NCBI GenBank assembly: GCA_020248665.1
Contig: JADCHE010000009.1
Location: forward strand, 1 to 44,009
DNA: 44,009 bases
Reading direction: 5' to 3'
Source: Burkholderiales bacterium
Lineage (GTDB): Bacteria > Pseudomonadota > Gammaproteobacteria > Burkholderiales > Burkholderiaceae_E
Every line of letters begins with the position of its first letter. The first letter of the stretch is position 1. Below the pieces are notes generated by a model. The model had not been told where the DNA came from and ran no database searches. It was given only the letters and a program-made list of their open reading frames with translations. Positions 1 through 44,009 of this stretch are shown in pieces. The position numbers and the translations under genes are program-made.

Positions 1-342
1 CGGAGGCGGCGGGGGCGGCGGCGGGGCCGGCGGCGCAGCGGGCTTCGGCGGGGGCGGCGCCGGCGGGGGCGGGGGCGGGGGCGGCGGCGGCGGTTTCGGG
101 ATCAGGTCCTGGTCGCAGCCTTGCTGCGCGTTCGAGGGATCCCAGAACGGCGTGCGGACGCAGAGGCCGAAAGGGTTGTTCGGGTCCGAGAACGGCGTGG
201 TCACGACCGCGCCGGCGCCGCTCTGGAGGTACCCGAACTGGTTCGCCTTCGGGACGATGTTGGGCCCTTGCCCTCCACCCGATGCGCAGGCGGCCAGCAG
301 CGCGGTCGCTGCCAGGGCCCCCAACTTGACCGATTTCTTCAT
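1..342 (-). CDS. OmpA-family outer-membrane lipoprotein, N-terminal part (runs off window)
   Basis: The first 114 codons are present and the frame is open to the window edge. A lipoprotein signal occupies residues 1-18 (MKKSVKLGALAATALLAAC), with lipobox LAAC and the acylated Cys at residue 19. A short domain with two cysteines (C61, C76) follows, of the FGxCxRT..W type seen at the start of betaproteobacterial OmpA-like proteins. Then comes a proline linker: eleven prolines in a row at residues 84-94, and more to the end. The peptidoglycan-binding OmpA C-terminal domain expected in this family lies outside the window, so the family call is inference. The ATG is preceded by a good ribosome site (GAGAGGAGAAAG). 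In many Burkholderiales an ompA-type gene sits near gyrA, which agrees. Confidence 0.72.
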   Translation of the reverse strand, partial: MKKSVKLGALAATALLAACASGGGQGPNIVPKANQFGYLQSGAGAVVTTPFSDPNNPFGLCVRTPFWDPSNAQQGCDQDLIPKPPPPPPPPPPPAPPPPKPAAPPAPPPPPPPP

Positions 343-405
343 CTTTCTCCTCTCGGTGAGATGACTCACATCAGAAAAATCAACGCCTTGCGACGCCTGC
401 GGAGC

Positions 406-434
406 AGTGTAAACGGAGCCACCCCCCACGGCAA
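406..434 (-). promoter_or_regulatory. Sigma70-type promoter of the OmpA-like gene
   Basis: On the minus strand, TTGCCG (429-434) and TACACT (406-411) are separated by exactly 17 nt, about 60 nt upstream of the OmpA-like start codon. The tRNA-Ala gene at the other end of the window has the same -35 hexamer and spacing. The rest of 343-518 holds only this leader and the 3' flank of the amidohydrolase gene; I see no other gene there. Confidence 0.55.
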
Positions 435-518
435 AGCGCCCCTGGCCCCGCCTGGTACCGATTGACGCGCGGTTCCGAGGCAAACGTAGCTGGCCGAAGA
501 CCGCCAAAAACGCGCGGA

Positions 519-1880
519 TCAAGCGGCTTCCGGCACGATTTTGCCCAACCGATTGTGCCACACGACACACCGCGCCAAGACATCGGACAGCGTGTCCAAG
601 GCCCGTGCGGCGACCATTTGTCGCTTGACTACAACAGGCTCGCCGGCGATCCACACGTCCGTCACACCGTCCCGACCGGCCGCGAAGAGCAACTGTGCGA
701 CCGGGTCGTGCACGGGTTGCAGATCGGGGTCGGAGAGGTCGATCGCGACGAGGTCCGCCCACTTGCCGGCGACCACGCTGCCGATCGCGTCGTCGAGGCC
801 GAGCGCGCGCGCTCCGTCGAGCGTGGCGGCGCGCAGCGCGCGGTGCGCGCCGAAGGCCGCCGCATCGCCGCTCGACCCCTTCGCGAGCAGGGAGGCGGTG
901 CGCGCCTCGAGGAGAAGGTCGAGGCGGTTGTTGCTCGCCGAGCCGTCGGTGCCGAGGCCGACGCGCACGCCCGCGTCGAGCATGCGGGCCACCGGCGCGA
1001 TGCCGCTGCCGAGCTTCAGGTTCGAGTGTGGGCAGTGCGCGACCGTGGCGCCGCGCTCGGCGAGCATCCGGATCTCGGTATCCGCGAGATGCACCGCATG
1101 CACCGCGATCAGCTCGGGGCCGATGAGCCCGAGGCGCTCCAGTCGCGCGAGCGGCCGCACACCGTGCTTCGCTTCGTGATCGGCGATCTCGCGCGCGGTC
1201 TCGTGCACGTGCACGTGGACCGGCAGCTGCAACTCGGCCGAGAGCTTGGCGACCTCGAGGAACGCGTCGTCCGACACGGTGTACGGCGCGTGCGGCGCGA
1301 GCGTGAAGCCGATCCGCGGCTCGTGCCGCATCGCGTCGCGCAACGCGAAGCCCTTGGCGAGGTAGTCGCCCGGGCCGCTGCCGTAGGCGCTCGGGAAGTC
1401 GAACACGATGATGCCGACCATCGCGCGCATCCCCATCGACAGCGCCGCGCGGGCGGCCGCCCCGGGAAAGAAGTACATGTCGCTGAAGGTCGTGATGCCA
1501 CCGCGCAGCATCTCGCGGCACGCGAGCACGGTCCCGTCGTGCACGAAGTCGTCCGACACCAGCCCCGCCTCGAGCGGCCAGATCCGCTCGCGCAGCCAGC
1601 GCTCGAGCGGCAGGTCGTCGGCCGCGCCGCGCAGCAGGCTCATCGCCGCGTGCGTGTGCAGGTTGACGAGGCCGGGGACCAGCAGGTGCCCGGGCAGGTG
1701 CACCGCCTGCGCGTCCGGGTGGCGGCGCACCGCTTCCCCGGCGGGCAGCACGGCATCGATGCGGCCGCCGCGCACCACCACCGCGTGGCCCTCGAGGATG
1801 GCGTCGTCCGGCTCGACCGGCGCGATCCAGCGCGGGACGATGAGCTGCACGGGGCTCGTGGCGACGGAATCCTGGGGCAT
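519..1880 (-). CDS. TRZ/ATZ-family amidohydrolase (MTA/SAH deaminase-like)
   Basis: 453 aa cytosolic metal-dependent deaminase/hydrolase of the amidohydrolase superfamily. Metal-binding HTH is at H75/H77, a second histidine cluster HVHVHE at 222-227, HAVH at 261-264, and the metal-ligand Asp in GLGTDGSASNN is D312. This set and the length match the TRZ/ATZ group, which includes 5'-methylthioadenosine/S-adenosylhomocysteine deaminases and chlorohydrolases. The substrate cannot be read from sequence; purine-nucleoside deamination or guanine-type deamination are both possible. The gene is divergent from gyrA (76 nt between start codons) and upstream of, in the same direction as, the OmpA-like gene. 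I see no strong Shine-Dalgarno before the ATG. Confidence 0.85.
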   Translation of the reverse strand: MPQDSVATSPVQLIVPRWIAPVEPDDAILEGHAVVVRGGRIDAVLPAGEAVRRHPDAQAVHLPGHLLVPGLVNLHTHAAMSLLRGAADDLPLERWLRERIWPLEAGLVSDDFVHDGTVLACREMLRGGITTFSDMYFFPGAAARAALSMGMRAMVGIIVFDFPSAYGSGPGDYLAKGFALRDAMRHEPRIGFTLAPHAPYTVSDDAFLEVAKLSAELQLPVHVHVHETAREIADHEAKHGVRPLARLERLGLIGPELIAVHAVHLADTEIRMLAERGATVAHCPHSNLKLGSGIAPVARMLDAGVRVGLGTDGSASNNRLDLLLEARTASLLAKGSSGDAAAFGAHRALRAATLDGARALGLDDAIGSVVAGKWADLVAIDLSDPDLQPVHDPVAQLLFAAGRDGVTDVWIAGEPVVVKRQMVAARALDTLSDVLARCVVWHNRLGKIVPEAA

Positions 1881-1894
1881 GGCGGCAGGTAGGC

Positions 1895-1923
1895 ATTAGA
1901 GCACATCCCGAATGGTTTAAAAT
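1895..1923 (+). promoter_or_regulatory. Possible gyrA promoter
   Basis: TAAAAT (1918-1923) is a five-of-six match to the -10 consensus and lies 33 nt before the gyrA ATG. The only candidate -35 at 17 nt spacing is the poor ATTAGA (1895-1900). This AT-rich patch is one of very few in the region. It sits between two divergent start codons. Confidence 0.38.
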
Positions 1924-1956
1924 TCAAGGGTTTATCGTCCGCCGAGCCGCCACTTC

Positions 1957-4580
<2,624 letters not shown>

Positions 4581-4584
<4 letters not shown>

Positions 4585-5693
4585 CGCGCGTCTTCAACTT
4601 CTCGGCCGGGCCGGCTGTGCTGCCCGAGCCGGTGCTGCGCCGTGCCGCCGAGGAGATGCTCGACTGGAACGGCAGCGGCATGTCCGTGATGGAGATGAGC
4701 CATCGCGGCAAGGAATTCATGTCGATCCACGCGCAGGCGCTCGCCGACCTGCGCGAGCTGATGGCGATTCCTTCGCACTACCGGGTGCTGTTCATGCAGG
4801 GCGGCGCGCTCGCGGAGAACGCGATCGTCCCGATGAACCTGATGGGGCCGCGCGCGAAGGCCGACTACCTGGTCACCGGGTCGTGGTCGGCGAAGTCGGC
4901 GAAGGAGGCGGCGCGCTACGGCGAGGTCAACGTCGTCGCCGACACGTCGACGTCCCCCCGCGGCCGCACTTTCGTGCCGCCGCAGGCGGAGTGGGCGCTG
5001 TCTCGCGACGCGGCCTACCTGCACGTGTGCACCAACGAGACGATCGACGGCGTCGAGTTCGACGCGCCGCCGTCGCAGGGCGAGGGCCCGTACGACGTGC
5101 CGTCCCACGTGCCGGTCGTCGCCGACGTGTCCTCGCACGTGCTGTCGCGGCGCATGGACGTGTCGCGCTTCGGCGTGCTCTACGGCGGCGCGCAGAAGAA
5201 CATCGGGCCGGCCGGGCTCACGCTGGTGATCGTGCGCGAGGACCTGCTCGGCCGCGCGCACCCGCTGACGCCGAGTGCGTTCGACTACCGGGTGGTGGCC
5301 GAGAACGACTCGATGTTCAACACCCCGCCGACCTACGCGATCTACCTTGCCGGGCTGGTGTTCGGCTGGCTGAAGGGGCAGGGCGGCGTGGCGGGCATCG
5401 AGGCGCGCAACGCCGAGAAGGCGCGCCTGCTGTACGACGCGATCGATGCGAGCGGCCTCTACGAGAACCGCGTCGAGCGCCGCTGGCGCTCGCGGATGAA
5501 CGTGCCGTTCTTCCTCGAGGACGAACGCCTGAACGACGCGTTCCTCGCCGGCGCGAAGGAGGCGGGGCTGCTGCAGCTGAAGGGCCACCGCTCGGTCGGC
5601 GGCATGCGCGCGTCGATCTACAACGCGATGCCGCTCGAGGGCGTGCGCGCGCTCGTCGACTACATGCGGGATTTCGAACGCCGCCGCGGCTGA
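4581..5693 (+). CDS. serC: Phosphoserine aminotransferase
   Basis: 370 aa class V PLP-dependent aminotransferase. It converts 3-phosphohydroxypyruvate and glutamate to O-phosphoserine in serine synthesis, and also acts in pyridoxal phosphate synthesis. The family N-terminus [12 protein letters not shown], the stretch [13 protein letters not shown] (148-160) and the PLP-lysine K206 in [12 protein letters not shown] are all present. The start is GTG and overlaps the gyrA stop by 4 nt, so translation is probably coupled. Downstream, pheA follows after 36 nt, giving the gyrA-serC-pheA-hisC-tyrA order known in Burkholderiales. Confidence 0.96.
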
Positions 5694-5729
5694 GCGCGGG
5701 GCTGTGTCCACGCGGTTAGGATCCACCCC

Positions 5730-6830
5730 ATGAGCGACCGACTGAGCGAACTGAGGACCCGGATCGACGACGTCGACCGGCGGCTGCTGGAGCTGCTGTC
5801 CGAGCGCGGGCGGCTGGTGCTCGAGGTCGGCGCGTTCAAGCACGCGAGCAACGCGCCGGTACTCCGTCCCGAGCGCGAGGCGCAGATCCTGCGCCGGCTT
5901 GCCGAGCGCAATCCCGGGCCGCTGCCGGCGAGCGCCATCGCGTCGATCTGGCGCGAGGTGATCTCGGCGTGCCGCGAACTCGAGCGCCGGCTGCGCATCG
6001 CCTACCTCGGGCCGGTCGGCACCTTCTCCGAGCAGGCGGTGCACGTGCAGTTCGGCCACGGCGTGGACGCGTTGCCCTGCCCGAGCTTCGACGAGGTGTT
6101 CCGCGCGACCGAGGCGGGCACGGTCGACTTCGGCGTCGTGCCGGTCGAGAACTCGACCGAAGGCGCGGTCAACCGCAGCCTCGACCTCTTCCTGCAGACG
6201 ACGCTGAAGATCTGCGGCGAGCTGTCGATCCCGATCAAGCACAACCTCGTGACCGCGAGCGGAACGATGGAGGGCGTCACGCGCGTCTGCGCGCACGCGC
6301 AGGCGCTCGCGCAGTGCGCCGGCTGGCTGAACCGCCACCACCCGAACCTGGAGCGCGTGCCGGTCTCGAGCAATGCCGAGGGCGCACGGCTCGCGGCGCT
6401 CGAGCCGCACACCGCGGGCATCGCCGGCGATGGCGTCCTCGGGCAGTACGAGGTCCTCGTGGTCGCCGAGGCGATCCAGGACGACCCGATGAACCGCACG
6501 CGCTTCGTCGTCGTCGGCCACCACGCCTGCGCGCCGTCGGGCGAGGACCAGACCTCGCTGATCCTGTCGGTGCCCGACCGCGCCGGCGCGGTCCACGCGC
6601 TGATCGAGCCGCTCGCGCGCCACGGCGTGTCGATGAAGCGCTTCGAGTCGCGGCCCGCGCGGCAGGGCAACTGGGAGTACTACTTCTACATCGACCTGCT
6701 CGGCCACGAGCAGGATCCGCCGGTCGCCGCGGCGCTCGCCGAGATCCGTGCGCACGCCGCGTACTTCAAGTCGATCGGCTCGTACCCGCGCGAGGTCTCG
6801 CCGCTCCGCGGCGCGCCCGCGCTTTCCTGA
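5730..6830 (+). CDS. pheA: Bifunctional chorismate mutase / prephenate dehydratase (P-protein)
   Basis: 366 aa, three domains. An AroQ-type helical chorismate mutase occupies about residues 1-88 (RIDDVDRRLLELLSER; PEREAQILRRL). Prephenate dehydratase runs from about 89 to 270 and contains RIAYLGPVGTFSEQA, VPVENSTEGAV and the catalytic TRF at 257-259. A C-terminal ACT domain (about 275-360) carries the phenylalanine-binding ESRP motif at 306-309, so feedback inhibition by Phe is expected. It catalyses chorismate to prephenate to phenylpyruvate. TAGGAT lies just upstream of the ATG and could be either an AGGA ribosome site or a -10 element. Confidence 0.96.
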   Translation: MSDRLSELRTRIDDVDRRLLELLSERGRLVLEVGAFKHASNAPVLRPEREAQILRRLAERNPGPLPASAIASIWREVISACRELERRLRIAYLGPVGTFSEQAVHVQFGHGVDALPCPSFDEVFRATEAGTVDFGVVPVENSTEGAVNRSLDLFLQTTLKICGELSIPIKHNLVTASGTMEGVTRVCAHAQALAQCAGWLNRHHPNLERVPVSSNAEGARLAALEPHTAGIAGDGVLGQYEVLVVAEAIQDDPMNRTRFVVVGHHACAPSGEDQTSLILSVPDRAGAVHALIEPLARHGVSMKRFESRPARQGNWEYYFYIDLLGHEQDPPVAAALAEIRAHAAYFKSIGSYPREVSPLRGAPALS

Positions 6831-6854
6831 ACGTCCCCACCGGAGTCGCCATCC

Positions 6855-7976
6855 ATGGCTTCGAACCCCGTCGAGCCCGCCGTCGAGCGTGCCCCCGCCC
6901 ACGTCCGCGCCATCGCCCCGTACAGCGGCGGCAAGCCGATCTCGGAGGTCGCCCGCGAGTACGGGCTCGACGAGTCGCGCATCGTCAAGCTCGCCTCCAA
7001 CGAGAACCCCCTCGGCATGCCGGAGTCGGCGAAGCGCGCGATGCTCGCGGCCGCGGCCGATCTCGGGCGCTACCCCGACGGCAACGGCTTCGAGCTGAAG
7101 GACGCGCTGTCGAGGCGCCTCGGCGTGCCACAGGACTGGCTCACGCTCGGCAACGGCTCGAACGACGTCCTCGAGCTGGTCGCGCACGCGCTGCTGCAGC
7201 CGGGCGCGTCGGCGGTCTACTCGCAGTACTCGTTCGCGGTCTATGCGCTCGCGACGCAGGCCACCGGCGCGCGCGCGATCGTCGTGCCGGCGCGCGAGCA
7301 CGGCCACGACCTGAAGGCGATGCGCGCCGCGATCGCCGACGACACGCGGATCGTGTTCGTCGCGAACCCGAACAACCCGACCGGCACATTCCTGCCCGCG
7401 GCCGAGATCGATGCCTTCCTCGCGTCGGTGCCGCCGCAGGTCGTCGTGGTGCTCGACGAGGCGTACAACGAGTACCTCGAGCCTGCGCTGCGGGCCGACG
7501 CGATCGCGTGGGTGAAGCGCTTCCCGAACCTGGTGCTGTCGCGGACCTTCTCGAAGGCCTACGGCCTCGCCGGGCTGCGCGTCGGCTACTCGGTCGCGCA
7601 GCCGGGGATCACCGACCTGATGAACCGCGTGCGCCAGCCGTTCAACGTGAACTCGATCGCGCAGGCGGCTGCGGTCGCCGCGCTCGCCGACACCGAGTTC
7701 CTCGAGCGCAGCCGGCGCGTCAACGCGGAAGGGCTCGCGACGCTCGAGAAGGCATTCGACGCGCTCGGCCTGCCGTACGTGAAGTCCTACGGCAATTTCG
7801 TGCTGGTGAAGGTCGGCGACGCGGCAGGTCTCAACCAGACGCTGCTGCGCGCGGGCGTGATCGTGCGGCCGGTCGCCAACTACGGGCTGCCCGAGTGGCT
7901 GCGCATCTCGGTCGGCCTGCCTGAGGAGAACGCGGCGTTCCTCGCAGCGCTGCGCGCCGCGCTCGGCCGCACGTGA
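6855..7976 (+). CDS. hisC: Histidinol-phosphate aminotransferase family (HisC, aromatic cluster copy)
   Basis: 373 aa class I/II PLP aminotransferase. Seen: LASNENPLGMP (47-56), NPNNPTGTF (171-179), DEAYNEYL (201-208) and the PLP-lysine K234 in SRTFSKAYGLAGLRVGY. The family exchanges amino groups between histidinol phosphate and 2-oxoglutarate. Because this copy lies between pheA and tyrA, and not in a his operon, it may act on phenylpyruvate or hydroxyphenylpyruvate in Phe/Tyr synthesis; that is inference from position. The gene follows pheA by 24 nt and its stop overlaps the tyrA start (GTGA). Confidence 0.93.
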   Translation: MASNPVEPAVERAPAHVRAIAPYSGGKPISEVAREYGLDESRIVKLASNENPLGMPESAKRAMLAAAADLGRYPDGNGFELKDALSRRLGVPQDWLTLGNGSNDVLELVAHALLQPGASAVYSQYSFAVYALATQATGARAIVVPAREHGHDLKAMRAAIADDTRIVFVANPNNPTGTFLPAAEIDAFLASVPPQVVVVLDEAYNEYLEPALRADAIAWVKRFPNLVLSRTFSKAYGLAGLRVGYSVAQPGITDLMNRVRQPFNVNSIAQAAAVAALADTEFLERSRRVNAEGLATLEKAFDALGLPYVKSYGNFVLVKVGDAAGLNQTLLRAGVIVRPVANYGLPEWLRISVGLPEENAAFLAALRAALGRT

Positions 7977-8830
7977 GCCGGCTCGGCAGGGCCGTCGTCG
8001 TCGGCACCGGCGCGGTCGGCGGCTCGATCGCCGGTGCGCTGCGTGCACGCGGCCTCGCCGGGGAGGTCTGGGGGTTCGACCCCGCGAACGCGGCGGCTGC
8101 GCGCGAGGCCGGTCTCGTCGATCGCGTCGCCGCGTCGCTCGCCGAGGCGGTCGACGGCGCCGACCTCGTCGTGCTCGCGGCGCCGGTGCCGGTCAACCGG
8201 GCGTTGCTCGGCGACCCGGCGCTGCGCGAGGCGCTCGGCGCGCGGGCGCTGCTCACCGACGTCTCGAGCACCAAGGCGAGCGTCGTCGCCGCGGCGCGCG
8301 CGGGCCTGGGCGCGCGGCTCGGCCGGTTCGTCGCGTCGCACCCGATCGCGGGCTCGGACCGCGCCGGGCCAGGCGCATCGCGCATCGACCTGCTCGACGG
8401 CGCGCACGTGATCGTCTGCCCGACCGACGGCTGCGACGCCGACGCGCTCGATGCGGTCCGCGCGCTGTGGGCGGCGCTCGGCGCGCGCGTCGCCTCGATG
8501 ACGCCCGAGCACCACGACCGCCTGTTCGCCGAGGTCTCGCACTGGCCTCATGCGGTCGCGTTCGCGCTGGCGGCGTCGGTCGGGCAGGGGCCGCTCGCCG
8601 ACGACGCACGGCGCTACCACGGCGCGGGGCTGCGCGACACGACGCGGGTCGGCGGCTCGCCGCCCGGCCTGTGGGCCGGCATCCTGCTCGACAACCGCGA
8701 CGCCTCGCTCGCGGCCGCCGCGTCGTTCCGCGCGGAACTGGACCGGATCGAGCGCGCGCTGCGCGACGGCGACCGCGCTGCGCTCGAGGGCGCGCTTGCG
8801 CGCGGCGCCGACTGGCGCTCGACGCTTTAG
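7973..8830 (+). CDS. tyrA: Prephenate/arogenate dehydrogenase
   Basis: 285 aa, GTG start overlapping the hisC stop by 4 nt. The Rossmann NAD(P) motif GTGAVG is at 11-16. The prephenate dehydrogenase signature HPIAGSDRAGP has its catalytic His at 123, and SHWPHAVAFAL (189-199) replaces the common SHLPH. There is no C-terminal ACT domain, so feedback control by Tyr through such a domain is not expected. It oxidises and decarboxylates prephenate to 4-hydroxyphenylpyruvate. In related genomes aroA usually follows; here the next gene is convergent, only 7 nt away. Confidence 0.93.
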   Translation: MSRLGRAVVVGTGAVGGSIAGALRARGLAGEVWGFDPANAAAAREAGLVDRVAASLAEAVDGADLVVLAAPVPVNRALLGDPALREALGARALLTDVSSTKASVVAAARAGLGARLGRFVASHPIAGSDRAGPGASRIDLLDGAHVIVCPTDGCDADALDAVRALWAALGARVASMTPEHHDRLFAEVSHWPHAVAFALAASVGQGPLADDARRYHGAGLRDTTRVGGSPPGLWAGILLDNRDASLAAAASFRAELDRIERALRDGDRAALEGALARGADWRSTL

Positions 8831-8837
8831 CCGCGCG

Positions 8838-9317
8838 TCAGCCGGCCATCCGTGCCCGGATCGCCTCGATCCGCTCGCGGTTCACACCGAAGTCCTTGCG
8901 CCCCAGCCGCGAGGCGGAGCGCACGTGGATCACGCGGGCCGTCTCGTCGAGCAGGAACTCGACGTCGTCTACGAAGCCCATCCACTTGGTGCGGAACTCG
9001 GCGTACAGGTAGCCGGGCCGCTCCTCGACGATCGTCGCGCCCGGCCAGTCGGCGAGCGTGCCGCGCAGCCGCGTCCATGCGGCGCGCGGATCGGGCGAAG
9101 CGTCGAGCGGCGCGATCCGGTGGTAGTCGGTCGTCGCGAAGCTCGACACCGCGTTGGTGAGGTGCGTGCGCACCGGCTGCAGCTGGCCGTCGACGACGCC
9201 CAGCCGCTCCGGCCGCGATCCCGAGAACAGGCCCATGCAGCCTCCGCCGAAGGTGGCGACGATAAGGAGACCCGCGCCGAGCGCGAGCCGCCGTCCGGTA
9301 CGCGCGGTAGGATTCAA
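8838..9317 (-). CDS. DUF1499-family envelope protein with TTG start
   Basis: 159 aa. After a basic N-terminus and a hydrophobic stretch (about residues 10-26) comes FGGGC, a possible but non-canonical lipoprotein cleavage site, so it is either a lipoprotein or otherwise membrane-anchored. The body (RPERLGVVDGQL, AWTRLRG, YLYAEFRTKWMGFVDDVEFLLDE, IHVRSASRLGRKDFGVNRERIE) matches the DUF1499 family, whose function is unknown. I chose a TTG start because it forms a TTGA overlap with the stop of the upstream dehydrogenase gene and is preceded by GGAGGAG at good spacing. It is the last gene of a minus-strand operon and convergent with tyrA. Confidence 0.8.
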   Translation of the reverse strand: MNPTARTGRRLALGAGLLIVATFGGGCMGLFSGSRPERLGVVDGQLQPVRTHLTNAVSSFATTDYHRIAPLDASPDPRAAWTRLRGTLADWPGATIVEERPGYLYAEFRTKWMGFVDDVEFLLDETARVIHVRSASRLGRKDFGVNRERIEAIRARMAG

Positions 9318-10213
9318 CGGCTCCTCCGCAGTCGCCGGATCAGGCTCGAAGTGTCCCAGCGGCCGCCGCCGAGGCGCTGCACGTCGCCATAGAACTGGTC
9401 GACGAGCGCTGTGACCGGCAGCGGTGCGCCGTTGCGCTTCGCCTCGTCGAGGCACAGCCCCAGGTCCTTGCGCATCCAGTCGACCGCGAAGCCGAAGTCG
9501 AACCTGTCGTCGACCATCGTCGCGCCGCGGTTGTCCATCTGCCACGACTGCGCGGCGCCCTTGCCGATCACCTCGAGCACCAGCTTCATGTCGAGGCCCG
9601 CGGCCAGGCCGAAATTGACGCCCTCGGACAGCCCCTGCACCAGGCCGGCGATGCAGATCTGGTTGACCATCTTCGCGAGCTGTCCGGAGCCTGCCGGGCC
9701 GATCAGCGTGAACGCACGCGAGAACGCCATCGCGACCGGCTTCGCGCGCTCGAACGCCGCGGCCTCGCCGCCGCACATCACGGTCAGCAGGCCGTTGACC
9801 GCGCCCGCCTGGCCGCCGGAGACCGGCGCGTCGACGAAGGCGAGGCCCGCGGCGGCCGCCCTCGCGGACAGCTCGCGCGCGACCTCGGCCGACGCGGTGG
9901 TGTGGTCGACGAAGAGCGCACCCTTGGCCATGCCGGCGAAGGCGCCGTCGGGCCCGAGCACGACGCTCCTCAGGTCGTCGTCGTTGCCGACGCAGGCGAA
10001 CACGATCTGCGCGCCGGCCGCCGCCTCGCGCGGGGTCGGCGCCGCGCGGCCGCCGTATTCGTCGGCCCAGGCCGCCGCCTTCGCCGCGCTGCGGTTGTAG
10101 ACGGTGACGTCGTGCCCGGCCCGCTTCAGGTGCCCCGCCATCGGGTAGCCCATCACGCCCATGCCCAGGAACGCCACCTTGTGCGGGGCGACCGGCTCGT
10201 AGGTCTTGGTCAT
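9314..10213 (-). CDS. NAD(P)-dependent beta-hydroxyacid dehydrogenase (3-hydroxyisobutyrate dehydrogenase family)
   Basis: 299 aa. The N-terminal Rossmann domain has GMGVMG (17-22), the substrate motif FVDAPVSGGQAGA lies around 126-138, and the catalytic lysine is K181 in GQLAKMVNQ. The family includes 3-hydroxyisobutyrate, tartronate semialdehyde and L-threonate dehydrogenases; sequence alone does not choose between them. A strong ribosome site (GCAGGAGGATCGCG) precedes the ATG. The ATG overlaps the stop of the alpha/beta hydrolase upstream (ATGA), and its own stop overlaps the DUF1499 start, so the three genes are translationally chained. Confidence 0.9.
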   Translation of the reverse strand: MTKTYEPVAPHKVAFLGMGVMGYPMAGHLKRAGHDVTVYNRSAAKAAAWADEYGGRAAPTPREAAAGAQIVFACVGNDDDLRSVVLGPDGAFAGMAKGALFVDHTTASAEVARELSARAAAAGLAFVDAPVSGGQAGAVNGLLTVMCGGEAAAFERAKPVAMAFSRAFTLIGPAGSGQLAKMVNQICIAGLVQGLSEGVNFGLAAGLDMKLVLEVIGKGAAQSWQMDNRGATMVDDRFDFGFAVDWMRKDLGLCLDEAKRNGAPLPVTALVDQFYGDVQRLGGGRWDTSSLIRRLRRSR

Positions 10214-11097
10214 CGCGATCCTCCTGCACGGATTCTACGGGACCGGGCAGGACCGGCGGCGGGTCCGGCGCCGCGGTCGAGCCAGCGGGCGATCGCAGTC
10301 GCGACGGTGCGCCAGCGGCGCTCGATCATCGGCACATGGCCGACGCCCGAGGCGCGCAGCGTGTGCGCGCCCCAACGCGCGGCGATCTCGTCGACCGCGC
10401 TCGCGGGGATCATCAGGTCCTGCTCGCCGTGGATCGCGAGCATCGGCACCTCGGTCGTCGCGTTGCCGAGGAGCCCCATCGGCGCCCAGGTCATCTCCCA
10501 CAGCGCGCGGCTCGACTCGCGCCCGAGCAGCGAGGACAGCGGCATGCCGCTGTCGGGGGAGAGCGGATCGTGGGCCAGCAGCTCGAGCAGGCCGCGGCCG
10601 TCGCGCTGGCCGAGCGCGACCTGCACGAGGTTGCCGAGCGCCTGCGGGCGGCGCAGCGCCATCCGTGACACCGAGCCCATCAGGCCGCCGGGCGGCACGC
10701 TCGACAGCAGCACCGCGGCATGGGGCCGTGCGCCGGTCGCGAGCAGCCGCTGCACGACGAGGCCGCCCATCGAGGAGCCGAAGACGATCGCAGGGCGGCC
10801 GATCGCGGCGAGCGCGTGCTCGACGTCGGCGCGGTAGTCGTCGAGGCCCCAGGCGTCGATCAGGTGGCGTCCGTCGCTGCCGCCGTGCCCGCGCAGCGAG
10901 AGCGCGTGGACGTCGTGGCCGCGCGCGGCGAACCACGGCATGAACGTCCTCATCCAGCTGGCGGCGTGCGTGTAGGCGCCGTGCACCATCAGGATCGGCG
11001 GTCGGGTCGCCTCGCGGGCCGACATGCCGAGCATCTGCAGCCGCGGCTGCCAGGGCGCCTGCAGCGTGTCGATGTCGAGATCCGGTACGGCGGCCAT
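10210..11097 (-). CDS. Alpha/beta hydrolase
   Basis: About 295 aa with the chosen ATG (MAAVPDLDID). The oxyanion region is ILMVHGAYTHAASW, the nucleophile elbow is GSSMGG (Ser in FGSSMGGLVV), the acid is probably in HGEQDLMIP and the catalytic His in GVGHVPMIE: a complete Ser/Asp/His triad. No signal peptide, so a cytosolic esterase/lipase-like enzyme of unknown substrate. The start is uncertain: ATGs at 11133, 11034 and 11025 are also in frame and none has a clear ribosome site. Its 5' end lies inside the 3' end of the TraB-like gene in a different frame. Its stop overlaps the next gene's ATG. Confidence 0.82.
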   Translation of the reverse strand: MAAVPDLDIDTLQAPWQPRLQMLGMSAREATRPPILMVHGAYTHAASWMRTFMPWFAARGHDVHALSLRGHGGSDGRHLIDAWGLDDYRADVEHALAAIGRPAIVFGSSMGGLVVQRLLATGARPHAAVLLSSVPPGGLMGSVSRMALRRPQALGNLVQVALGQRDGRGLLELLAHDPLSPDSGMPLSSLLGRESSRALWEMTWAPMGLLGNATTEVPMLAIHGEQDLMIPASAVDEIAARWGAHTLRASGVGHVPMIERRWRTVATAIARWLDRGAGPAAGPARSRRIRAGGSR

Positions 11098-11828
11098 GCG
11101 GGCGGTGTCTGCGTTGGGGCGTGCCGCCAGCATTGCGCGCCGACCCGCGCGCGTGCGTGACCCTTCGCACGGGCGGCGCGAACGGGCGTGCCCGGGCGCC
11201 GCGCGGTCGCTCTGGCGTCGCTCGCAGCCGTCGCCGAGATGGCGCGCCTCGCGAGCGCGTGCTGCAGCGAGTCGGGCCCGGCCAGGTGCAGCACGCCCAC
11301 CAGGGCCATCGACGTCCGCGGCGCGTCGAGCGCGGCCGCGAGCCCGTCGGCCAGGCCCTCGTCGCGCTCGGCGAACAGCCGCCGCCGCAGCGGGGCCAGC
11401 CGCCCCTGCGGCGGGAAGGCGAGATCCTTCAGCTCGGCGAGCCGATCGAGGTTGCCGACCCGCCAGGCGTCGACGATCCGGCCGAACGACCGGGCGTGCG
11501 CCTCGCGCTGCGCGAGCCGCTGCGCGAGCGCAGCGTCCTGCTCGTCGTGCGTGCCGCCGGCGAACGCACGGACCTGCGCGTCGGCGCGCTCGAGCTCGAC
11601 CACCGGGATCGGCCGCGCGCGGGTCCGCGCGATCAGGTGCCGCTCGACGCCGGCCGCGCGGATCGCGTCGGCCTGCGCTTCGGTGTCGATCTCGACGAGG
11701 AGACTGCGCGCATCGGCGAACGCGCGCCCGACCTGAGGCGGCAGCGGATAGAAGCGCGGGAGCCCGGCGTGCACCGTGCCGAGCAGCACGACGCGCCCGG
11801 GCCCGTCCTCGCGCGAAAGCTCGAGCAT
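10989..11828 (-). CDS. TraB/GumN-family protein
   Basis: 279 aa. The N-terminal motif VVLLGTVHAGLPRFYPLPP and the C-terminal RTSMALVGVLHLAGPDSL are the hallmark blocks of the TraB/GumN family, proposed to be membrane-associated metallopeptidase-like proteins related to Tiki. The conserved histidines of GTVH and VLHL are present. No signal peptide or membrane segment is visible and the protein is shorter than typical secreted GumN-like members up to the last motif. After GPDSL about 75 Arg/Ala-rich residues follow which look like out-of-frame sequence; this tail overlaps the start of the alpha/beta hydrolase gene by about 109 nt. The frame is also open upstream to the ggt stop, but without a normal start codon. 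Confidence 0.68.
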   Translation of the reverse strand: MLELSREDGPGRVVLLGTVHAGLPRFYPLPPQVGRAFADARSLLVEIDTEAQADAIRAAGVERHLIARTRARPIPVVELERADAQVRAFAGGTHDEQDAALAQRLAQREAHARSFGRIVDAWRVGNLDRLAELKDLAFPPQGRLAPLRRRLFAERDEGLADGLAAALDAPRTSMALVGVLHLAGPDSLQHALARRAISATAASDARATARRPGTPVRAARAKGHARARVGAQCWRHAPTQTPPAWPPYRISTSTRCRRPGSRGCRCSACRPARRPDRRS

Positions 11829-11927
11829 CGGCGGTGCGTAGCGCAGCCCGCGGCGGGCGCCGGTACGGCGAGCGCCGAGCGCAGCCAGGCGCGTCGACCC
11901 GGCGCGGGTCGCGGGGCGCGCGGAGCC

Positions 11928-13550
11928 TCAGAACGCGGCGGCGTGCCCATCCCGACGGCTGTCGCTCGCGGCGACATAGCCGTCCGCAAGTGCGTCCGTC
12001 AGGCGCCAGATGAACTGCCCTGAGCCGAAGTCCATGTAGGGGTCGGATACCGGCGCCATCACGTGGCCCATCGCGCGCAGCCGCTCGACGACGTCGCGCT
12101 CCATCGTGGCCTCGACGTCGATGTCGAGTCCGCGGTTGACCTTCCAGCGCGGCGCGTCGCACGCGGCCTGCGGGTTCTGCCCGTGATCGAGCATCCGCGA
12201 CAGGGTCTGCATGTGGCCCTGCGGCTGCATGTTGCCGCCCATCACGCCGAAGCTCATCCTCGGCCTGCCGTCGGCCTCGGTGAGGAACGCCGGAATGATC
12301 GTCTGGAACGGTCGCTTGCGCGGCGCGACGACGTTCGGGTGCGCCGGGTCGAGCGAGAAGCAGTGGCCGCGGTTCTGCAGCGACACGCCGGTGCCCGGCA
12401 CGACGACGCCAGAGCCGAAGCCCATGTAGTTCGACTGGATGAAACTGACCATGCGGCCTTCCGAGTCGGCCGCGGTCAGGTAGATCGTGCCGCCGGGGGG
12501 CGGCATGCCGTGGCGGAACTCGGTCGCGCGGTCGCGGCGGATCAGCGTCGCACGCTCGGCGAGGTAGGCCGGGTCGAGCAGTTGCGCGGGCGTCACCTTC
12601 ATGTGCCGGATGTCGGCGACGTGCGCGTAGACGTCCGCGAACGCGCACTTCATCGCCTCGATCTGCAGGTGCCGGCACTCGGCCGAGTCCGGCGGCAGCG
12701 ATGCGACGTCGAAGTGCTTCAGGATGCCGAGCGCCATCAGCGCGGCGATCCCCTGGCCGTTCGGCGGGATCTCGTGCAGCCGCTTGCCGCCGTAGTCCGT
12801 GTGGATCGTGTCGACCCAGTCGACGCGGTACTCGGCGAGGTCCGCCGCGCTCATCGCGCCACCGTGTGCCGTCGAGTGCGCGACCAGCTTCGCGGCGGTC
12901 TCGCCCTCGTAGAAGTCGCGGCCCTTCGTCGCGGCGATGCGCCGCAGCGTGTCCGCGGCGCCCTGCAGCACGAAGCGCTCACCGACCTCCGGCGCGCGGC
13001 CGCGCGGCATGAAGTGGTCGGCCCAGCCGACCTGCCCGGGCTCCTTGGCGAGCGTGCCGACGTGCGCGTCCCATTTGCGCTTGACGACCGTCGACACCGC
13101 GTAGCCGCGCTCCGCGTACTCGATCGCGGGCTGCAGGCACTGCTCGAACGGCAGTCGCCCGAACTTCTCGTGCAGCGCCGCCCAGCCCGCGATCGCGCCC
13201 GGCACGGTGACCGAGTCCCAGCCGCGCTTCGGGTAGGTGGTGCCGTGCTTCCTGGTGAAGTAGGCGAGGTCCCAGGCCGCAGGCGACCAGCCCGAGGCGT
13301 TCAGCCCGTGCAGCCGCTCGCCGTCCCAGACGATCGCGAAGGCGTCCGAGCCCAGCCCGTTCGAGCACGGCTCGGTCAGCGTGATCGTCGAGGCGGCCGC
13401 GACGACCGCGTCGATCGCGGTGCCGCCCGCGGCCAGCATCCGCAGGCCCGCCTGCGCCGCGAGCGGCTGCGAGGTCGCCACGACGCTGCGCGCGAAGACC
13501 GGCGTGCGGACGGTCGGGTACGGGTTGGTCCAGTCGAAGGCGTGCGTCAT
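11928..13550 (-). CDS. Gamma-glutamyltransferase family protein
   Basis: 540 aa Ntn-hydrolase. Family members self-cleave before a catalytic Thr into large and small subunits. The probable nucleophile is T355 in PPGGTIYLTAADSEG, followed by IQSNYMGFGSGVVVPGTG and a C-terminal GGNMQPQGHMQ block. No signal peptide is visible, whereas classical Ggt is periplasmic. It resembles the large group of GGT-like proteins in soil betaproteobacteria that may hydrolyse other gamma-amides; glutathione as substrate is not shown. It follows the HAD gene by 18 nt on the same strand. Confidence 0.88.
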   Translation of the reverse strand: MTHAFDWTNPYPTVRTPVFARSVVATSQPLAAQAGLRMLAAGGTAIDAVVAAASTITLTEPCSNGLGSDAFAIVWDGERLHGLNASGWSPAAWDLAYFTRKHGTTYPKRGWDSVTVPGAIAGWAALHEKFGRLPFEQCLQPAIEYAERGYAVSTVVKRKWDAHVGTLAKEPGQVGWADHFMPRGRAPEVGERFVLQGAADTLRRIAATKGRDFYEGETAAKLVAHSTAHGGAMSAADLAEYRVDWVDTIHTDYGGKRLHEIPPNGQGIAALMALGILKHFDVASLPPDSAECRHLQIEAMKCAFADVYAHVADIRHMKVTPAQLLDPAYLAERATLIRRDRATEFRHGMPPPGGTIYLTAADSEGRMVSFIQSNYMGFGSGVVVPGTGVSLQNRGHCFSLDPAHPNVVAPRKRPFQTIIPAFLTEADGRPRMSFGVMGGNMQPQGHMQTLSRMLDHGQNPQAACDAPRWKVNRGLDIDVEATMERDVVERLRAMGHVMAPVSDPYMDFGSGQFIWRLTDALADGYVAASDSRRDGHAAAF

Positions 13551-13568
13551 GTCGGGATCCGGTGGGGG

Positions 13569-14279
13569 TCAGCAGTCGAGTCGCGCGGCCAGGTCGTCGA
13601 AGCCGGTCGCGACGACGTCGAAGCGGTCGTCGGCGCGCGGCACGTCGCCGCGGCGATCCGGCCCGAACTCCAGCGGGCGGTCGACGTACGCGGTGCGCAG
13701 CCCGCAGGCGGCGGCGGCACGCAGGTCCGAGGCGTGCGCGGCGACCATCATCACCTGCGCGGGCCGCAGGTCGAAGGTGTCGGCCACCCCGAGGTAGGCG
13801 CCCGGCTCGGGCTTGTAGGCGCGGTAGACCTCGGCCGACAGCACGCAGTCCCAGGGCAGCCCGGCGCGCTTGGCCATCCGCGTCAGCAGCCCGACGTTGC
13901 CGTTCGACAGCGGCGTGACGACGAAGCGGCGCTTGAGCCGGGCGAGGCCCGCGACCGCTTCGGGCCACGGATCGAGCCGATGCCAGGCGAGGTTCAGCGC
14001 CACGCGCGCGGCGTCGTCGAGGCGCGCCGCGACGCCGAATTCATCGAGCGTCGCGTCGAGGTTCTCGCGGTGGAGCACGTCGAGCTTCACCCAGCCGCGA
14101 TTGCCCTCGCGGACGCGCTGCATCGCGGGTTGGTACTTCGCCCGCCAGGCGTCGGCGAACGCGGCGCCGTCGACGCCGAGGCCGAGCGCGTCGACCTCGC
14201 GCGCGATCGAGCCGCGCCAGTCGACCACCGTGCCGAACACGTCGAACGCGAGGACCTGGACGTCGTCGAAGGCGGGCAT
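13569..14279 (-). CDS. Haloacid dehalogenase type II (L-2-HAD-like)
   Basis: 236 aa HAD-superfamily enzyme. The nucleophile Asp is D13 in LAFDVFGTVVDW. Motif II is TPLSNGNVGLL, motif III AYKPEPGAYL, and the late block MVAAHASDLRAA matches the MVAAHxxDL pattern of type II dehalogenases. These typically convert 2-haloacids to 2-hydroxyacids, though some are phosphatases. The ATG (MPAFDDVQVL) was chosen because the frame upstream is only repeat-derived Pro/Ser-rich sequence. It is the first gene of the minus-strand group and diverges from the OtnC-like gene across the 10-bp repeat. Confidence 0.85.
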   Translation of the reverse strand: MPAFDDVQVLAFDVFGTVVDWRGSIAREVDALGLGVDGAAFADAWRAKYQPAMQRVREGNRGWVKLDVLHRENLDATLDEFGVAARLDDAARVALNLAWHRLDPWPEAVAGLARLKRRFVVTPLSNGNVGLLTRMAKRAGLPWDCVLSAEVYRAYKPEPGAYLGVADTFDLRPAQVMMVAAHASDLRAAAACGLRTAYVDRPLEFGPDRRGDVPRADDRFDVVATGFDDLAARLDC

Positions 14280-14300
14280 CGGAAGGGATCCGTCGAAGGG

Positions 14301-14355
14301 GGAGAAGGGGGCGGAAGGGGGCGGAAGGGGGCGGAAGGGGGCGGAAGGGGGCGGG
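14301..14355 (+). repeat. 10-bp G-rich tandem repeat in a divergent intergenic region
   Basis: Four perfect copies of GCGGAAGGGG occupy 14311-14350. One degenerate copy (GGAGAAGGGG) precedes them and a partial one (GCGGGG) follows. It lies between the divergent HAD and OtnC-like start codons (14279 and 14424). The unit equals about one DNA helical turn. Confidence 0.95.
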
Positions 14356-14423
14356 GTCCGCGGCGCGGCGAGTCTAGCAGAGGGGCCCGCGATCCCCGGC
14401 GCGGCCGGTGCTATCCTCGGCCC

Positions 14424-15065
14424 ATGACCGAGGACGCCCTGCGCGAGCGCATCGTCGCCGTCGCCCGCTCGCTGTTCGAGCGCGGCCTGACCCACGGCAG
14501 CACCGGCAACATCAGCGCCCGGCTGGCCGACGGCCGCTGGCTGGTCACGCCGACCGGCTCGAGCTTCGGTACGCTCGAGGCCGGCCGCATCAGCCTGCTC
14601 GATGACGCGGGCGTGCTGCTCGCCGGCGACCCGCCGTCGAAGGAGGCGATGCTGCACCGCGCGATGTACCGCGAGCGGCCGCGCGCCGGCGCGGTCGTGC
14701 ACCTGCACTCGACGCACTCGGTCGCGGTGTCGGTGCTGGCCGACGTCGACCCGGCGGACGTGCTGCCCCCGCTCACCGCCTACTACGTGATGCGCGTCGG
14801 CACGCTGCCGCTGGTGCCGTACTTCCCGCCGGGCGACGCCGCGCTCGCCGAGGCGGTCGCCGGCTGCGCGGGGCGGCACCATGCGGTCCTGCTCGCGAAC
14901 CACGGGCCGGTGGTCGCCGGGCGCACGCTCGAGGCCGCGAGCGACGCGGTCGAGGAGCTCGAGGCGACCGCGCGCCTGTTCCTCACGCTGAGCGGCCGTG
15001 CGTGCAGGTGCCTTGGCCGGGACGAGGTCGAGACGCTGCGGCGGCGCTTCCCGGTCGACGGCTGA
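14424..15065 (+). CDS. Class II aldolase/adducin-family protein, OtnC-like (3-oxo-tetronate 4-phosphate decarboxylase)
   Basis: 213 aa, the usual size for the family. N-terminal LTHGSTGNISARL and TPTGSSFGTLE bind substrate phosphate. The acid E74 is in PSKEAMLHRA, and zinc ligands are H93 and H95 (HLHSTHS) and H160 (LLANHGPVV). The block LPPLTAYYVMRVGTLPLVPYFPPGD is characteristic of the OtnC/YgbL group, which decarboxylates 3-oxo-tetronate 4-phosphate in threonate/erythronate catabolism. The partner kinase and dehydrogenase genes of that pathway are not adjacent, so the substrate stays open. TATCCT ends 7 nt before the ATG, so the mRNA may be nearly leaderless. Confidence 0.82.
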   Translation: MTEDALRERIVAVARSLFERGLTHGSTGNISARLADGRWLVTPTGSSFGTLEAGRISLLDDAGVLLAGDPPSKEAMLHRAMYRERPRAGAVVHLHSTHSVAVSVLADVDPADVLPPLTAYYVMRVGTLPLVPYFPPGDAALAEAVAGCAGRHHAVLLANHGPVVAGRTLEAASDAVEELEATARLFLTLSGRACRCLGRDEVETLRRRFPVDG

Positions 15066-15091
15066 GCGCGCCGCGTCGGCGCGGCCGATCG

Positions 15092-15506
15092 TGCCGCCTG
15101 TCGCGACTGCCCGCCGACCGCTTCCGACTCTGCCTGAAGACGCGCAACGACCACTCTCACCGGTCCGATGTTCCGGATGCTGCACGCGATGTTCAAGGAT
15201 CGGTACACCGAGGAGCGGACGGCGCTCGACCTGATCGCAGAGAGGATCCGCGCGCTCGGCATGGTCGCGCGGCGCACCTGGGCGCAGTTCGCCGCGCTGT
15301 CGTCGATCATCGACGACGCCGGCGTGCCGAACGCGCAGGAGATGATCCGCAACCTCGTCGACGGGCGGCAGACCATCGCGCGCACCGCCCGCGAGGCGTT
15401 CGGGGCGGCCGAGCAGGCGAAGGACCAGCCGACCTGCGACCTTCTGACGCAGCGGATGGACATCCACGAGAAGAACGCCTGGATGCTGCGCTCGCTGCGC
15501 GCCTGA
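15092..15506 (+). pseudogene. dps: Broken dps (DNA-binding ferritin-like protein)
   Basis: The last 112 codons from the ATG at 15168 read as the C-terminal two thirds of a betaproteobacterial Dps: MLHAMFKDRY, ALDLIAERIRALG, AQFAALSSI, DLLTQRMDIHEKNAWMLRSL. The missing N-terminal helix is present just upstream in another frame: LSRLPADRFRLCLKTRNDH at about 15098-15154. In Dps proteins the corresponding segment is a KTxNxHWNVTGP block carrying a ferroxidase His. Here the junction after CAC is about 5 nt short, which shifts the frame and removes WNV. An in-frame stop (15135-15137) lies upstream of 15168, and no ribosome site precedes that ATG. Either a pseudogene or a truncated protein; decay is favoured. 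Confidence 0.72.
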
Positions 15507-15526
15507 ACGGCGGCGCGGCGCCATGG

Positions 15527-15554
15527 AAAAGGGCCGCGTCGAGAGGCCCCTTCC
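15527..15554. terminator. Weak bidirectional terminator between dps remnant and tctA
   Basis: AAAAGGGCC, a 9-nt loop and GGCCCCTT form a short stem with one bulge, flanked by A and T runs on opposite sides. It lies between two convergent genes, where a two-way terminator would be expected. Confidence 0.4.
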
Positions 15555-15572
15555 GTTGCGGCGCGTCGCGGG

Positions 15573-17081
15573 TCAGTCGTCCCCTGCAAACGCCTCCTGA
15601 CGCTTCTTCGAGATCGCCGGCAGGAAGACGATCACCAGCAGGATCGCGGCCATCGCGAGCAGCGTCGCGGACAGAGGCCGGGTGACGAACACCGACCAGT
15701 CGCCGCGCGAGATCGTCATCGCGCGCCGCAGGTACTCCTCCATCAGCTTGCCGAGCACGAAGCCGAGCAGCATCGGCGCCGGCTCGCAGTCGAGCTTCTT
15801 GAAGATGTACCCGAGGATCGCGAACGGGATCGTCATGAAGACGTCGAACACGTTGTTGTTGATCGAGTACGCGCCGATGCAGCAGAACAGCAGGATCGCC
15901 GGGTACAGGATCTTGTAGGGCACCGACAGCAGCTTGACCCACATGCCCACCAGCGGCAGGTTCAGCACCACCAGGAACAGGTTGCCGATCCACATCGAGA
16001 CGATCAGGCCCCAGAAGAGCTTGGGGTTGCTGCTCATCACCTGGGGACCCGGCTGGATGTTGTGGATCATCATCGCCGCGACCATCAGCGCCATCACTGG
16101 CGTGGTCGGGATGCCGAGCGTCAGCATCGGGATGAACGAGGTCTGCGCGCCGGCGTTGTTCGCAGCCTCGGGGCCGGCCACTCCCTGGATCGCGCCCTTG
16201 CCGAACTCCTCGGGGTTCTTGGCGATCTTCTTCTCGATCGCGTAGGCCGAGAACGACGCGAGCACCGCGCCGCCGCCGGGCAGGATGCCGAGCACCGAGC
16301 CCAGGCTGGTGCCGCGCAGGATCGCCGGGAACGCCACCTTGAAGTCGTCCCAGCGCGGGAACAGGTTGGTCACCTTGCTGGTGAAGACCTCGCGCTTCTC
16401 CTTCTGCTCGAGGTTCAGGATGATCTCGGCGAAGCCGAACATGCCCATCGCGACCGCGACGAACTCGATGCCGTCGGACAGCTCGGGCACGTCGAACGAG
16501 AAGCGCGCGACGCCCGAGTTCACGTCGGTGCCGATCATGCCGAGCAGCAGCCCGAAGATCACCATCGCGAGCGCCTTGACGACCGAGCCGTGCGCGAGCA
16601 CGACCGCGGCGATCAGGCCGAGCACCATCAGCGCGAAGTACTCCGCGGGACCGAACTTGAACGCGATCTCGGCGAGCGGTGGCGCGAACGCGGCCAGCAG
16701 GAAGGTCGCGACCGTGCCGGCGAAGAACGACGCGATCGCGGCGATCGCGAGCGCGGGGCCGGCGCGTCCGCGGCGCGCCATCTGGTAGCCGTCGAGCGTG
16801 GTGACGACCGACGACGACTCGCCGGGCAGGTTCACCAGGATGGCGGTGGTCGAGCCGCCGTATTGCGCGCCGTAGTAGATGCCGGCGAGCATGATCAGCG
16901 CGGTCGTCGGGTCCGACATCTTGTAGGTCGCCGGCAGCAGCATCGCGATCGTCGCGAGCGGTCCGATGCCGGGCAGCACGCCGATCAGCGTGCCCAGGAT
17001 CACGCCGATGAGGCAGTACAGCAGGTTGTCGAAGGTCGCCGCGGTCGCGAAGCCGAGCGCCAGATTGTTGAGCAGTTCCAT
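15573..17081 (-). CDS. tctA: Tripartite tricarboxylate transporter, large permease TctA
   Basis: 502 aa inner-membrane protein with about twelve hydrophobic segments. The two family repeats are clear: GVLPGIGPLATIAMLLP near residue 40 and SVLGILPGGGAVLASF near 265. IYYGAQYGGSTTAILVNLPGE and GVAGPEAANNAGAQTSFIPMLTLGIPTTPVMA are diagnostic. TctA carries the substrate, usually a di- or tricarboxylate, delivered by a periplasmic TctC protein. tctB is 25 nt upstream, but no tctC gene is present in this window. Confidence 0.95.
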   Translation of the reverse strand: MELLNNLALGFATAATFDNLLYCLIGVILGTLIGVLPGIGPLATIAMLLPATYKMSDPTTALIMLAGIYYGAQYGGSTTAILVNLPGESSSVVTTLDGYQMARRGRAGPALAIAAIASFFAGTVATFLLAAFAPPLAEIAFKFGPAEYFALMVLGLIAAVVLAHGSVVKALAMVIFGLLLGMIGTDVNSGVARFSFDVPELSDGIEFVAVAMGMFGFAEIILNLEQKEKREVFTSKVTNLFPRWDDFKVAFPAILRGTSLGSVLGILPGGGAVLASFSAYAIEKKIAKNPEEFGKGAIQGVAGPEAANNAGAQTSFIPMLTLGIPTTPVMALMVAAMMIHNIQPGPQVMSSNPKLFWGLIVSMWIGNLFLVVLNLPLVGMWVKLLSVPYKILYPAILLFCCIGAYSINNNVFDVFMTIPFAILGYIFKKLDCEPAPMLLGFVLGKLMEEYLRRAMTISRGDWSVFVTRPLSATLLAMAAILLVIVFLPAISKKRQEAFAGDD

Positions 17082-17106
17082 TGCGGGCTTTCGGTCGTCG
17101 CTCGGG

Positions 17107-17568
17107 TCAGCGGGTCAGGAACGTCGGCAGGAACGGGAACTGCAACTCGAGGCCCTTGACGAAGACCAGCCAGGAGAACACCAGCAGCACCACCGAGGAG
17201 ATCAGCGAGGTCGTCAGCTTGAACTCGTGGCTCGCCAGGGACGAGATCATGATCAGCAGGAACAGCGCCACGATGAACCCGAGCTTCGGCAGCGTGGCCG
17301 CGTAGACCGCCACCGCGACGAGGATCAGCACGATCGACTTGATGTCCATCTTGTCGACGCGCACCTGCGGCCCCCTCGACGAGAATGCCGGCAGCATGAT
17401 CAGCACGCCGAGCGCCGCCATCAGGCCGCCGAGGATCGTGGGGAAGTAGCCCGGCCCCATCTTCGCCGCGGTGCCCAGGTTGTACTGACGGGACAGCACC
17501 ATGAAGATCACGCCGGTGGCGATGAAGAGCACCCCCGACCAGAAGTCGCGGTGGTTGCGGATGCGCAT
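17107..17568 (-). CDS. tctB: Tripartite tricarboxylate transporter, small permease TctB
   Basis: 153 aa with four predicted membrane segments (about 14-30, 46-62, 80-96, 107-145). MRIRNHRDFWSGVLFIATGVIF and GTAAKMGPGYFPTILGGLMAALG are typical TctB blocks. The ATG at 17568 is preferred: the frame is open further upstream, but that part is Arg/Pro-rich and unlike the family. It precedes tctA as in standard tctBA pairs and presumably forms the membrane complex with it. The response regulator gene lies about 185 nt upstream on the same strand. Confidence 0.9.
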   Translation of the reverse strand: MRIRNHRDFWSGVLFIATGVIFMVLSRQYNLGTAAKMGPGYFPTILGGLMAALGVLIMLPAFSSRGPQVRVDKMDIKSIVLILVAVAVYAATLPKLGFIVALFLLIMISSLASHEFKLTTSLISSVVLLVFSWLVFVKGLELQFPFLPTFLTR

Positions 17569-17753
17569 GGCAGGTGGTCTCCCCCGGCTGGTCTCTTGAA
17601 TCGGACGCGTCTCGCCCGGGTGGGCCCCCGCGCGGAGTCGGAAGTCTACCCGAGCCCGGTCGGGGCGCAACAGGGGCGGTCGCGCGTGCGGCCCGCTGTC
17701 GGCGCGGCCGTGCGAGGTCCGTCGCGGTGCGCGCTTCATGGCGGCGCGCCGAC

Positions 17754-18386
17754 TCAGTCCTTGATGTTCTCGAGCAGCCGGGCGAGCTCCACGGCGCTGC
17801 GCACGCCCATCTTGCTGAACACGTTCGAGCGGTGGACTTCGACGGTGCGCATGCTGATCCCGAGCTCGTCGGCGATGATCTTGTTCAGCTTGCCCTCCAG
17901 GATCAGGGCCATCACGTCCCTTTCACGTGACGTCAGGCGTTCGAGACGGGTGCGGATCCGGCCCGAGCTGTCGGCCTGCATCAGCCGGCTCTGCGACTCG
18001 GCGAGCGCCTGCGCCACTCGGTCGGCGAGGCGATTGTCGTTGAAGGGCTTCTCGAAGAAGTCGAACGCGCCGTTCTTCACCGCGTCGACCGCCATCGAGA
18101 TGTCGCCGTGGCCGGTCAGGAAGATCACAGGCGCCGGCATCGCGGGCTTTCGCGCGCGCAGCCGCTCGAACGTCTCGATGCCCGACAGTTCGTGCATCCT
18201 CACGTCGAGCAGCAGGCAGGCTGGCCCCGCGGGCCACGAGGCGTCGACCGTCGCGAGGAAGGCCTCGCCGCTCGGATGGGTCGTGGTGGCCAGGCCGCGC
18301 GACATCAGCAGCAGACTCAGCGCGTCGGCGAGCGCGCCGTCGTCCTCGACGACGTGGACGGTGCTGGCGACCTCGGTCTCGGTCAC
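17754..18386 (-). CDS. Two-component response regulator, FixJ/NarL type
   Basis: 210 aa, GTG start overlapping the kinase stop (GTGA). Receiver domain: acidic pair D15/D16, phospho-acceptor D61 in LLLDVRM, LTGHGD and the lysine of FFEKPF. A LuxR-type helix-turn-helix follows (LTSRERDVMALILEGKLNKIIADELGIS, RTVEVHRSNVFSKMG). It looks intact. Position between a sensor kinase gene and tctBA suggests it activates the carboxylate transporter genes in response to the substrate; that is inference. Because its kinase gene is broken, the signal may be lost or come from another kinase. Confidence 0.92.
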   Translation of the reverse strand: MTETEVASTVHVVEDDGALADALSLLLMSRGLATTTHPSGEAFLATVDASWPAGPACLLLDVRMHELSGIETFERLRARKPAMPAPVIFLTGHGDISMAVDAVKNGAFDFFEKPFNDNRLADRVAQALAESQSRLMQADSSGRIRTRLERLTSRERDVMALILEGKLNKIIADELGISMRTVEVHRSNVFSKMGVRSAVELARLLENIKD

Positions 18387-20129
18387 GGGGCGATTCCCGG
18401 GAGCGTGGGTTCGAGGCGGGGTCCGTCGGCCTCGGAGAGGCGCGGCAGGTCGAACGCGAAGATCGATCCGCCGCCGTCGCGGGGCCGGTACTGCAGGTGG
18501 CCACCGTGCTGCTCGATCACCGATCGGCACAGGCTGAGCCCGAGCCCCATGCCCTCCGACTTGGTGGTGAAGAACGCGGCGAACAGCTGCGGCGCGACCT
18601 CCGCAGGCACGCCGCGCCCGCGGTCGACGACCGCCACCTCCACCCGCTCGCCCCGCTCGTCGTGCCCGAGCGGCCGCGCCACGACCTGCAGCACGCGATC
18701 GGCCATCGGCACCTCGGCCATCGCCTCGAAGCCGTTGCGCGTCAGGTTCAGCAGCACCTGCTCGAGCATGATCCGGTCGGCGAGCACCGCGGTGCCGGGT
18801 GGCACCTCGACGACCACCCTGGCGCCGGTGCGCGCGGCCTGCAGCCGCAGCAGCGGCTCGAGCCCGCGGATCAGCGCGGCCAGGTCGAGGCCGCTGCGGT
18901 CGACCGCCCGACGCCGCAGGAACGACTGCACGCTGCGGATCACCTGCCCGGCGCGCTCGGCCTGCGTACGGATGCCGCGCAGCGCCTGGCGCACCGGCTC
19001 CGACCTCGGCGGCCGAGCGTCGACGAAGTTCTCGCATGCGGTCGCATAGCTGGTGATCGCGGCGAGCGGCTGGTTGAGCTCGTGCGACAGCGTCGAGGCC
19101 ATCTCGCCGAGCGTCGCGAGTCGCGAACGAGACTGCAGCACCTCCTGCTGGCGGCGCGCGAGCGCGGCGTGCTGAACGGCAGCGGCGGGCGCCGGCCGAT
19201 CGGTTCTTCGCGGCCGTAGCCGGTCAGCCGACTCATCGCCGCGTTGACCTGCACGACGCGACCGTCGAGATCGTAGACCGCGAGCCCGTGCAGCATCGCG
19301 TCCTCGACCGCGCGCCGGAACGTGACCTGCTCGCGCAGGGCGTGCTCGACGCGGGCGCGCTGGCGCACGTCGCGGACCAGGAAGAACATCGCGAGGCCGA
19401 GGCCCACCGACGTCGCGGCGACCAGGCCGGTGAGCAGGTTCGGGATGAAGCGTGGCGGGCCCCGCAGCGCGTCGACGCGGACGAGCAGCGGCGCGCCGGC
19501 GCGAGCGAGCGGCGCGACCGCGTGCTGGTCGCCGCGCGCCTCGCCGGGAACCGCCTGGCGCGCGGTCACCGTGCCGTCGCCCTCGACCAGCGAGTACAGC
19601 ACCCCGCTGGTCACGTCCGCCGGCAGGTAGTGCTCGAGGATGCGCTGCGGTGCGTAGGTCGCGACGATCAGCAGGCCGCCGCGCCCTCCGGAGAGAGTTC
19701 GGCGCGCAGCGCGTCGCCAAGCGCCGGACGCGGCGGTGGCGCCTCGAGGGCCATCCGCCTGAGGCCGTCGCGCCCGCGCAGCTCGATCCGCAGCAGCGCC
19801 GGGTTCGCCTGCAGCAGCTCCTCCATGTCGCGGCGGAAGCGCTCGGGCGAGGTCGTGTAGGCCGATCCTTCGAGCAGCAGCATCTGCTCGGTCTCGACGA
19901 GTCGGCCGCGCACCAGGAGCGCGGCGTTGTGCGCGAGGCGGGTGAGCTGCTCGCGCGCCTGGCGCTGCTGGTCGATCACCGACAGCCAGGTCGCGGCGGC
20001 CACCGTGGCCGCCACCGGCAGCGCGATCGCGACCAGCGCGCCCGCGGTCGACGAGCGCCACAGCGGCGCGAGCGTGGCCGCGGCGGGCCAGGCGCCCGGC
20101 CGCGGCCCGTTCGTCAGCGCCTCAGGCAC
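18383..20129 (-). pseudogene. Sensor histidine kinase, broken by two frame-disrupting internal deletions
   Basis: Three consecutive segments in three frames make up one kinase. Segment 1 (GTG 20129 to about 19680) has a membrane helix (ALVAIALPVAATVAAATWL) and a periplasmic sensor start. Segment 2 (about 19690 to 19178) resumes with GGLLIVATYAPQRILEHYLP, a second membrane helix (LLTGLVAATSVGLGLAMFFL) and the first half of a PAS domain ending at GREEPIGRRPPLPF. Segment 3 (about 19176 to 18383) starts in the pre-H-box linker HAALARRQQEVLQ and holds the H box STLSHELNQPLAAI, an N box (NLTRNGFEAM) and GMGLGLSL. Compared with the usual design, part of the sensor domain and the second half of PAS (roughly 45 and 70 codons, estimated) are missing at the junctions. 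The start overlaps the CoA-transferase stop by 8 nt. Confidence 0.8.
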
Positions 20130-21375
20130 CGCCCCTCGCGGCGGCCCCGCCGCCGATCGCGCCGCAGGCGCGCGCGGCCGCGATGCGCGCCACGTCCCAG
20201 CCGAGCACGCTCGAGAGCACCGCGTCGGTGTGCTCGCCCAGCCTGGGCGGCGGCAGCCGGTAGGCGGGCGGCGTGCGCGAGGCCTTGACCGGGTTGGCCA
20301 CCAGCGCGACGGGACCACTGTCCTCGCGCTCGATGTCGATCCGCAGCCCGCGCGCGCGGACCTGCGGGTTCTCGAACACCTGCTTCAGGTCGTTGATCGG
20401 GCCACAGGGCACGCCGGCGGCCTCCATGCCGTCGATCCACTGCTGCTGGGTGCGGGTCGCGATCATCCGCTCGAGCTCGGGGATCAGCGCCTCGCGGTTT
20501 CGGATGCGGTCCTGCACGCGGGCGAAGCGCGCATCGTCGGCGAGTTCGTCGCGGCCGCCGAGCTCGACGAACCGGCGGAACTGCCCGTCGTTGCCCACCG
20601 CGACGATGATCCAGCCGTCCGAGGCCCTGAAGGTCTGGTAGGGCACGAGGTTGGGGTGCGCGTTGCCCCAGCGTTTCGGCGGCGTGCCGCCGTGCAGGTA
20701 GTTCGACGACATGTTGGCGGTCATCGCGACCTGCACGTCGAGGAGCGCGAGGTCGAGGTGCTGCCCTTCGCCGGTGCGCTCGCGATGGAACAGCGCGGCG
20801 AGCACGGCCTGGGTCGCGTACATCCCGGTCATCAGGTCGGCGACCGCCACGCCGACCTTCTGCGGGCCGCCGCCCGGGCGGTCGTCGGCCTCGCCGGTCA
20901 CCGACATCAGGCCGCCGAGGCCCTGGATGATGAAGTCGTAGCCGGCGCGGTGCGCCCACGGCCCGGTCTGGCCGAAGCCGGTGACCGAGCAGTAGACGAG
21001 CCGCGGGTTGATCGTGGACAGCGACGCGTAGTCGAGGCCGTACTTCGCGAGCGCGCCCACCTTGTAGTTCTCGAGCACGACGTCGCTCACGCGCGCGATC
21101 GCGCGGACGATCTCCCGGCCCGTCTCGGTCGAGAGGTCGATCTCGATCGACCGCTTGCCGCGGTTGGCGGCGAGGTAGTAGGCCGAGTCGGTGGTGTCCG
21201 CCCCGTCACGGTCCTTGAGGAACGGCGGGCCCCAGCCCCGGGTGTCGTCGCCGGCACCGGGACGCTCGACCTTGATCACGTCGGCGCCGAGGTCGGCGAG
21301 GTTCTGCGCGCACCACGGACCAGCCAGCACGCGGGACAGGTCGAGGACGCGGATTCCTTCGAGAGCGGAGGGCAT
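20122..21375 (-). CDS. CaiB/BaiF-type CoA transferase (class III)
   Basis: 417 aa. Seen: LEGIRVLDLSRVLAGPW at the N-terminus, VIKVERPG.GDDTRGWGPPF, the NRGKRSIEIDL block and the catalytic Asp D147 in AGYDFIIQGLGGLMSVTG. Class III enzymes move CoA between carboxylic acids (formyl-CoA:oxalate, succinyl-CoA:carboxylate and similar). The sequence is of the broad formyl/succinyl-CoA transferase group without a clear substrate. The start MPSALEG is the usual family position; the open frame upstream is not similar. Being upstream of a sensor kinase, regulator and tctBA, it may activate the imported carboxylate as its CoA ester. Confidence 0.9.
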   Translation of the reverse strand: MPSALEGIRVLDLSRVLAGPWCAQNLADLGADVIKVERPGAGDDTRGWGPPFLKDRDGADTTDSAYYLAANRGKRSIEIDLSTETGREIVRAIARVSDVVLENYKVGALAKYGLDYASLSTINPRLVYCSVTGFGQTGPWAHRAGYDFIIQGLGGLMSVTGEADDRPGGGPQKVGVAVADLMTGMYATQAVLAALFHRERTGEGQHLDLALLDVQVAMTANMSSNYLHGGTPPKRWGNAHPNLVPYQTFRASDGWIIVAVGNDGQFRRFVELGGRDELADDARFARVQDRIRNREALIPELERMIATRTQQQWIDGMEAAGVPCGPINDLKQVFENPQVRARGLRIDIEREDSGPVALVANPVKASRTPPAYRLPPPRLGEHTDAVLSSVLGWDVARIAAARACGAIGGGAAARGGA

Positions 21376-21567
21376 CGGGCGGGTGGCAGGGGGTCGGGAC
21401 CCGGTCGATGGTAGCCGGATTCGCGCCGGGTGCCGTTCCGCTCGCGGCTTGCGCCGACGCACACCGGCCCGGCCGGACGCGGCGCCGTGGCGCCCGCGAG
21501 CCGGAATCGGCGCCGGGCCCTGTGATACGCTCGTGGATTGCCCCGAAATCGCCGTCGAATCAAAGAC

Positions 21568-24183
21568 ATGAAGTCGGCCGACATCCGCCGGAAGTTCCTC
21601 GAGTACTTCGAGTCGCAGGGCCACGCGATCGTGCGCTCGTCACCGCTGGTGCCGGCGAACGACCCGACGCTGCTGTTCACCAACAGCGGCATGGTCCAGT
21701 TCAAGGACGTGTTCCTGGGCAAGGATCCGCGGCCCTACAGCCGCGCGACCACCGCGCAGCGCAGCGTGCGCGCCGGCGGCAAGCACAACGATCTCGAGAA
21801 CGTCGGCTACACCGCCCGCCACCACACGTTCTTCGAGATGCTCGGCAACTTCTCGTTCGGCGACTACTTCAAGCGCGACGCGATCCGCTTCGCGTGGGAG
21901 CTGCTGACCGGCGTCTACGCACTGCCGAAGGAGCGCCTCTGGGTCACCGTCTACAGCGAGGACGACGAGGCCTATGGCATCTGGGAGAAGGAGATCGGCG
22001 TGCCGCCCGAGCGCATCGTGCGCATCGGCGACAACAAGGGCGCGCGCTACGCTTCCGACAACTTCTGGCAGATGGCCGACACCGGGCCCTGCGGCCCGTG
22101 CTCCGAGATCTTCTACGACCACGGCCCCGAGGTCGCGGGCGGCCCGCCCGGTAGCCCCGAGCAGGACGGCGACCGCTACATCGAGATCTGGAACCTGGTC
22201 TTCATGCAGTTCGACCGGGACGCCGCGGGCACGCTGCACCCGCTTCCCAAGCCTTGCGTCGACACCGGCATGGGCCTGGAGCGGATCGCGGCGGTGCTGC
22301 AGCACGTGCACAGCAACTACGACATCGACCTGTTCCAGGCGCTGATCCGCGCGGCCGCTCGCGAAACCGGCGTGGCGGACCTGTCGACCCCGTCGCTCAA
22401 GGTCATCGCCGACCACATCCGCGCCTGCGCGTTCCTGATCGTCGACGGCGTGATCCCCGGCAGCGAGGGCCGCGGCTACGTGCTGCGCCGCATCGCGCGG
22501 CGTGCGCTGCGCCACGGTCACAAGCTCGGCCAGACGAAGCCGTTCTTCCACCGGCTGGTGCCCGACCTGGTCGCCGCGATGGGCGACGCCTATCCCGAGC
22601 TGGGCGAGGCCGCGCAGCGCGTCACCGACGTGCTGCGCCAGGAGGAGGAGCGTTTCGGCGAGACGCTCGAGCACGGCATGCAGATCCTGAACGTCGCGCT
22701 GTCGTCGGGCACGAAGACCCTCGACGGCGAGACCGCGTTCAGGCTCTACGACACCTACGGCTTCCCGCTCGACCTGACCGCCGACGTCTGCCGCGAGCGC
22801 GGCGTCGCGGTCGACGAGGCGGGGTTCGACGCGGCGATGGAGCGCCAGCGGCAGACCGCGCGCGCGGCCGGCAAGTTCAAGATGGGCGGCTCGCTCGAGT
22901 ATTCGGGCATCGTCACCCACTTCCACGGCTACGAGCAACTCGAGGTCGACGGCGCGCGGATCTCGGCGCTCTACGTCGACGGCACGCCGGTGCGCAAGGC
23001 GCAGGCGGGCCAGGCCGCGGTCGTCGTGCTCGACCGCACCCCGTTCTACGCCGAGTCGGGCGGCCAGGTCGGCGATCAGGGCCTGCTCGAGGGGCCGCAC
23101 GGCGCGCGCTTCGCGGTCGACGACACGCTGAAGGTGCAGTCGGAGGTGTTCGGCCACCACGGCCGGCTCGAGGCCGGCGCGCTGCAGGTCGGCGACGAGG
23201 TGAAGGCGCGGGTCGACGTCGCGCGACGCGCGCGCACGATGCGCCACCACTCGGCGACGCACCTGATGCACAAGGCGCTGCGCCAGGTGCTGGGCGTGCA
23301 CGTGCAGCAGAAGGGCTCGCTTGTCGATGCCGACAAGACGCGCTTCGACTTCTCGCACCACTCGCCGATGACCGCCGAGCAGATCCGCGCGGTCGAGGCG
23401 CTGGTCAACGCCGAGATCCTCGAGAACCACGCGACCCGCGCGCAGGTGATGGGCTTCGACGAGGCGGTCGCCGGCGGCGCGATGGCGCTGTTCGGCGAGA
23501 AGTACGGCGACAGCGTGCGCGTGCTCGACATCGGCTCGTCGCGCGAGCTGTGCGGCGGCACGCACGTCGTGCGCACCGGCGACATCGGCCTGTTCAAGGT
23601 GGTGACCGAGGGCGGCGTCGCGGCCGGCATCCGCCGCATCGAGGCGGTCTGCGGCGACGTCGCGCTCGCCTGGGTCCAGGGTGTCGAGAACGTGCTTCAC
23701 GATGCGGCCGGCGCGTTCAAGACGCCGGTGGCCGAGCTGCGCGGCAAGATCGAGCAGCTGCTCGAGTCGGCGCGCGCCACCGAGCGCGAGCTCGCGAAGC
23801 TGAAATCGAAGCTCGCCGCCAGCCAGGGCGACGAGCTGGTCGCGAAGGCCGTCGAGGTGAAGGGCCTGAAGGTGCTCGCGGTCTCGCTCGATGGCGCCGA
23901 CGCGAAGGCGCTGCGCGAGACGATGGACAAGCTCAAGGACAAGCTCAAGTCCGCGGCGATCGTGCTGGCGGCGGTCTCCGACGGCAAGGTGCAGCTCGCG
24001 GCCGGCGTCACCGCCGACGCGGTCGGCAAGGTCAAGGCGGGCGAGCTCGTCAACTTCGTCGCGCAGCAGGTCGGCGGCAAGGGCGGCGGCAAGCCGGACA
24101 TGGCGATGGCGGGTGGCACCGACGCCGCCGCGCTGCCGAAGGCGCTGGCCTCGGTGCAGGGCTGGGTGGCCGAGCGCGCGTGA
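21568..24183 (+). CDS. alaS: Alanine--tRNA ligase
   Basis: 871 aa. N-terminal catalytic core: [59 protein letters not shown]. The editing domain has zinc-type ligands H561, H565 (HHSATHLMH) and C662, H666 (CGGTHV), which remove misacylated Ser/Gly. A coiled coil (about 735-765) and the C-Ala domain ([12 protein letters not shown]) complete it. The ATG at 21568 aligns with other AlaS starts; an in-frame TTG 30 nt upstream is unlikely. The window also encodes a tRNA-Ala with the G3:U70 pair recognised by this enzyme. The next gene overlaps the stop (GTGA). Confidence 0.98.
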
Positions 24184-25379
24184 GCGCGCACCCCGATGAC
24201 GGCGGGCCGGGCGACGGGCCACCATCGGGCGTGCTCGGCATCCGCACGCTGATCGCGCTGTCGATCCTCAACCACGTTGCGTTCGCCGGCGTGCGGGTCT
24301 CGCTGACGCTGTCGGCGCTGCACCTTCACGCGCCGACCTTCGAGGTCGGCATGGTGCTCTCGTTCTACAGCCTGCTGCCGATGCTGCTCGCGATCCCCGG
24401 CGGCCGCTGGATCGACCGCATCGGCGCGCGCGGGCCGATGCTGTTCGGCACCGCGGTGATCATAGCAGGCGTGCTGCTGCCCTTCGCGTGGCTGTCGATG
24501 GCGACGCTGACCGCGACGGCGGTGCTGGTCGGGCTCGGCTTCCTGCCGTTCCACCTCGGCATCCAGAAGCTGGTGAGCGAGCTCGGCACGCTCGAGGACC
24601 GGCGGCACAACCTGAGCCTGATGGCGATCGGCTTCTCGGTGTCGGCCTTCCTCGGGCCGACCAGCGCGGGGTTCCTGATCGACGGGCTCGGTCACCGGCT
24701 CGCGTTCGGCTGCCTCGCGCTGCTGCCGATCGTCGCCTTCGTGTGGCTGAGGCGGGTCCGCGAGCGGCTGCCCGGCGGGCGGATCGCGCCGCCGGAGATG
24801 TCGACCAAGATGCGCATCCGCGACCTGCTGGCGACGCCCGAGCTCAGGCGGCTCTACGTCGTCGTCGCGCTGATCTCGTCCGCCTGGGACGTCCACCAGT
24901 TCCTCGTGCCGTTGTACGGCGCGCGGATCGGGCTGTCGGCCTCGGGCATCGGACTGATCCTCGGTGCGTTCGCGATCGCGACGATGGTGGTGCGGATGGT
25001 CGTGCCGCTCTTCCTGATGGACGTGTCCGAGTGGAAGGCGATCCTCGCGGCGATGGCGATCGCGGGCGTCGTCTACGCGGTCTACCCGTCGTTCTCGTCG
25101 CTCGAGGCGCTGATCGCGCTGTCCTTCGTGCTCGGCCTGGGGCTCGGCGTGTCGCAGCCGATGACGCTGTCGATCATGGCCCGCTCCGCGCCGGCGAGCC
25201 GGCTCGGCGAGGCGACCGGGCTGCGGCTGATGCTGGTCAACGGCACGCAGACCGTGCTGCCCTCGGCGTTCGGCGCGCTCGGGGGCGTGATCGGCATCGG
25301 CGGGCTGTTCTGGGGCATGGCGATCCTGCTCGGCGCGGGGCTGGTCGGCGTGGGGCGCGCGGTGCGGCGCGTCGACTGA
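24180..25379 (+). CDS. MFS transporter
   Basis: 399 aa with about twelve hydrophobic segments split by a charged central loop (about 195-220, [27 protein letters not shown]). The loop after helix 2 carries the MFS signature [17 protein letters not shown]. The substrate is unknown; the short form and lack of drug-specific motif C leave it in the general MFS_1 group. The GTG start overlaps the alaS stop by 4 nt, so it should be cotranscribed with a housekeeping gene to which it has no evident functional link. alkB follows after 104 nt. Confidence 0.87.
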
Positions 25380-25392
25380 GGGGCTCCGGGCG

Positions 25393-25422
25393 GTGGCACG
25401 TCCGGGCGGACCGACGTAGGAT
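25393..25422 (+). promoter_or_regulatory. Possible alkB promoter
   Basis: GTGGCA (25393-25398), an 18-nt gap and TAGGAT (25417-25422), 61 nt before the alkB ATG. Both hexamers match four of six consensus bases. No inverted repeat for an alkane-responsive regulator is obvious. Confidence 0.33.
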
Positions 25423-25483
25423 GAGGGCGTTGCGGACCGGCCGCGGCGCCGCGCCGACGGCGGCCCGGCTGCGGGAGACCCCG

Positions 25484-26644
25484 ATGAACGCATCCGCGCC
25501 CGCGTGGCGCGACCCCAAGCGGCGCGCCTGGCTCGCGTCGGTGCTCGTGCCGGCCGTCTCGGCGATCGGCACCGGCGCGATCGCGCTCGGCGCGACGAGT
25601 CCGGCCTGGTACCTCGCACCGCTCGCGATCCTCTACCTCGCGGTCCCTGCGCTCGACGCGTGGGTCGGAGAGGACGCGTCGAACCCGCCCGAGCATGCGG
25701 TGCCCGCGCTGGAGGCCGACCGGTGGTACCGGGGCGTGCTCTACGCGACCCTGCCGGTGCTGTGGGCCACGGTGGCGTTCAACTGCGTGCACCTCGCCAC
25801 CGTCCCGATGCCCGCGTGGGCCTTGCTCGCGACCGTGCTCGCCACCGGCGCCGTCCTCGGCTTCGGGCTGAACCTCAGCCACGAGCTCGGTCACAAGCGG
25901 GAGCGGCTGCCGCGCGCGGTCGCGCTCGTCAACGCCGCGGTGGGCGCGTACGGCCACTTCCCGATCGAGCACAACCGCGGGCACCATCGCCACGTGTCGA
26001 CGCCCGAGGATCCTGCGTCCGCGCGACTCGGCGAGGGCCTGTGGCGGTTCGCGGTGCGCGAGATGTCCGGCGCGTTCGCGCGGGCGTGGCGGCTCGAGGC
26101 GGACCGGCTGCGCCGCGCTGGGCGCCGCCCCTGGCACCCCGCGAACGAGATCCTGCAGGGCGCGGCGCTGAGCGCTGTGCTGTACGCGGGCGCGATCGCC
26201 GCGTACGGGGCGCCGATGGTGCCGGTGATCGTCGCGGTCGCGTTCTGGGGCGCGTTCCAGCTGACCTCGGCGAACTACGTCGAGCACTACGGCCTGTTGC
26301 GCCGGCGGCTCGCCGACGGGCGCCGCGAGCCCTGCGGGCCCGAGCATTCGTGGAACAGCAACCACCGCGTGTCGAACCTGCTGGTGTTCCACCTGCAGCG
26401 TCACTCCGACCACCACGCGCATCCGGGGCGCGGGTACCAGGCGCTGCGCGACCGGGCGGGCGTGCCCCGGTTGCCGTCGGGCTACTTCGGCATGTTCCTG
26501 CTCGCGTACCTGCCGCCGCTGTGGTTCCGCGTGATGGACCCGCGGGTCGTCGAGGCCGTCGGCGGGCGTGTCGACCGGATCAACTTCGATCCCGCGCGAC
26601 GCGACGCGCTGCTGCGGCGACTGGGGTTGCACGAAGCGGCCTGA
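25484..26644 (+). CDS. alkB: Alkane 1-monooxygenase (AlkB)
   Basis: 386 aa membrane di-iron hydroxylase. All diagnostic motifs of true AlkB are intact: HELGHK (133-138), EHNRGHHRHVSTPEDPASA (162-180), NYVEHYGL (264-271), HSWNSN (288-293) and LQRHSDHHAHP (304-314). These separate it from general fatty acid desaturases, and the histidines bind the two irons. It oxidises the terminal methyl of alkanes using electrons from rubredoxin and rubredoxin reductase. Neither partner gene nor an alkS/tetR-type regulator is adjacent, so electrons must come from elsewhere. Hydrophobic segments at about 19-38, 42-62, 88-106, 111-131 and 225-255 fit the family. Chain-length preference cannot be read here. Confidence 0.93.
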   Translation: MNASAPAWRDPKRRAWLASVLVPAVSAIGTGAIALGATSPAWYLAPLAILYLAVPALDAWVGEDASNPPEHAVPALEADRWYRGVLYATLPVLWATVAFNCVHLATVPMPAWALLATVLATGAVLGFGLNLSHELGHKRERLPRAVALVNAAVGAYGHFPIEHNRGHHRHVSTPEDPASARLGEGLWRFAVREMSGAFARAWRLEADRLRRAGRRPWHPANEILQGAALSAVLYAGAIAAYGAPMVPVIVAVAFWGAFQLTSANYVEHYGLLRRRLADGRREPCGPEHSWNSNHRVSNLLVFHLQRHSDHHAHPGRGYQALRDRAGVPRLPSGYFGMFLLAYLPPLWFRVMDPRVVEAVGGRVDRINFDPARRDALLRRLGLHEAA

Positions 26645-26796
26645 CGCGCGCCGGACGTTCGCGCGCCGGGGCGGCTCGCGGGTCGCGGCGCGCTGTGGCA
26701 GCCCCGTCACACATCGCCACCTTCGCATCGCCGCGCGCCACTAGACTGGCGGCGCGCACGCCGAGTCGCGCGTGCGTCACTCAGACGGAGGCCCCG

Positions 26797-27633
26797 ATGC
26801 AGTTCGCCGATACGCTGGACACCGCCCAGCAGATCATCGTCAATTTTGGTCTCAAGCTGCTCGGGGCGTTCGCGCTGTGGTGGGCGGGGCGCTGGCTGAT
26901 CGGCCTCGGCGCCCGACTGATCCAGAAGGCGCTGACCGCGCGCCAGGTCGATGCCACGCTGCAGCGCTACCTCGCGTCGATCATCGGCGTGGTGCTGAAC
27001 ATCGTGCTGGTGATCGGCATCCTCGGCTTCTTCGGGTTCGAGACGACCTCGTTCGCGGCGCTGCTTGCGGCCGCGGGCGTCGCGATCGGCGCGGCCTGGA
27101 GCGGGCTGCTCGCGAACTTCGCGGCGGGCGCGTTCCTGATGGTGCTGCGGCCCTTCAAGGTCGGCGACTACATCTCGGGCGGCGGCGTCGAGGGCACGGT
27201 CCGCGAGATCGGCCTGTTCGCCACGACGATCCTCGCGCCCGACAACGTCGTCACGCTGGTGGGCAACGGCAAGCTGCTGGGCGACACGTTGAAGAACTTC
27301 TCGGCCTCGCCGTATCGCCGGGTCGACCGTGTCGCGCAGATCGACCACACGGTCGACCCGGCCGACGCGATCGCGCGGCTGAAGTCGCGACTCGCGGCGA
27401 TCCCGAACGTGAAGGCCGACCCGGCGCCGGACGTCGAGATCCTCGACTTCAACGCGATGGGCGCACAGCTCGCGGTGCGGCCGTACTGCCACACCGATCA
27501 CTACTGGCAGGTGTACTTCGACACCAACCAGGCGATCCGCGAGGAGTTCTCGCGGGCGGGGTACGGGGTGCCGTCGGCGCATGCGGTGCACGTGAACGTT
27601 CAGGGCGGGGGGGCGGCGGCGCGGGAGCTGTGA
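26797..27633 (+). CDS. mscS: Small-conductance mechanosensitive channel (MscS family)
   Basis: 278 aa, close in length to E. coli MscS. Three membrane helices (about 16-36, 62-80, 86-116); the third is the pore-lining Gly/Ala-rich one (FAALLAAAGVAIGAAWSGLLANFAAGAFLMVLRPFKVGDYI). The beta domain (GVEGTVREIGLFATTILAPDNV) and an alpha/beta C-terminal domain follow. It forms a homoheptameric inner-membrane valve that opens on hypo-osmotic shock. Ribosome site CGGAGG precedes the ATG at good distance. It follows alkB by 152 nt and is probably separately transcribed. Confidence 0.93.
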   Translation: MQFADTLDTAQQIIVNFGLKLLGAFALWWAGRWLIGLGARLIQKALTARQVDATLQRYLASIIGVVLNIVLVIGILGFFGFETTSFAALLAAAGVAIGAAWSGLLANFAAGAFLMVLRPFKVGDYISGGGVEGTVREIGLFATTILAPDNVVTLVGNGKLLGDTLKNFSASPYRRVDRVAQIDHTVDPADAIARLKSRLAAIPNVKADPAPDVEILDFNAMGAQLAVRPYCHTDHYWQVYFDTNQAIREEFSRAGYGVPSAHAVHVNVQGGGAAAREL

Positions 27634-28028
27634 GCGCTCGACGGTCGGCGCGCGGCGCCGGTGCGGGGTGCCCGCCTCGCGCAGCGGGTCGGCTGGCCGG
27701 CGAGAAGACTCGCCCGACCTGAGGTCGTGCTCAGACGGCTCTTGCCTCACGAACGGCTGCGCCGATCGTGACCCGTCGGACCTGCACACGAGGCGGTGCG
27801 GCCCGGTCGCGGCGCATCGGTCCCCCTGCACCGGCGCCGTGGGACGTGGGGGGGCACACGAGGGCACCGACCGCGCCGACCTTCGGACGCCGGTACGACC
27901 GCTTGCCCGAGCGGATCGCGACGACACGCCCCACAACGCAGGGCCGCCACCTTGCCCCCACCTCCCGCGCAGGTAGAATCCCGCTCCCGATCCGCCCCAC
28001 CGGGCCGCCCTCGCCGCGGCCGACCACG
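27634..28028. other. Non-coding stretch between mscS and the TusA-like gene
   Basis: About 395 nt without a convincing gene on either strand; open frames here lack family motifs and ribosome sites. It holds a hairpin GGCGAG-AAGA-CTCGCC (27699-27714) without a U tract, possibly a weak 3' end for mscS, and the TusA-like promoter near its right end. Confidence 0.6.
27952..27979 (+). promoter_or_regulatory. Promoter of the TusA-like gene
   Basis: TTGCCC (27952-27957) and TAGAAT (27974-27979) are spaced by 16 nt, about 50 nt before the ATG. The -10 matches five of six consensus bases. Confidence 0.5.
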
Positions 28029-28268
28029 ATGTCCGACCCGATCGCATTCGACCGCGAAGTCGACGCCCGCGGGCTCAACTGCCCGCTGCCGATCCTCAAG
28101 GCCAAGAAGGCGCTGTCCGAGCTCGGCTCAGGCCAGGTGCTCAAGGTGGTGTCGACCGACCCCGGCTCGCTGCGCGACTTCCAGGCGTTCTCGCGCCAGA
28201 CCGGCAACGAGATGGTCGGTCAGTCCGAGGCCGACCGCGTCTGGACCTTCTTCCTGAAGCGCAAGTGA
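28029..28268 (+). CDS. TusA/SirA-family sulfur carrier protein
   Basis: 79 aa. The family signature RGLNCPLPILKAKKAL contains the persulfide-carrying cysteine C18 in CPxP. TusA-like proteins relay sulfur from cysteine desulfurase to tRNA thiolation or to sulfur oxidation and cofactor routes; no sulfur-metabolism neighbour is present to narrow this. It stands alone with its own promoter and is convergent with valS, 37 nt away. Confidence 0.9.
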   Translation: MSDPIAFDREVDARGLNCPLPILKAKKALSELGSGQVLKVVSTDPGSLRDFQAFSRQTGNEMVGQSEADRVWTFFLKRK

Positions 28269-28305
28269 TGCGGCGCGGCCGGCGGCGCGCCCGACCGCCC
28301 CGCGA

Positions 28306-31300
28306 CTAGCCCAGTTTCGCCCGCTGCTCGCGCAGCCGCGCGACCGTCGACTCGAAGCCCGCCAGCCGCTCGCGCTCCTGCGCGACGACCGCCGCCGGTG
28401 CGCGCTCGACGAAGTTCGCGTTGCCGAGCTTGACCGCCGCCTTGCGGATCTCCCCGTCGATGCGGGCGATCTCCTTGTCGAGCCGCTCGCGCTCGGCCGC
28501 CACGTCGATCTCGACCTTCAGCATCAGCCGGAAGTCGCCGACGATCTGCACCGGTGCGACCGTCTCGACGGGCAGCGCGTCGACGCACTCGACGCCGGCG
28601 AGCTTCGCGAGCACCTGCAGGTAGGGCGCGTGCGCGGCCGCGCGGCCGCGCGGGCCGGCGACCACCAGCGGCAGCTTCTGCGCCGGCGAGATGCCCATCT
28701 CGCCGCGCAGCGCCCGGCACGCGTCGACCATCGACTTGAGTTCGGCCACGACCGCCTCGCTTGCCGGGTCGATCTTCCCGGGCTCGGCGACCGGGAAGCG
28801 CTGCACGACGATCGAGTGGCGCCGCTCGGCGACCGCGGCCTCGAGCGCTTCGCCCTCGAGCCGCTGCACCCCGCGCTCGCCGTAGCGGTGCGCGAGCGGC
28901 GCAACCTTCTGCCAGAGTTCCTCGGTGATGAACGGGATCATCGGATGCGCGAGCCGCAGCGCGGTCTCGAGCACGCGCAGCAGCGTGCGGCGCGTGCCGC
29001 GCGCGACCGCCTCGTCGGTCGACGCGAGGTCGACCTTGGCGAGCTCGAGGTACCAGTCGCAGTACTCGTTCCAGACGAACTCGTAGATTGCGCGCGCGGC
29101 GTTGTCGAAGCGGTACTCGGCGAGCCCCTGCTCGACCTCGGCCTCGACGCGCTGCAGCCGCGAGGTGATCCAGCGCGACACCGGCGTGAAGTGCATGTAG
29201 CCGCCGGGCACGCACTGCTCGGCGGTGTGCGGCGCGAAGCCGCAGTCCTTCCCCTCGGTCTGCATCAGCACGAAGCGCGTCGCGTTCCAGAGCTTGTTGC
29301 AGAAGTTGCGGTAGCCCTCGCAGCGATTCAGGTCGAAGTTCAGCGTCCGCGCGAAGGTCGCGAGCGAGGCGAACGTGAAGCGCACCGCGTCGGCGCCATA
29401 GGCCGGGATGCCGCCAGGGTAGTTCTTGCGGATCTGCTTCTCGATGCGGGCCTTGTGGTCGTCGCGCAGCAGGCCGACGGTCGACTTCGCGAGCAGCGCG
29501 TCGAGCGTGATGCCGTCGATCAGGTCGAGCGGGTCGATCGTGTTGCCCTTGGACTTCGACATCTTCTGGCCTTCGGCGTCGCGCACGATGGCGTTGATGT
29601 AGACGTTGCGGAAGGGCGCTCGGCCGGTGAAGAAGGTGGTCATCATCACCATCCGGGCAACCCAGAAGAAGATGATGTCGAAGCCGGTGACGAGCACCGA
29701 CGAGGGCAGGTAGCGGTCGAGGTCGTCGGTGCGCGCGGGCCAGCCGAGCGCGGAGAAGGGCACCAGCGCCGACGAGAACCAGGTGTCCAGCACGTCGGGG
29801 TCGCGCACCAGCCCGCCCGCCCAGCCCGCGGCGGCGGCCTGCGCGAGGGCGGCCGCCTCGTCGCGCGCGACGAACACCGTGCCGTCGTGGATCGGCGCGC
29901 CCTGCGCGTCGGCCTTGTACCAGGCCGGGATCTGGTGGCCCCACCAGAGCTGGCGCGAGACGCACCAGTCCTGGATGTTCTGCATCCAGTGGTCGTAGGT
30001 GGTCCGCCAGTGCTCGGGCACGAAGCGCACTTGGCCGTCCGCGACGACCTGCAGGCACACGTCGGCGATCGATTGGCCGGGGAAGAACGCGTTGCCGTGG
30101 TCGCGCTTCGACATCGCGACGAACCACTGGTCGGTGAGCATCGGCTCGACGACGACGCCGGTGCGCGCCGAGCGCGGCACCTGCAGCCGGTGCGGCTTCT
30201 CGGAGACCAGCAGGCCGGCCGACTGCAGATCGTGCACGATCCGCTGGCGTGCCTCGTAGCGGTCGAGTCCGCGGTAGGCGCGCGGCGCCTCGTCCGACAC
30301 CGTCGCCGTCTTGGTCAGCACCGAGATCGCCGCGAGCCCGTGGCGCTCGCCGACCTGCCGGTCGTTGAAGTCGTGCGCCGGCGTGATCTTCACGCAGCCG
30401 GTGCCGAAGGCCGGGTCGACGTAGGTGTCTGCGACGATCGGGATCTCGCGCCAGGACGCGGCGTCGAGCGGCGCATCGGAGGACAGCGGCAGCCGCGCGC
30501 GGCGCCCCACCAGCGGCGCCCAGCGCGGGTCGTCGGGGTGCACGGCGATCGCGGTGTCGCCGAGCATCGTCTCGGGGCGCGTCGTCGCGACGACCAGCGC
30601 GTCGACGACGACGGTGCGTGCGGGCTCGGACTCGGTCGCGGGCAGACTCACCGTCACCGGCTCGCCGGCGAGCGGATAGCGGATTTCCCAGATCCGGCCG
30701 TCCTCCTCCTCGCTGTCGACCTCGAGGTCGGATACGGCGGTCTGCAGTGTCGGGTCCCAGTTCACCAGCCGCTTGCCGCGGTAGACCAGGCCCTGCTCGT
30801 GCAGCGCGACGAACACCTCGAGGACGGCCGCGCTCATCGACGCGTCCATCGTGAAGTAGCCAGCGCGCGCACCGTCGGCGTCGGCGTAGTCCCAGTTGGC
30901 CGACGCGCCCATCCGGCGCATCTGGCCGATGATCGTCGCGCCCGACTGCTGCTTCCACGCCCAGACGCGCTCGAGGAACGCCTCGCGGCCGAGGTCGTGC
31001 CGTGTCAGGCCCTGCGCCTGCAGCTGGCGCTCGACGACCACCTGCGTCGCGATGCCCGCGTGGTCGGTGCCGACGACCCAGTTGACGTCGGCCCCCTTCA
31101 TCCGCTGCCAGCGCACCAGCGTGTCCATCAGCGTCTGCTGGAACGCGTGGCCCATGTGCAGCGTGCCGGTCACGTTCGGCGGCGGCAGCTGGATGCAGTA
31201 GCCGGAGGCGAGCGCCGACAGGCCCTCGCCGCTCGCCGGTGCGCCCGAGTGCGCCTGCGCGAACAGCCCGCGCGACTCCCACAGCGGGTACCACCGCGCC

Positions 31301-31371
31301 TCGATCGCGGCGGGCTCGAAACTCTTGGCGAGCGCAGCGTCGGCCGCGCCCTGCGGTTGCGGGGCGTTCAT
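28306..31371 (-). CDS. valS: Valine--tRNA ligase
   Basis: 1021 aa class I synthetase. The HIGH-type motif is HMGH (72-75) in [15 protein letters not shown], and KMSKS lies at 603-607 (KMSKSKGN). The CP1 editing domain is intact, including [23 protein letters not shown]. The anticodon-binding domain follows, and the C-terminal coiled coil ([29 protein letters not shown]) is the ValRS tRNA-core binding arm. It is somewhat longer than E. coli ValS, in part from an N-terminal extension (residues 1-17). Gene order pepA-holC-small gene-valS is a known betaproteobacterial arrangement. Confidence 0.98.
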
Positions 31372-31402
31372 GGGATGGGGGCGGGAGACCGGGAAGCCGC
31401 CG

Positions 31403-31408
31403 ATTATA
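31403..31408 (-). promoter_or_regulatory. Probable valS promoter, -10 element
   Basis: A perfect TATAAT on the minus strand, 32 nt upstream of the valS ATG, in otherwise extremely G+C-rich sequence. No -35 resembling TTGACA is visible at the expected distance, so it may depend on an activator or be weak. Confidence 0.45.
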
Positions 31409-31444
31409 GGCCGCGCGCCGGGGCCGGCCGGCGGGCGGCCACGC

Positions 31445-31855
31445 TCAGGACGCGGTCCCGGAACGGCGGGCGATCTCGGCGTGCACGCGGGTGATCTCCT
31501 CGGTGACCGCGCGGGCGACGATGTCGCGCATCATCTGCGACAGCGAGGCGCGCAGCTCCGAGGCGAGCGACTCGGCGGCGCGGTCGACCACGGCCTGCAG
31601 CGACTCGCGCATCTGCGCATCGAGCAGCGCCTGCGAGCGGCGCGTCAGCCGCTCGGTCACGTTCTCGCGCACCCGCTCCGCGAGCTCGGCCCAGTCGACG
31701 TCGTCGAGCGACTTCGGCAGGTCCTGCGCGACGTAGCGCGGCACCTGCACGATCTCGGTCAGCATCGGGATCGCCGCGTCCCGGGTGGGCGCCTTCGGCG
31801 CGGGCGCACGGGCATCGGGCGACACGGGCTCGTCGGGGCGGGAGGAGTCGGCCAT
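31445..31855 (-). CDS. DUF2486-like small protein between holC and valS
   Basis: 136 aa. A disordered Pro/Ala/Asp-rich start (1-25) precedes [13 protein letters not shown], which resembles the (S/A)IPxLTEVV block of DUF2486 proteins found at this locus in Burkholderia. The rest (about 50-130) is charged and likely helical or coiled coil ([56 protein letters not shown]). Function unknown. It lies 23 nt after holC on the same strand, in the same operon. Assignment to DUF2486 rests on the short motif and the location. Confidence 0.75.
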
Positions 31856-31878
31856 CGGGTACGCCCTTCGATTCGGCC

Positions 31879-32310
31879 TCAGCGCCGCTCCGCGGCGCCG
31901 ACCTCGTGCTTCTCGAGCGGATAGCCGCGGTCGCGGTAGAAGCGCCAGCGCTCGCGGCCGCGTACGCGGTCGTCCTCGCCACCGCCGACCACCTCGATCA
32001 GCCGCTCGAAGCGCGCGAAGCCCTCGGGCAGGCCGTCGCCGAGGTTGACCAGCACCTCGTGCCAGGGCAGCGCGTCGGCGGCCGTGGTGAGCACCACCGG
32101 GGTCTCGCAGGCGAGCGCGTCGCTCGCCATCACGTGAGGCACGAAGTCCTGCGGCGAGAACGTCCACAGTGCCTCGTCGAAGGCCTTCAGGCGCACCGGG
32201 TCGTCGCAGCAGACGACCACGTGCTGTCTCGCGCGGAAGATCTTGCGCACCAGCCGGCAGCCGTAGTCGAGCGTATCGGCGTCGACCAGGTGGAAGTCGA
32301 TCCGGGTCAT
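31879..32310 (-). CDS. holC: DNA polymerase III chi subunit
   Basis: 143 aa. Start MTRIDFHLVDADTLDYGCRLVRKIF and the blocks FSPQDFVPHVMASDA and TPVVLTT match HolC, which links the clamp loader (through psi) to single-strand binding protein at the replication fork. GFARFERLIEVV and RERWRFYRDRGYPLEKHEV form the usual C-terminus. It follows pepA by 35 nt. Confidence 0.92.
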   Translation of the reverse strand: MTRIDFHLVDADTLDYGCRLVRKIFRARQHVVVCCDDPVRLKAFDEALWTFSPQDFVPHVMASDALACETPVVLTTAADALPWHEVLVNLGDGLPEGFARFERLIEVVGGGEDDRVRGRERWRFYRDRGYPLEKHEVGAAERR

Positions 32311-32345
32311 CGCGCGGAGCCCGCTGCGCGCCGAGCCGGCGACGC

Positions 32346-33827
32346 TCAGGCCGCGCCGGCCCGTCCGAGCACGAAGCGCGTCAGCAGCGGCACCGGGCGC
32401 GCGCTCGAGCCCTTGGCCGCGCCCGACTTCCAGGCGGTGCCGGCGATGTCGAGGTGCGCCCATTCGTAGGCCTTCGCGAAGCGCGCGAGGAAGCAGGCGG
32501 CGGTGATCGAGCCGCCGGCGCGACCGCCGACGTTCGCGACATCGGCGAAGTTCGACTTCAGCGCGTCCTGGTACTCGTCGTCGAGCGGCATCCTCCAGCA
32601 CGGGTCGGCCGAGTCGCGGCCGGCGGCCGAGAGTTCGGCGGCGAGCGCATCGCTCTTCGTGAACAGGCCCGAATGGTGGTGCCCGAGGGCGATCACGCAT
32701 GCGCCGGTGAGCGTCGCGATGTCGACGACCGCGGCCGGCTTGAAGCGCTCGACGTAGGTCAGCGCATCGCACAGGATCAGCCGCCCCTCGGCGTCGGTGT
32801 TCAGGATCTCGATCGTCTGGCCCGACATGCTGGTCACGACATCACCTGGCCGCGTCGCGGTGCCCGAGGGCATGTTCTCGCAGGCTGCTATCACGCCGAT
32901 CAGGTTGACTTTCGGCTTCAGCTCGGCGATCGCGCGCATCGTGCCCAGCACCGACGCCGCGCCGCACATGTCGAACTTCATCTCGTCCATCTCGGCGGCC
33001 GGCTTGATCGAGATGCCGCCGGTGTCGAAGGTGATGCCCTTGCCGACGAGGACGATCGGCGCCTGCTTCGGGCCAGCGCCGTCGTAGCGCATCACGACGA
33101 GCTTCGGCGCCAGCGCCGAGCCCTGCGCGACCGCCAGCAGCGAGCCCATCTTGAGGGCCTCCATCTGCTTGCGTTCGAGCACCTCGACCTTGAGGCCGTG
33201 CTCGCGGCCGAGCTTCTTCGCGGCGTCGGCGAGGTAGGCCGGCGTGCAGACGTTGCCCGGCAGGTTGCCGAGGTCCTTCGCGAGGTCCATGCCGCCGGCG
33301 AGCGCGGTCGCGGCCTTGAGCTCGGCCCCGATCGCGGCAGCCTGCGCGCGGTCGCAGCCGAACGCGATCGCGTGCGGGCCCCGCGGCGACGCGTCGCGCT
33401 TGCTCTTCATGCGCTCGAAGCGGTAGGCCGCTTCGCGGGCCGCGAGCGCCAGCGCGCGCGCCTTCCAGCGCAGGTCGCGCCCGGCGACCTCGACCTCGCC
33501 GAGCCACGACACCGCGTCCTTCGCGCCGGTCGCGGCGAGCGCGCGCACCACCGCCCGGGCGGCGTCCGAGAAGGCCTTCTCGGGCACGATCGCCTCGTCG
33601 CCGACCGATACCAGCAGCGCGCGCTCGACCGCGCCGCCGAGGCCGACCAGCAGCGTCGAGCCGGCCTTCGCGGGCAGGTCGCCGCGCGCGAGCGCCGCGT
33701 CGATCGCGCCGCCCGCCTGCGCGTCGATCGCGCGGGCCGCTGCGCCGGGCTTGCCGGCGTGCACCGCGACGATCGCGCAGCCGGTGCGGGTCTTCTCGGG
33801 CGCGGAGGTCTTCGTGCTAAATTGCAT
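32346..33827 (-). CDS. pepA: Leucyl aminopeptidase (M17)
   Basis: 493 aa. The C-terminal catalytic domain has all metal ligands and active-site residues: K263, D268 and K275 ([15 protein letters not shown]), D286, D345 and E347 (NTDAEGR) and R349; these are offset by seven from the E. coli PepA numbering. It is a cytosolic hexameric peptidase that removes N-terminal residues, with two metal ions per subunit. In E. coli PepA also binds DNA in Xer recombination, which is not testable here. First gene of pepA-holC-DUF2486-like, divergent from lptF. Confidence 0.96.
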
Positions 33828-33880
33828 TGCGGCTCGTCCTGGGCTCGTGGGTCCGGCGTCGGCGACCCCGGGCGGGGCCG

Positions 33881-33888
33881 ATTATAAG
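33881..33888 (-). promoter_or_regulatory. -10 element between pepA and lptF
   Basis: On the minus strand positions 33886-33881 read TATAAT, a perfect -10 located 54 nt before pepA. On the plus strand the same patch gives TATAAG (33883-33888), 88 nt before lptF, so it could serve both divergent units. No good -35 is seen for either. Confidence 0.42.
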
Positions 33889-33975
33889 CGAGCCGCCCAT
33901 CGCCGACCGCGCGCCGGCCCGGCCCGCAGCCATCCCCGTCGTCGCCCGCGCCGCCATCCGACTCCCAGCCCACCG

Positions 33976-35094
33976 ATGCTGTTCACGAGGGCCCTCCGCC
34001 GCGACCTGATCAACCTCGCGGGCGCCGTCTTCGCGACGCTGTTCACGATCATGGTCACCACGACGCTGATCCGGCTGCTCGGCGGGGCGGCGTCGAACCG
34101 CGTGGCCACCGCCGACGTGCTGCCGCTGATCGCGTTCGCATCGATCAACTACGTGCCGATCCTGCTCGTGCTCACCGTCTACGTGACGGTGCTGATGTCG
34201 CTGTCGCGTGCCTACCGCGACTCCGAGATGGTGATCTGGTTCGCGAGCGGGCAGGGGCTCGGCGCGTGGATCCGGCCGGTGCTCGGGTTCGCCGCGCCCT
34301 TCGTGCTCGTCATCGCCGTGGTCGCGTTCGTCGTCGGACCGTGGGCCAACCGGCAGGCCGCCGAGTACCGGCAGCGCTTCGAGCAGCGCGAGGACGTGTC
34401 GCAGGTGTCGGCCGGGCAGTTCCGCGAGTCGGCCGGCGCGAACCGCGTGTTCTTCGTCGAGTCGATCAGCGAGGACCAGTCCGAGGTCCGCAACGTGTTC
34501 GTCACCCAGTTCAAGGACGGCAAGCTGACGGTGGTCGCGTCCTCCGGCGGGCGCATCGTCGCCGAGGGCGACGGCGAGCGTTTCCTCGTGCTCGAGGACG
34601 GGCGGCGCTGGGACGGGCCGTGGGGCGGCAGCGAGTTCCGGCTGATGGAGTTCGAGCGCTATGGCGTGCGGCTCGAATCGAAGGGCTCGGCGCTCGCGGA
34701 CCAGTCGGCGCGCCTCAAGACCACGTGGGATCTCGTGTCCGATCCGACGCCCGCGCACCTCGGCGAGTTCGTCTGGCGCTTCGGGCTGCCGGTGTCCGGG
34801 GTCACGGTCGCGCTGCTGGCGATCCCGCTCGCCTTCGTGAATCCGCGGGTCGGCCAGTCGCTCAACCTCGTGGTCGCCGTGCTGATCTACGTGATCTACA
34901 ACAACCTGAACGGCCTGTCGCAGGCCTGGGTCGCGCAGGGCAAGCTGCCGTTCGCCGCGGGCCTGCTCACGACCCACGCGGTGGTGCTCGCGATCGCGGC
35001 GTGGCTCTTCTGGCGGCGCACCTCGCTGGTCCGGCTGTGGCCCCCCTGGCCGCGCCGCGCCGCGCCGCCGGCGGGCGCGGGGACCGCGCCGTGA
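33976..35094 (+). CDS. lptF: LPS export ABC transporter permease LptF
   Basis: 372 aa. The LptF/YjgP fold is visible: N-terminal membrane helices (about 15-36, 52-75, 100-120), a periplasmic beta-jellyroll (about 130-265) and C-terminal helices (about 275-345). LVVAVLIYVIYNNL near the end and ALAIPLAF-like RVGQSLN sequences fit the family. With LptG and the ATPase LptB it extracts lipopolysaccharide from the inner membrane. The ATG is chosen from the family start (MLFTRALRRDL). lptG overlaps its stop by 4 nt. Confidence 0.93.
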   Translation: MLFTRALRRDLINLAGAVFATLFTIMVTTTLIRLLGGAASNRVATADVLPLIAFASINYVPILLVLTVYVTVLMSLSRAYRDSEMVIWFASGQGLGAWIRPVLGFAAPFVLVIAVVAFVVGPWANRQAAEYRQRFEQREDVSQVSAGQFRESAGANRVFFVESISEDQSEVRNVFVTQFKDGKLTVVASSGGRIVAEGDGERFLVLEDGRRWDGPWGGSEFRLMEFERYGVRLESKGSALADQSARLKTTWDLVSDPTPAHLGEFVWRFGLPVSGVTVALLAIPLAFVNPRVGQSLNLVVAVLIYVIYNNLNGLSQAWVAQGKLPFAAGLLTTHAVVLAIAAWLFWRRTSLVRLWPPWPRRAAPPAGAGTAP

Positions 35095-36224
35095 CCGTCG
35101 TCGGACGCTACCTCGCCCGCGAGATCGCGCTCGGCGTGGTGTTCGTGCTGTTCGGCTTCCTCGCGCTGTTCGCGTTCTTCGACCTCGTCAACGAGCTCGA
35201 CGACCTCGGCCGCGGTGCCTACCGGATCCAGCACGCGATCGCCTACGTCGCGCTGACGCTGCCGAGCCACGTCTACGAGCTGATGCCGATCGCCGCGTTG
35301 ATCGGCGCGATCTACGCGCTCGCGCAGTTCGCGTCGCACTCGGAGTTCACCGCGATGCGTGCGGCCGGCATGGGCCGCACGCTCGCGCTGCGCGGCGTGC
35401 TCGCGGTCGCGGCGGTGTTCGCGCTGCTGACCGCGCTGATCGGCGAGGTGGTCGCGCCGCCGGCGGAGCGGCTCGCGCAGAGCGTGAGGCTGTCGGCGAT
35501 CGGCACCGCGATCGGCGGCCAGTTCCGCTCGGGCATGTGGATCAAGGACACGCTGCGCGACGCGCAGGGCCAGCCCGAGGTGGTGCGCTTCGTCAACGTC
35601 GGCGCGCTGCAGCCGGACGCGTCGCTCGAGAACCTGCAGATCTTCGAGTTCGATCCCGACTTCACGCTGCGCGCGATCATCCGCGCCAAGCGCGCGGTGC
35701 ACGACGGCGCCTCGGCGTGGCGGCTGTCCGACATCGAGGAGACGCGCTTCGAGTCGGGCCAGACGCTCGACCGGCTTCCGACGCTGCGCACCCGGATCGT
35801 CAAGGAGGCCTCGCGCGACTGGCCCTCGGACCTCGGCCCGGACATCTTCCGCGTCGCGATGCTCCAGCCCGACCGGATGTCGCTGATCGGCCTGGTGCGC
35901 TATACGCAGCACCTGAAGGAGAACCGGCAGAACGCCGAGCGCTACGAGATCGCGCTGTGGAGGAAGATCGTCTATCCGCTCGCGGTGATCGTGATGATGA
36001 CGCTCGCGCTGCCCTTCGGCTACCTGCAGGTCCGCGCGGGCAGCATCGGGTACAAGGTGTTCGCGGGCATCATGCTCGGCGTGGCCTTCCACTTCATGAA
36101 CGGACTGTTCTCGCACCTAGGCCTGCTCAACACCTGGCCGGCATGGCTGTCGGTCAGCATCCCGAGCCTGTTCGCGCTCGCGGTCGCGATGGCGATGCTC
36201 GGCCGTGTCGGGCGGATGCGATGA
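35091..36224 (+). CDS. lptG: LPS export ABC transporter permease LptG
   Basis: 377 aa, GTG start within the lptF stop (GTGA). VVGRYLAREIALGVVFVLFGFLALFAFFDLVNELDDLG is the typical LptG first helix. ALIGAIYALAQFASHSEFTAMRAAGMG contains the coupling-helix region that contacts LptB. The periplasmic jellyroll lies at about 120-265, then four C-terminal helices (ALPFGYLQVRAGSIGYKVFAGIMLG). It is the second half of the LptF/LptG pair and its stop overlaps cbiX. Confidence 0.95.
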   Translation: MTVVGRYLAREIALGVVFVLFGFLALFAFFDLVNELDDLGRGAYRIQHAIAYVALTLPSHVYELMPIAALIGAIYALAQFASHSEFTAMRAAGMGRTLALRGVLAVAAVFALLTALIGEVVAPPAERLAQSVRLSAIGTAIGGQFRSGMWIKDTLRDAQGQPEVVRFVNVGALQPDASLENLQIFEFDPDFTLRAIIRAKRAVHDGASAWRLSDIEETRFESGQTLDRLPTLRTRIVKEASRDWPSDLGPDIFRVAMLQPDRMSLIGLVRYTQHLKENRQNAERYEIALWRKIVYPLAVIVMMTLALPFGYLQVRAGSIGYKVFAGIMLGVAFHFMNGLFSHLGLLNTWPAWLSVSIPSLFALAVAMAMLGRVGRMR

Positions 36225-36670
36225 GCGCGCACGAGGTCCGTACCGGGCTGGTGCTGTTCGGCCACGGTGCGCGCGACCCGCGCTGGGCCGACACGATGGC
36301 GGCGATCGCCGCGCGCGTGGCCGAGCTGTCGCCCGGCGTGCCGGTCCGGCCGGCGTTCCTCGAGTTCATGTCGCCCGACCTCGCCGGCGCGATCGACGCG
36401 CTGGTTGCCGAGGGCGCGCGCGCGATCGTCGTCGCGCCGGTGTTCCTCGCGTCGGGTGGCCACGTGCTGCGCGACCTGCCGGCGCGGCTCGACAAGATCG
36501 CGCAGCGCCACCCCGGCCTCGCGGTGCGCGTGGAGTCCGCGCTCGGCGGCCTGCCGTCGGTCGTCGACGCGATGGCGCGCCACTGCGTCGGCGCCCTGGT
36601 CGCGACCCCTGCGCCGATCGATGCACCGATCCGAGGCCCGGGGCACGAAAAAGGGGTGGACGGGCCGTGA
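36221..36670 (+). CDS. cbiX: CbiX-type sirohydrochlorin chelatase, single domain
   Basis: 149 aa. LVLFGHGARDPRWADTM contains the conserved metal-binding His of CbiX/CbiK chelatases. A second motif is APVFLASGGHVLRDLP, whose His is the other ligand. Such short CbiX proteins form dimers and insert cobalt, nickel or iron into sirohydrochlorin. The last 20 residues (PIDAPIRGPGHEKG) are not part of the fold. ATGA overlap with lptG suggests cotranscription without a functional link. The 3' end overlaps the likely promoter of the candidate sRNA. Confidence 0.88.
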   Translation: MSAHEVRTGLVLFGHGARDPRWADTMAAIAARVAELSPGVPVRPAFLEFMSPDLAGAIDALVAEGARAIVVAPVFLASGGHVLRDLPARLDKIAQRHPGLAVRVESALGGLPSVVDAMARHCVGALVATPAPIDAPIRGPGHEKGVDGP

Positions 36671-36685
36671 CAGCTTCGTTACCAT
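36657..36685 (+). promoter_or_regulatory. Candidate promoter of the downstream small RNA
   Basis: TGGACG (36657-36662), 17 nt, TACCAT (36680-36685): each matches four of six consensus bases, predicting a start near 36692. GTGACA (36667-36672) is a better -35 but has no good -10 at usual spacing. Confidence 0.4.
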
Positions 36686-36691
36686 CCTGCG

Positions 36692-36797
36692 CAATCTCGG
36701 GGCCGTCGCGACCGGCTCCCTGAACCGAGTATCGAGGAGGAGGAGAGGCAGCGACGCTGCCATTTCAAGGCGCACGGTGACGTGCGCCTTTTTCTTT
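36692..36797 (+). ncRNA. Candidate small RNA with exposed GGAGG-rich tract and intrinsic terminator
   Basis: Between cbiX and the glycosyltransferase gene the sequence folds into three stems without coding potential. Stem 1 pairs CTCGG (36696-36700) with CCGAG (36725-36729) and has an inner GCCG/CGGC. Next comes an unpaired purine run GAGGAGGAGGAGAGG (36734-36748), then stem 2 GGCAGC-GAC-GCTGCC (36747-36761), the linker ATTTCAA and a perfect terminator stem. The run holds overlapping Shine-Dalgarno-like GGAGG units, yet no start codon follows at usable spacing. From memory this resembles a betaproteobacterial 'toxic small RNA' family described in Rfam; I could not check. Alternative: a leader of the downstream gene ended by an attenuator. 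Confidence 0.62.
36769..36797 (+). terminator. Strong intrinsic terminator
   Basis: Perfect 8-bp stem GGCGCACG / CGTGCGCC with a GTGA tetraloop, followed by TTTTTCTTT. It would end the candidate sRNA and any readthrough from lptFG-cbiX, 35 nt before the next start codon. Confidence 0.92.
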
Positions 36798-36832
36798 GAC
36801 CCCGACCACCGGTCGACGATCCTCCCGACCCG

Positions 36833-38428
36833 ATGCGACCGTTCCCGACCCTCCGTGCCGACGATGCCGACGCGTGGCGCCGGACCTTCGTCGCCGCGCT
36901 CGCGGTCGCCACGCTGTTCCGCGCATGGCTGTCCTGGGCACTGCCGTTCACCGGCGACGAGGCCTACTTCTACTTCTGGGGCAAGAACCCTGACTGGGGC
37001 TTCTACGACCATCCGCCGATGGTCGGCTGGTGGCTCGCCGCGCTCGCGTCGATCTCCGAGCACCCGGCCGTGCTGCGGCTGCCCGCGCTGCTCGTGCCGA
37101 TCGGCATCGCGCTCGCGACGCGCGTGCTGCTCGCGCCGTGGGGCGCGGTGGTCTCGTACGGAGCGGCCACGCTGGTCGTGCTCGCGCCGCTCAACGCCGT
37201 CAACGTCGCGATCACCACCGACATCCCGCTGGTGGCCTTCGCGTTCCTCGCGATGGTCGCCTACCTGCGCGCGCTGCGCACCGGCCGCTCGAGCGACTAC
37301 CTGCTCGCCGGGTTGATGCTGTCCGGCGCGCTGCTGTCGAAGTACTTCGCCGGCATGCTCGCGCTCGCGATCGGCGGGCACCGGCTGGTCTCGCGCGCAC
37401 CGGGCCGCTGGCGCGGGTTCGCGCTGCTCGTGATCGGCAGCCTGCCCGCGGCCGCGGTGCAGATCGCATGGAACGCGGCGAACTGCTGGCCGAACGTGAT
37501 GTTCAACCTGATCAACCGCCACGACGGCGGCGCGGGCCCCTCATGGCGCACGCCGCTGCTGTACGCGGCGACGCTCGCGTACACGGTCGGCGTGCCGGTG
37601 CTGTGGGGGTTGCTGCGCGGACGACGCGGCGCCGACGCGCTCGGCGGCGCGGCGGGCCGCGAACGCGACGGTGCGCTCGCCTGGATGACCGCACTGCCCT
37701 ACGGCCTCTTCGCGGCGCTCTCGGTGGTCAAGACGATCGGCCTGCACTGGCTCGCCGCGTTCGTCGCGCCCGCGACCTGGCTGTATGCGCTGCGCGCCGG
37801 TGCCTTGGGGCCGGACGCGGCGGCGCGCCGGCTGGGCGTCGCGCTGCGGGTCGCGCTCGCGGTCGCGGCGCTCCACTGGATCGCGATCCTCGTGCTCGCC
37901 GCGTTGCCGACCGAGCGCTTCGCGAAGTGGCGCTCCTACCCCGGACTCGTGATGACCGTGCACGCGGACGAGTTGCTCGCGAAGCTCGAGCCCTGGCGCG
38001 CGAACCACACGTGGGCGACCGACGGCTACTCGCCGTCTGTGACGCTGTCCTTCGCCGACCGCGCCCGGCGCGACAACCGCACCGACCGCATCATCGTGTT
38101 CGGCCCGGCGTCGAGCCACGCGCGGCACGACGACATCCTCACCGACTTCCGGGCGCTCGACGGCCGCGACGTGCTGCTGATCCTGAAGAACGGCCCGCCC
38201 GAGCCGGGCCGCTGGGAGCCGTACTTCGAGCGCGTCGAGCGGCACGTGGTCGAGGTCCGGGGCGCGCGCTTCCACCTCGTGCGCGGCATCGGCCTGCGCT
38301 ACGAGCGCTACCGCGACGACGTGCTCGAGGCGGTCCGGCAGCGCTGGTACGCGGTGCCCGCGTGGCTGCCCGCGGGGCCGTGCTATTTTTGCGACCGGTA
38401 CTTCCCGGACCGGGCCTGCCACCGTTGA
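36833..38428 (+). CDS. Glycosyltransferase family 39-like membrane protein (ArnT/PMT type)
   Basis: 531 aa. N-terminal LPFTGDEAYFYFWGKNPDWGFYDHPPMVGWW has the acidic DE pair typical of the first periplasmic loop of GT39/PMT_2 enzymes, which transfer sugars from polyprenyl-phosphate donors. About ten hydrophobic segments run to around residue 350. A soluble C-terminal part (about 370-531) includes TDGYSPSVTLSFADRARRDNRTDRIIVFGP. Near the end CYFCDRYFPDRAC carries three cysteines. The acceptor is unknown; lipid A or another envelope glycan is likely. The following gene, which may make a polyprenyl-phosphate sugar donor, overlaps its stop (TTGA), supporting a shared pathway. No good ribosome site is seen at its ATG. 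Confidence 0.85.
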   Translation: MRPFPTLRADDADAWRRTFVAALAVATLFRAWLSWALPFTGDEAYFYFWGKNPDWGFYDHPPMVGWWLAALASISEHPAVLRLPALLVPIGIALATRVLLAPWGAVVSYGAATLVVLAPLNAVNVAITTDIPLVAFAFLAMVAYLRALRTGRSSDYLLAGLMLSGALLSKYFAGMLALAIGGHRLVSRAPGRWRGFALLVIGSLPAAAVQIAWNAANCWPNVMFNLINRHDGGAGPSWRTPLLYAATLAYTVGVPVLWGLLRGRRGADALGGAAGRERDGALAWMTALPYGLFAALSVVKTIGLHWLAAFVAPATWLYALRAGALGPDAAARRLGVALRVALAVAALHWIAILVLAALPTERFAKWRSYPGLVMTVHADELLAKLEPWRANHTWATDGYSPSVTLSFADRARRDNRTDRIIVFGPASSHARHDDILTDFRALDGRDVLLILKNGPPEPGRWEPYFERVERHVVEVRGARFHLVRGIGLRYERYRDDVLEAVRQRWYAVPAWLPAGPCYFCDRYFPDRACHR

Positions 38429-39363
38429 ACGCCGACGCTCCCGCCGCGCACGAGGGCCGCGCGCTCGCCGCGCTGCGGCTGCTGCGGCCCCACCAGTGGA
38501 CGAAGAACGCGTTCGTGCTCGTCGGCGTGCTGTTCGGGCACGGCTGGGACGACCCGCTGCGGGTGCACGCCGCGCTCGTCGCATTCGCGGCGTTCTGCGC
38601 GACCGCGAGCACGATCTACGTCGTCAACGACTGGTTCGACCGCGAGCGCGATCGCCTGCATCCGACCAAGCGGCTGCGCCCGATCGCCAGCGGCCTCGTC
38701 GGCGGTCCGCTCGCCCTCGGGCTCGCGCTCGCGCTCGCCGCGCTCGCCTGGGCGCTGACGCGCGCCTCGGCACTCGCCGCGCTGCCCGAGACCGGCGGCG
38801 GCGAGCGGCTGCTCGCGGTGCTGGTGCTGTACGTCGCGATCAACCTCGCCTACTCGCTCGGCCTGAAGCGGGTGCCGATCCTCGACTGCTCGCTGATCTC
38901 GTTCGGCTTCATGCTGCGGATCCTCGCCGGCACCTGGGCGATCGGCATCGCGCCATCTCGCTGGCTGATCGTGTGCGGGCTCGCGGTCACGCTGTTCCTC
39001 GCGTTCGCCAAGCGTCGTGCCGAGCTCGCCGCGCTCGGCGAGGACGCGGGCGGCCACCGCGTGGTGCTCGATCGCTACTCGCTGCCGCTGCTCGACCAGT
39101 TTCTCGCGATCACCGGCACCGCGGTGCTGGTCACCTACAGCGTCTACACGGTCAGCGGCGAGACGGTGCTGACCCACGGCACCGACGACCTGATCTGGAC
39201 CGTGCCGGTGGTGGCCTACGGCCTGTTCCGCTACCTGTACCTGGTCTTCCAGCGCGGCGGCGGGGGCGATCCCACGCGCGACCTCGTCTCCGACCCGCAC
39301 CTGATCGCCGCGGGCGTGGCGTGGCTCGGGATCGTGCTGTGGGCGCTGGGGTCGACGGCGTGA
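38425..39363 (+). CDS. UbiA-family prenyltransferase, decaprenyl-phosphate phosphoribosyltransferase-like
   Basis: 312 aa with about eight membrane helices. LRLLRPHQWTKNAFVLVGVLF and the Asp-rich motif NDWFDRERDRLHPTKRLRP (N68, D69, D72, D76) match the UbiA branch that moves 5-phosphoribose from PRPP onto polyprenyl phosphate (the Rv3806c type). Second motif: LAFAKRRAEL followed by YSLPLLDQFLAITGT. In mycobacteria the product is epimerised to an arabinose donor by DprE1/DprE2; neither gene is here. The TTG start makes a 4-nt overlap with the GT39 gene, and no better start exists nearby. Its product could be the sugar donor for the GT39 enzyme; that is inference. Confidence 0.88.
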   Translation: MNADAPAAHEGRALAALRLLRPHQWTKNAFVLVGVLFGHGWDDPLRVHAALVAFAAFCATASTIYVVNDWFDRERDRLHPTKRLRPIASGLVGGPLALGLALALAALAWALTRASALAALPETGGGERLLAVLVLYVAINLAYSLGLKRVPILDCSLISFGFMLRILAGTWAIGIAPSRWLIVCGLAVTLFLAFAKRRAELAALGEDAGGHRVVLDRYSLPLLDQFLAITGTAVLVTYSVYTVSGETVLTHGTDDLIWTVPVVAYGLFRYLYLVFQRGGGGDPTRDLVSDPHLIAAGVAWLGIVLWALGSTA

Positions 39364-40250
39364 CGCTGCAGCAGCTGCGCATCGTGCTGGAGACGGTGCG
39401 CCGCGATTTCAGCCTGACGCAGGCGGCGCGAGCGCTCGGCACCTCGCAGCCCGCGCTGTCGCGTGCGATCCTCGAGCTCGAGGCCGAGCTCGGCGTCGAC
39501 CTGTTCCTGCGGCACGGCAAGCGGATTCTCGGGCTGACCGAGCCCGGCCGTGCCGTCGCCGACCGCGCCGAGCGCGTGATCGCCGAGATCCGGGGCATCG
39601 AGCACGCGAGCGCCGACTGGCGCGCGCGCGACGCGGGCGAGCTGCGGATCGCGACCACGCACACCCAGGCGAGGTACGTGCTGCCGCCGATCGTCGAGGC
39701 TTTCCGGCGCCGTTTCCCCGCGGTCAGGCTGTCGCTGCTGCAGGGCTCGCCGCGCCAGATCGTGCAGCTGGTCGTCGACCGGGAGGTCGACTTCGCGATC
39801 GCGACCGAGGTCGACGGCGAACGGCCCGAGCTACGGACGATCGACGGCTTCGAGTGGCAGCACGCGATCGTCGCGCCCGCCGGCCACCCGGTGCTCGATG
39901 CACCGCCGAACCTCGCGTCGCTGGCGCGCTTCCCGCTGGTCACCTACGTCGAGGAGTTCGCCGGCCGGCGTCGCATCGATCGCGCGTTCGCGCAGGCCGG
40001 CCTGCAGCCGGACGTCGTGCTCGCCGCGATCGATTCCGACGTGATCAAGACCTACGTGTCGATCGGGCTCGGCGTAGGCATCGTCGCCGAGATGGCCTGG
40101 GACGCGACACGCGACGCGCCGCTGCGCGCGGTGCCCGCCGGCTCGCTCTTCGGGATGAATCGGGTGCGCCTGGCGCTCCGCAGGGATGCGTCCCTGCGGG
40201 GCTTCGCGACGGCCTTCATCGAGCTGTTCTTGCCCGGCACGCGGCTGTGA
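39360..40250 (+). CDS. LysR-family regulator, CysB/Cbl type
   Basis: 296 aa. Winged helix-turn-helix at 1-62 (FSLTQAARALGTSQPALSRAILELEAELGVDLFLRHGKR). The effector domain starts ELRIATTHTQARYVLPPIV: T100, T102 and Q103 correspond to residues that bind sulfate in CysB, and QGSPRQIVQLV and ADFAIATE-like DFAIATE follow. This places it in the CysB/Cbl group, so a small anion or sulfur-related effector is possible. GTG start overlaps the UbiA-like stop (GTGA). It precedes a TRAP operon by 136 nt with an inverted repeat between, so it may regulate that transporter. Confidence 0.92.
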   Translation: MTLQQLRIVLETVRRDFSLTQAARALGTSQPALSRAILELEAELGVDLFLRHGKRILGLTEPGRAVADRAERVIAEIRGIEHASADWRARDAGELRIATTHTQARYVLPPIVEAFRRRFPAVRLSLLQGSPRQIVQLVVDREVDFAIATEVDGERPELRTIDGFEWQHAIVAPAGHPVLDAPPNLASLARFPLVTYVEEFAGRRRIDRAFAQAGLQPDVVLAAIDSDVIKTYVSIGLGVGIVAEMAWDATRDAPLRAVPAGSLFGMNRVRLALRRDASLRGFATAFIELFLPGTRL

Positions 40251-40304
40251 TACCGTCGCCCGGCGCCGCGAGGGGCAGGCGTCGTGCACGGCCCCCTTGC
40301 GCGA

Positions 40305-40331
40305 AATGGTTGAAGCCTAAACAATTGCATT
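40305..40331 (+). promoter_or_regulatory. Inverted repeat, possible LysR operator before dctP
   Basis: AATGGTTG (40305-40312) and CAATTGCATT (40322-40331) form an imperfect dyad around AAGCCTAAA, with a TTG-N9-CAA core. It lies 55 nt before the dctP start in an AT-rich patch. LysR-type operators are usually T-N11-A dyads. TTGAAG within it could also be a -35, but no clear -10 follows. Confidence 0.38.
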
Positions 40332-40386
40332 TTCATCGGTCTGGCCGGGGCGCTCTGCTTCGCGGCCCTCGACAGGAGACGGAGTC

Positions 40387-41400
40387 ATGCGCACGTTCAC
40401 GATCCCCGCGGCGATCCTCGGCGCCGGCCTGCTGGCGGCCGGCACGGCGTCGGCCCAGGTGGTGCTGACCGCCTCGAGCTGGCTGCCCCCGACGCACACG
40501 CTGTCGACCTCGCAGGCGAAGTGGTGCGAGGCGGTCGGTGCGGCGACCGCCAACCGGGTCCGCTGCAACATCCTGCCGAAGGCGGTGGTCGCACCTACGG
40601 CCACCTTCGACGCGGTCCGCGACGGTCTCGCCGACCTGTCGTTCAGCGTCCACGGCTACACGCCCGGCCGCTACGTGATGACGCAGATGGCCGAGCTGCC
40701 GTTCCTCGGCGACTCGTCCGAGGCGACGTCGATCGCCTACCAGCGGATGTTCGACAAGTACCTGTCGAAGTCCAACGAGATGAAGGGGCTGAAGGTGCTG
40801 GCGGTGTTCACGCACGGCCCGGGCATCGTCTTCAACACCAAGAAGCCGATCAACAGCCTCGCCGACCTGCAGGGCCTGAAGTTCCGCGTCGGCGGCGGCA
40901 TGGTCAACGAGATCGGCAAGGCGCTCGGCGCGAACGTCACGCTCAAGCCCGCTCCCGAGTCGTACGAGCTGCTGTCCTCCGGCGTGATGGATGGCACCTG
41001 GTTCCCGGCGGAGTCGGTCGAGTCGTTCAAGATCGACAAGGTCATCAAGCACAAGACGACCTTCCCGGGCGGCCTGTACAACACCAGCTTCGCGTTCGTC
41101 ATGAACGAGGGCACCTGGAACAAGATCTCGAAGGCCGACCAGGCGGCGATCGAGAAGGTGTCGGGCGAGGCGGCCGCGCGGCTGTTCGGCCGCGGCTGGG
41201 ACAGCGTGGACCGGCGCGCCAACGCGTTCATGCAGACCGCCGGTGTCACCCACACCGTCGCGAGCAAGGCCTTCGTCGACGAGATCCGTGCGAGGACCGC
41301 GCCGCTCGAGCAGAAGTGGATCGCCGACGCGAAGGCGAAGGGCCTGCCGAACGCGGAGCAGGTGCTGAAGGAGTTCCGCGCCGAGATCGCGAAGAACTGA
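40387..41400 (+). CDS. dctP: TRAP transporter periplasmic substrate-binding protein DctP
   Basis: 337 aa. Signal peptide 1-23 (MRTFTIPAAILGAGLLAAGTASA, cleavage before QVVLT). The mature protein has the DctP fold: SSWLPPTHTLSTSQAKW, FNTKKPINSLADLQGLKFRVGGG (with the conserved Arg that binds the substrate carboxylate) and GVMDGTWFPAESVESFKI. It delivers an organic acid, type unknown, to DctQM. GACAGGAGACGGAG before the ATG is a fair ribosome site. First gene of the dctPQM set. Confidence 0.94.
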   Translation: MRTFTIPAAILGAGLLAAGTASAQVVLTASSWLPPTHTLSTSQAKWCEAVGAATANRVRCNILPKAVVAPTATFDAVRDGLADLSFSVHGYTPGRYVMTQMAELPFLGDSSEATSIAYQRMFDKYLSKSNEMKGLKVLAVFTHGPGIVFNTKKPINSLADLQGLKFRVGGGMVNEIGKALGANVTLKPAPESYELLSSGVMDGTWFPAESVESFKIDKVIKHKTTFPGGLYNTSFAFVMNEGTWNKISKADQAAIEKVSGEAAARLFGRGWDSVDRRANAFMQTAGVTHTVASKAFVDEIRARTAPLEQKWIADAKAKGLPNAEQVLKEFRAEIAKN

Positions 41401-41470
41401 GCCCGGCCCCGGCGCGCGCCCCGAGGGTGTGCGCCGGTGAACGGCCGACGAGCCACCTCCTCCCGTCCGC

Positions 41471-41959
41471 GTGATCCGCACCCTCGAACGCCTGCTCGGC
41501 TGGATCGCCGGCGCCAGCCTGTTCGGCATGATGGCGCTGACCTTCGTCGACGTCCTCGGACGCAAGCTGCTGGACCACTCGATCCCGGGCAGCCTCGAGG
41601 TCACCGAGCTGCTGATGTTCGGGGTGATCTTCGCGGGGCTGCCGCTGACCTCGCTGCGCGGCGAGCACGTGCTCTTCGACCTGCTCGACCACCTGCTGCC
41701 GCAGGCGCTGCGCGCGCTCCAGGGCGCGCTGTCGAACCTGATCTGCACCGCGCTGCTGACGGGCGGCGCGTGGCTGGTGTTCGTGCGTGCGGTCCGCACC
41801 GCCGACCAGGGCGACACCACCGCGCAGCTGCAGCTGCCGATGGCGCCGTGGTACTACGCCGCCGCGGGGCTGCTGCTGCTGACCGCGCTGATGCACCTGT
41901 ACCTGGCCTTCCGGCCGCCTGCCGACGAGGCCGACGACCCGATGGCCGGCGCCGTCTGA
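41471..41959 (+). CDS. dctQ: TRAP transporter small permease DctQ
   Basis: 162 aa, GTG start. Four membrane helices (about 9-29, 46-62, 84-105, 127-147). FVDVLGRKLLDHSIPGSLEVTELLMFGVIFAGLPL contains the family's R-x(n)-GS.E.TE pattern. It binds DctM to form the sodium-driven membrane part. It follows dctP by 70 nt and precedes dctM by 12 nt. No clear ribosome site is seen. Confidence 0.88.
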   Translation: MIRTLERLLGWIAGASLFGMMALTFVDVLGRKLLDHSIPGSLEVTELLMFGVIFAGLPLTSLRGEHVLFDLLDHLLPQALRALQGALSNLICTALLTGGAWLVFVRAVRTADQGDTTAQLQLPMAPWYYAAAGLLLLTALMHLYLAFRPPADEADDPMAGAV

Positions 41960-41971
41960 GCGGGGCGCGCG

Positions 41972-43264
41972 ATGGTCGAGACCCTGCTGGGCTTCGCCGC
42001 GATGTTCGCGCTGATGACGCTGCGCGTGCCGATCGCGTTCTCGATGGCGGTCGTCGGCTTCGCGGGCCTGTGGTGGATGCGCTCGTGGAACGCCGCGGTC
42101 GCCTCGACCACCACCGAGATCCTCGACATCGCGAAGTACACGCTGTCGGTGGTGCCGCTGTTCGTGCTGATGGGCAACTTCGTGACGCGCGCCGGCATGT
42201 CGCGCGAGCTGTACACGGCGGCCTACTCGTTCATCGGCGACAAGCGCGGCGGGCTCGCGATGTCGACGGTCGCCGCGTGCGCCGGATTCGGCGCGATCTG
42301 CGGCTCGTCGATCGCGACGACCGCGACCATGGCCCGCGTCGCGATGCCCGAGATGCGCCGCTTCAACTACCGCGACTCGTTCGCGGCCGGTTCGATCGCG
42401 GCCGGTGGCACGCTGGGGATCCTGATCCCGCCGTCGGTCATCATGGTGCTCTACGCGATCATGACCGAGCAGAGCATCGGCGCGATGTTCGCCGCCGGGG
42501 TGCTGCCGGGCCTGATGGCGACGGCCTTCTACATGGTCACTGCGTGGATCGTCACCACCCGCGATCCTTCGCTCGGCCCACCCGGCGAGCGCACGCCCTG
42601 GCCGCGGCGGCTGGAGGCGATCCGGCGGATCTGGGGCGTCGCCGTGCTGTTCGCGATCGTGATGGGCGGCATGTACGGCGGCTGGTTCACGCCGACCGAG
42701 GCGGCCGGCATCGGCGCGTTCGGCGGCTTCCTGTTCGCACTGGCGCGCGGTGCGCTCACCGGGCCGGTGCTGGTCGACATCCTGGTGTCGTCGGCGCGGA
42801 CCACGGCGATGCTGTTCACGATCCTGATCGGCGCGTCGGTGTTCGCGAGCTTCGCGAACTTCACGTCGATGCCCAACGACCTGAAGACCTTCGTCGAGCA
42901 GTTCCAGATCCACCCGATCGCCGTCATCGTCGCGATCTGCTTCGTCTACGTGCTGCTGGGCACCGCGATGGAGGAGTTGTCGATGATCCTGCTGACGGTG
43001 CCGATCTTCTTCCCGCTGGTCGTGCACCTGGGCTTCGACCCGATCTGGTTCGGCGTGCTGATCGTCTGCGTCGTCGAGATCGGCATGATCAGCCCGCCGG
43101 TCGGCATGAACGTGTTCGTGCTGAGGAGCGTGCTGCCCGACGTGCCCACGAGCCAGATCTGGAGGGGCGTGATGCCGTTCCTCTTCGCCGACATCCTGCG
43201 GCTCGCGGTGCTGATCGCGTTCCCGCTCATCGCGCTCTGGCTGCCGAAGACGCTCGGGCTGTGA
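41972..43264 (+). CDS. dctM: TRAP transporter large permease DctM
   Basis: 430 aa with about twelve membrane segments. AMFALMTLRVPIAFSMAVVGFAGL, FGAICGSSIATTATMARVAMPEM (first GSS substrate hairpin) and GGTLGILIPPSVIMVLYAIMTEQSIG are typical of DctM. The C-terminal ISPPVGMNVFVLRSV is also diagnostic. Completes dctPQM. The next feature is the tRNA-Ala promoter, about 60 nt downstream; no separate terminator is seen. Confidence 0.95.
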   Translation: MVETLLGFAAMFALMTLRVPIAFSMAVVGFAGLWWMRSWNAAVASTTTEILDIAKYTLSVVPLFVLMGNFVTRAGMSRELYTAAYSFIGDKRGGLAMSTVAACAGFGAICGSSIATTATMARVAMPEMRRFNYRDSFAAGSIAAGGTLGILIPPSVIMVLYAIMTEQSIGAMFAAGVLPGLMATAFYMVTAWIVTTRDPSLGPPGERTPWPRRLEAIRRIWGVAVLFAIVMGGMYGGWFTPTEAAGIGAFGGFLFALARGALTGPVLVDILVSSARTTAMLFTILIGASVFASFANFTSMPNDLKTFVEQFQIHPIAVIVAICFVYVLLGTAMEELSMILLTVPIFFPLVVHLGFDPIWFGVLIVCVVEIGMISPPVGMNVFVLRSVLPDVPTSQIWRGVMPFLFADILRLAVLIAFPLIALWLPKTLGL

Positions 43265-43322
43265 GGCTCGGGGCGAGCTCCGGCAAGGGCTGCGGGGAAT
43301 CCGCGGTCGTGGCGTCGCCAAC

Positions 43323-43351
43323 TTGCCGACGCTGCGCTGGCGCCGTATAGT
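43323..43351 (+). promoter_or_regulatory. tRNA-Ala promoter
   Basis: TTGCCG (43323-43328), 17 nt, TATAGT (43346-43351), 14 nt before the mature tRNA 5' end. Confidence 0.75.
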
Positions 43352-43364
43352 AGAGGGCTTCGTC

Positions 43365-43440
<76 letters not shown>

Positions 43441-43445
43441 TCCAC

Positions 43446-43477
43446 AAGGGCTCGGATGATCTCCGGGCCCTTTTTTT
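43446..43477 (+). terminator. Intrinsic terminator after tRNA-Ala
   Basis: AAGGGC(T)CGGA, loop, TCCG(G)GCCCTT forms a strong stem, followed by a run of seven T. Confidence 0.9.
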
Positions 43478-43673
43478 CGCCTGCGATCCCCGCGCCACAC
43501 GGGCGTCCGGCCTCCGTGCCGCGGGGTCGGGCCCGCCAGGACGCTCGCCATCAGCCGCTTCCCGGGCCAGAGCCGTCCCCGCTCCCTGTTCAATGCCCAC
43601 CTCCCTCGCGTCCGATGGCTGACCTCGGCGGGACAATCTCGCCAAATTTTGCCATGCCGTCTAGCCTGCCGGC

Positions 43674-43871
43674 ATGAGCACGATGAACATCTCCTTGCCC
43701 GACAGCCTCAAGGCCTTCGTCGACGAGCAGGTCAGCCAACGCGGCTACGGCACCAGCAGCGAATACGTGCGCGAACTGATCCGCCGCGATCAGGACCGGC
43801 TGCAGCTGCGCAACCTGCTGCTGGCGGGCGCATCGTCGGCTCCCACGGAACCGGTGACCGAGACCAATTAG
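43674..43871 (+). CDS. parD: ParD-family antitoxin, C-terminally shortened, no toxin partner seen
   Basis: 65 aa ribbon-helix-helix protein. MNISLPDSLKAFVDEQVSQRGYGTSSEYVRELIRRDQDR is a textbook ParD (CC2985-type) N-terminus that dimerises and binds its own promoter. Family members normally run to about 80-90 residues, with a C-terminal segment that wraps the ParE toxin; here the protein stops at TEPVTETN. The remaining 138 nt show no ParE start on the plus strand. It may thus be an orphan DNA-binding remnant or the gene may end at a recombination point. A second ATG (43683) is also possible. The 43478-43673 gap before it holds no other gene I can support. Confidence 0.8.
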   Translation: MSTMNISLPDSLKAFVDEQVSQRGYGTSSEYVRELIRRDQDRLQLRNLLLAGASSAPTEPVTETN

Positions 43872-44009
43872 TCGGCCCTGAACAACCCGTGTTGTGAGTT
43901 CATCCGTGGCGAGGACAGACCTGAGTCCGGAGCGCGCGACGATCTCTGCCGCGACCTCAGGCTGCGATTCGATGGCGGATGTCGATCCCGTTGAGCGAAC
44001 CACGAGCGA

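Follow-up and report, generated by a model that had tools for sequence, protein, structure and literature searches.

The window analysed here, a 44,009-nt stretch of a Burkholderiales genome, contains on its plus strand, at positions 36693-36797, what looks like a stand-alone small-RNA (sRNA) gene. It almost certainly belongs to a real, conserved sRNA family that is absent from the Rfam copy searched. Its function is best explained, in our moderately confident view, by a Shine-Dalgarno-mimic sponge that titrates anti-Shine-Dalgarno RNAs. The features computed were the conserved RNA gene, its promoter-like boxes and stems, an invariant purine seed, and the presence and complementarity of both types of partner, namely the sRNAs of Rfam family RF02278 and a CU-rich hairpin in the 3' UTR of a phasin mRNA. 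No description of this purine-rich sRNA was found in the open-licence literature.

The predicted RNA is 105 nt long, in agreement with the original prediction, which had guessed about 105 nt. That prediction had set the start at 36657, which is actually the first base of a -35-like box; the predicted RNA start is 36693, 7 nt past the -10-like box. The two boxes, TGGACG (36657-36662, plus strand, within the 3' end of cbiX) and TACCAT (36680-36685, plus strand), are separated by a 17-base spacer (TGGACG-N17-TACCAT). The upstream neighbour cbiX (36221-36670, plus strand; PF01903, E 2.5e-27) has its stop codon (36668-36670) in the sRNA promoter region, and the boxes overlap the cbiX end. All parts of the RNA are read on the plus strand: a 5' leader with a variable hairpin, SL1 (36693-36733); the purine seed GAGGAGGAGGAG (36734-36745); a single A; the hairpin SL2 (GGCAGC-GAC-GCTGCC, 36747-36761); ATTTC; and a terminator (36767-36797) formed by the 10-pair stem of SL3 (36767-36790) and the tail TTTCTTT. 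The downstream neighbour is a PMT_2-type glycosyltransferase gene (36833-38428, plus strand; PF13231, E 5.6e-14). The stem at 36767-36790 is the single terminator-like site in 36300-37100 (0.2 expected). The sole exact copy of GAGGAGGAGGAG in the window is the one at 36734-36745 on the plus strand, and three copies occur when up to one mismatch is allowed (0.32 expected). The compact non-coding RNA that had been proposed, with a purine tract between hairpins and a terminator, was borne out. A tRNA-Ala gene (anticodon CGC) lies at 43365-43440, close to the window end.

The promoter pattern was found 25-70 nt 5' of the tract in 34 of 77 homologues, against 0.28 expected from mononucleotide shuffles, for a pattern that was composed after several homologues had been inspected. 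By group, it occurs in 34/70 homologues of the family and in 0/7 of a second family (f17). The -10-like box in pattern-bearing relatives is mostly TAGCAT or TAGGAT. A generic sigma-70 scan of 36300-37100 gave no sites.

By DNA similarity, the element was detected in 37 of 61 relatives (own genome included), 36 of which are among the 37 family genomes; the one match outside the family (G048) aligns only bases 3' of the terminator. A covariance model built from 30 homologues (R1) located the element in 70/74 family genomes and 16/16 genera, and in 45 of the 47 family genomes of good quality; the stems are conserved well outside the genome of origin. There is one match per family genome, except in G072, where two contigs match. 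The model searches score only part of the first-look candidates (68 of 5893 in G000, for example), and model misses are therefore not proof of absence. Among 300 genomes sampled evenly from the order, R1 matched 25: ten of the family, seven of f17 (two genera) and eight others. A broader model, R2, matched 20 genomes of the same sample, the same 17 and three weak ones. On reading, seven of the eight R1 matches outside both families resemble terminators or tRNA ends hit by chance, while L108, with its GAGGAGGAGAG, may be either chance or a homologue; one further weak R2 match was also read as chance. The weak extra matches L284 and L285 (1501-1569), of genus g8, show a GAGGAGAGG tract, a hairpin and a terminator, and could be a shortened paralogue of the sRNA. 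An exact-pattern scan of named genomes returned, among the matches listed, many unrelated phyla, which we took for chance. One MAG contig, L190 (CAMBZS010000197.1), is probably mislabelled as Bordetella parapertussis, since its motif is placed as in C197, a contig of the family genome G029.

All 12 positions of the seed are unchanged in 70/70 family homologues (one per genome). The base directly after it is A in 60 of the 70, completing GGAGGAGA, which spans the last seven tract bases and this A. In the seven homologues of f17 the seed is shortened yet kept as GAGGAGGAG, in the variants GAGGAGGAGGGA (three) and GAGGAGGAGAGG (four).

The neighbouring genes change between loci. Of 30 loci (L003-L032; tblastn over about 1.5 kb, less at contig ends), 15 have cbiX nearby, nine the glycosyltransferase gene, and 22 one or both. 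The RNA persists in the eight loci that have neither gene nearby, and on this ground a 3' UTR piece of cbiX was ruled out. A Pfam scan of four neighbouring stretches named a family for one only (M17 peptidase), the other frames being guessed. Group II intron domains (L250:2962-3254) occur about 900 nt downstream of one sRNA homologue.

Compensatory changes among relatives had been suggested as a check, and they were found in nine of the 14 pairs of SL2 and SL3. They were counted in an alignment (A3) of 46 of the 77 homologues that was fitted to R1 and so leans towards the R1 structure. In A3, 98.6% of the SL2 and SL3 cells are paired, and 51 cells carry two-sided changes against 7.2 in shuffles (0/500 shuffles reach the observed value); slid versions of the structure have such changes in at most three pairs. 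By stem, SL2 has 97.4% of cells paired and two-sided changes in 4/6 pairs, and SL3 99.4% and 5/8. A MAFFT alignment of 30 sequences (A1) has 96.8% of cells paired and 15 two-sided cells against 4.4 in shuffles, these falling in four pairs, all of SL3 (4/8; SL2 0/6). In folding, SL2 and SL3 together have a mean z of -4.75 over the 70 homologues. The leader has a mean z of -2.18 over the 34 promoter-pattern homologues (79% below -1), but only -0.69 in the window itself. All three stems originally described are supported, the terminator by terminator scan and covariation and SL2 by covariation, the 5' hairpin being variable and weakly folded in the window's own leader. A single fold of 141 nt gives a modest z of -1.82, with 10 of 200 shuffles as good; the strong evidence for the RNA is its conservation, not the single fold.

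The tract had been described as exposed, which is only partly predicted. Its mean unpaired probability is 0.54 with the last 10 nt masked and 0.25 unmasked, against a whole-RNA mean of 0.41. The predicted folds have the tract paired with the RNA's U tail as long as nothing covers that tail, and open once the tail is masked; such masking might be provided by Hfq. A Rho-independent terminator with a U tail, as seen in Hfq-dependent sRNAs, is present. Of 25 genomes examined, 24 encode Hfq, and the own genome shows a pair of Hfq-domain matches, at C54:912-1085 and C57:40920-41105. Such a pair occurs in 12 of the 25 genomes, and 11 of these are among the 12 genomes of the own genus.

No sRNA family scored over its cut-off in the Rfam covariance search of the locus, the check proposed with the original prediction, nor at 12 further loci (eight with homologues and four phasin loci). 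Relaxing the search of 36560-36900 to E up to 5 brings up five families, all far below cut-off. RF02278 is not among them, and this bears on the suggestion that the RNA resembles a betaproteobacterial toxic sRNA family. The general plan is alike (an unpaired motif, a short hairpin, an AU-rich linker and a terminator), but the seed has the opposite polarity: the CUCCUCC motif of RF02278 does not occur at the tract, which reads GAGGAGGAGGAG instead, and the earlier likeness failed on this opposite motif (31/31 loci). In addition, RF02278 RNAs and the tract RNA coexist in one genome. Membership in RF02278 therefore has next to no probability.

Two further readings of the tract were weighed. The tract could be the true ribosome-binding site of a short mRNA or leader peptide: ATG, GTG or TTG lies 8-9 nt past it in 26 of 70 homologues, and several close relatives share a frame starting MLPF. 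The absence of a usable start codon, as originally stated, thus holds for the window, which has no ATG, GTG or TTG at 4-13 nt past the tract, and fails for these homologues. However, the other 44 of the 70, the window included, have no start codon at 8-9 nt, and the frames of start-bearing homologues diverge after a few residues, with lengths from 7 to over 500. With no frame common across genera, a leader peptide or real ribosome site was ruled out, and we consider it highly improbable. A CsrA/RsmA sponge acting through repeated GGA motifs, of which the tract holds three overlapping copies, is very unlikely, as CsrA is over cut-off in 0/61 genomes, own included. The sole below-cut-off match was in G036 (22.6 bits), and since controls rang in three genomes, the absence of CsrA holds at such sensitivity.

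RF02278 is instead a candidate partner. The own genome has two copies elsewhere (69.9 and 62.2 bits). Two features of a CrfA-like sponge are thereby present, a G/A-rich stretch that can pair with the motif of sibling sRNAs and those sRNAs in the same genome. Of the 61 relatives, 48 have RF02278 at E up to 0.001, and 40 of them over cut-off; in the family it is present in 35/37 genomes, the misses being G009 and G013. It also occurs in 188 of the 300 sampled order genomes; of the 17 clear carriers of the element in that sample, 16 have it (the miss is G013), a co-occurrence that spans only two families and for that reason is weak support. TCTCCTCC, the complement of GGAGGAGA, was present in 31/31 RF02278 loci read (fetched, high-scoring; 28 from the family). 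Between GGAGGAGA and UCUCCUCC there are eight contiguous Watson-Crick pairs, the maximum with RF02278. In the seven genomes of f17, RF02278 is over cut-off in four and matched at E up to 0.001 in seven; at a laxer E, 11/14 controls also ring. Six of 15 RF02278-like loci read in f17 have no [TC]CTCCTC. Diverged below-cut-off loci there carry TCTCCTCCTC (G282) and CTCCTCCTC (G052), which are complementary over 10 and 9 bases to the GAGGAGGAGA seed of their own genomes. CU tracts complementary to the 12-mer seed number 8 in the own genome, the same as for the reversed control, and so show no enrichment. Some 130 nt downstream of one RF02278 copy (L001:307-369) is an ORF that probably encodes ribosomal protein L13.

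Available excerpts of the literature on these RNAs describe the "double-hairpin" members of RF02278 in Burkholderia cenocepacia as having CU stretches predicted to cover ribosome-binding sites (PMC5688073). Overexpression of one of them, ncS27, slowed growth, and an artificial antisense to its CU region raised the growth rate (PMC5688073). Growth inhibition upon cloning in E. coli is stated for the family (PMC4603805, PMC5688073), the function of which in B. cenocepacia is called unknown in the accessible part of one report (PMC4603805). An RNA antagonist of RF02278 RNAs was not found in the open-licence literature.

The tract could also act on the ribosome itself, as had been suggested: an anti-ribosomal decoy would bind the 16S anti-Shine-Dalgarno sequence and sequester 30S subunits or compete with mRNAs. 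GGAGG does match CCUCC, up to eight contiguous pairs (G-U included) are possible with the 16S tail, and the accessibility-corrected helix of -5.4 kcal/mol, computed with an assumed 16S tail sequence, is near the -6.6 and -6.0 kcal/mol of the two RF02278 copies. Since these energies barely differ and both partners allow about eight contiguous pairs, thermodynamics does not decide. An optimised 16S binder would run on as AAGGAGGU. The tract repeats GAG four times instead, and its 12 bases are invariant in 70/70 homologues; a decoy also does not account for the complementarity in trans with the phasin 3' UTR, which in the own genome extends over 17 contiguous bases. We consider such a decoy possible but rather unlikely, and of the two pairings originally suggested for the tract we retain the one with CCUCC-type sequences.

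This phasin complementarity was found by blastn of the element against its own genome (E at most 0.01, with 13 of the 83 candidates scored), in which the one other match is antisense, at C65:14011-14035, with 96% identity over 25 bases (24/25). It falls just 3' of a phasin gene (PF09361, E 9.7e-24). The 3' UTR concerned (L312:1428-1570, on C65 of the own genome) has a CU-rich tract and a terminator-like hairpin and is near-antisense to the sRNA core. Phasin homologues occur in 34/41 genomes, and 30 phasin loci were fetched, one per genome with second copies left out (21 of the 22 family genomes with a match, and nine from other families). CTCCTCC or CCTCCTC lies within 130 nt past the phasin stop in 11 of the 21 family loci, against 1.4 expected from shuffles, and in 0/9 loci of other families (0.14 expected). 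Predicted folds place the majority of these 11 CU runs in an apical loop or leave them mostly unpaired. Four low-scoring RF02278 matches (G015, G016, G017, G024) sit right after phasin, and the phasin CU hairpins may therefore be relatives of RF02278.

The duplex energy between the seed region and the own phasin 3' UTR was below z -2 in eight of 21 genomes (20 of the family and one of f17, G002 having no element), with intramolecular structure ignored. The strongest duplex, with z -7.1 and 17 contiguous pairs, is that of the own genome, and G008 has 15 contiguous pairs. Three loci with the CU motif (G016, G021, G024) stay above z -2, as do the ten phasin loci that lack it, of which the lowest reaches -1.63. 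The phasin 3' UTRs pair roughly equally well with sister-species elements and with the cognate one, so species-specific coevolution is not shown.

These data could also be read as those of an ordinary trans-acting sRNA that regulates carbon storage, with the phasin mRNA 3' UTR as its main target, or other CU-rich mRNAs. The 24/25 complementarity, the motif past phasin in 11/21 family loci and the z of -7.1 for the own pair all agree with this. However, the motif is missing from 10 of the 21 phasin 3' UTRs of the family, yet the sRNA is found in nine of those ten genomes (the miss is G002), and the presence of TCTCCTCC in every RF02278 locus read speaks for another partner. We hold phasin as main target to be, on balance, unlikely.

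The Shine-Dalgarno-mimic sponge is favoured because motif-matching partners are present in the same genomes, because the complementarity in trans to a CU-rich hairpin is long, and because there are two precedents. In the proposed mechanism, the stand-alone gene would produce a trans-acting sRNA of about 105 nt, probably bound by Hfq, whose GAGGAGGAGGAG run would mimic a Shine-Dalgarno sequence and pair with the CUCCUCC stretches of anti-Shine-Dalgarno RNAs. Its partners would be the RF02278 toxic or double-hairpin sRNAs and the CU-rich hairpin in the phasin mRNA 3' UTR, and their sequestration would free ribosome-binding sites and relieve growth restraint. The tract RNA would thus be a natural version of the artificial complement of the ncS27 CU region. 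We infer that the RNA is transcribed, bound by Hfq and paired in the cell, and that it acts as sponge rather than as target. RF02278 is far more widespread than the tract RNA and so does not need the sponge, and as pairing with it reaches at most eight contiguous Watson-Crick pairs, RF02278 alone does not explain 12 invariant bases. Further points against the sponge are the family phasin 3' UTRs without the motif, the duplexes that stay above z -2, the A after the seed in 60 rather than all of the 70 homologues, the six RF02278-like f17 loci with no [TC]CTCCTC, the predicted pairing of the seed with the U tail and the lack of enrichment of complementary CU tracts. A more tentative possibility is a three-way circuit, in which the purine-rich RNA is a hub that titrates RF02278 sRNAs and the phasin 3' UTR competes for the hub, tying the carbon-storage state to global restraint of translation. 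The phasin 3' UTR has a CU-rich hairpin of its own and, in the genome studied here, also a near-antisense copy of the hub RNA core.

Two Rfam families below threshold were compared with the tract RNA. CcsR1 (RF02791, an sRNA with the CCUCCUCCC motif) matches on the opposite strand only, at 14.8 bits against a cut-off of 65.3; the match reflects the complement of the tract, none is listed on the transcribed strand, and the RNA is not a member. suhB/mmgR (RF00519) matches the transcribed strand over SL2-SL3 at 14.7 bits against a cut-off of 41, mostly through the terminator. The tract RNA has no CU-rich core of that kind and, being far below cut-off, is not a member of this family either. With RF02278 it shares the compact plan of motif, hairpin, linker and terminator and the same genomes (PMC5688073, PMC4603805 and PMC7011215, as far as the available text of these reports describes the family); the RF02278 motif CUCCUCC is, in contrast, complementary to the tract, and the family model has no match here.

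The closest functional likeness is to CrfA of Caulobacter crescentus, which the accessible portion of its report presents as an experimentally supported sponge with a G/A-rich stem loop that pairs with four anti-Shine-Dalgarno sibling sRNAs, SisA-D (PMC12559287). Like the RNA described here, CrfA is an independent sRNA with a G/A-rich stretch, which in CrfA pairs with the anti-Shine-Dalgarno 10-mer of its siblings and counteracts them (PMC12559287). The stretch of CrfA is located in a stem loop, whereas that of the tract RNA forms a 12-nt linker joining two hairpins. CrfA also belongs to another bacterial class; the putative partners here are RF02278 instead of alphaR8 RNAs, and the mechanism proposed here is inferred. 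MmgR, the namesake of RF00519, is placed in alphaR8 and linked to polyhydroxybutyrate in the same excerpt (PMC12559287), and the phasin link may echo this alphaproteobacterial RNA, though the parallel is suggestive only. A conserved natural complement provides a direct and testable handle on how anti-Shine-Dalgarno RNAs are restrained. If the proposed function is true, it would suggest that another bacterial lineage also uses the CrfA/SisA logic, perhaps linked through phasin to carbon storage.
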